From positions 1 to 40,857 of the forward strand of contig JAADES010000005.1 of the NCBI GenBank assembly GCA_013153315.1: 40,857 nucleotides of DNA. The letters run 5' to 3'. Shown piece by piece: positions 1-40,857 of the stretch (positions are counted from its first letter, which is position 1; every line of letters starts with the position of its first letter). Made by a program: the position numbers and the translations under genes. Below the pieces are notes generated by a model, which did no database searches, had not been told where the DNA came from, and worked only from the letters and a program-made list of their open reading frames with translations. The DNA comes from Aquificota bacterium. Its GTDB lineage: Bacteria > Aquificota > Aquificia > Aquificales > QOAS01.

Positions 1-83
1 GCGGGCGCCGGGAGTCGAACCCGGACGGCCTTACGGCCAGCGGATTTTAAATCCGCCGCGTCTGCCAGTTCCGCCACGCCCGC
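1..83 (-). tRNA. tRNA-Leu (anticodon TAA), 3' end cut by window edge
   Basis: Reverse complement GCGGGCGTGGCGGAACTGGCAGACGCG GCGGA-TTTAAAA-TCCGC ... GGTTCGACTCCCGGCGCCCGC; 7-bp acceptor, long variable arm, anticodon TAA. Confidence 0.95.
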
Positions 84-144
84 AACCAAATAATTAATTT
101 TAATAAAAGCTCTTCAGAAAGACAAGCTTAATAATTTTTAATCG

Positions 145-918
145 ATGATTTTTGTTATAACGGTTCTCCTATTATTTTTGTCCACCCTAAGTTTTGTTGT
201 TTACCTTTTTAACCATCGGGAGGAAGAAAAAAACCTTAAAAACCTCCGTTGGTTAAAAACGCTGGGTTTTACCTTTTTAGGTTCGGCCTTTGTTCTTTCC
301 CTGTTGGGTTTGTTTGTTTGGATTCCGCCCAAGGTTAGCATCTTCACAATATTGGCAACGACTTTAATAGGAATCTATCTGTTCACCCTAACCTTCTTTA
401 GGAAAGGAAATTTAAACAACCTTGCCGCGGTGGTTTCCTCCACTGCTTTGCTTTTTTCCCTTTTGGGTTTATCGGTTGGAACTTTCCCTTTAAAGGAACA
501 CTTACTAATGTTCCATGTGGGGGTCTCCTTGCTTACCTTTTCCCTACTTTTGTTGTCTGCCGTTTTTTCCTTTTTGAGGATTTTGTCCGAAAAAAACCTA
601 AAGCAGGGGAATTTAAACCTACCTTTGAATATCCCCCTTTCGGTGGTCGTTAAATTGGAACGGAGATTGTTTTTCTTCGGTTTTGTATTCCTGACAGTGG
701 AACTAATATTGAGTTTGCTCTGGAGCCAGGCCCGTTTAGGCGAAGTTGTTTTCGATTCTCGCGTATGTGCAACTTTGCTATTGTGGCTTTATTACAACCT
801 ACTTTTCCATTTGGAGCGTTTTGGATTTTCCTTTTTTAGGAGATACTTTTCCCACCTAAACCTTTTTGGGGCTATCTTGATAGTCCTTAGCCTGCTGCTG
901 ACCCGACATAGGTTCTAA
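145..918 (+). CDS. HemX/CcsA-like multi-TM membrane protein (haem/cytochrome c assembly family)
   Basis: 257-aa hydrophobic ORF of HemX/CcsA character, directly upstream of a protoporphyrinogen oxidase gene. Confidence 0.6.
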   Translation: MIFVITVLLLFLSTLSFVVYLFNHREEEKNLKNLRWLKTLGFTFLGSAFVLSLLGLFVWIPPKVSIFTILATTLIGIYLFTLTFFRKGNLNNLAAVVSSTALLFSLLGLSVGTFPLKEHLLMFHVGVSLLTFSLLLLSAVFSFLRILSEKNLKQGNLNLPLNIPLSVVVKLERRLFFFGFVFLTVELILSLLWSQARLGEVVFDSRVCATLLLWLYYNLLFHLERFGFSFFRRYFSHLNLFGAILIVLSLLLTRHRF

Positions 919-934
919 ACTTCTTTTTTTTCAA

Positions 935-2242
935 ATGATTTTCGACGCTATAGTGGTTGGGGCGGGTATAACAGGCTTAACTACCGCCTACATAGCAACC
1001 AACAGAGGGAAAAAGGTTTTGGTTTTAGAGAAACAATCCCGAGCGGGAGGAAACATAAAAACCCTAAAGGTGGAAATAGATAATAAAACCTACCTTTTTG
1101 AGGAAGGCCCCCAAACAATATTGGCAAACAACGAAGCGGTCTATAAGTTAATCAACTCCCTTCCTGTGGAGGTGGTAAAAGCTTCCCCTACCTCCAACAA
1201 AAGATTTATTTACAAAAGAGGGAAGTTAATACCCATTCCCCTTAAGCCGTGGGAGTTCTTTTTAACTCCCTTGGTAAGTTTAAAAAGCAAATTGCTCCTT
1301 TTTAAGGAATTTTTTGAAAAACCCATCCAGACAGAGGATGAAAGTGTTGCATCCTTTGTAAGGCGACATTTTGGAGAGGAATTTTTAAATTACTTTGTTC
1401 AGCCCTTTGTTTCGGGAATTTATGCGGGTGACGCCCAGAAGCTAAGCCTCCGCTACGGTTTTCCTAAATTGTGGGAAATACAAAAACGCTACGGCTCTCT
1501 ACTGAAAGCTTTCTTCAAGGAAAAGAGGGTTGCCCCTAAAGGGGAATTAATTTCCTTTAGGGGTGGCCTTATAGAACTCATACGGGCTTTGGAAAAGAAA
1601 GTTAACCTTTTAACCGACGCGGAGGTTTTAAAAATAAAAAAAACCGATGGAAACCTATTTGAAGTAATTTCCAAAAAGGGAACATTTAAAACTAAAAAGG
1701 TTATTATTACAATCGACGCCCAAACAACGGCCCGGTTATTGAAACCTCTTTATCCTCCCATAGAGGTATTGAAAGAAATTTACTATCCTCCTTTGGCTGT
1801 AGTTTCTTTAAGTGTTCCCAAAATAGGTTTGGAAGGTTTTGGTTTTCTTGTTCCACCCAAGGAGGGGTTAAAAATATTGGGGGCCATTTTTGTTAGCTCT
1901 CTATTTGAATACCGTTGCCCTAAGGAGGAAGATTGTTTTAGCGTATTCCTCTGCGGGGATACCCAAAAAGAAGTTTGTCAACAAAAGGAGGAGGAAATTC
2001 TTTTAACCGCCCAAAGGGAAATTAAAAGAGTTTTTCCCCAAATTAAGGAATTCCGCTTTAGGAAAATCCGTCTTTGGAAGAAATCTATTCCCCAATATTG
2101 GGTCGGTTATCAAAGATATATGAACGCTTTGGAGGGTTTAAGAAAAGTAGAGTCTAATATTTTGGTGATTTCTAACTTTGTGGAAAAATCTTCGTTGGCG
2201 GGATGTATAGAAAAAGGCTTTAAGGTTGGCGAACGGATTTAA
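935..2242 (+). CDS. hemY: protoporphyrinogen oxidase (HemY/HemG-type FAD amine oxidase family)
   Basis: N-terminal GAGITGLTTAYIATNRGKKVLVLEKQSRAGG dinucleotide-binding motif; VRRHFGEEFLNYFVQPFVSGIYAGD typical of PPOX. Confidence 0.85.
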   Translation: MIFDAIVVGAGITGLTTAYIATNRGKKVLVLEKQSRAGGNIKTLKVEIDNKTYLFEEGPQTILANNEAVYKLINSLPVEVVKASPTSNKRFIYKRGKLIPIPLKPWEFFLTPLVSLKSKLLLFKEFFEKPIQTEDESVASFVRRHFGEEFLNYFVQPFVSGIYAGDAQKLSLRYGFPKLWEIQKRYGSLLKAFFKEKRVAPKGELISFRGGLIELIRALEKKVNLLTDAEVLKIKKTDGNLFEVISKKGTFKTKKVIITIDAQTTARLLKPLYPPIEVLKEIYYPPLAVVSLSVPKIGLEGFGFLVPPKEGLKILGAIFVSSLFEYRCPKEEDCFSVFLCGDTQKEVCQQKEEEILLTAQREIKRVFPQIKEFRFRKIRLWKKSIPQYWVGYQRYMNALEGLRKVESNILVISNFVEKSSLAGCIEKGFKVGERI

Positions 2243-2251
2243 TTGATTACA

Positions 2252-2339
2252 TGGTGCGGGAGGCGGGAGTCGAACCCGCACGCCCTTAACGGGCACCGGA
2301 TCCTAAGTCCGGCGCGTCTGCCAGTTCCGCCACTCCCGC
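2252..2339 (-). tRNA. tRNA-Leu (anticodon TAG), CCA encoded
   Basis: Reverse complement GCGGGAGTGGCGGAACTGGCAGACGCG CCGGA-CTTAGGA-TCCGG ... CTCCCGC-ACCA. Confidence 0.95.
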
Positions 2340-2348
2340 TATTTTTTA

Positions 2349-2435
2349 TGGTGCCGGAGGCGGGAGTCGAACCCGCACGCCCCGAAGGGCACCGTCCCCT
2401 CAAGACGGCGCGTCTGCCAGTTCCGCCACTCCGGC
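2349..2435 (-). tRNA. tRNA-Leu (anticodon GAG), CCA encoded
   Basis: Reverse complement GCCGGAGTGGCGGAACTGGCAGACGCG CCGTC-TTGAGGG-GACGG ... CTCCGGC-ACCA. Confidence 0.95.
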
Positions 2436-2519
2436 TGGATTTGGGGGGAGGTGCCAAGGATTTTTTAGGGCTAAAGCTTTAAGGCACTATACATTTGTTG
2501 CCCCTTTGGGGGCATTAAA

Positions 2520-2595
2520 TGGTGGCCCAGGGCGGAGTCGAACCGCCGACACCCCGGTTTTCAGCCGGGTGCTCTACCACCTGAGCTACCGGGCC
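2520..2595 (-). tRNA. tRNA-Phe (anticodon GAA), CCA encoded
   Basis: Reverse complement GGCCCGGTAGCTCAGGTGGTAGAGCA CCCGG-CTGAAAA-CCGGG ... CTGGGCC-ACCA. Confidence 0.95.
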
Positions 2596-2634
2596 TTGGG
2601 CCCCTCTCTTGCTTTAGCCCTTCCGAGACTTAAT

Positions 2635-2663
2635 AATATATCAAACTTTTTTTGGATAGTCAA
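2635..2663 (-). promoter_or_regulatory. predicted sigma70-type promoter for the tRNA-Phe/Leu/Leu cluster
   Basis: Minus strand TTGACT-N17-TATATT, about 40 bp upstream of tRNA-Phe. Confidence 0.65.
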
Positions 2664-2760
2664 CAGTTTTTGAAAGGAGCCTTTCTAGTTTTTTATAAAA
2701 AAGTTTACTTCTTAAGGTCTTTGTGTCAAGCTTTCCCTCTTTTGGGAAAATTGATTAAAA

Positions 2761-3369
2761 ATGTTCCCAAGAATGGTTTTTAGTTTTATAGCAACCCTTT
2801 TAGTGGGGTGTGGAGCAATTAGCCAGAGTGTTCAAAAGGAACCTCTAAAGGTGGAAAAAAACCAAATACCTCCGAGCGGAAATTCAACAATAAAAACTTC
2901 AAAAACTTTAGAAACTCCTAAGGAACAAAAAGAGGAAATTACATTGCCGGTTCCACAGCCCGGTTCTTCAAAGATAAAAGAACAACCTTCACAGAAGCAA
3001 AAAAAGAAAGCCATACCACCTAAGGAAAAAGAAAAAACTTCCAACCTTTTGCAGGGCAAAGAGGGTAAATCTACCCCCAAAGAGACAAATGAAAAACCTA
3101 CTACCCAAGAGGAAAACAAAACCTTACCTTATGAGGAAACAATTAAAAAGGTTGCCCTCTTGGTGGTGGCTAAAAACGCCCCTGTGGTGGTAACAGAAAA
3201 AAATCTGCTTTTTGAGGGAACTTTAAATAAAAAACAACCTTTAAAGGGCTGTTCGCTTGTTACCGTTAAGGTAAAGGATAAGAAGTCTAAGACTGAAAAA
3301 GATTATTTAGTTGCCGTTTGCGGTGACCAAATTAAGATAGAGCTAAAGAAGGGCAATAAATCACAATAG
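2761..3369 (+). CDS. putative lipoprotein with K/E/P-rich linker, unknown function
   Basis: Signal peptide with lipobox-like LLVGC; low-complexity charged middle; small C-terminal domain. Confidence 0.55.
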   Translation: MFPRMVFSFIATLLVGCGAISQSVQKEPLKVEKNQIPPSGNSTIKTSKTLETPKEQKEEITLPVPQPGSSKIKEQPSQKQKKKAIPPKEKEKTSNLLQGKEGKSTPKETNEKPTTQEENKTLPYEETIKKVALLVVAKNAPVVVTEKNLLFEGTLNKKQPLKGCSLVTVKVKDKKSKTEKDYLVAVCGDQIKIELKKGNKSQ

Positions 3370-3573
3370 ATATTTTTGTTTTTTGAGCTGTTTTAGAAGG
3401 CGTTTTCTGGCCGCCCTCATTTTTCTTTTACGTTTTTCGGAAGGTTTTTCGTAATACATTCTTCTTTTAGCTTCGGTTATTATTTGCTCCTGCTCTACCA
3501 GCCTTCTAAATTTTTTTAGAGCTTTTTCTACGGGTTCGTTTTCTTCTAAATATACGGCTACCAAACTTATCAC
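3361..3573 (-). CDS. rpsU: 30S ribosomal protein S21
   Basis: VAVYLEENEPVEKALKKFRRLVEQEQIITEAKRRMYYEKPSEKRKRK is characteristic of S21; the true start is probably a few codons in, after GGAGGTGATAAG. Confidence 0.9.
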   Translation of the reverse strand: MISLVAVYLEENEPVEKALKKFRRLVEQEQIITEAKRRMYYEKPSEKRKRKMRAARKRLLKQLKKQKYLL

Positions 3574-3662
3574 CTCCTTTTGGAGTTTTTTAATCTAAAA
3601 TTGTTTATTATAACCGATTTTAGTCGGTAAAATCAAGACCAATCAAAGGTTTTGAGGAAAAT

Positions 3663-4277
3663 TTAAACCCCAAAAAGTTTTTCTATATAACTTTTTTCTT
3701 CCCAATTTTTGTAGGCTGTTAAATCATAAATCCCTTGCGGGTTGGAAAAGATAGTTCCAGCTTGTTTGAATTGTTCTTGCTTCATTTCTGCATAGGCTTG
3801 GTTCATTATTTGGGAAGCTAAGGCGGCGACTGCGTAGTCTTGCGGTGAGGGTTTAGCCGGGGCCAGTGCGGCGGCTATGACCCTTTGCATTTTGGCGACG
3901 GTTTTTTGCGGAGTATCTTCGGGTGATACATCTATAGGAACTTCTCCCGCTACGGCGTAGTATTTTCCGTCGGGGCCCTTTACATAGCTAAAGTGGGCGG
4001 TTCCCGCATAAGGCCCCCCTGCGGCCAGATGGGCGGCCTCGTGGGCCCTAACTTCCATATCTACCCTTCTTAGCTCGGCGGCCATTAGCTCTTTTTGCAG
4101 GTCTTCGTAAAAGTTCCTTGCCCCTACATTGTTTTGGGTGGTTGATTGAATTCGGGAAACCGCACCGGTGGGGTTGGCTACCCTTCCTTTCTTTTGATAA
4201 ACCCCCCAAGAGGATACGCTGGAAAAAGGATTATTCAAATTTAGGTTTATATTTATCTGTAGAGGTGCTATCAACAT
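3663..4277 (-). CDS. SprA-related putative metalloprotease
   Basis: HEAAH motif in VRAHEAAHLAAGGPYAGTAHFSYVKGPDGKYYAVAGEVPIDVSPE, typical of the SprA-related family. Confidence 0.7.
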   Translation of the reverse strand: MLIAPLQININLNLNNPFSSVSSWGVYQKKGRVANPTGAVSRIQSTTQNNVGARNFYEDLQKELMAAELRRVDMEVRAHEAAHLAAGGPYAGTAHFSYVKGPDGKYYAVAGEVPIDVSPEDTPQKTVAKMQRVIAAALAPAKPSPQDYAVAALASQIMNQAYAEMKQEQFKQAGTIFSNPQGIYDLTAYKNWEEKSYIEKLFGV

Positions 4278-4341
4278 AGCAAGGTAAAAAATTAACTTTT
4301 TTCCTATATTTGGAAAATGATATTTTAAAACCTTTTAATGT

Positions 4342-4542
4342 TTATTGATTATCGTTTAAATCTTTAAGAGGTTTAGCTTCTTCAAAAATCAGGTTGGGTA
4401 TACCATCAATAATTTCAAAGAAAACCTGACAGTGTTGACAGATAAGAATATCCCTTTGTGGGTCATAAATTAACTCGCCCTTACATTGGGGGCAGGCTAA
4501 AATTTCCAAAAGCTCCTTTGATAGTGTCCCTTTTTGTTCCAT
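4342..4542 (-). CDS. Trm112-like zinc-ribbon protein
   Basis: LLEILACPQCKGELIYDPQRDILICQHCQVFFEIIDGIPNLIFEEA; CxxC...CxxC. Confidence 0.8.
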   Translation of the reverse strand: MEQKGTLSKELLEILACPQCKGELIYDPQRDILICQHCQVFFEIIDGIPNLIFEEAKPLKDLNDNQ

Positions 4543-4563
4543 CCAACCATATAAATCTTAACT

Positions 4564-5727
4564 ATGTCCAATTATTCCGACAGGATAATATTTTTTACGG
4601 CTCTGGTTTTTATTATTTTTAGTGTCTTTATAACTTATTCAGGTTTCATACTTCCCCGCTTAATCCACTATTGGATAATTCACGATACCAACACCAAAGA
4701 TTATGTAAAGGCTTTTTTACCCCTATTTAAGGATTTTGTTATTCTTACCGTTGCCTGGCTTGGTTATTGGATTATTGTTAAAACAACCTTTTTTAGGTAT
4801 TGGAAAAATTTACCCTCGATAGTTAACTGGAGTTTGTGGATAACCCTTTCGGTTATGGTTATTGTTGTTCTTGAAAGGTTCTTATTTCATATGCCTTTTA
4901 ACCGATGGTTGATAGGCCCAAAGCACACTATCCTTGTTACCGGTTTAGTTATCACGACTTTTTTCCTTTTTTTGGCTTATCAACTGGCAAAGGAAAAAAC
5001 CAACTGGCGGAAGGTTATTTTTATTTACTTCCTCTTTGTGGTTTTATTGTTGCTCCAACCGGATAAGGGAACAACAATCCTATTGACAAGCGTTCTCATC
5101 TTAGGTTGGCTCTTTAAGTGGAAAAGCCGATGGAGCTCCTACCTTTTGGGGGCAATTTTTTTATTGTTTTCTATAATTCCCATTTTTGGTATTCTCAACA
5201 CCCAACTCTTGAAGGTGCAATTACCCGAATCGTGGGGTTATGTGTCTGTGCGGATTAACAACTGGTTGGACCCTTTTAACGATATAACGGGAAGGAGTTT
5301 CCAAATAGCCAACTCCCTTTATGCCCTGCATAAGGGTGGTTTATTTGGAGAAGGTTACGGCTTTGGGGTAAGAAAGACCTATTTAGGGGGAACGGTTCAC
5401 ACCGACTTTGTATTTGGAACTATTGGGGAGGAATTGGGTTTTGTATTTGCCTCTTTTATATTTTTGCTTACGCTTTTGCTTCTATTAAGGCTTGTCGTTA
5501 TTTCCTTCCGTTTCCAATCTGGGTTCGAAAAATACTTTACTCTGTTTGTTGCTTGGGAAACCTTTTTGTTGGCCTTTGTTAACGCGGGAATGGCGGCCAA
5601 TCTTCTACCTACCAAAGGTTGGCCCTATCCTTTAATAAGCTACGCTCCCTTTTATGTTGTCTTTTACATTTGGCAGTTGGCAATAATTCAAGCCTTCATA
5701 AAGAGGCGGTTTTACGAAGTTTTTTAA
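4564..5727 (+). CDS. FtsW/RodA/SpoVE family SEDS protein
   Basis: Multi-TM; SFQIANSLYALHKGGLFGEGYGFGVRK and TDFVFGTIGEELGFV motifs. Confidence 0.8.
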   Translation: MSNYSDRIIFFTALVFIIFSVFITYSGFILPRLIHYWIIHDTNTKDYVKAFLPLFKDFVILTVAWLGYWIIVKTTFFRYWKNLPSIVNWSLWITLSVMVIVVLERFLFHMPFNRWLIGPKHTILVTGLVITTFFLFLAYQLAKEKTNWRKVIFIYFLFVVLLLLQPDKGTTILLTSVLILGWLFKWKSRWSSYLLGAIFLLFSIIPIFGILNTQLLKVQLPESWGYVSVRINNWLDPFNDITGRSFQIANSLYALHKGGLFGEGYGFGVRKTYLGGTVHTDFVFGTIGEELGFVFASFIFLLTLLLLLRLVVISFRFQSGFEKYFTLFVAWETFLLAFVNAGMAANLLPTKGWPYPLISYAPFYVVFYIWQLAIIQAFIKRRFYEVF

Positions 5728-5780
5728 ACCTTTAGGGGGAACAATAAAAAGAAAAATCCCTTTAGAGGTTTTTATTTTTT
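5727..5780. terminator. bidirectional intrinsic terminator between the convergent rodA/ftsW and acylphosphatase genes
   Basis: AACCTTTAGGGGGA / TCCCTTTAGAGGTT 14-bp stem (three G-U pairs), A-rich loop and TTTATTTTTT tract. Confidence 0.65.
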
Positions 5781-5782
5781 CT

Positions 5783-6064
5783 TTAATCCCTTCTAATGTA
5801 AAATTCCAAAAATTCGTTTGTAGGTTCCTCCCAATGAACCTCTATATGGTCAACCCGTGCCAAGGGAGGGCCTTTTTTTAAATCTTCGAGAAATTCCTTT
5901 AAAAGCACCTCATCGCCCTCGGCCACCACTTCCACCCTCCCGTCGGGTAAATTTCTTACCCAGCCGGTAATTCCATAAACGTTGGCCCTCCTTTCCGTAA
6001 AATAGCGAAAGCCTACCCCCTGAACCCGTCCCGATATGAAAGCGTGCAATCTTTTTAGAGCCAT
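5783..6064 (-). CDS. acyP: acylphosphatase
   Basis: ISGRVQGVGFRYFTERRANVYGITGWVRNLPDGRVEVVAEG signature. Confidence 0.93.
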   Translation of the reverse strand: MALKRLHAFISGRVQGVGFRYFTERRANVYGITGWVRNLPDGRVEVVAEGDEVLLKEFLEDLKKGPPLARVDHIEVHWEEPTNEFLEFYIRRD

Positions 6065-6089
6065 TCAGATAAATAAAAATTAACTTTCC

Positions 6090-7367
6090 ATGAACAACCA
6101 ACAACTTTTTGAAGAGGCAAAAAAATACCTTCCCGGAGGTGTCAACTCGCCCGTTAGGGCTTTCAAGGCGGTTGGCGGCTCCCCCATTATTGTGGAAAGG
6201 GGACAGGGGGCCTATATCTACGACGTGGAAGGCAACCGTTATATAGATTTCCTCCTTTCCTGGGGGCCTTTGATACTGGGGCACAGACACCCCAACGTGG
6301 AAAGCTCGGTAAAACAGGCTGTGGAAAAGGGTTTAAGCTTTGGCTTAACCAACCCTTACGAAATAGAGCTGGCCAAAGAGGTGGTAGGAAGCTTTCCTTC
6401 CGTTGATAAGGTTCGATTTGTTAACAGCGGTACCGAAGCGGTAATGTCGGCCATCAGGCTGGCCAGAGGCTACACCGGCCGCAAATATATCGTAAAGTTT
6501 GAAGGTTGCTATCACGGCCACTACGATAGCGTTTTGGTAAGTGCGGGTAGCGGTGTGGCCACTTTGGCCATTCCGGGAACTCCTGGCATTCCCGAAGAGG
6601 TGGCGAAATTAACTTTTGTCTTGCCCTACAACGACAGCGAGGCGGTTAAAAAGCTATTTGAAGAAAAGGGTTCCCAAATAGCCGCCGTAATTGTGGAGCC
6701 CGTTGCGGGCAATATGGGTGTAGTGCCTCCCAAGGAGGAATTTTTAAAAACTTTGCGGGAGGAAAGCGAAAAGTATGGGGCCCTGCTAATTTTCGATGAG
6801 GTAATTACCGGGCTCCGTCTGGCGTTGGGAGGTGCTCAAGAATACTACGGCATAGAGCCGGATTTAACTACTTTGGGAAAAGTTATCGGCGGCGGTATGC
6901 CCGTGGGTGCCTACGGAGGCAAAGAAGAAATTATGTCTAAAATAGCCCCCGAGGGGGAAATATACCAAGCGGGAACCTTGTCGGGTAATCCTGTAACCAT
7001 GGCCGCCGGTCTGGCTACGGTGCAAACCTTAAAGGAGTTAAACCCTTACGAGGAATTGGATAAAAGAACAGCCCAATTTACGGAAAAAGTTTCTGCCCTC
7101 CTAAAGGAAAAAGGGATTCCCCACACCTACAACAGGGTCGGTTCGATGTTTACCTTCTTTTTGGGAACCCAAGAAAAGGTTACCGACTATAGGAGTGCTC
7201 TAAAAAGTGATACCTCCCTTTTTGGAAAATTCTTCAACAGTCTACTTAAAAATGGGGTTTTAATACCTCCCTCCCAGTTTGAGGCTTGGTTTTTGAGCGT
7301 TGTCCACAACGAAGAAATATTAAATGAAGCCTTGGAAAGGATAGAAAAGGCTATAAAAGAAATTTGA
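6090..7367 (+). CDS. hemL: glutamate-1-semialdehyde 2,1-aminomutase
   Basis: PGGVNSPVRAFKAVGGSP, CYHGHYDSVLVSAGSG, FDEVITGLRLALGGAQEYYG, LGKVIGGGMPVGAYGG. Confidence 0.96.
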   Translation: MNNQQLFEEAKKYLPGGVNSPVRAFKAVGGSPIIVERGQGAYIYDVEGNRYIDFLLSWGPLILGHRHPNVESSVKQAVEKGLSFGLTNPYEIELAKEVVGSFPSVDKVRFVNSGTEAVMSAIRLARGYTGRKYIVKFEGCYHGHYDSVLVSAGSGVATLAIPGTPGIPEEVAKLTFVLPYNDSEAVKKLFEEKGSQIAAVIVEPVAGNMGVVPPKEEFLKTLREESEKYGALLIFDEVITGLRLALGGAQEYYGIEPDLTTLGKVIGGGMPVGAYGGKEEIMSKIAPEGEIYQAGTLSGNPVTMAAGLATVQTLKELNPYEELDKRTAQFTEKVSALLKEKGIPHTYNRVGSMFTFFLGTQEKVTDYRSALKSDTSLFGKFFNSLLKNGVLIPPSQFEAWFLSVVHNEEILNEALERIEKAIKEI

Positions 7368-7619
7368 TTAGACTTCTTTATTTTCGGAACCTTCTTCCTC
7401 TTCTTCTTCTATTAGGCTGGAACCGCTAATGTAGGCTTCCAACTCGGCAACGGTGGCTTCTTGTAATTTTTCCTCAATAATTCCTTTTATAAGACGGTTA
7501 AGTTTTCTATCGTCGCCCATGGCTATACCGTTTAGAATGCTATAAAGCCTTTTAGGTAAAGAGAGAGAAACTTTTTTATATCTGGGGCCGCCTTTTTTTC
7601 TTCTTCCTCTTCTGGCCAT
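7368..7619 (-). CDS. small basic protein, possible ribbon-helix-helix DNA-binding protein
   Basis: KKVSLSLPKRLYSILNGIAMGDDRKLNRLIKGIIEEKL resembles RHH topology; acidic tail. Confidence 0.45.
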   Translation of the reverse strand: MARRGRRKKGGPRYKKVSLSLPKRLYSILNGIAMGDDRKLNRLIKGIIEEKLQEATVAELEAYISGSSLIEEEEEEGSENKEV

Positions 7620-7678
7620 TGTTTAACCTCCTTTTTAGGAAAAATTATGCTCAAAAGCAAAGCAATTTCAAATAGTTT

Positions 7679-8305
7679 TCAAAATAAAGAGAGAATAAAG
7701 TTATACAAAGGCGAGAATAAAGCCCCCAAAATTCCCGAAAGGAACAATAAGAGGATTAAAATAGAACCAAAAAGAGCGTAGCTTTGTGCCTCTTCTATAC
7801 TTTTACCCATTAGAAGTAAAAGCAAAATTCCCATATCCATAGGAGGGATAGGCAATAAATTGATAAACCCAAAAAAGAAACTTACCAAAGTGGCAAACTG
7901 CAGAAGGATTCCTATGGGTGTCGTTACCGTTTGGGGTAAATGTAGGAACATTAAAACCTTGTAAAGGAAAAGTGTTATTAAACCAATAATAAAGTAGGAA
8001 GCAATACTTACCAGTGAAATTATTATTGCTCCTTTTTTTGGGTCGGAAAATTTGTAGTAGTCTATGGGGACTATTCGCGGCCAACCTATAAGTAGGGGTG
8101 ACTTTAACAGGATAAAAATCAAGGGGAGGAAAACCGTTCCGACGGGGTCTATATGGGGTAGGGGGTTTATCGTTAAAAAACCGGCCCGAACCGGAGTATC
8201 GTCACCCAGCTTATAAGCGGTTAGAGCTTTAAAGTAGTTGTGGAAGGTAAAAATAAAAATCAAAGCTATTAAAGAGGTTATTGCGGCATACAGTTCGAAA
8301 ACCAT
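7679..8305 (-). CDS. M50/site-2-protease family membrane protein with degenerate catalytic motif
   Basis: LGDDTPVRAGFLTINPLPHIDPVGTVFLPL and NLLPIPPMDMG are M50-like, but the HExxH position reads HNYFK. Confidence 0.75.
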   Translation of the reverse strand: MVFELYAAITSLIALIFIFTFHNYFKALTAYKLGDDTPVRAGFLTINPLPHIDPVGTVFLPLIFILLKSPLLIGWPRIVPIDYYKFSDPKKGAIIISLVSIASYFIIGLITLFLYKVLMFLHLPQTVTTPIGILLQFATLVSFFFGFINLLPIPPMDMGILLLLLMGKSIEEAQSYALFGSILILLLFLSGILGALFSPLYNFILSLF

Positions 8306-8341
8306 CTCCTACTAATTTTCGCAGGAAAATAGAACTTCCCG

Positions 8342-9118
8342 ATGGAAAGATTAGAGGCTGTTTTTAAGAACCAAAAGAAAGTTTTGGTTTCCTACATGAT
8401 GGTAGGCTACCCCGATTGGGAAAATTCCTTGAAAGCCTTTGAAATATTAATAGAAAGCGGTAGCGATATTTTAGAAATAGGCTATCCCTTTTCCGACCCC
8501 GTTGCCGACGGCTCCACAATTCAAGTAGCCCACGAAAGGGCTTTGGAAAATGGTATCCGTTTTAAGGATGTTGTTAAAACCGTTCAACACCTAAGGGAAA
8601 AATATCCCCAAACCCCATTGGTGGTAATGACTTATTACAACCCTATTTTTAAAATCGGTTTGGAAAAATTTGTTTCTACCTTTGCCCAAGCCGGTGCCGA
8701 CGGTTTTATAGTCCCCGACCTGCCCCCGGAAGAAAGTGCCCCTTTAAGAGAAATAACAAAAAAATATAACCTCGCTTTGGTAATGCTGGCCGCCCCAACC
8801 TCTACCCCCGAGCGTTTAAAGTTAATATGTTCGGCAACCGACCTTTTTACCTACTATGTTTCCGTTACAGGAATAACCGGTGCCAGGGATAAACTACCCA
8901 TTGAGGAACTTAAAGAAAAAATATCCCTTTATAGGGAACTATGTCCTAAAAAGGTGGTGGTAGGATTTGGTATTTCCAAACCCCAACAGGCGGCCCAATT
9001 GGCGGAATTTACCGACGGGGTGGTGGTAGGTAGCCACTTTGTAAAATTGGCGGGTCATAGGGATTTTGAAACCTTGGCAAGGAGTGTTAGAGAAATTAAA
9101 CAAGCATTGATTTCTTGA
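8342..9118 (+). CDS. trpA: tryptophan synthase alpha chain
   Basis: DILEIGYPFSDPVADGSTIQVAHERAL, GFIVPDLPPEES, YYVSVTGITGARDKL. Confidence 0.96.
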   Translation: MERLEAVFKNQKKVLVSYMMVGYPDWENSLKAFEILIESGSDILEIGYPFSDPVADGSTIQVAHERALENGIRFKDVVKTVQHLREKYPQTPLVVMTYYNPIFKIGLEKFVSTFAQAGADGFIVPDLPPEESAPLREITKKYNLALVMLAAPTSTPERLKLICSATDLFTYYVSVTGITGARDKLPIEELKEKISLYRELCPKKVVVGFGISKPQQAAQLAEFTDGVVVGSHFVKLAGHRDFETLARSVREIKQALIS

Positions 9119-9159
9119 TTTTTTCCTTTTAGCTTTCCTCTAAAAGGTTTATCCTTCCT

Positions 9160-10308
9160 TTGTTGATGACTGTGGTTTTACCCTCCGTGGACGAAGAATT
9201 AATAGAAAACCTTTTAAGGGCGGCCCAAGACAAAAACCTTATAAAGGTGGCCGAAAAGGTCTTAAACGGAAAAAGGTTGTCCGAAGAAGATGCCCTTAAT
9301 TTGTTTCAAAGTAAAGAATTACCTTTAATTGGTTTGTTGGCCGAATACCAAAATAGGAAAAAAAATAAAAATTACGCCTATTTTGTGGTTAATGTTCAAA
9401 TAAACCCTACCAATGTTTGTATTTACGGCTGTAAGTTTTGTGCCTTCGCGGTAAAGGGAAGAAACCACCCCCGAGCCTATGAGATGACCCTTGAAGAAAT
9501 TTTGGAAAAAATCCGAACAATTTACCAACTTGGTGGAAGGGAAGTCCACATGGTGGGGGGTATTCCTCCCCATTGGAGGTATGAGGATTATTTAAACCTT
9601 TTAAGGGAAATAAAAAAGCATTTCCCCGATGTGGTTTTAAAAGCCTATACCGCCATCGAAGTTTACCACATGATGAAAATGTCCCGTAAAAGTGCCGAAG
9701 AGGTTTTGCTGGAACTTAAGGAGGCCGGGCTCGATGTTCTCCCCGGAGGGGGAGCGGAAATTTTCAACGAGGAAAAACGCAAAATAATAGCCCCCTATAA
9801 AGCAAAGGCCGAAGAATATCTAAAAATCCATAAAACCGCCCACCGCTTGGGAATACCCACCAACATAACAATGCTTTACGGACACATAGAAGACTACAAA
9901 GACCGCGTTGAACATATGTCAAAAGTTCGCAAAGTGCAGGACGAAACGGGAGGTTTTCAGGTCTTTATTCCCCTAAAATACCACCCCGAAGGGACAGCGT
10001 TGGGCGGCGAACTGGCTTCCCCCGTAGAAGACTTAAAAACTATTGCGGTGGCAAGGTTATTTTTGGACAACTTTGACCACATAAAAGCCTACTGGGTAAC
10101 CTTGGGAGAAAAGATAACCCAAGTTGCTCTAAACTACGGTGCCGACGATATAGACGGCACAATTCTGGAAGAAAAAATAGTCCACGCGGCGGGAACAAAG
10201 GCGGCATTGGGACACGCAAAGGAAAAATTGATAAACCTAATTAAGGAAGCGGGTAAAATTCCCGTCGAAAGGGATACTTTCTATAGGCCTCTAAAGGTTT
10301 ACAACTAA
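9160..10308 (+). CDS. mqnE: aminofutalosine synthase (radical SAM, MqnE-type)
   Basis: CIYGCKFCAFA radical-SAM CxxxCxxC; EVHMVGGIPPHWRYEDY; LPGGGAEIFNEEKRKIIAP. Confidence 0.88.
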   Translation: MLMTVVLPSVDEELIENLLRAAQDKNLIKVAEKVLNGKRLSEEDALNLFQSKELPLIGLLAEYQNRKKNKNYAYFVVNVQINPTNVCIYGCKFCAFAVKGRNHPRAYEMTLEEILEKIRTIYQLGGREVHMVGGIPPHWRYEDYLNLLREIKKHFPDVVLKAYTAIEVYHMMKMSRKSAEEVLLELKEAGLDVLPGGGAEIFNEEKRKIIAPYKAKAEEYLKIHKTAHRLGIPTNITMLYGHIEDYKDRVEHMSKVRKVQDETGGFQVFIPLKYHPEGTALGGELASPVEDLKTIAVARLFLDNFDHIKAYWVTLGEKITQVALNYGADDIDGTILEEKIVHAAGTKAALGHAKEKLINLIKEAGKIPVERDTFYRPLKVYN

Positions 10309-10311
10309 TAT

Positions 10312-11817
10312 TTAAACAACCTCTAAAGGTTCCCTAATGTATAAAACCGCTTCCGAAAGGTGTTTGGTTTTTATTTCCCTTTCCCCATCAAGGTCGGCTA
10401 TTGTTCGGGCAACCTTTAGGAGTTTGTGAAAACTTCTTGCACTCAATTTTAGGTTTTGGAGTATTTTTTCTAAAAACCCTTTTGCAGAATTTTCCAGATT
10501 AATAACCTCTTTAAGTTGGCTTGTAGAAAGTTGACCATTTAGGGTTTGGTTGGGATTTCTTTTCCTCTGAATGGAAACCGCTCTCAGAACCCTTTCCCTT
10601 ATTTGGGACGAAGCTTCTTCTTTAGTTTCCTTTAAAAGTTCCTTTTGCTCCAAAGGGTTAACCCAAACCTTTAAATCAATTCTTTCCCAAAGAGGGGAGG
10701 AAATTTTTCTTAAGTATTTCCTTATTTGGGAAGGTTTACAAACGCATTCCTTAAAAGGGTGTTTATAATTACCGCACGGGCAGGGGTTTAAGGCACTAAC
10801 CCACAGAAATCGGGCTGGATATTTCACCTTATAGTTTGCACGGCTTATTAATACCTCTCCGTCTTCCAAAGGTTGGCGTAAAACTTCCAAAACTTTCCTA
10901 TTAAATTCGGGCAGTTCATCGGTAAAGAACACGCCGCGGTGGGCCAAAGAGATTTCCCCGGGCATCGGATAATTACCACCTCCGATTATTGCCGTTTCCG
11001 ACGCCGTATAGTGGGGAGAACGGTAGGGGCGGGAGGTTATAAGTCCATCTTCCAACAGTCCGGCCACGCTGTAAATTTTTGATACCTCTAAAATTTCTTC
11101 TTCGGTCATAGGGGGCATTATGGAGGGTAGTCTTTTTGCCAACATAGATTTTCCACTGCCGGGTGTTCCCACCATAGCCACATGGTGAAAGCCCGCAGCC
11201 GCAATTTCTAAAACCCTTTTAACCTGTTTTTGGCCTTTAACGTCGGAAAAATCGAGGGAATAAACCCCTTCATTTGGAGAAAGGTTTTTATTTTCAACCC
11301 TTTTAAGGTTTCCCTTTATTATCTCCTCCAACGAGGGGGTGGTAAAAACCTCTATATCCTTTATAGGTTCCAATTGGGAAATACTATCTTGGGGAACAAA
11401 AAATTTTTTATAACCCTTTTCGCGGAGACCTAAAACAACCGCCAAAACACCGCGAGGTGATTTTATCCGTCCGTCAAGGGATAGCTCGCCTATAAATACC
11501 CAATCTTGGAACTGTTCTAAATTTATTTTCCCGCCGGTGGATAGAATACCCAAAGCTATTGGTAGGTCGTAGATACTTCCGAACTTTTTCCTATCGGAAG
11601 GGGCTAAATTAACAGTTATCCTTTTGGAGGGTAAATTAAAACCGCTATTTTTCAATGCACTCCTGACCCTTTCTTTAGCCTCTTTTATTGCCGTGTCCGC
11701 CAAACCTACAATGTTAAAAAAGGGCAAACCGTTGGAAACATCGACTTGAACTTCCACAGGAAACACTTCCAAACCAATATAACCGCCACTTATAAATTTG
11801 ACAAAGGACATTAACAA
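10312..11817 (-). CDS. YifB/ComM-like Mg-chelatase-family AAA+ ATPase
   Basis: VEVQVDVSNGLPFFNIVGLADTAIKEAKERVRSALKNSGF; MVGTPGSGKSMLAKRLPSIMPP; SALNPCPCG. Confidence 0.93.
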   Translation of the reverse strand: MLMSFVKFISGGYIGLEVFPVEVQVDVSNGLPFFNIVGLADTAIKEAKERVRSALKNSGFNLPSKRITVNLAPSDRKKFGSIYDLPIALGILSTGGKINLEQFQDWVFIGELSLDGRIKSPRGVLAVVLGLREKGYKKFFVPQDSISQLEPIKDIEVFTTPSLEEIIKGNLKRVENKNLSPNEGVYSLDFSDVKGQKQVKRVLEIAAAGFHHVAMVGTPGSGKSMLAKRLPSIMPPMTEEEILEVSKIYSVAGLLEDGLITSRPYRSPHYTASETAIIGGGNYPMPGEISLAHRGVFFTDELPEFNRKVLEVLRQPLEDGEVLISRANYKVKYPARFLWVSALNPCPCGNYKHPFKECVCKPSQIRKYLRKISSPLWERIDLKVWVNPLEQKELLKETKEEASSQIRERVLRAVSIQRKRNPNQTLNGQLSTSQLKEVINLENSAKGFLEKILQNLKLSARSFHKLLKVARTIADLDGEREIKTKHLSEAVLYIREPLEVV

Positions 11818-11890
11818 TAGTTTAAAACTTAAATAGGCAATTAAGCTTAAAGGCTAACCTTTCCTAAAAAATTTAAAATCATTTTGTAAG

Positions 11891-12139
11891 ATGAAACCAA
11901 AATTAACCCACAACACACCGCTTCAAGAAATTTTAGAAAAATATGAGGAGTCTTTTGAAATTCTCTATCCCTACGGTCTTAATAAACTAATTGAGAATGA
12001 TATTCTCGAAATAGTAGCTCCACGGTTAACTATAGAGGGATTTTTCCGATTATTTGACATCTCCGACAAGGATAGAGACTACCTTTGGAAGGAAATTAAT
12101 AAACTTGTCAAAAAAGAAGCTTCCATGTCAGAATTTTAA
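11891..12139 (+). CDS. DUF1858-like small protein
   Basis: THNTPLQEILEKYEESFEILYPYGLN resembles DUF1858, without its usual Cys residues. Confidence 0.45.
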   Translation: MKPKLTHNTPLQEILEKYEESFEILYPYGLNKLIENDILEIVAPRLTIEGFFRLFDISDKDRDYLWKEINKLVKKEASMSEF

Positions 12140-12164
12140 AAAACCTTAAAAAGGAGGTTCCATC

Positions 12165-12407
12165 ATGGGAGAGGTTCTATCTAAAGAACAAATGGTTAAA
12201 GAATTTATAGAGTCGGTAAAGCCCGCCCTTTTAAGACACGAAGGAGACGTCCGGCTGGAAAAAATCGATAACAATGTTGTTTATTTAAAATTTATCGGTT
12301 CCTGCGTAGATTGCGATGTTAGACCTCAAGCGATGTTTCCCATGCTCAAAATGATGTTAATGAACAAATTCCCTTGGGTGAAGGACGTAGTAGATTTAAC
12401 AGTTTAA
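12165..12407 (+). CDS. NifU C-terminal-like Fe-S scaffold domain protein
   Basis: VVYLKFIGSCVDCDVRPQAMFPMLKMMLMNKFPWVKDVVDLTV; CxxC in NifU-like context. Confidence 0.65.
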   Translation: MGEVLSKEQMVKEFIESVKPALLRHEGDVRLEKIDNNVVYLKFIGSCVDCDVRPQAMFPMLKMMLMNKFPWVKDVVDLTV

Positions 12408-12408
12408 G

Positions 12409-13068
12409 ATGGACGAAGTTAAGGAAAAATTCCTAGAAACTTTGGATTATTACCCCCACCAATATGAGGTTATAGTAAAACAAACTCCCTATACGGATTT
12501 AAACAATATAGTAATAACAAACCCCAAAGGGAGAAGTCATCACGTTTTTCTCCCCAACAGGGAAGACCAATTCCGTTTTGAATTGCTATCTTCGTTGGTG
12601 GTATTGGGAGAAAAGCACCATCTCTTTGCCACCGACTACTACGACGAATACACCCAAGAATATTTGTATGACCAAATAGAGCAGTTTAATAGGTTAATAA
12701 GGCCTATCCGCTACGCTTGGGCGGGGCAGATAGCAGCCCAGCATTCTCCCGACGTGGATTTGCTATTACAAGAAACCCTAAAGGCTATAGAAATTGAATA
12801 TTTAAACCAGCTATACAAGGATAACCGAAGGGCGGCCATAGATGTTATGCCCTACATAGCTTTTGCCAAAGCCTTGGATATGGATTGGGAATTCTTCAAC
12901 CACGACGGGTTAAACCGCCTGGTTAACGAAATAGTTCAAAGCAAACCCTCAAAGGAAAATCTTTTAAAATACGCCAAGAGGTTAACTAAATTTATCCCCT
13001 GCTTCTTTAGTTTCGATATAGTTACCGACCCCAAAAGGGGTTTTGAAGTTTTTTCCTTGGACTACTAA
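12409..13068 (+). CDS. uncharacterised 219-aa protein
   Basis: Start abuts the NifU-like stop; coding composition matches neighbours; no family recognised. Confidence 0.6.
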   Translation: MDEVKEKFLETLDYYPHQYEVIVKQTPYTDLNNIVITNPKGRSHHVFLPNREDQFRFELLSSLVVLGEKHHLFATDYYDEYTQEYLYDQIEQFNRLIRPIRYAWAGQIAAQHSPDVDLLLQETLKAIEIEYLNQLYKDNRRAAIDVMPYIAFAKALDMDWEFFNHDGLNRLVNEIVQSKPSKENLLKYAKRLTKFIPCFFSFDIVTDPKRGFEVFSLDY

Positions 13069-13133
13069 GTAATTTTCTTTTTCTTTTTTTAACCTAAGAA
13101 AGGTCTATCTTTTGCGAAAATATCAACTCCAAC

Positions 13134-13979
13134 ATGCGGGAAATACATGTAGACGAAATTACCAAAGCTGTGAAAGAACTTTTTATGAAAGCAAACTACG
13201 AACTACCCCAAGATGTAAAAAAGGCTTTTGAAGAAGCCTATCAAAAGGAAGAGAGCCCCGCGGGGAAGGAAGTTTTAAAGTTGATACTTCAAAACGCCGA
13301 GGTGGCCGCTAACCAAAAAGTAGCCTACTGTCAGGATACCGGCGTCGCGGTAGTCTTCGTTCAAATAGGTCAAGATGTTAGGATAGTCGGAGGCGACCTG
13401 AATAAGGCTATTGAGGAAGGGGTTAGGCAGGCCTATAAGGAGGGTTATTTAAGGGCCTCTATGGTTTGGGACCCCGTTTTCGAAAGAAAAAACACCGGAG
13501 ACAATACTCCCCCCGTAATCCACTATGAGATAGTTCCCGGAGACAAGATAAAAATAATTGCGGCTCCCAAAGGTGGGGGTTCGGAGAATACCTCCCGCTT
13601 GGCAATGCTAAAGCCGGCCGACGGTTGGGAAGGGGTTAAAAACTTTATTCTTGAAACGGTAAAATTGGCAGGCCCCAACGCATGCCCGCCTTTTATAGTG
13701 GGTGTGGGTATAGGTGGTAACTTCGAATATTGCGCCTATCTGGCTAAAAAAGCCCTGCTAAGACCTGTAGGCGAACGCCATTGTAACCCCCTCATAGCCA
13801 AAGTAGAAGAGGAGCTCTTAGAGGAAATAAATAAAATAGGTTGGGGCCCCATGGGCTTTGGTGGCCGAGTAACGGCCGTCGATGTTAAGGTGGAAATGTA
13901 TCCCTGTCATATAGCCTCTTTGCCGGTTGCGGTAAATATTCAGTGTCACGCCGCGCGCCACGCGGAAATAGAGCTCTAA
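13134..13979 (+). CDS. class I fumarate hydratase alpha subunit (TtdA/FumA N-terminal type)
   Basis: VAYCQDTGVAVVFVQIGQDV, APKGGGSENTSRLAMLKPADG, NACPPFIVGVGIGGNFEYCAYLAKKALLRP. Confidence 0.92.
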   Translation: MREIHVDEITKAVKELFMKANYELPQDVKKAFEEAYQKEESPAGKEVLKLILQNAEVAANQKVAYCQDTGVAVVFVQIGQDVRIVGGDLNKAIEEGVRQAYKEGYLRASMVWDPVFERKNTGDNTPPVIHYEIVPGDKIKIIAAPKGGGSENTSRLAMLKPADGWEGVKNFILETVKLAGPNACPPFIVGVGIGGNFEYCAYLAKKALLRPVGERHCNPLIAKVEEELLEEINKIGWGPMGFGGRVTAVDVKVEMYPCHIASLPVAVNIQCHAARHAEIEL

Positions 13980-13983
13980 CTTA

Positions 13984-14012
13984 TTGAAACTTAAATTAAG
14001 TCTCATTATTCT
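13984..14012 (+). promoter_or_regulatory. predicted promoter with palindromic spacer upstream of the XRE regulator
   Basis: TTGAAA-N17-TATTCT; the spacer holds most of the palindrome ACTTAAATTAAGT (13989-14001). Confidence 0.35.
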
Positions 14013-14077
14013 GTTTAACCATAATCATACTTGTATAGGGCACTTTCCTTTTTATTGTTCCTATTGGAGGTTTACAA

Positions 14078-14437
14078 ATGAAAACCAGACTTAAAGGAAT
14101 GGGAATTTACAAACAAATAGGGGAAAAAATTAGAAAGCTTAGAATCACCAAAGGTTTATCTCAAAAGGAACTTGCATCCTACGTAGGGGTTACCTATCAA
14201 CAAATTCAGAACTACGAAAAGGGAAAATCTAAAATCCCCGTCGATAGGTTGATTAAAATAGCCGAAGCCTTGGAAGTTTCTTTGGATTATTTCCTAAAAG
14301 AGTTCGATAACAACCACGACCGCGTTCCCGACAGTGAACTGGAACTTTTAAAAACTTATTACAAAAACATCACCAACGAAAAGGTTAGAAAACAGATTTT
14401 GTCCCTGTTGCACACCCTTGCCAATGAGCTTTCCTAA
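14078..14437 (+). CDS. XRE-family helix-turn-helix regulator
   Basis: IGEKIRKLRITKGLSQKELASYVGVTYQQIQNYEKGKSKIPVDRLIKIAEALEVSLDYFL. Confidence 0.9.
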   Translation: MKTRLKGMGIYKQIGEKIRKLRITKGLSQKELASYVGVTYQQIQNYEKGKSKIPVDRLIKIAEALEVSLDYFLKEFDNNHDRVPDSELELLKTYYKNITNEKVRKQILSLLHTLANELS

Positions 14438-14476
14438 AATCTCCTTTCCCTACCCTCTTTAGGGATACTAAAGACA

Positions 14477-15611
14477 ATGTCCTTTTCCGAGGAATTGGAA
14501 AATTTTTTAACCCTCTATTTGGTCAAAGGTGTTGGTTCGATTTTCCTCCAAAAGTATTGGGAAGTTTTCAAAACCTTCGAAGGGGATATATCCAAAAACC
14601 TCCATCGGTTGTTGCCTAAGAAAAAAGCCCAAGCTTTGGAAAAGTTAATAAAAAGTTCCCAACACCGTAAAGAGGTTTTTAAATTAATAGAGCTCCTTAA
14701 AAAGGAAAGGATTAAAGTTTTTCCCTTTTTTAGCGAGGAATATAAAAGCTTGTTAGGTAAAGATGTCAAAACACTTTTTAACAAAGCTCTTTCGCCGGCC
14801 CTTTTTGTTAAAGGAGATTGGAAAAAGGCTAATAAAGGGTTTGTTATAGTGGGCACGAGGCGGGCAACCGACTATGGAAAGGAAAAAGCTTTCAAATTTG
14901 CTCACTCTTTAGTTAAAAACCTCGGCTTAACCATAATTTCGGGCGGGGCTGTGGGAATAGACCAAAGTGCCCACCGCGGGGCTTTATCGGTAAACGGCCC
15001 TACAGGTGTTATTTTGGGGGAAGGTTTATTGGAGGCGTTAAAAACAAAAAGAGAATTTTTAACCGAAGTAGAACAAAAAGGCGGATTTATCCTTTCCCAT
15101 TTTCCCCCATTGGCTAAAGGCTCCAAATGGACTTTCCCCGAAAGGAACAAAATATTGGCCCTTTTAGCCCGTTTGGGTTGCTTAATAGTGGAAGCTCCAA
15201 AGAAAAACAACAGCCAAAAAGGTAGCGGAGCCTTAATAACCGCCGATTATTGCCATCGTTTAGGGAGAAAAATCTTTGTCCACATAGGATTTGCCCCCCC
15301 ACCCCAACTATCGCGGAAATATAGAGCTTTTGGAAAGGGGTATTGCAAAATTTGTAGCCTCCGAAGAGGAGCTAATAGCTTTATTGGAAAACCAAATTTT
15401 GGAGTCTAAAAAATATTCAACCCCCTTGGAGGGAAATAAAAATTCTTCTCCCGAAGGGTTTTTAATGAGCTTTCTAAAAGAAAAACCCCGAACCTTTGAT
15501 GAGCTAATTTATTTAACCCAACTTAGTGAGGAACAGATAACCGAACTTATTACCACCCTTTTGTTGGAAGGAAAGATTACCGAAGCGGGGGGATATTATC
15601 AAATCCTTTAA
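14477..15611 (+). pseudogene. dprA: DNA-processing protein DprA, split by a +1 frameshift at a C7 tract
   Basis: Frame 1 ends GALITADYCHRLGRKIFVHIGFAP; the next frame continues HPNYRGNIELLERGIAKFVASEEELIALLE and a C-terminal winged-helix-like region. Frames join at 15294-15300 (CCCCCCC). Confidence 0.8.
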
Positions 15612-15638
15612 ACAACAATAGGAAAAATAAAACAAACG

Positions 15639-16142
15639 TTAAGAGGAAGGAATTTTTTCACCATCGACGGTTATTAATTTTTCCTCCGGCTTAACTTCCA
15701 GAACAAAATCCTTCGTAAAGGGTATTATTTGGTCGGTATCCAAAACAAGCATGGGATACATTCCACCCTCGTGGATATATTGAACCGTTCCCAATTCCCT
15801 CCCTTGGTTGTCTATTACTTTGGAACCCACCAGTTGGAAATAGTAAAACTCTCCCGACTTTAGTTTGGGCAGTTTATCCTCGGGATAGTAAATGTGAGCC
15901 CCGACCATCTTTAGGGCATCCTCTTGGGAATAGACCCCCTTGAGTTTCAAATAACCTTTTTTGCCTCGGATTTCTACCTTTTCCACCTCAAAGGGGACAA
16001 ATTCTCCCGTTTTCCTTTTTAGGTATATTTTGTCAATATTTTCCCAAAGGCGGTGGGGTGCAAAAATTTTTATCTTCAGGGTTCCATCGAGACCAAAAGC
16101 TTCCTCTATCTTTCCGATAACGGCAAAGTTCATATTCTCCAT
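15639..16142 (-). CDS. rimM: ribosome maturation factor RimM
   Basis: VIGKIEEAFGLDGTLKIKIFAPHRLWENIDKIYLKR; EFYYFQLVGSKVIDNQGRELGTV; MLVLD. Confidence 0.92.
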   Translation of the reverse strand: MENMNFAVIGKIEEAFGLDGTLKIKIFAPHRLWENIDKIYLKRKTGEFVPFEVEKVEIRGKKGYLKLKGVYSQEDALKMVGAHIYYPEDKLPKLKSGEFYYFQLVGSKVIDNQGRELGTVQYIHEGGMYPMLVLDTDQIIPFTKDFVLEVKPEEKLITVDGEKIPSS

Positions 16143-16168
16143 GGGGAAAAATTCTAAAATTCCGTGGT

Positions 16169-17173
16169 ATGGAGTTTATTAAAGCTTTGAACCTATACGT
16201 GGATTGGGAAAAGGGAAAAATTTACCGTAAAAAGGAAAAGGGATTTTTGGATAACCTACTGGGTATTTTTGGAAAATCCGACCAAGGGGAGGACTACGAA
16301 GAAATCACTTCCAAAGATGCGGAGCTAAAAGTTAAGAAATACAAACTGTTGGAGCTTTACGCCATAGCCAAAAAGTTGGGGAAAACCCAATTCAAAGAAA
16401 CCCTTAACGGTCAAGAGGTGGAAGTAAAAATAGAGCCCGACAAAGTAATTGTCGAAACTCCCCAACTTTATATGGAATACCGAGCCGATAAATTCATCTT
16501 AAAGAACAAGCAGACGGGCGAAACCCAAGAAAAAGAGCCAACCCTTCAAGAGTTCTACCAAATGTATAAGGAGATAAGAAAGCTCCTTGCGGCGGGAAGT
16601 GTGGAAAACTATGTCCACCTCAAAGCCCGCGAGCCCGAATTCAAACAGCAGTATAGCCAAATGGCCCAAGGAAACCAACCTATGACCCAACATACCCCTA
16701 TGGCGGGCGGATTCAATCAACAGCAGGGGGGCGGTTTCTCCTGGGGTAGCGCACTGCTGGGATTGGGCGGTGGAATGATATTAGGCTATCTCCTCGGCTC
16801 TATGATGGGTGAAGCCTTTGCCCACGAGGTGCAAACCGCCCCGCCCCTAAGCGAAGAAGAACAACAGCAATTGGAGCAGGCAGCCGAAGCCCCCGCCGAA
16901 GAAGTTATAGGGGCACCGGTTGAGGAGGTGGTTCAAATTGATGAAGTAGTAGAAGAGATACCCGAGCCCACCCTCGAGGATGTGGAAGCCTCCCTCGGCG
17001 ACGAAATAGGCCAAGATGTATTGGCCAACTTAGATGAAAGCGCCTTGGACGACGGTTCCGATATGGCTTCTTCCGAAGACTTCGGTTCGACCGACTTAGC
17101 CGACGCCGGCGACTTTGGCTCTGATGAAGATTTCGGCGGTTTTGACGATTTTGGCGGTGATTTTGATGTTTAA
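16169..17173 (+). CDS. uncharacterised protein with Gly-rich TM segment and strongly acidic C-terminal tail
   Basis: GGGFSWGSALLGLGGGMILGYLLGSMMGEAFA, then an E/D-rich tail ending SDEDFGGFDDFGGDFDV. Confidence 0.6.
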   Translation: MEFIKALNLYVDWEKGKIYRKKEKGFLDNLLGIFGKSDQGEDYEEITSKDAELKVKKYKLLELYAIAKKLGKTQFKETLNGQEVEVKIEPDKVIVETPQLYMEYRADKFILKNKQTGETQEKEPTLQEFYQMYKEIRKLLAAGSVENYVHLKAREPEFKQQYSQMAQGNQPMTQHTPMAGGFNQQQGGGFSWGSALLGLGGGMILGYLLGSMMGEAFAHEVQTAPPLSEEEQQQLEQAAEAPAEEVIGAPVEEVVQIDEVVEEIPEPTLEDVEASLGDEIGQDVLANLDESALDDGSDMASSEDFGSTDLADAGDFGSDEDFGGFDDFGGDFDV

Positions 17174-17187
17174 AAAGTAAGGAAAAA

Positions 17188-18174
17188 TTAACTACCCTCC
17201 TTCTGTTGTTTTACTTTTTCCTTTAAACGGCAAACCATACAAATTTCCGACGGAGAGGGTTGACCGCAAATTTTACACTTTTGGAGTTCACCCTCTATAA
17301 GTTCCTCCTTTAGGGAACTGAATATTGGATAAACCTTCTTTAGGTATTCAAAATAGAACCTATACTTGGTTCCCAAAGCATGGTTCTCTATAAGGTTCAT
17401 TACATCTTTATAAAAATGCAAACTGGCGGTATCTCCGAGAGGACAACTCCGTTCGGTAAAAGGAATATTGTTGAGTTGGGCATAAAGTTTAATTTGCTCT
17501 TCGGTCATTTTTACCAAAGGTTTAACCTTTTTTGGGAAACCCTTTTCAGCGGGCAGGACGGGATATTTTCGAGCTAAATATTTTAGATTCCAGTTAATAA
17601 GGTTGGCCAGTAGCGAAGAACTTTCGTCGTCCAAATTGTGGCCTGTTGCAACCACGTTATAACCTAAATCGTTTGCTATTTTGTTAAATTGGTAACGTTT
17701 TATTCGCCCGCAAACCGAACAGGCGGTTCCCCTAACAAAGTTTTGCAATACAGGGATACCGGCTCCTATATCTTCCTCGAGTTTAACTATGTAGGGTTTT
17801 TTACCTAAGAGCTTTCCCAGCTCTATAACTTTTTCCATCGATTCGTCGGAGTAATCGCCTATTCCGAGGTGGATAAAAAAGGCATCGGCGTCGTAGCCCA
17901 AACGGTTTAACACATACCAAAGGGTTTGGCTGTCTTTCCCTCCCGAAACGGCAACTAAAATTTTTTCGTTGGGTTTGAACATTCGAAATTCTTTAATCGT
18001 TTCTTTAACCCTTTTTTCAAACCATTCTTTGAAATGTTCTTCGCAAAGAGCCAATCGGTGTTCTTTCATATATATGACCGACTCTTTTCGAAGTCCTTTT
18101 AATTTACATAACTTGCAAAGTTTCTTTTTGGAGGGTTTTCCCATTTGGGGTTTAAATTTAAACAGCCCTTGCAA
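17188..18174 (-). CDS. TtuA/TtcA-family tRNA thiolation PP-loop protein with terminal zinc motifs
   Basis: N-terminal CKLCKLKG, PP-loop VAVSGGKDSQTLW, CSVCGRIKR, ATGHNLDDESSSLLANL, C-terminal CKICGQPSPSEICMVC. Confidence 0.88.
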   Translation of the reverse strand: MQGLFKFKPQMGKPSKKKLCKLCKLKGLRKESVIYMKEHRLALCEEHFKEWFEKRVKETIKEFRMFKPNEKILVAVSGGKDSQTLWYVLNRLGYDADAFFIHLGIGDYSDESMEKVIELGKLLGKKPYIVKLEEDIGAGIPVLQNFVRGTACSVCGRIKRYQFNKIANDLGYNVVATGHNLDDESSSLLANLINWNLKYLARKYPVLPAEKGFPKKVKPLVKMTEEQIKLYAQLNNIPFTERSCPLGDTASLHFYKDVMNLIENHALGTKYRFYFEYLKKVYPIFSSLKEELIEGELQKCKICGQPSPSEICMVCRLKEKVKQQKEGS

Positions 18175-18206
18175 GGATTTTAAAAGGAGTTAAATCCAAT
18201 ATAGGG

Positions 18207-18839
18207 TTATTTGGATTTGTAATAACCCATCGGAACTATAACTATCTCATCATCTTGGATTTTGGCCATTTCGGGCCTATCGGGCTGGTCTAAAAGTTCT
18301 TCCTCTTCAACTATGGCGAAGATATTGGCAATTCTTAACTGTTGGGGTTGCATTTTGGAGGCGTAAATTACAGCGTTTTTGTCGCCCAAATAGCCCGCCC
18401 AAGCTACCCCTTTTAGGGCCCCCATTACAATTATGTTGCCCGCCGCAATAACTTCGGCCCCCGGGTTTACGTCCCCTATAATTATTACGTCGCCGTTGTA
18501 TTCTACCCTTTGGCCGGCCCGTATACTCTTAGTAACAATTTTGACCCTCTCTTTACCCGCCTGCTGGATAATGGATTCTTCCACTTTTTGGACGACTGTT
18601 TCCTTTTCCGAACGTTGGTAGAGGGGTTTAAAACCCAACTCTTGGAGGAAGTTTTCTATCTCTTTAACCGTTTGGGGAGAAACATTTTCTTTAGGGGATA
18701 AAAGGAAGGTTAAAGTTTTACCACTTTTGAAGAAATTGGAATTTAAACGCTCTTGGAGTTGTTTTTTTATTTTTTCCACATCGTCGGTATCTATATCTAT
18801 AACCAACACCGGGAGGGTTATACCTCTTATTGCCACCAT
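18207..18839 (-). CDS. minC: septum site-determining protein MinC
   Basis: SIRAGQRVEYNGDVIIIGDVNPGAEVIAAGNIIVMGALKGVAWAGYLGDKNAVIYASKMQPQQLRIA. Confidence 0.93.
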   Translation of the reverse strand: MVAIRGITLPVLVIDIDTDDVEKIKKQLQERLNSNFFKSGKTLTFLLSPKENVSPQTVKEIENFLQELGFKPLYQRSEKETVVQKVEESIIQQAGKERVKIVTKSIRAGQRVEYNGDVIIIGDVNPGAEVIAAGNIIVMGALKGVAWAGYLGDKNAVIYASKMQPQQLRIANIFAIVEEEELLDQPDRPEMAKIQDDEIVIVPMGYYKSK

Positions 18840-18851
18840 TGGAAGCTCCCT

Positions 18852-20345
18852 TTAAACTTCTATAGGAGTTATACCCAACAGGTCAAGGTCGTCTATGAAA
18901 GTGTAAAGAATACTGCTATCCAAGGTTGCTAATTTTTGAATAAACTCATCGAAGGTTTTTGCCTCTAAGCCCAACCCTTCGGCGAGGGATTTCCAATGTT
19001 TGCTTAATGGGGCAAAGTCTTGGGGAAAGTCCCAGTTTTCCAAATTTACAAATACCGTGCTTATATTGGTCGAATCGATGGGATAACCGTAGGCTGGAAT
19101 TATATACTCGCTGTTTTCTCCGTAGCTTTTGAGGTGCTGGAGGGCAAATTTTATTCTCTCGTAGGAACCTATATTTGCCACGTGGAAAACCCTTAGGTGG
19201 GATAGGAATATTCGGTCAAAGAAGTCCACATCTTTTGAAACATAAGAACCGAACATTGTTCCTGTTATTAATACCCCGTTGGGGAAAAAGAATGCACTTT
19301 CAAATTTATTTCCTACAAAGGGTAAGTCTTCTATTTGCACCTTTTCGGGGGTTTCAAAATTTAATCTAAGCCCCAAAGTTTTTAGACGATATTTGATTAA
19401 ATCCGAAGTCAGGAATTTTATGTTAGGGTTTTTCAGTTTGAGGGACTTAATTTCTACCAAACTTTGTTCGTTTATAAAAGGTATTACCACCAGAGCGTTT
19501 ATTTCTAACTCTCCCAATTCGGCCAATGGTTGGGAATATATGGTGTAATCTTTGTATTGGAATTTATAGACCCTCCTTTCCCTTAGGGGGTTCTCTTTTA
19601 CCGCTTTAACCAGTTCTATGGAAACTTGCTTTTTGCTTTCTTGGGATACCACGGCAACTTTGGGTTTTGCAATCTCTGCCTTTAGAAGGCGGGAATAAAA
19701 CTCGGCACTGTCTTGGAACATTTCCACGTCTTCGTAGGCAATTGGTTCCAGAGAAAGCATTTTGGGTATAGAGTCGTCAATGTTTAATTTAGCTATTTCC
19801 TCGGTAGGTTTGTTGGAGCTTACCACCTGACCATGTTTTACTCTAACGGCATATAAAACATCCGAGGTTTCCAAATCCTTTACCGAAAGAATTCCATCGA
19901 AACCTATTTTGGAAAAAAGATTTATCAAATTAAAAAACCCGTGTTTGTAAAAGTTAAATTCCTTCTTGCCGTGTTCTATGTAATTTTTTAATTCATCCAA
20001 AGTTTTGGATAATCCTACGGTTTTAGTAAATAAGGTTAAAGGGTTAAAGGGAACCGTTTCAATGTTTGCTTCGGTAACGCCCAGACGGAGGAATTTTTCT
20101 AAATTTTCCTCCTTTTCAAGGAAAATAACAACTGCAGGTTTGGCATTTTTAGACTTTAAAATATCCCTTATTCCGTGAATAAAAAATTTCTCTAATATGT
20201 AAAAACCGTCAAACTTTCCCTTGTTGAGGTATTCTAAGAATTTTTGCTCGTTTGGTGCGGAAAGAACATTAATTTCCGTTATCATACTAAGTTGGGTCAA
20301 TAGGTTGGCCACCGCCTCGTTATCGTGTAAAGCTAATATGTTCAT
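18852..20345 (-). CDS. three-part protein: receiver-like, PATAN/DUF4388-like, degenerate ODP/metallo-beta-lactamase-like
   Basis: N-terminal response-regulator-like region; KIGFDGILSVKDLETSDVLYAVRVKHGQVVSS matches PATAN style; C-terminus resembles di-iron ODP domains with ligand positions replaced. Confidence 0.5.
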   Translation of the reverse strand: MNILALHDNEAVANLLTQLSMITEINVLSAPNEQKFLEYLNKGKFDGFYILEKFFIHGIRDILKSKNAKPAVVIFLEKEENLEKFLRLGVTEANIETVPFNPLTLFTKTVGLSKTLDELKNYIEHGKKEFNFYKHGFFNLINLFSKIGFDGILSVKDLETSDVLYAVRVKHGQVVSSNKPTEEIAKLNIDDSIPKMLSLEPIAYEDVEMFQDSAEFYSRLLKAEIAKPKVAVVSQESKKQVSIELVKAVKENPLRERRVYKFQYKDYTIYSQPLAELGELEINALVVIPFINEQSLVEIKSLKLKNPNIKFLTSDLIKYRLKTLGLRLNFETPEKVQIEDLPFVGNKFESAFFFPNGVLITGTMFGSYVSKDVDFFDRIFLSHLRVFHVANIGSYERIKFALQHLKSYGENSEYIIPAYGYPIDSTNISTVFVNLENWDFPQDFAPLSKHWKSLAEGLGLEAKTFDEFIQKLATLDSSILYTFIDDLDLLGITPIEV

Positions 20346-20531
20346 TGTAAGAAATATAAATTACTCTTACGCTTAGTTTTAGAAATTAATATACTTATAG
20401 AAGACTTTAACAGACTGTTTATAAAAGCTTTAAAACTTTTAGGCCCTTAGCCACAACTCATAAGGGTTATGTCCTCCTAACTCGAAATAATTTAATTCAT
20501 TGGAATGACACCCGAAAAAGGAGTTCAAGAT

Positions 20532-22793
20532 ATGGAAATAAAGAAAATTGAATTGGAGACAACATTACCGGGCCATCCCGAGCCCATTAAGATATCCACC
20601 GGCCACGTGGCAAACTTGGCCGACGGGGCGGTTATAGTCCAGCAGGGCGAAACAATGGTTTTGGTGGCCGCCGTAATGGACGAAAAACCGATGGAAGATA
20701 TAGACTTCACCCCGCTTGCGGTGGAATATAGGGAACAGACGGCGGCCTTCGGTAGAATTCCCGGAGGATTTTCCAAAAGGGAAGGTAAACCCCTCGATAG
20801 GGAAGTTTTGGTCGCACGGGTTATAGACCGTCCAATAAGACCGCTATTTCCCAAAGGCTACTATTACGACACCATAATCACCGCCCTATTGCTATCGGCC
20901 GACGATAAATATGACCCCGATGTTTTAGCAATAACCGGGGCCTCGGCAGCTTTGCACATATCCCGCATACCCTTCGAAGGCCCTATAGCGGGCGTGAGGG
21001 TTTGCCGAATTGACGGTAAATTTGTGGTAAACCCCACCTACGAAGAAAGAAAAAGGGCAGACTTGGACATAATTTTGGCCGGCTCCAAGGACGCTATAGT
21101 AATGGTAGAGGGCGGCGGAAAAGAAATTCCCGAAGAGGTTATGAACGAAGCCCTCTATTTCGGACATGAAGCCCTGCAACCTTTAATAAAACTCCAAGAG
21201 GATTTAAGAAAAATAGCGGGCAAACCTAAGTTTGAATTTGAAAAGATAGACCTTCCCGAGGAGTGGAAAGAAAAGATAAGAAAATTCGCCGCCGACAAAA
21301 TCTACCAAGCGTTGTTTATCAAAGACAAGCGTCAACGGAAAGAAACTTTAGACAGAATCTTGGAAGAAACCATAAAAGAATTGCAAATCCCCGAAGAACT
21401 ACTCTTTAGGGCGAAAGTCTACTACAAAGAGCTCGAAAGCGAAATTATGCGGAAACACCTCTTTGATACCGGAATTAGAATAGACGGTAGAAAACCCGAC
21501 GAAATTCGTCCCATAAGCATAGACATTCACCCCTTCCCCAGACCCCACGGAAGTGCCATATTCCGCCGCGGACAAACCCAAGCGGCCGTAAGTGTAACCC
21601 TCGGTTCGCCCGAAGAAGCCCAATTGGAAGAAAGCATCTACGAGGGCGAATGGCACCGTAGATTTATGCTCCACTACTTTATGCCGCCCTTCTCCACGGG
21701 TGAAGCCAAACCTTGGGGCCCGCCCAGAAGAAGGGAGATAGGCCACGGTTATCTTGCCCAAAGGGCGTTGGAACCCGTTATTCCCGATGAAGAAACATTC
21801 CCCTACACCATAAGGGTGGTATCCAACATCTTAGAATCCAACGGCTCCACCTCTATGGCAACCGTATGCGGTGCTTCGTTGGCTCTCTTTGATGCCGGCG
21901 TTCCGATAAAAGACAACAAACACGTAGCCGGTATCGCTATGGGTTTGGTAATGGACGAGAAAACAGGCCGCTACATAATCCTAACCGACATCCTCGGGGA
22001 CGAAGACCACCTCGGCGATATGGACTTTAAGGTGGCAGGAACCCGCGACGGTATCACCTCAATTCAAATGGATATAAAGGTTAAAGGTATCACCAAAGAA
22101 ATAATGGCCGAAGCACTGGAAAAGGCCAAAAAAGCCCGCAACTACATAATGGATTTAATGTATAAAGCAATTCCCGAACCCAGGAAAAAACTATCGCCCT
22201 ACGCTCCCCGCTTGGAAATTGTTGAAATCCCCGAGGAAAAAGGCACCCTCATTATCGGCCCCGGCGGTAAGACCGTTAGGGAAATTCAAGAAAAAACAGG
22301 AACCACCGTCTGGGTTCTCGAAGGCGGTAAAGTTTCCATTAGTGCTCCCAACGAAGCGGCCCTAGAAAAAGCTAAAAGAATGATTCAAGAGATAACCAAA
22401 GACGTAGAGGTGGGCGACGTTTACGTCGGAAAAGTTACCAGGGTGGAACCCTACGGTGCCTTTGTGGAAATTCTCCCCGGAAAGGTTGGTTTGCTCCACG
22501 TTTCCAAAATTCCCGGCTACATTCGCGACGCTAGAGACCTCTATAAAGTAGGAGACATAATTAAGGTTAAGGTTGCCGAGTTGGACGAACTGGGCCGACC
22601 TAAGTTCACAACCCGCGGTTTACACGAGGGGCAACAAATTCAGAACCTCTACACCACCGAATGGGGAGAAACCTACCAACAACAACTTAAAGAGGGAACA
22701 ACCTACGAACAACTTCAGGCAAAGAAAAAACAAGAGTCCCAAAACAAAGGTGAAGATAACAAAGAAGAACTTTCCAAGGACGAAATTACCTAA
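20532..22793 (+). CDS. pnp: polyribonucleotide nucleotidyltransferase
   Basis: FTPLAVEYREQTAAFGRIPGGFSKREGKPLDREVLVARVIDRPIRPLFPKGY; KH and S1 domains; start taken at 20532 because of AAAGGAG upstream. Confidence 0.96.
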   Translation: MEIKKIELETTLPGHPEPIKISTGHVANLADGAVIVQQGETMVLVAAVMDEKPMEDIDFTPLAVEYREQTAAFGRIPGGFSKREGKPLDREVLVARVIDRPIRPLFPKGYYYDTIITALLLSADDKYDPDVLAITGASAALHISRIPFEGPIAGVRVCRIDGKFVVNPTYEERKRADLDIILAGSKDAIVMVEGGGKEIPEEVMNEALYFGHEALQPLIKLQEDLRKIAGKPKFEFEKIDLPEEWKEKIRKFAADKIYQALFIKDKRQRKETLDRILEETIKELQIPEELLFRAKVYYKELESEIMRKHLFDTGIRIDGRKPDEIRPISIDIHPFPRPHGSAIFRRGQTQAAVSVTLGSPEEAQLEESIYEGEWHRRFMLHYFMPPFSTGEAKPWGPPRRREIGHGYLAQRALEPVIPDEETFPYTIRVVSNILESNGSTSMATVCGASLALFDAGVPIKDNKHVAGIAMGLVMDEKTGRYIILTDILGDEDHLGDMDFKVAGTRDGITSIQMDIKVKGITKEIMAEALEKAKKARNYIMDLMYKAIPEPRKKLSPYAPRLEIVEIPEEKGTLIIGPGGKTVREIQEKTGTTVWVLEGGKVSISAPNEAALEKAKRMIQEITKDVEVGDVYVGKVTRVEPYGAFVEILPGKVGLLHVSKIPGYIRDARDLYKVGDIIKVKVAELDELGRPKFTTRGLHEGQQIQNLYTTEWGETYQQQLKEGTTYEQLQAKKKQESQNKGEDNKEELSKDEIT

Positions 22794-22871
22794 CCTTTTT
22801 AAGTTCTTTTTCCAACAAAAAACTTCTTTTGTTAATTTTTCGTTAAAACCATTTTTAGTTCTTGAAATTTC

Positions 22872-22899
22872 TTGATAAAGCCCAATATTTGGAGATAAT
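22872..22899 (+). promoter_or_regulatory. predicted sigma70-type promoter for speD
   Basis: TTGATA-N16-GATAAT; expected start about 22906. Confidence 0.5.
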
Positions 22900-22907
22900 A
22901 AACTTTT

Positions 22908-22957
22908 TTGCCAAAAGGAGTTTGGCAATGCTAACTTTCTTTGAAAAAATTCCTTAG
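22908..22957 (+). promoter_or_regulatory. speD leader: hairpin TTGCCAAA-AGGAG-TTTGGCAA and uORF MLTFFEKIP*
   Basis: Perfect 8-bp inverted repeat with AGGAG as loop; ATG at 22928; ORF stop TAG at 22955-22957, directly before GGAGGT and the speD GTG. Confidence 0.5.
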
Positions 22958-22969
22958 GGAGGTGGAAAG

Positions 22970-23371
22970 GTGGCAAAGGCCCTCGGTTTACACATTATTG
23001 CGGATTTGTACGGGGTCGAGGGTGACCTCATCGATAGGGTCGAGGACATAAGGGCGTTGCTCGAGGGAGCCGTTAAGCACGCTAAGCTAACAAAAATTTC
23101 TTCCCACTACTATCAGTTCAAACCCCACGGAGCTACCGGGGTAGTATTAATATCCGAATCCCATCTATCAATCCACACGTGGCCCGAATTGGGAATAGCC
23201 ACAGTTGACGTTTATACCTGTGGCGACCCCCAACAGTGTATAGAAGCTATGGACTACATTATCGAAAAGCTAAAGCCCGCGCGTGTGGATAAAAAAGTTT
23301 TCGAAAGGGGCCTTTTGCAGGAAGGGCAAAAGAAAACTTGCGAATTGGAAGTTAATAAATTGACCTTATAA
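22970..23371 (+). CDS. speD: S-adenosylmethionine decarboxylase proenzyme
   Basis: LISESHLSIHTWPELGIATVDVYTCGDPQQCIEAMDYI; GTG start after GGGAGGTGG. Confidence 0.95.
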   Translation: MAKALGLHIIADLYGVEGDLIDRVEDIRALLEGAVKHAKLTKISSHYYQFKPHGATGVVLISESHLSIHTWPELGIATVDVYTCGDPQQCIEAMDYIIEKLKPARVDKKVFERGLLQEGQKKTCELEVNKLTL

Positions 23372-23487
23372 AAAGTAAACCGATAAAAAAATTCCCCTTT
23401 TCGGTGTCTCATCTTTTCTTACCATTTCTAAAAGAAATTTGAAAAACCTACCTACGGTGAAGATAATTAAAGAACCGAAGGAGGATT

Positions 23488-23805
23488 ATGATGGCAGAAA
23501 ACAAAACCCAAAAGTGGCATGAAAAAAGAAGGGAACTTGTTGGTATAGTTGTTAGCGACAAAATGGATAAAACGGTAGTTGTTAAGGTGGACAGGAAATT
23601 CCCCCACCCCCTATATGGTAAAACCGTTGTAAAAAGTAAGAAATACCACGCCCACGACCCCAACAACGAATGTAAGGTGGGGGACAAGGTTGTAATAAGG
23701 GAAACCCGCCCCCTATCCAAAACCAAAAGGTGGGTTGTAGTTAAAATCCTTGAAAGAGCTAAAACTTTTGAAACCGCAGAACAAGAACTTCTTCAAGAGG
23801 CTTAA
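23488..23805 (+). CDS. rpsQ: 30S ribosomal protein S17
   Basis: [73 protein letters not shown]; start may be 23491. Confidence 0.93.
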
Positions 23806-23872
23806 TAAAATCTCTTCTTTTCTTTCAAGAAAATTTTTCTTGTATTTTCCCCAATTCCTAATTTAAACCTTA

Positions 23873-26800
23873 ATGGAACAACCTTTAGAACCCTACCGAA
23901 GGTTAGGGTACCTTTATGAGGCCCTTTTTAACTTAGGTGTCCTAAACGAGCTTCAACATCGATTGGGTTTTAAACCGGCTTGGTTATATTCCTACAGCAA
24001 CCACCGGTTGGACGAGTATTTTTTAGACCTCTATAAGGGCTTCAACATAACTCCCCTGTTTAAGAGTGTAACCCGACGAATTTTAGGATTGTATTTTTTG
24101 CAGGGAAAAACCTTCGCATCACAACTTTTAACAAAACTGGAGGAAAAATTTGAACGTTCCAACCTTGCAGTGTTTTTTTATTACGGAAAACCCTTTCCCA
24201 TAGAGGACGATAAAGATTTTGCCCTTGAAAGATTTTCCCAAAAATTTGGAGAGGAAATAAAACCAATCCTTATAGAGGAAAAAGGTTCTTTAATCCACAC
24301 CGATTGGATTTTACATTTAACAACCGCCGACGGGAAACATGTAATTAACATCGCCGATATTAGTTTTCTCTACGCCAAGGACTACTTTGATTTTTATAAG
24401 TTTCTAAGGGACGAGTTTCTTTTTGCCCATGGAATTTACTCGATTGCCCAGAAGGATGCCTCCATAGTAGGACAAGGCTATGTTTTTAAACCGATAAATT
24501 TAAAATCGGTTGGAAACTTCCGTAAGTTAATAGAAAAGTTATTTACCCTTAAGGTTAAAAATCCCCAAGAGCTAAACCAAATATTGACCCTTTTGCAGAA
24601 GAAAAACCGCGATGTGGCCAAACTCCTGCAAGCCTGTTCCTACACCTACGATTACCTTTCCTACCTTAGGCAGAAAGGATATTTACCTTTAGGAGAAAAG
24701 CCCATTTATATAAACATCTTTGGGATAACCCTTCATAAGTTAGCCCAATTGGGTTTCCAAATAAAAAATCTAAGCCATTGGGAGGATTTAATTTCTTTCC
24801 TTTCTAAGGCAAAGGAAGTTTATTCCACCCAAGTTAACCCTCAAGAGGATTTCCAATTTTTTGAACAATTCACCCAAAGGTTGGAAAAATTTTTGGTTGA
24901 AATTAAACCTGCGGCGGGAATAGAAATTCAAACTAAAAAAGTAAAAACCTTTATACCCGACCAACTAGTGTTGATAGAAAATTGGAAAATCTCGGAAGAA
25001 TTCCGACTCAATGACCAAAAACGGAATTTGCACAAAGAGGTTTTTAAAAATGTTTTAGATAGCCACCCTAAGGTTGCCAATTTAAGCGTTCCCGGAATAG
25101 GTAAAACAACAACACTGCTCGAACACAAAAAGGATAACAGTTTGATTTTCTACACCTCGCCGCGGATTTTTCTAAACAACCAAATGGCGGACAAAATCTT
25201 AGAAAAAAATCCCAACGCGGTTATTTTCTATGCAGTTTCCAGTCTCCCTTACACGGTAATTTATGAAGCCTCCCAACAGTTGGATTTACCCAAATATGTC
25301 CGAATAAAGGGCATAGGAAAAATAAACCTTGTTAGTAAGGAAGAGATAAAGAAAAAAGACCCCGGTTTCTATAGCCAAATAGTTGCTATAAGCGAAAGAA
25401 CCACCGCCAACCGAGGAAAAAACTTTGTTGGTGTGGTTAATAGGTTGTTAAAGACCGTTGCCCGGCTTTTGGAAGACCCTAAAAAACCCCTTAAAGGAAA
25501 AACGATAGCCCTAATCTTTACCACCCAGGCTATACTAAAGAGAGCCCATTACGGGGACACCTTTGAACATATAAAAACCTTCCTAACGGGGGATAAAAAT
25601 TTCCAACGGTTGAACCCCTTTTGGGAAAGAAAACTAAAATCCCTTTACCGGGCAAGGTTTTTATCCAACGATATTAAAAACATCGTATTTGTTATCGATG
25701 AAATAACGGGTTCCGAAACGGGGAGGTTTCTTTTTAAACATTTCTTAAACAGCTACTGGTTTGACGAGTTAAAGAAATTCCTAAAAAGGGAATTTGATTT
25801 AAACCTACTGTTTGCCCTTTTGGATGCCTCCTTAAAAGGGAAAGAGGTTTTTAAAGCCTTTGCCACCGACGACGATATTAGGCCTATCGTATATTTGGCG
25901 GAGGGGAAAAAAGAAGAATACGCCGAGGCAATATTAAACATCCAAGTAAAGGTAAAAAGAGGCCCCTACAGTCACACCTTCCAATGCCTCGACGCGGTAG
26001 GCTTTCCCGCCGCCGAGTTGGATTTTATTTACGATTTCCTACCAATTTACGAAGCCGACTTTAAAAAACAACGGAAACAATTGACCGATGAGCTTCTGAA
26101 AATTTTACAAAATCGTCTGAAAACAAAGGAACAAATCTTAGTTTTTATCCAAGATAAGGAAATATTGGAAGAAATCGAAAAACGGGTTTTAACTTCCCAA
26201 TTACTTAAAGAGGAAGAAGTTTTAACAATACATTCCCTTACAAAGGAAGATGAAAACCGAAACCTAAAAAAGGTTAGGTTAATATTGGCCACCTCTTCCG
26301 CCAGTAGGGGAATTACCTTTCCTTTGGTCGATTCCTATATAGTGGTTTTACCCTTTTTTGAAACCGAAAGTAATTTGGCCGAAATAGTTCAAACCCTCTA
26401 CAGGGGCCGAAGTAGTCTTGAAACTCCCGAAGGGAAGAAAATCTCCAAAGAGGACGGAAAAAGGGAAATTTACCTATTGGCTCCCATCTACTGTTCAAAT
26501 AAATACGATTATTTCCGCCGATTGGCCGAGGCTTTGGAAATGGCCATTTTATTAAAGGCTTCTCTGCTGACAGTTTCTTCGGGCAATTTTGTAATTCAAA
26601 CCAAGGGAGAAGAAAAAGTCTTAAAAATAGTCCCCGTAGGGATACAGAGGGACAAAGTTTTCCACCCATTTAAGGAGTTTGAAAGAATTTATATTTCCTC
26701 GGTAAGTTGTCTAAGGCAGTTGATAAAAATAGAAAGCCCCGCCCGAGGTTATGCCTACCAACTGCTAAAAATCCTAAACGAGGAATTTTTAAATTGGGTA

Positions 26801-27433
26801 AAAAGTTTTCTTCCACCGCAAGCCTTGGAACTTATCTTGGGCTATCTGAACGAGTTGGACTATACCTCCACCGTAGAGGATTTTTTAAGACTAACCCACC
26901 CTTGGGAGGAACATATAAAACCCCTTACCGTAAAAGGACACAACATTATTTTCTCCACCTATTTGGTTAGAACGGCCTTTTCCTCCAAAAGAGACAAGGA
27001 AATGTTGAACCGTGTTTTGTTCCTAATAAAGAAAATCCTCTCTTTGGACCCCAACAATGGAGTTCCACTGAAGGCGTTGGAAGAATTTTTAATGAAACAG
27101 AGGGAGGAGCATATAGATATAAGCCCCGAAGCGGTGGAAAGGGTTTTGATAGTTCCCCCCTTAGGTTGGAATTATGAAAACATGGCTATTTCCGACAAGT
27201 TATATTCCCTCTGCCGAGAAAACAAATCTTTAACCAACCTTTTGGGAAGTCTTATATATTCCTTTTTGGGAACCAAAGGAAACTTTTACCCCCAAAGGTG
27301 CCATAAACAGGAATACCCCTTCGGGATAACCGATTTACCTTCCCACCTTTTTGAGGAAGTAGAAAAGGAATTCCTAAAGGAGGGAAATCTATTTTTATCG
27401 AGCGAAATAAACCTATTGGAGTTGATGGTTTAG
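23873..27433 (+). CDS. large SF2-helicase-like protein of unknown function
   Basis: Walker A VPGIGKTTTL (about 25088), Walker B IVFVIDEITG (about 25685), motif III-like LLDASLKG, motif V/VI-like ATSSASRGITFPLVDSYIVVLPFFETE...EIVQTLYRGRSS. Confidence 0.75.
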   Translation: MEQPLEPYRRLGYLYEALFNLGVLNELQHRLGFKPAWLYSYSNHRLDEYFLDLYKGFNITPLFKSVTRRILGLYFLQGKTFASQLLTKLEEKFERSNLAVFFYYGKPFPIEDDKDFALERFSQKFGEEIKPILIEEKGSLIHTDWILHLTTADGKHVINIADISFLYAKDYFDFYKFLRDEFLFAHGIYSIAQKDASIVGQGYVFKPINLKSVGNFRKLIEKLFTLKVKNPQELNQILTLLQKKNRDVAKLLQACSYTYDYLSYLRQKGYLPLGEKPIYINIFGITLHKLAQLGFQIKNLSHWEDLISFLSKAKEVYSTQVNPQEDFQFFEQFTQRLEKFLVEIKPAAGIEIQTKKVKTFIPDQLVLIENWKISEEFRLNDQKRNLHKEVFKNVLDSHPKVANLSVPGIGKTTTLLEHKKDNSLIFYTSPRIFLNNQMADKILEKNPNAVIFYAVSSLPYTVIYEASQQLDLPKYVRIKGIGKINLVSKEEIKKKDPGFYSQIVAISERTTANRGKNFVGVVNRLLKTVARLLEDPKKPLKGKTIALIFTTQAILKRAHYGDTFEHIKTFLTGDKNFQRLNPFWERKLKSLYRARFLSNDIKNIVFVIDEITGSETGRFLFKHFLNSYWFDELKKFLKREFDLNLLFALLDASLKGKEVFKAFATDDDIRPIVYLAEGKKEEYAEAILNIQVKVKRGPYSHTFQCLDAVGFPAAELDFIYDFLPIYEADFKKQRKQLTDELLKILQNRLKTKEQILVFIQDKEILEEIEKRVLTSQLLKEEEVLTIHSLTKEDENRNLKKVRLILATSSASRGITFPLVDSYIVVLPFFETESNLAEIVQTLYRGRSSLETPEGKKISKEDGKREIYLLAPIYCSNKYDYFRRLAEALEMAILLKASLLTVSSGNFVIQTKGEEKVLKIVPVGIQRDKVFHPFKEFERIYISSVSCLRQLIKIESPARGYAYQLLKILNEEFLNWVKSFLPPQALELILGYLNELDYTSTVEDFLRLTHPWEEHIKPLTVKGHNIIFSTYLVRTAFSSKRDKEMLNRVLFLIKKILSLDPNNGVPLKALEEFLMKQREEHIDISPEAVERVLIVPPLGWNYENMAISDKLYSLCRENKSLTNLLGSLIYSFLGTKGNFYPQRCHKQEYPFGITDLPSHLFEEVEKEFLKEGNLFLSSEINLLELMV

Positions 27434-27439
27434 ATGTTC

Positions 27440-28849
27440 TTATTCCTCAAGAGGCTTGTCCATAGCTATAAACCATTGGGGGGTGGCTCGGAATATTACA
27501 GGACTTTTACAACGCCAACAGTGGGGATAGCTGTGTTTTAGGTCGGAGAGTTTTACCAAAGCATTTTTCTCTTTCAAAATCTCTATAACCTGATAATTGG
27601 CGGGGGAACGGACTATTTGATAGTTTTCTTTATTTCTTCTTCCTGTTTGCTCGTAAATTCGGAGCCCTCTCAAGGGAGGAATTACCTCATCGGTATAGAA
27701 ACCTTGGTCATCAACGGGGGCAAAGGGCTCCAGACCGTATTTTCTTCCCACAATGTAGTCCTCATTACCGTGGCCGGGCGCCATATGAACAAGACCGGTT
27801 CCGGTGTCAAGGGTAACAAATTCCGAGGGGTATATTTTGAACATATTCTGAACAGTTTCGGGCTTTAAAAATTGAGCTAAAAATTCCTTGGTGTTGAAAG
27901 GATGCTCGTATTCCAGACCAACCAACTGCTCGCCTTTTACCTCTCCCAAAATAATACCTTCGGGCAATTCGGTTTCTTTATAGAAGTTGTCCAACAGCTC
28001 TTTTGCAACTATGAAAACCTCGTCGCCGGGGGCAAGGTCTCCCATTTCTACCAGCACATAATCGGCGTCGGGTTTAACCATAATGCCGAGGTTGGCGGGC
28101 AAAGTCCAAGGGGTGGTAGTCCAAATTATCGCGTAAACCTTTCTATTGGCCAATAGGGGCGAAATTTTTTCAGGGTTTTTGATTCTGAACTTCACATAGA
28201 TGGAGGGGTCTTTCTTTTCGTTATATTCCACTTCGGCTTCAGCCTCGGCGGTGGAGCAGAAGATGCACCAATAGACGGGTTTTTTACCTCGGTAAACTAT
28301 TCCCCTGTCGAAAATACGCCCCAGTTCCCTAACCTCGGTTGCCTGATATTGGGGCTTCATCGTTAGATAGGGGTTTTCCCAGTCGCCCAGCACTCCCAAA
28401 CGGATAAAGTCGGCCTTTTGGATTTCAACCCATTTTTTAGCGTATTCGCGGCACAACTTGCGGAACTGGGCTTTGGGAATGTCCTCTTTGCTTTTTCCTT
28501 CTTCTTTAAGCTGTTCTTCCACTTTCAGTTCTATGGGAAGGCCGTGGCAGTCCCAACCGGGAACATAGTCTATATCCTTACCCTGCATTAGTTCGTATTT
28601 GTTTATGATGTCTTTGAGGATTTTGTTCAAGGCGTGCCCTATGTGAATTTGGCCGTTGGCGTAGGGAGGCCCATCGTGGAGCACCCAAAGGGGTTTTCCC
28701 TTTCTTTGCTCCTTTATCTTTTTATAAAGACCCTCCCAATGTTGGGCTATTTGGGGTTCCCTCTTTGGGAGGTTAGCCTTCATAGGGAAATCGGTTTTAG
28801 GTAAATTTAAAGTGTTTTTTAGGTCTATCTGCTTTTTTTCTTCCGACAT
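27440..28849 (-). CDS. ileS: isoleucyl-tRNA synthetase N-terminal half (HIGH and CP1 editing domain only)
   Basis: [70 protein letters not shown]; ends [26 protein letters not shown] at 469 aa with no KMSKS half. Confidence 0.9.
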
Positions 28850-28929
28850 TGTATTTTCTAAATCTTAAATGGGAAAACTTTCCTAAATATGGGTTAATGG
28901 TTAACCTCTAAACCCTTCCGAGGAAAAAA

Positions 28930-29442
28930 ATGGACAGGGAAGAAAAACAAAAGTTGGAACAGATTGACAAACACTTAGAGGACATAGATAAAGAAATCCA
29001 CCTATTGGCGGAAAAATTGGAAAAGTTGGACCAATTGGTGGATAAAAAACCCTCCCGTTTGGGTTTGGATGACCTTATCCAGGAGTTGGCCGGTGCTGCG
29101 GTTGTTGCCTTGCCCGTTTCGCTGAGCGATGAAATTTGGGAGCTTGCAACCCGCTTAAGCCTGCTCCACGTTTTGCTAATTTACGGTTTTGTCCTTTTGG
29201 TTGCCTACCTTTTTGTTGCTTACGGGAACACCAAAGATTGGCAGAAACAGACGGTTTTTAAATTTCTCCCTTTGAGGTTATTAACAAGTAGTTTTTTATC
29301 TTTTGGAGTTTCCGCCCTTTTAATAATCCTTTTGGGGATTTATCCCAACTTTATAGACACCTTTGAAGGATATATAAAAACCGTCCTTTTGGTGTCCTCT
29401 TTCTCAATAATAGGTAGCCTAGGGTTGGATATGGCTAAATAA
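28930..29442 (+). CDS. DUF2391-like integral membrane protein with N-terminal coiled coil
   Basis: Heptad-like N-terminus followed by several TM segments; LAGAAVVALPVSLSDEIWELA. Confidence 0.5.
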   Translation: MDREEKQKLEQIDKHLEDIDKEIHLLAEKLEKLDQLVDKKPSRLGLDDLIQELAGAAVVALPVSLSDEIWELATRLSLLHVLLIYGFVLLVAYLFVAYGNTKDWQKQTVFKFLPLRLLTSSFLSFGVSALLIILLGIYPNFIDTFEGYIKTVLLVSSFSIIGSLGLDMAK

Positions 29443-29512
29443 ACCTTATAGCTTTTCCATTTATATTTGAAACTTCCTAAAGGTCAAAAAGAAGGACAAT
29501 TTATAAATTCCT

Positions 29513-30454
29513 ATGAGGTTTAGGAAATACTCCCGAAAGCACGCCTTTAACATAATCTATCAGTGGGATATAACCGGAGAAGATTTTTCCAAAGTTAGGA
29601 ACGAATATTGGAAGACCTTGGAAAGGAGCTATTCCAATGTTATAGAGGTCTCCGATAGTTTGCTCTCGCAGTTGGATAACTTTAACGAGGAAGTTTTTGC
29701 CAAAAAGTTCGAAGCCTTGGCCGATGAGGAAATTCTCGCCGACAAGCTCCGCAAAGAGCTTTACGCTATTTTTACCCTTTTAAAACAGTTGGAGGAATTC
29801 GATAAGTTCTACCTAACCGTAACGGAATATTTAAGTGAAAAGAACAAAAAAAGGAAATTGAAAGCTATAGAGCTCCTTACCGAGATAAAAAACACCTTTG
29901 AGCAACTAAAGAAGCTGGACAAAGATAACGCCACCCTTTTGGAGGATATTATCAATTTACTGGACCAAATAAAAGAAAACTTCCCCGAAGATTTCGATAG
30001 CCTAAAGAGGTATAAAGAAGAATTCCAACAAAAGGTTAAGGAGGTTCTGAAAATCTACCTCCAAAGGGCTAAAGAATTTTCCCAAAAGAGATTAAACCAA
30101 GATATGGGAGAAATAAAGGAATATGCCAATAGGCTTTTGGACGCCTTTGAACAGCACCAAATAGAAATAGATAGCATCATAGAGGAATATCTGAAGGATT
30201 GGACACTTGACCGTTTGGGAAGTATAGAAAGGAACCTTCTAAGGTTGGGAACCGCCGAGTTTGTTTTTGTGGGTGTGCAAGACCCCGGTAGGGCTTTTAA
30301 CGATTACATAGATTTCGCCAAAGCTTTTGTTGGTAAAAAGGCGGCAAAATTTGTCAACGGCGTTCTTTCGGCAATTTACCGCGATAAAGGTAAAAAACCC
30401 CAAGAGCCCCAACTTGAGGAAAAGGAAACCTCTAACACTCCCGCCGAAGGTTAA
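29513..30454 (+). CDS. nusB: NusB-like antitermination factor with large internal insertion
   Basis: N-terminus RKYSRKHAFNIIYQWDITGEDF; C-terminus IEEYLKDWTLDRLGSIERNLLRLGTAEFVF...AFNDYIDFAKAFVGKKAAKFVNGVLSAI; about 165 aa of helical sequence between. Confidence 0.85.
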   Translation: MRFRKYSRKHAFNIIYQWDITGEDFSKVRNEYWKTLERSYSNVIEVSDSLLSQLDNFNEEVFAKKFEALADEEILADKLRKELYAIFTLLKQLEEFDKFYLTVTEYLSEKNKKRKLKAIELLTEIKNTFEQLKKLDKDNATLLEDIINLLDQIKENFPEDFDSLKRYKEEFQQKVKEVLKIYLQRAKEFSQKRLNQDMGEIKEYANRLLDAFEQHQIEIDSIIEEYLKDWTLDRLGSIERNLLRLGTAEFVFVGVQDPGRAFNDYIDFAKAFVGKKAAKFVNGVLSAIYRDKGKKPQEPQLEEKETSNTPAEG

Positions 30455-30463
30455 TTTATAGAT

Positions 30464-30850
30464 ATGCACCCTAACAAGTTTCCCTTAATTCAATCCCTTT
30501 TTTTGGAAGTTCTAATAGGTTTCCTTTTAGGGGTTTTGTTCTCTTTTTTCTACTACAAAAACCTTTGGTGCTATGCCAAAATCAAAGGGCGGGAATATAA
30601 AATAGCGGCCATCTATGGGAAAAACTCCCCCCAACTAAAAAGGTTTAAAAGAAAATTCAGAACCTTCCGTTGCAATACATTTTTTCGCCTTCTGGTGGCC
30701 ATTTTGTTTTCTCTGGTGGTTTATACCTTGGCGGGATATTATGGGCTGGGCGGCACTGTTTTGGGGATACTTTTGGCAAATCTAACCCTCTATGGTTGGG
30801 GAATTTATAAAACTTCCCACAATAGCACAAAGGAAAGAAGAGAAAATTAA
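30464..30850 (+). CDS. small membrane protein, unknown function
   Basis: 128-aa ORF with at least two TM segments; overlaps the pilT-like 3' end by 4 bp. Confidence 0.45.
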   Translation: MHPNKFPLIQSLFLEVLIGFLLGVLFSFFYYKNLWCYAKIKGREYKIAAIYGKNSPQLKRFKRKFRTFRCNTFFRLLVAILFSLVVYTLAGYYGLGGTVLGILLANLTLYGWGIYKTSHNSTKERREN

Positions 30851-31932
30851 TCCACCACCCCGCGGAGTTTGAGCTCCATATCGGTGGGGTTTTGGGCGTG
30901 GTCGAGGGCGGTTTTGTAGTCGATAAGCCCTTTTCTATAAAGGTCAACGATGTGCTGGTCGAAGGTTTGGGTTCCGTAAACTTCCCTACCTTTTTCGAGA
31001 TATTCATGAATACGCTCGAACTTTTTGGGGTCTTGCAGAGCTTCCTTAATTAGGGGGTTATTTACCAAAATTTCCACCAAGGGGATAACCCCTTTGCGGT
31101 CTCTTCGGGGAACCAACCTTTGGGAGAAAATTGCCACCAAGGAGTTGGCAAGCATCATTCTTATCTGGTCTCGGTTTTCGAGGGGGAACATTCCGATAAA
31201 ACGGTTTAGGGTTTCTTTTGTGTTAATGGTGTGCATTGTAGAAAATACCAAGTGACCGGTTTCCGCGGCCTGGAGGGCTATTTTTGCTGTTTCGGGGTCC
31301 CTAATCTCACCAATCATGATAATATCGGGGTCTTCCCTGAGGGCGGCCCTTAGGGCGGAAGAAAAATCTTTGGTATCCTCTCCTACTTCCCTCTGGATAA
31401 TGAAGCTTTTGCGGTCTTTAAAGAGGTATTCGATAGGGTCTTCTATGGTAACCATAACCTTTTCTTCCGTTTGGTTTATTTCGTTGAGTATCGAGGCCAA
31501 TGTGGTAGACTTACCGCTACCTGTGGGCCCCGTTACCAGTATTAGCCCGTCGGTGTGGGTTAGGGCAAGCTTTTTCATTATTGGGGGAAGGTTCAAGCTC
31601 TCAAATTTGGGGATTTCGAAGGGTATATGTCTTAGTGCTATACCCAAGGTTGAACGCTGAAAATAAATGTTAGCCCTAAAACGTGCCAAACCGGGGAAGG
31701 AAGCGGAGGTATCCACCTGACCATCCTTTAAAAGGGTCTGTTTTTTTTCCTCTTTCCCCTTTAGGATGTAGTTAACAAACTCTTCCAACTGTTGTTTGTT
31801 TAAGGGGGGAAATTCCTCAAGGGTTACCAATCTTTTTGAAGCCCTTACACGGGGCTTAACCCCCACCTTTATATGTATATCGGAAGCCTTCAGGTCGAGG
31901 GCTTTCCTTACAATTTCCTCTAACAGACTCAA
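30847..31932 (-). CDS. pilT: PilT/PilU-like twitching motility ATPase
   Basis: VTGPTGSGKSTTLASILNEIN; EDPIEYLF; ALREDPDIIMIGEIRDPETAKIALQAAETGHLVFSTMHT. Confidence 0.9.
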   Translation of the reverse strand: MSLLEEIVRKALDLKASDIHIKVGVKPRVRASKRLVTLEEFPPLNKQQLEEFVNYILKGKEEKKQTLLKDGQVDTSASFPGLARFRANIYFQRSTLGIALRHIPFEIPKFESLNLPPIMKKLALTHTDGLILVTGPTGSGKSTTLASILNEINQTEEKVMVTIEDPIEYLFKDRKSFIIQREVGEDTKDFSSALRAALREDPDIIMIGEIRDPETAKIALQAAETGHLVFSTMHTINTKETLNRFIGMFPLENRDQIRMMLANSLVAIFSQRLVPRRDRKGVIPLVEILVNNPLIKEALQDPKKFERIHEYLEKGREVYGTQTFDQHIVDLYRKGLIDYKTALDHAQNPTDMELKLRGVVD

Positions 31933-31984
31933 CTTTACAATCCTCCTTGGGGGAAAGATTTTAATGAGACCAAATTAGTATTTT

Positions 31985-32569
31985 TCAAGTTTCATTTTCC
32001 CGCCAGCGGGTGTATGTATTGTGTTCCAATCTTAGGAGGTCGAATATTTTTCCCACAACAAAGTCGGCTATATCTTCCACCTTTTGGGGCTTGTTATAAA
32101 ACCCCGGAGAAATGGGAAAAACCTTTGCACCCGCACGGTTTAGTTTAAGCATATTCTCCAAGTGAATGGGCGAAAGGGGCATTTCCCTAACCGCCATTAT
32201 TAAATCAACCCTCTCTTTTAGGGCTACGTCGCAAACTCGGTGAATTAAATTGTCGGTAATACCGCCCGCTACCGCCCCCAAGGTGGAAACCGAACAGGGT
32301 AAAACCACCACCGCCCTGTAAAGGGAAAGCCTCGAACCGCTGGCCAAGGGAGAAAAAAAATCTTCGGGCGGGTGAAATTTTACCCCCCTTTGGGCGTAAT
32401 GTTTTTGAAACTCTTCAAAAGGAATTTCCAATTCATATTCAATAACCCTTCGGGCGTTTTCCGAAACTATGCAATCCAACGAGAGGTTTAATTCCAAAGC
32501 CCGTTCCAAAAAACGTTGGGCGTAAATACTCCCGCTGGCGGCGGTAATACATAAAACCAATTTGGACAT
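31985..32569 (-). CDS. ubiX: UbiX-type flavin prenyltransferase
   Basis: VLCITAASGSIYAQRFLE; VVLPCSVSTLGAVAGGITDNLIHRVCDVALKERVDLIMAVREMPLSPIHLENMLKL. Confidence 0.93.
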   Translation of the reverse strand: MSKLVLCITAASGSIYAQRFLERALELNLSLDCIVSENARRVIEYELEIPFEEFQKHYAQRGVKFHPPEDFFSPLASGSRLSLYRAVVVLPCSVSTLGAVAGGITDNLIHRVCDVALKERVDLIMAVREMPLSPIHLENMLKLNRAGAKVFPISPGFYNKPQKVEDIADFVVGKIFDLLRLEHNTYTRWRENET

Positions 32570-32584
32570 AGAAATTAATTTGGA

Positions 32585-34444
32585 ATGGCCAAAGAAAATT
32601 TTTCACCACCGGCGGTAATAAAAGAAAATACCCCCAAGAGGGAAATAATTAAAAAAGTCCTTTCGTTGGCCTTTCCAATAATTCTTTCCAACCTCTTATA
32701 TACGGTTCAAAATTTTGTTTCCCTGCTGTTGGTTTCGCCTCTGGGTAAGGAAACCATTGCGGGGGTGGGGTTTGCCTCTACCCTTTTGTGGTTTGTCTAT
32801 GCCACAATGGCAACGGTCTACACCGGTGTTTCGGTTTTAGTTGCCCAAACGGTGGGTGCAAGCGGGGCTAAAGAGGATAAAACCTTTCCTTTAGCGGGTG
32901 TCTACGTTTTTTGGGGAATTCTTCTGTCGGTTTTATTTTCCCTTCCTTTAACTTTGGCGGGAGAAAATTTTATTCGCTTTTTCCTAAAACTATTCTCCAC
33001 ACCGTCGGAGGTTGTGGAGGTCGCTGTTTCCTATTTAAAACCGATATTTTTGCTTTTACCTTTGGCCTTTATAACCAACGTTTTTAATGCCGCCTTCAAC
33101 GGATTGGGTAAGACCAAGGTAATTTTTTATGCAACCATTTTTACAACGGTGGTAAATATAGCCTTGGCGTTAGTTTTGATTTACGGCTTATTAGGCTTTC
33201 CACGGTTGGAAGCCCAAGGGGCCGGTTGGGCTGTAGGTGTCGCCGAAGCTTTGGCTATAGGAGTTTACCTTCCCTTCCTTCTGAAAGAAGAGGCTATAAA
33301 TCCCTTCCGAAGGTGGAAATTATCTATTAAACCTCTGTTGGAAATTTTAAAAGTAGGTCTACCTACCGGTGTGGAAAGAACCTTTATGAGTTTTTCCTAC
33401 AATGTCTTTGTAGGTTTGGTAGCCCTTTGCGGGACTTCGGTTTTGGCCGCTTTCCAAATAGGGTTGAGAATTGAATCCATTTCCTTCACCGTAGGAATGG
33501 CTTTTTCCTTTGCCGCCACCACCTTGGCCGGTCAAAATTGGGGAGCTAAAAACCCCTTTGGGATAGAAAAGGGGGTTAAAACAACCCTCTATTTGGCAAT
33601 GGTAATAATGACCTCCTTAGGTTTGCTTATAGGTATTTTTTCACCTCTTATAGCAAGGTTTTTTACCCACGACGGGGAGGTTATATATTGGACTGTTCAC
33701 TATCTGTGGATTATCGCCCTTAGCCAACCCCTTATGGCGGTAATTTTTGTATTGGCGGGTGCTATAAGAGGTTTGGGAAAAACCAAAATTCCTTTGGTGG
33801 TAAACCTTTCCAACTTTTGGCTGGTTAGGTTAATACCCTCCTTTATCCTTTTGAAGTTCTTTAAAACACCTTACGTTCCTTGGTCGGCAATGATAGCGGA
33901 AAACCTTACCCGCTCAACGGTCTATTACTTTCTTTGGAAGAAGATAATAAAAACCATGGAGTTTGATAATTTTAAAAACCCCTCGGTCGGTATATCTAAA
34001 AAATTCGGTAGCAGTAAAGGAATGTCCTTAATAACCGCCCTTTTTGTGTTGGTTTTTGTAACCTTAACCCTTTCGGCTATAGGACTTTTGTTTAATAAAT
34101 ATGTCCAAAGCACCACATATGTGCAGCGGTTTGAAACTACCCAAGAGGCGGCAAGGGCGGTGGCCAAAGATTTACTTCAAGAAATAAATACAGGAAATTT
34201 TACCGTTGACACAACAACCTGCGACGTAGGATGTTCCGACAACGAAGAACCCTGCCCTATAGACCTTCCCCCCGAAATCGAGGAAACTTTAAAAGCTTCA
34301 AATATAACCGCCCAAGCTTACCTTTTAAAAAAGTGCGATTCGGATAACGCTACCCTTTACACAATAAGGGTTCAAGCCAGCTACAACAACGGAACCCAAA
34401 CCAACATTTTGATTATTTATAAAATTCCTAAACCCTCTTCCTAA
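32585..34444 (+). CDS. MATE-family transporter fused in frame to a prepilin/PilX-like domain
   Basis: Residues 1 to about 457 are a 12-TM MATE protein; residues 458-619 include KKFGSSKG-MSLITALFVLVFVTLTLSAIGLLF, type IV pilin-like, then a Cys-containing exported-type domain. Confidence 0.8.
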   Translation: MAKENFSPPAVIKENTPKREIIKKVLSLAFPIILSNLLYTVQNFVSLLLVSPLGKETIAGVGFASTLLWFVYATMATVYTGVSVLVAQTVGASGAKEDKTFPLAGVYVFWGILLSVLFSLPLTLAGENFIRFFLKLFSTPSEVVEVAVSYLKPIFLLLPLAFITNVFNAAFNGLGKTKVIFYATIFTTVVNIALALVLIYGLLGFPRLEAQGAGWAVGVAEALAIGVYLPFLLKEEAINPFRRWKLSIKPLLEILKVGLPTGVERTFMSFSYNVFVGLVALCGTSVLAAFQIGLRIESISFTVGMAFSFAATTLAGQNWGAKNPFGIEKGVKTTLYLAMVIMTSLGLLIGIFSPLIARFFTHDGEVIYWTVHYLWIIALSQPLMAVIFVLAGAIRGLGKTKIPLVVNLSNFWLVRLIPSFILLKFFKTPYVPWSAMIAENLTRSTVYYFLWKKIIKTMEFDNFKNPSVGISKKFGSSKGMSLITALFVLVFVTLTLSAIGLLFNKYVQSTTYVQRFETTQEAARAVAKDLLQEINTGNFTVDTTTCDVGCSDNEEPCPIDLPPEIEETLKASNITAQAYLLKKCDSDNATLYTIRVQASYNNGTQTNILIIYKIPKPSS

Positions 34445-34480
34445 ATTTTGGCTCTCCTAAATTAGAATTTTCGCCCTAAC

Positions 34481-36541
34481 ATGAATAACAAAACGGTATT
34501 TTTGGCTGTCTTTTTTGTAATTTTCATTCTGGTTGCCATAGTTTTCCCAATACCGGCGCCGCTTTTGGATGTCCTGCTAACCTTCAGCATAGCCTACGCC
34601 CTAACAATGCTTATTCTGGCGATTTTGGTTAAAGAACCGCTGGAATTTTCAGTATTCCCTACCGCCCTTCTTTTGGGAACATTGCTAAGACTATCGCTAA
34701 ATATAGCCGCCGCCCGAAGAATTTTGCTTTACGGACACCAAGGCCCCGATGCGGCCGGTCATCTAATCCAATCTTTCGGTGAATTCGTGGTTGGAGGTTC
34801 TTTAATAGTCGGTGTTTTAATTTTCCTAATTTTCATCATCATTAACTTCGTTGTAATCACCCGCGGAGCGGAAAGAATTTCCGAAGTTATCGCCCGTTTT
34901 ACTTTGGACGCATTGCCCGGTAAACAGATGGCCATAGACGCCGACCTGAACGCGGGATTTATAACAGAAGAAGAGGCTAAAAAGCGTAGGGAACAGCTCC
35001 AGAGAGAGGCCGACTTCTACGGTTCGCTCGACGGTGCTTCAAAATTCATCAAAGGGGACGTAATAGCGGCCCTACTTATCTTGATACTTTCAATATTGGG
35101 CGGTTTGGCCATAGGTGTTTTCCAGCACGGTATGCCTATTAGCGAAGCTCTCCACACCTACACAATTCTAAGTATCGGTGAAGGTTTGGTTTCTCAAATT
35201 CCTTCGTTGCTCCTATCTACCGCCACCGCTATTTTGGTTACCAAGGTTGCTTCCCGCGACGAGGTCGGAAGGGCCTTTCTTGAGGAGATTAAACGCTACC
35301 CCGACGCATTGCTCTACTCGGCCGGCCTTTTGTTTGCCTTCGCTTTGGTGCCCGGTTTTCCCAAAGTTCCCTTTTTAATACTTTCGGCTATATTGGCAAC
35401 CGCCTATTACTTTGCCAAAAGGGAAATCGAAAGGGAAACCTTACGACAAATTGAGGATTACCTAAAGAAGGAAAAAGAAAAACAGCAGGAAAAACAGCAG
35501 GAGGAGGAAAAGCCCGAAGAATATATTCCCCAGCCCGACCCCGTAACGCTCGAAATCGGTTATTCGCTTATCAGCCTCTTTGATGAAAAACAGGGAGGTC
35601 AGGCCGCCCAAAAAATAAGAAAACTTCGTAGAAAATTGGCCGAAGACTACGGGGTTATTATCCATCCTATTCACATTAGGGACAACCTCGAGCTTAAGCC
35701 CAACGAATACCGTATTTTGATTAAGGGCGTGGAAGAAGACCGTTTTGTCCTCTACCCCGACATGTATCTGGCTATAGATACGGGTATGGCCAAAGCTCCC
35801 CCTCCCGGAGGAATAGAAACCTACGACCCCGCCTTTAAAATAAAAGCCTACTGGATACCCTTTACCTCCCGTGAGAAAGCCCAACAGATGGGTTATATGG
35901 TGGTTGACCCCGAAACGGTATTGGTAACCCACCTATCGGAGGTTATTAAAAAGAACCTCTGGAGGATTATCAGCCGAAACGAAATTCTGCAACTTATAGA
36001 GGCTTTGAAAAAGAAATACCCCAAGGTGGTTGAAGATATAGTTCCCAATCAGGTACCCATATCGGTTATCCATAGGGTGGTTCAAAACCTTTTAAGGGAG
36101 GGAATACCTGTCAAGGATATGCTAACCATTCTGGAAACCTTGGCCGATTATTACCCCGCCGAGAAGAATATAGACAACTTGACCGAGCATGTTAGGAGGG
36201 CTTTGGCACCGCTCATTAGCAAACTTTACGCGGTAAACGGAAACATTTACGCCGCAGTTTTGCACCCTATGCTGGAAAGTGAGCTGTTGGGCTATGTTGA
36301 GCAAAATCGCCAATCCGACTTTATGAAGGTGGTCGCCGAAGTGGTAAAACCCCAGCTGGAAAGGCTGATGGAACAGTTTTCCAAATTGGGAGCCCAACCC
36401 GTTTTGGTAACCGCACCCGAAATAAGACCCTACATGAAAAAGGTTTTGGAGAATTACCTTCCCCAGTACAGCGTTCTTTCCTACGCCGAATTGGATAAAA
36501 AGGTAAACCTAAAGGTGGTTGGTGTGGTTGAAAAACGTTAA
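34481..36541 (+). CDS. flhA: flagellar biosynthesis protein FlhA
   Basis: [84 protein letters not shown]. Confidence 0.95.
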
Positions 36542-36554
36542 AAGGTTTAAGGCT

Positions 36555-36833
36555 TTAAAAACCAAATCCCCCCAAAAGGGAGTTGTCCATTTTTTCCTTA
36601 ACCCTCTCTTTGGTTAACTTGTGAAGTTCCTCAAAAGCCTTTAGGAGTTTTTCTTCCAAATCCTTACAGTCGGAGGTTTTTATTTTTATTTCCAAAAGCT
36701 TACCGGCGGCGTTGGCCACCAACTTACAGGTCTCATCCTCGTAGGTAATAATCTCCTTTTCAAGGTCTTCTTTAAAGTTTTTAACCATATCTTGGAGGCT
36801 CTTTAACTGTTTCATCATTTGGAAGATGTTCAT
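36555..36833 (-). CDS. YbaB/EbfC-like nucleoid-associated protein
   Basis: MMKQLKSLQDMVKNFKEDLEKEIITYEDETCKLVANAAGKLLEIKI. Confidence 0.65.
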   Translation of the reverse strand: MNIFQMMKQLKSLQDMVKNFKEDLEKEIITYEDETCKLVANAAGKLLEIKIKTSDCKDLEEKLLKAFEELHKLTKERVKEKMDNSLLGGFGF

Positions 36834-36858
36834 AGGAAACTAATATTGTTTGAAAAAA

Positions 36859-38085
36859 TTAAGAAGGAACGATAACCTTAACGGTCTTAATTCGGTTGTT
36901 GTCCAAAGAGAGGATAACAAATTTAAAACCGTCCACCTCTATAGTTGTTCCCTTTTTAGGCAACCCTTTGAAGTGGGATATTAGATAACCTCCCAAGGTG
37001 GAATATTCGTAATCTTCGGGGAGCTTTAAACCCAACTTTTGGGCCAGAAGCTCTATGTTTATGGAGGCATCCACCAAATAGACATTTTTGGAAATCTGTT
37101 TAATTTGTTCTTGGCTCCACTCTTCCACCATTCGACCCAAAAGGTGGGAAAGGAAGTCGGAAAAGGTGACCAACCCCGCCGTTCCCCCGTGTTCGTCCAC
37201 CACCATAAATATTTGGGTTTTCTGTTTCTTGAATTCGTTTATTAAACTTTCCAAGTCCAACAGTTGGGGAACAAAGGATATAGCCTTTTTAAACTCCACC
37301 AGTTTTTTATCGAGATTATCCTCCGTCGGTAGGAGGTTTTTTGTATATAAAACCCCGGTGGTGCTATCGAGGTTTTCCACATAGAGGGGAACCTTACTGT
37401 GGGCTTTTTCCACAATTTGGTCTAAAACCTCTTTGACCTTCTTATGCTCCTCCAAAGCAAAGATATCCGTTCGGGGGGTCATTATCTCTTCCACGGTTGT
37501 TTCGGAAAGCTCCAAAACCTTTTTGACCATTTCCACCTCTTGGGGGTCATACTCGCCGTGTTTTAAACCTTCCTCCAGCTGGTAGATTAATTCGTCCACC
37601 GTTAGTTGGAGTTCTTTCTTTTTTTCCACCCTCTCTATTAGGGGGCCGAAAAGTTTAACAAAAACCCACCTTAGGGGCGCTATGATGATATGGAAAACGT
37701 AGATGGGTAAGGCGTAAATCCTTGCCAATATTTCGGGAAAGTGTAGGGCTACATTCTTGGGAATAACCTCTCCAAAATAGAAAATCAACAGGCTAATTAA
37801 AACCGTTCCTAAGGCAACCCCCGCATCCCCGAAGGTGTCCTTTAAAAGTTTAGTCCCCAAAGAGGATATAAAAATGTTTACAATCTCGTTCCCTACGAGG
37901 ATTGTAATAATTAACTCCACCGGCCGCGATAGAAGTTTTTTTATCAGTCGGGTAATCTTGTTATTTCCAAACCGTTCCAAGATAAAGGAGTTCAAACTAA
38001 AAAAAGCCACCTCGGCGGAGGCAAAAAATCCCGAAAGCAATATAAGGAAGAGAAAAATAGTCAGTTCTCCTATAAGGGAATCCAT
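36859..38085 (-). CDS. CNNM/CorC (TlyC, hemolysin) family protein with CBS domains
   Basis: FFASAEVAFFSL; IMTPRTDIFALEEHKKVKEVLDQI; FMVVDEHGGTAGLVTFSDFLSHLLG. Confidence 0.9.
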   Translation of the reverse strand: MDSLIGELTIFLFLILLSGFFASAEVAFFSLNSFILERFGNNKITRLIKKLLSRPVELIITILVGNEIVNIFISSLGTKLLKDTFGDAGVALGTVLISLLIFYFGEVIPKNVALHFPEILARIYALPIYVFHIIIAPLRWVFVKLFGPLIERVEKKKELQLTVDELIYQLEEGLKHGEYDPQEVEMVKKVLELSETTVEEIMTPRTDIFALEEHKKVKEVLDQIVEKAHSKVPLYVENLDSTTGVLYTKNLLPTEDNLDKKLVEFKKAISFVPQLLDLESLINEFKKQKTQIFMVVDEHGGTAGLVTFSDFLSHLLGRMVEEWSQEQIKQISKNVYLVDASINIELLAQKLGLKLPEDYEYSTLGGYLISHFKGLPKKGTTIEVDGFKFVILSLDNNRIKTVKVIVPS

Positions 38086-38172
38086 TAGTTTTTAATTAAC
38101 CTTAGTCGTTCCGTTTTTTAATTCCCTGATTGGGATTTTTCTTTTTAAGCCTTACTAGGTATTTTGCAATTT

Positions 38173-38192
38173 TGTTAACACAAAAGTTAACA
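38173..38192. promoter_or_regulatory. palindromic operator candidate upstream of amtB
   Basis: Perfect inverted repeat TGTTAAC-ACAAAA-GTTAACA, 45 bp before the amtB ATG. Confidence 0.45.
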
Positions 38193-38237
38193 TATTGTTT
38201 TCCCTTTTGGGGGCAAAGTTGTGATTAATATCCCTCT

Positions 38238-39464
38238 ATGGGACAAACATCAATTGTTTTGGCGGACAACGTTTGGATTTTGGTGGCCACCGCTCTGGTC
38301 TTTGTAATGGGATTTACAGGACTGGCGCTCTTTTACGGAGGCCTGACGCGCACCAAGAGCATGCTCAACACCATTTATATGGTGATGGGCTCCTTTGCGT
38401 TGGTTAGTATTCTCTGGGTCATTTACGGTTATTCCTTAGCCTTCAGTGGCGACATAGCTTCGGTGATTGGGACGCTTAAGAACTTCCTACTGCTAAATAC
38501 ATCGCCCACTCAACCGGCACCCGAAGCGCCCAACCTCTACCACTATCTGTTTATCTTCTACCAAATGACTTTCGCCGCCATTACGGTCGGGCTAATAGCG
38601 GGTGCCTACATAGAAAGAATGAAATTTTCCGCCTGGCTATTATTCGGGGCCTTATGGTTCACCTTCGTTTATGCACCCGTAGCCCACTGGATATGGGGAG
38701 GCGGATTTCTTTCCCAACTGGGGGTTAAAGACTTTGCCGGTGGTTTGGTTGTTCACGCAACCAGCGGTATAGCCGCCTTGGTTGGCGCCTATGTTTTAGG
38801 AAAAAGAAAAGAGGCGGTTCTAATACCCTCCAACCTGCCTTTGGTGGCATTGGGAACGGGACTGTTGGCCTTCGGTTGGTTCGGTTTCAACGGAGGTAGT
38901 GCTTTGGCTATCAACTATCAGGCAATAACAGCCGCCTTTGTTAGCGTTTTGGCCGCCTTCGTTGCCGCTTTGGTTTGGGCAGGTCTGGAATGGCTTAAAT
39001 TCGGAAAACCCACAACCCTCGGTTTCATGACCGGTGTAATAGCGGGATTTGCTACCATAACCCCCGCCGCCGGCTTTGTCGATGTAATAGGCGGGTTAAT
39101 TATCGGACTTCTGGGCGGCTTGGCCTGTTTTGCCGCAGTAGTTTGGGCTAAGCCAAAATTTAAATACGACGATGCCCTCGACGTTTGGGGCGTTCACGGT
39201 GTGGGAGGAATAGTCGGAACTTTTGCCATCGCCCTATTTGCCTCCAAATCGGTGGGCGGTGTAAACGGGCTATTCTACGGTAGTGCTTCGCTAATCTTCC
39301 CCCAACTGGTGGGAATAATTACCGTAGTCCTCTATACGGCCATAGTTACTTTTATCCTCCTAAAGGTGGTAGACCAAATAATAGGTCTAAGGGTTCCCCA
39401 AGAGGTGGAAATCGAAGGTTTGGATACCAACCTTCACGGGGAAAAAGCCTACGGAGAAAAATAA
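38238..39464 (+). CDS. amtB: ammonium transporter
   Basis: GFTGLALFYGGLTRTKSMLNT; VAHWIWGGGFLSQLGVKDFAGGLVVHATSGIAALVGAYVLGKRK; DVWGVHGVGGIVGTFAIALFA. Confidence 0.95.
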   Translation: MGQTSIVLADNVWILVATALVFVMGFTGLALFYGGLTRTKSMLNTIYMVMGSFALVSILWVIYGYSLAFSGDIASVIGTLKNFLLLNTSPTQPAPEAPNLYHYLFIFYQMTFAAITVGLIAGAYIERMKFSAWLLFGALWFTFVYAPVAHWIWGGGFLSQLGVKDFAGGLVVHATSGIAALVGAYVLGKRKEAVLIPSNLPLVALGTGLLAFGWFGFNGGSALAINYQAITAAFVSVLAAFVAALVWAGLEWLKFGKPTTLGFMTGVIAGFATITPAAGFVDVIGGLIIGLLGGLACFAAVVWAKPKFKYDDALDVWGVHGVGGIVGTFAIALFASKSVGGVNGLFYGSASLIFPQLVGIITVVLYTAIVTFILLKVVDQIIGLRVPQEVEIEGLDTNLHGEKAYGEK

Positions 39465-39540
39465 AACCTTTCTTTGTTTATTTTTTTCTTTATCCTTCAA
39501 AAGGTCTTCACAAAATTTTTTCCTTCATAGGGTTCAATTA

Positions 39541-40650
39541 TCAAACAGTCGAAAGTTGGTGTCTCAAATACTTGTAATAGGCCGCGCAAGCCCCTTCCGA
39601 GGAAACCATGCAGGCCCCGACGGGATTTTGGGGGGTGCAGGCGGTTCCGAATATTTTGCAGTCGGTTGGCTTTGCCTTACCTTTGAGGATTTCGCCACAT
39701 ATGCATAATTTGTGGTCGTCTATAGGCTCCTTAGGCAGGATAGGGTCGAAATAAACCTCGGCATCGTATTGGGAATATTCATCTTTAAGTTTTAAGCCGC
39801 TTCGCGGAATATCTCCCAAACCCCTCCAACGGAACTTATCGCGAACCTCGAAATATTTAGCCATAAGTTCTTGGGCCTTGGTGTTGCCTTCCCAGCTTAC
39901 AGCACGGGTATACTGGATTTCAACCTTTGCCTCTCGGTTATTTTTTTGACGAATTATTTTTAATACACTCTCCAATATATCGGTAGGTTCAAACCCGCTA
40001 ATTACAACAGGCACCTTGTATTTTTCAACAAAGGGAACGTAGGCTTTTCCTCCGATTATTGCGCTAACGTGTCCCGGCCCGATGAAGGCTTCTATTTTGC
40101 TTTCGTGCATAACCGCCTCCATCGCCGGGATAACCAGAACGTGGTTAACGTGAACAAGCAAATTCTTAATTTTTTGCTCTCTTATAACCTCCATTAAAGC
40201 GGCCGTCATCGGTGTTGTAGTTTCAAAACCTATGGCGAAAAATACCACCAACTTATCGGGGTTTTCCAAAGCTATTTTTACACTGTCTAGGGGAGAGTAA
40301 ACCATCCGAATATCCCGCCCGTGGGCCCTTTCCTTTATTAAAGAACTTTCCGAACCGGGGACTCTCATCATATCTCCGTAGGTGGTTAGGATTACATTGG
40401 GTTGCCGAGCTATGGCTATCGCTTGGTCTATCCTCTCTTTGGGCATTACACAAACGGGACAACCCGGCCCGTGGAGAAATTCTATTCCCAAGGGTTCCAA
40501 AAGTTTGTTTAGACCAAATTTCATAATTGCGTGGGTGTGACCTCCGCAAACTTCCATTATTCGGAGAGGTTTACCATCGTGCTCCCTTTCTATGGCTTTT
40601 AAAAGTTTTTTAACCAACTCGGGGTTTCTAAAATCCCTAAACAAGTCCAT
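39541..40650 (-). CDS. hypD: hydrogenase formation protein HypD
   Basis: IMEVCGGHTHAIMKFGL; LHGPGCPVCVMPKERID; FFAIGFETTTPMTA; GPGHVSAIIGGKAY. Confidence 0.95.
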   Translation of the reverse strand: MDLFRDFRNPELVKKLLKAIEREHDGKPLRIMEVCGGHTHAIMKFGLNKLLEPLGIEFLHGPGCPVCVMPKERIDQAIAIARQPNVILTTYGDMMRVPGSESSLIKERAHGRDIRMVYSPLDSVKIALENPDKLVVFFAIGFETTTPMTAALMEVIREQKIKNLLVHVNHVLVIPAMEAVMHESKIEAFIGPGHVSAIIGGKAYVPFVEKYKVPVVISGFEPTDILESVLKIIRQKNNREAKVEIQYTRAVSWEGNTKAQELMAKYFEVRDKFRWRGLGDIPRSGLKLKDEYSQYDAEVYFDPILPKEPIDDHKLCICGEILKGKAKPTDCKIFGTACTPQNPVGACMVSSEGACAAYYKYLRHQLSTV

Positions 40651-40702
40651 TAAGGAGGATATTAACTTTGAAGAGAAAAACCTTAAGAGGGATAAAATAC
40701 CC

Positions 40703-40731
40703 TTGACCTTGGAAAGGTTTTAAGATATATT
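40703..40731 (+). promoter_or_regulatory. predicted sigma70-type promoter for tRNA-Ser
   Basis: TTGACC-N17-TATATT, the same layout as the tRNA-Phe cluster promoter. Confidence 0.65.
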
Positions 40732-40766
40732 AATGAAATTCGGAACTCGAAAATTAATAATCGGCC

Positions 40767-40857
40767 GGAGGGGTGGCCGAGCGGACGAAGGCGCGGCGCT
40801 GGAAACGCCGTGTGCCCGATTTACGGGCACCGAGGGTTCGAATCCCTCCCCCTCCGC
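40767..40857 (+). tRNA. tRNA-Ser (anticodon GGA), 3' end cut by window edge
   Basis: GGAGGGG acceptor; CGGCG-CTGGAAA-CGCCG anticodon arm; long variable arm; GGTTCGAATCC T-arm; CCCCTCC-G. Confidence 0.95.

What the first reader, a model, noticed from the sequence alone, without database searches (positions are those of the whole stretch)
27440..28849. Isoleucyl-tRNA synthetase gene ends at the CP1/catalytic-core boundary: a split or truncated IleRS
Seen: the ORF has the N-terminal HIGH motif and the full CP1 editing region, then stops at ...[15 protein letters not shown], 469 aa. Full IleRS is typically about twice that and carries KMSKS and the anticodon-binding domain in the missing part. 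The next base pairs belong to the convergent helicase-like ORF (6 bp between stops), and no C-terminal half occurs in the window. Established: Aquifex aeolicus LeuRS is a naturally split alpha/beta enzyme. Inference: either a comparable gene fission in IleRS, or a truncated duplicate beside a foreign insertion. The clean ending suggests a stable arrangement rather than random decay.
Basis: partly seen in the sequence, partly recalled or inferred. Interest (0 to 1): 0.7.

Follow-up and report, generated by a model that had tools for sequence, protein, structure and literature searches.

The report
Isoleucyl-tRNA synthetase split into two genes
An uncultured heat-loving bacterial genus (Aquificales) makes an enzyme essential for reading the genetic code, isoleucyl-tRNA synthetase, as two separate proteins from two distant genes, and has also cut up three other such enzymes, so natural protein-building machinery can run in pieces far more than was known.

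Summary
In detail: window 27440-28849 (-) encodes only the N-terminal half of IleRS (HIGH motif plus CP1 editing domain, 469 aa). The missing half exists. A 518-aa protein on another contig of the same genome (C30:11750-13306) carries KMSKS, the anticodon-binding domain and the C-terminal zinc finger. The halves match solved full-length IleRS as residues 2-415 and 416-915, with nothing missing. Of 181 columns invariant in 26 intact IleRSs, 99 lie in alpha, 82 in beta, none between. No full-length ileS was found in any of the seven genomes of the genus; 34 of 34 sister-family genomes have it whole. Both halves are under strong purifying selection and were relocated while staying separate. So this is an ancient, stable gene fission, not a remnant or misassembly. 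The same genus has also split ValRS (2 pieces), LeuRS (3; two is the known Aquifex state) and PheRS-beta (2), while Ala-, Met-, Cys-, Thr-, Pro- and SerRS and RpoC look whole. Most likely the halves re-associate non-covalently into an active heterodimer, as in A. aeolicus LeuRS; that step is inferred. A natural split IleRS is unreported as far as I could search.

The parts
27440..28849 (-). ileS-alpha: N-terminal half of IleRS, 469 aa (HIGH motif, CP1 editing domain)
   Evidence: TIGR00392 2-433/861, 517 bits; Pfam tRNA-synt_1 profile 3-198 of 414; matches 8c9e residues 2-415
28637..28648 (-). HIGH motif (residues 68-71), half of the ATP-binding site; its partner KMSKS is in the other gene
   Evidence: sequence; invariant columns H68, G70, H71
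27650..28213 (-). CP1 editing domain (about residues 213-400)
   Evidence: matches isolated IleRS editing domains 1ue0/1wk8 (Foldseek TM-score 0.90-0.91 by target); high model confidence
27605..27652 (-). 16-aa insertion (residues 400-415, [16 protein letters not shown]) present in the split alphas of this genus and absent from 30 intact IleRSs; role unknown
   Evidence: alignment; low model confidence at 402-412
27458..27538 (-). last conserved block of alpha ([26 protein letters not shown], residues 438-464)
27440..27457 (-). alpha C-terminal tail KPLEE and stop TAA: the fission point, in a variable loop
   Evidence: the partner half begins MEEKKTLRQLALKEI... at G000:C30:11750 (+), outside the window

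Best explanation
ileS was broken once, in the ancestor of this Aquificales genus, into two complete, separately expressed genes. Alpha (in the window) carries HIGH and the CP1 editing domain. Beta (C30:11750-13306) carries the second half of the Rossmann fold with KMSKS, the anticodon-binding domain and the zinc finger. The two proteins associate non-covalently into a heterodimer that rebuilds the active site at their interface: HIGH comes from alpha, KMSKS from beta, editing from alpha, tRNA anticodon recognition from beta. Shown: both halves exist, are complementary to the residue, conserved, and the only ileS found in the genus. Inferred: physical assembly and activity.
For: Beta found with no full-length copy. 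All 7 genomes of the genus lack a full-length ileS; alpha is seen in 6, beta in 6, on separate contigs, while 34 of 34 sister-family genomes have whole ileS. Halves abut exactly on 8c9e (2-415 / 416-915) and 1ffy (2-418 / 419-915). 181 of 181 invariant columns are covered by the two halves, 180 of them identical in all split copies. dN/dS 0.03-0.09. Both half-trees place the genus as one clade beside the two other Aquificales families. Neighbours differ between congeners, so the split survived relocation. Peripheral domains of each half are confidently modelled alone, but the two Rossmann halves are not, as expected if each needs its partner. Precedent: A. aeolicus LeuRS works as two subunits (Xu 2002, cited in PMC9976931). 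E. coli IleRS cut at many positions reassembles (Shiba and Schimmel 1992, cited in PMC5374615; content from my own knowledge).
Against: No expression, interaction or activity data. The genome is a 95%-complete draft, so absence of a full-length copy in one genome is not absolute (seven genomes agree). Low model confidence in the Rossmann halves may partly reflect shallow alignments.
Confidence: 0.9

Rival explanations
1. Alpha is a truncated duplicate or pseudogene, and a full-length ileS does the work.
For: Half-length genes are often decayed copies; the draft is only about 95% complete.
Against: No full-length ileS in any of 7 congeners; alpha and beta evolve under strong purifying selection; [quoted passage not shown]
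Confidence: 0.02
2. Assembly or binning artefact: one gene broken across contigs or misjoined.
For: All genomes of the genus are fragmented drafts.
Against: Alpha ends at an in-frame stop and beta starts at its own ATG inside contigs, in separate assemblies (DTXZ01, JALVTI01, JALWDU01). True contig-edge breaks look different: the partial hits checked outside the genus (G078, G091, G098, G105) all run into contig ends.
Confidence: 0.02
3. The two products are joined covalently, by trans-splicing of RNA or by a split intein, into a full-length IleRS.
For: Inteins are common in this genus: dnaE carries two or three.
Against: No intein sequence at the end of alpha or the start of beta: alpha ends 5 residues after the conserved block and beta starts about 5 residues before the next. 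The join lies in a variable loop, whereas inteins usually sit at conserved sites. No trans-splicing signal was looked for in detail.
Confidence: 0.04
4. The halves have taken on separate extra jobs, for example free alpha as a trans-editing factor, besides forming the synthetase.
For: CP1 is predicted to fold independently in alpha, and isolated IleRS CP1 domains have solved structures.
Against: All invariant residues outside CP1 are still conserved in alpha, which a pure editing factor would not need.
Confidence: 0.08

Closest known systems
Aquifex aeolicus LeuRS alpha-beta (Xu 2002; Ma 2006, 'split leucine-specific domain')
   Same: Class Ia synthetase encoded by two genes; HIGH and CP1 in one chain, KMSKS and anticodon domain in the other; same bacterial order
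   Different: Different enzyme, different cut: LeuRS is cut in the leucine-specific domain just before KMSKS, IleRS here after CP1. The LeuRS cut is shared by other Aquificales; the IleRS cut is confined to this genus in the sample.
Altiarchaeales split pheT (PMC4975002) and Nanoarchaeota split AlaRS
   Same: Lineage-wide fission of a synthetase gene between conserved blocks, halves on separate contigs
   Different: Archaea, class II enzymes, one synthetase gene each in those reports; here one bacterial genus has four new synthetase fissions, including pheT cut inside B5 rather than before it
Shiba and Schimmel 1992 artificially cleaved E. coli IleRS
   Same: IleRS in two pieces that reassemble (own knowledge of the content; reference seen in PMC5374615)
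   Different: Made in the laboratory; here a natural, inherited state

Membership tests
IleRS (TIGR00392, class Ia) | HIGH and KMSKS signature motifs | tested here: met
   HIGH in alpha, KMSKS in beta; conserved with the family
IleRS (TIGR00392, class Ia) | CP1 editing domain | tested here: met
   alpha residues 213-400 match IleRS editing domains
IleRS (TIGR00392, class Ia) | anticodon-binding domain and IleRS zinc finger | tested here: met
   Pfam Anticodon_1 and zf-FPG_IleRS in beta
IleRS (TIGR00392, class Ia) | single chain scoring over the curated cut-off | tested here: not met
   517 and 448 bits against 621.4: two chains, so membership is claimed for the pair, not for either chain
IleRS (TIGR00392, class Ia) | charges tRNA-Ile with isoleucine | not testable with these tools
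   no assay
split alpha-beta class Ia synthetase (A. aeolicus LeuRS type) | two complementary genes, no full-length copy | tested here: met
split alpha-beta class Ia synthetase (A. aeolicus LeuRS type) | active site shared between the chains | tested here: met
   HIGH and KMSKS lie in different chains; by sequence only
split alpha-beta class Ia synthetase (A. aeolicus LeuRS type) | stable active complex of the two chains | not testable with these tools
pseudogene or truncated duplicate | relaxed selection and an intact copy elsewhere | tested here: not met
   dN/dS 0.03-0.09; no intact copy
split-intein protein | intein halves at the junction | tested here: not met
   no extra sequence at either junction end

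The most novel reading that the evidence does not exclude
This genus has undergone systematic fragmentation of its large editing synthetases: IleRS and ValRS each in two, LeuRS in three, PheRS-beta in two, all as obligate multi-chain enzymes, by a process (neutral ratchet or selection for separable, individually regulated subunits) acting preferentially on synthetases.
Probability: 0.5. Interest if true: 0.82.

Novelty: new variant of a known kind. Interest (0 to 1): 0.72.

Why it matters
Artificial cutting of IleRS showed long ago that it can reassemble; this would be its natural, inherited counterpart, in an enzyme every cell needs. One lineage with four new synthetase fissions, each at a different place, makes a natural experiment on why and how essential enzymes become multi-chain: constructive neutral evolution or selection. 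It also gives a natural three-piece LeuRS, and it warns that annotation by length will call essential genes missing or pseudogenes in such genomes.

Tried and rejected
DnaE looked split in this genome and in G006, but in G000 both contigs end inside a dnaE intein (in G006 both pieces also end at contig edges) and G003 has it whole with inteins, so it is not a fission. Partial ileS hits elsewhere in the phylum (G078, G091, G098, G105) are contig-edge breaks. Of 80 loci, 71 have a full-length ORF; four of the other nine are this genus, four run off a contig, and one internal 729-aa frame (L092) was not pursued. Synteny gave no hint of the ancestral ileS position: flanks of intact genes match neither the alpha nor the beta flanks. 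Literature searches found no report of a natural split IleRS, but only open-licence papers are held, and two original papers (A. aeolicus LeuRS, Shiba-Schimmel) could not be opened.

Full report
What is there. Window 27440-28849 (-) is an intact 469-aa ORF with the N-terminal half of IleRS: HIGH at residues 68-71, the whole CP1 editing domain, and the conserved strands after it, ending ...[16 protein letters not shown]. It scores 517 bits against TIGR00392, covering positions 2-433 of 861. The convergent 1186-aa helicase-like ORF stops 6 bp away.

The missing half. A search of the window's own genome (58 contigs, 94.85% complete) finds no full-length ileS, but one further high-scoring match to TIGR00392 positions 429-856 on contig C30. 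That ORF, C30:11750-13306 (+), is 518 aa, starts with its own ATG (MEEKKTLRQLALKEIDRVKWIPQSGYNRI...), and holds the second half of the class I core with KMSKS, Anticodon_1 and the IleRS zinc finger. It lies between a Cas6-like gene and a nicotinamidase-like gene (by eye), 4.9 kb from the nearest contig end, so neither half is cut by a contig edge.

The halves are complementary to the residue. On Priestia megaterium IleRS1 (8c9e) alpha aligns to 2-415 and beta to 416-915; on S. aureus IleRS (1ffy), 2-418 and 419-915. In an alignment with 30 intact Aquificales IleRSs the cut falls in a loop of variable length; alpha adds KPLEE and beta starts MEEKK, together about as long as the original loop. 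Of 181 columns invariant in 26 intact sequences, 99 lie in alpha, 82 in beta and none between; 180 are kept in every split copy, the exception being one I to V.

It is genus-wide and old. Six further genomes of the genus (G001-G006) show the same state: alpha frames of 464-500 aa and beta frames of 523-546 aa, always on different contigs; in the poorest assemblies (G002, G005) only one half is recovered, and G005's alpha is cut by its contig. Named congeners are Aquificales MAGs DTXZ01, JALVTI01, JALWDU01 and JALSNH01. All 34 genomes of the two other families searched in the order have whole ileS. In a phylum sample of 121 genomes no other lineage showed an in-contig split; the four partial hits that I inspected outside the genus run into contig ends, while seven fragmented genomes outside it had no match at the strict threshold and were not examined. 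Trees of the two halves both put the genus as one fully supported clade next to those two families, as expected if both halves descend from one vertically inherited gene (quick trees, SH-aLRT support only). Identity to this genome's copy within the genus is 81-86% for alpha and 80-84% for beta, and dN/dS for pairs without saturation is 0.03-0.09. Flanking genes of alpha differ between the window genome, G001, G003/G004 and G006, and beta also has different neighbours in this genome and in G006 than in G001-G004. So the split has survived repeated relocation and is not held by linkage.

How it most likely works. In class I synthetases HIGH and KMSKS together bind ATP; here they are in different chains, so neither should activate isoleucine alone (established family knowledge plus sequence). 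Models of each half give high confidence for CP1 (alpha) and for the anticodon and zinc domains (beta), but low confidence for the two Rossmann halves. This fits halves that complete each other, though a shallow alignment would also lower confidence. Foldseek matches both models to full-length IleRS structures. I therefore infer a non-covalent alpha-beta heterodimer, as shown experimentally for A. aeolicus LeuRS (Xu 2002, cited in PMC9976931). Alphas of this genus carry a 16-aa insertion absent from intact relatives, just before the final helix and strands; whether it helps assembly is open.

It is not alone. The same search exposed other pieces. ValRS: 695 aa on C56, ending ...WPEITKEDIKEAEKFIKENP*, and 420 aa on C57 starting just before YPTDLLVTGFDIIFFW; split in the congeners too, whole in all 18 sister genomes searched. 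LeuRS: three pieces, 367 aa (C12), about 245 aa (C26) and 295 aa (C7); the cut before KMSKS is shared with one sister family and part of the other and matches the A. aeolicus state, while the cut inside the editing domain is confined to this genus. PheRS-beta: cut inside the B5 domain, with new tails of about 75 aa on the first piece and about 30 aa at the head of the second; split in the seven congeners (in G002 the first piece is itself broken across contigs and its second piece was not recovered), whole in 34 of 34 sister genomes. By frame length AlaRS (872, congeners), MetRS (642), CysRS (494) and the class II enzymes of 666, 574 and 430 aa (by length Thr-, Pro- and SerRS) are whole, as is RpoC. 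CarB is also in two pieces in the genus; two-piece CarB is known in Aquificales from my own knowledge. Thus at least four new fissions, all in synthetase genes among the genes tested; the sample of other genes is small, so preference for synthetases is suggestive only.

Relation to known systems. As a kind, split class Ia synthetases are known (A. aeolicus LeuRS), as are lineage-wide synthetase fissions in archaea (split pheT in Altiarchaeales, PMC4975002, which also cites split AlaRS in Nanoarchaeota). A natural split IleRS, split ValRS or three-piece LeuRS was not found in the papers I could search. I file this as a new variant of a known kind.

Limits. No expression, interaction or activity data; all genomes of the genus are drafts; trees are quick; the complex could not be modelled; sister families carry no names in the tool, so calling them Aquificaceae or Hydrogenothermaceae would be a guess.

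Noticed in passing
G000:C56 (L013:1813-3900 -) and G000:C57 (L012:3962-5224 +): ValRS is encoded in two pieces (695 and 420 aa), also in congeners; whole in sister families.
   Followed up: yes
L006:910-2013 -, L009:about 1351-2088 +, L008:1309-2196 -: LeuRS in three pieces; the first cut, inside the editing domain, is specific to this genus, the second is the Aquifex-type cut.
   Followed up: yes
G000:C34:13224-14528 + and G000:C23:3998-5035 -: PheRS beta subunit cut inside the B5 domain, with genus-specific tails on both pieces.
   Followed up: yes
L195, L196, L199: dnaE carries two inteins in this genome and three in G003; in this genome both dnaE contigs end inside an intein, so assembly breaks there.
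   Followed up: partly
window 29513-30454 +: NusB-like protein of 313 aa, about twice the usual length, with a long internal insertion.
   Followed up: no
window 32585-34444 +: MATE transporter ORF runs on in frame, with no stop, into a type IV pilin-like N-terminus (GMSLITALFVLVFVTLTLSA...): fusion or sequencing error.
   Followed up: no
window 23873-27433 +: 1186-aa helicase-like protein with only a weak Helicase_C match and no match in PADLOC or NCBIfam; not found beside alpha in congeners.
   Followed up: partly
L011:10886-11686 +: Cas6-like gene directly upstream of the beta gene.
   Followed up: partly
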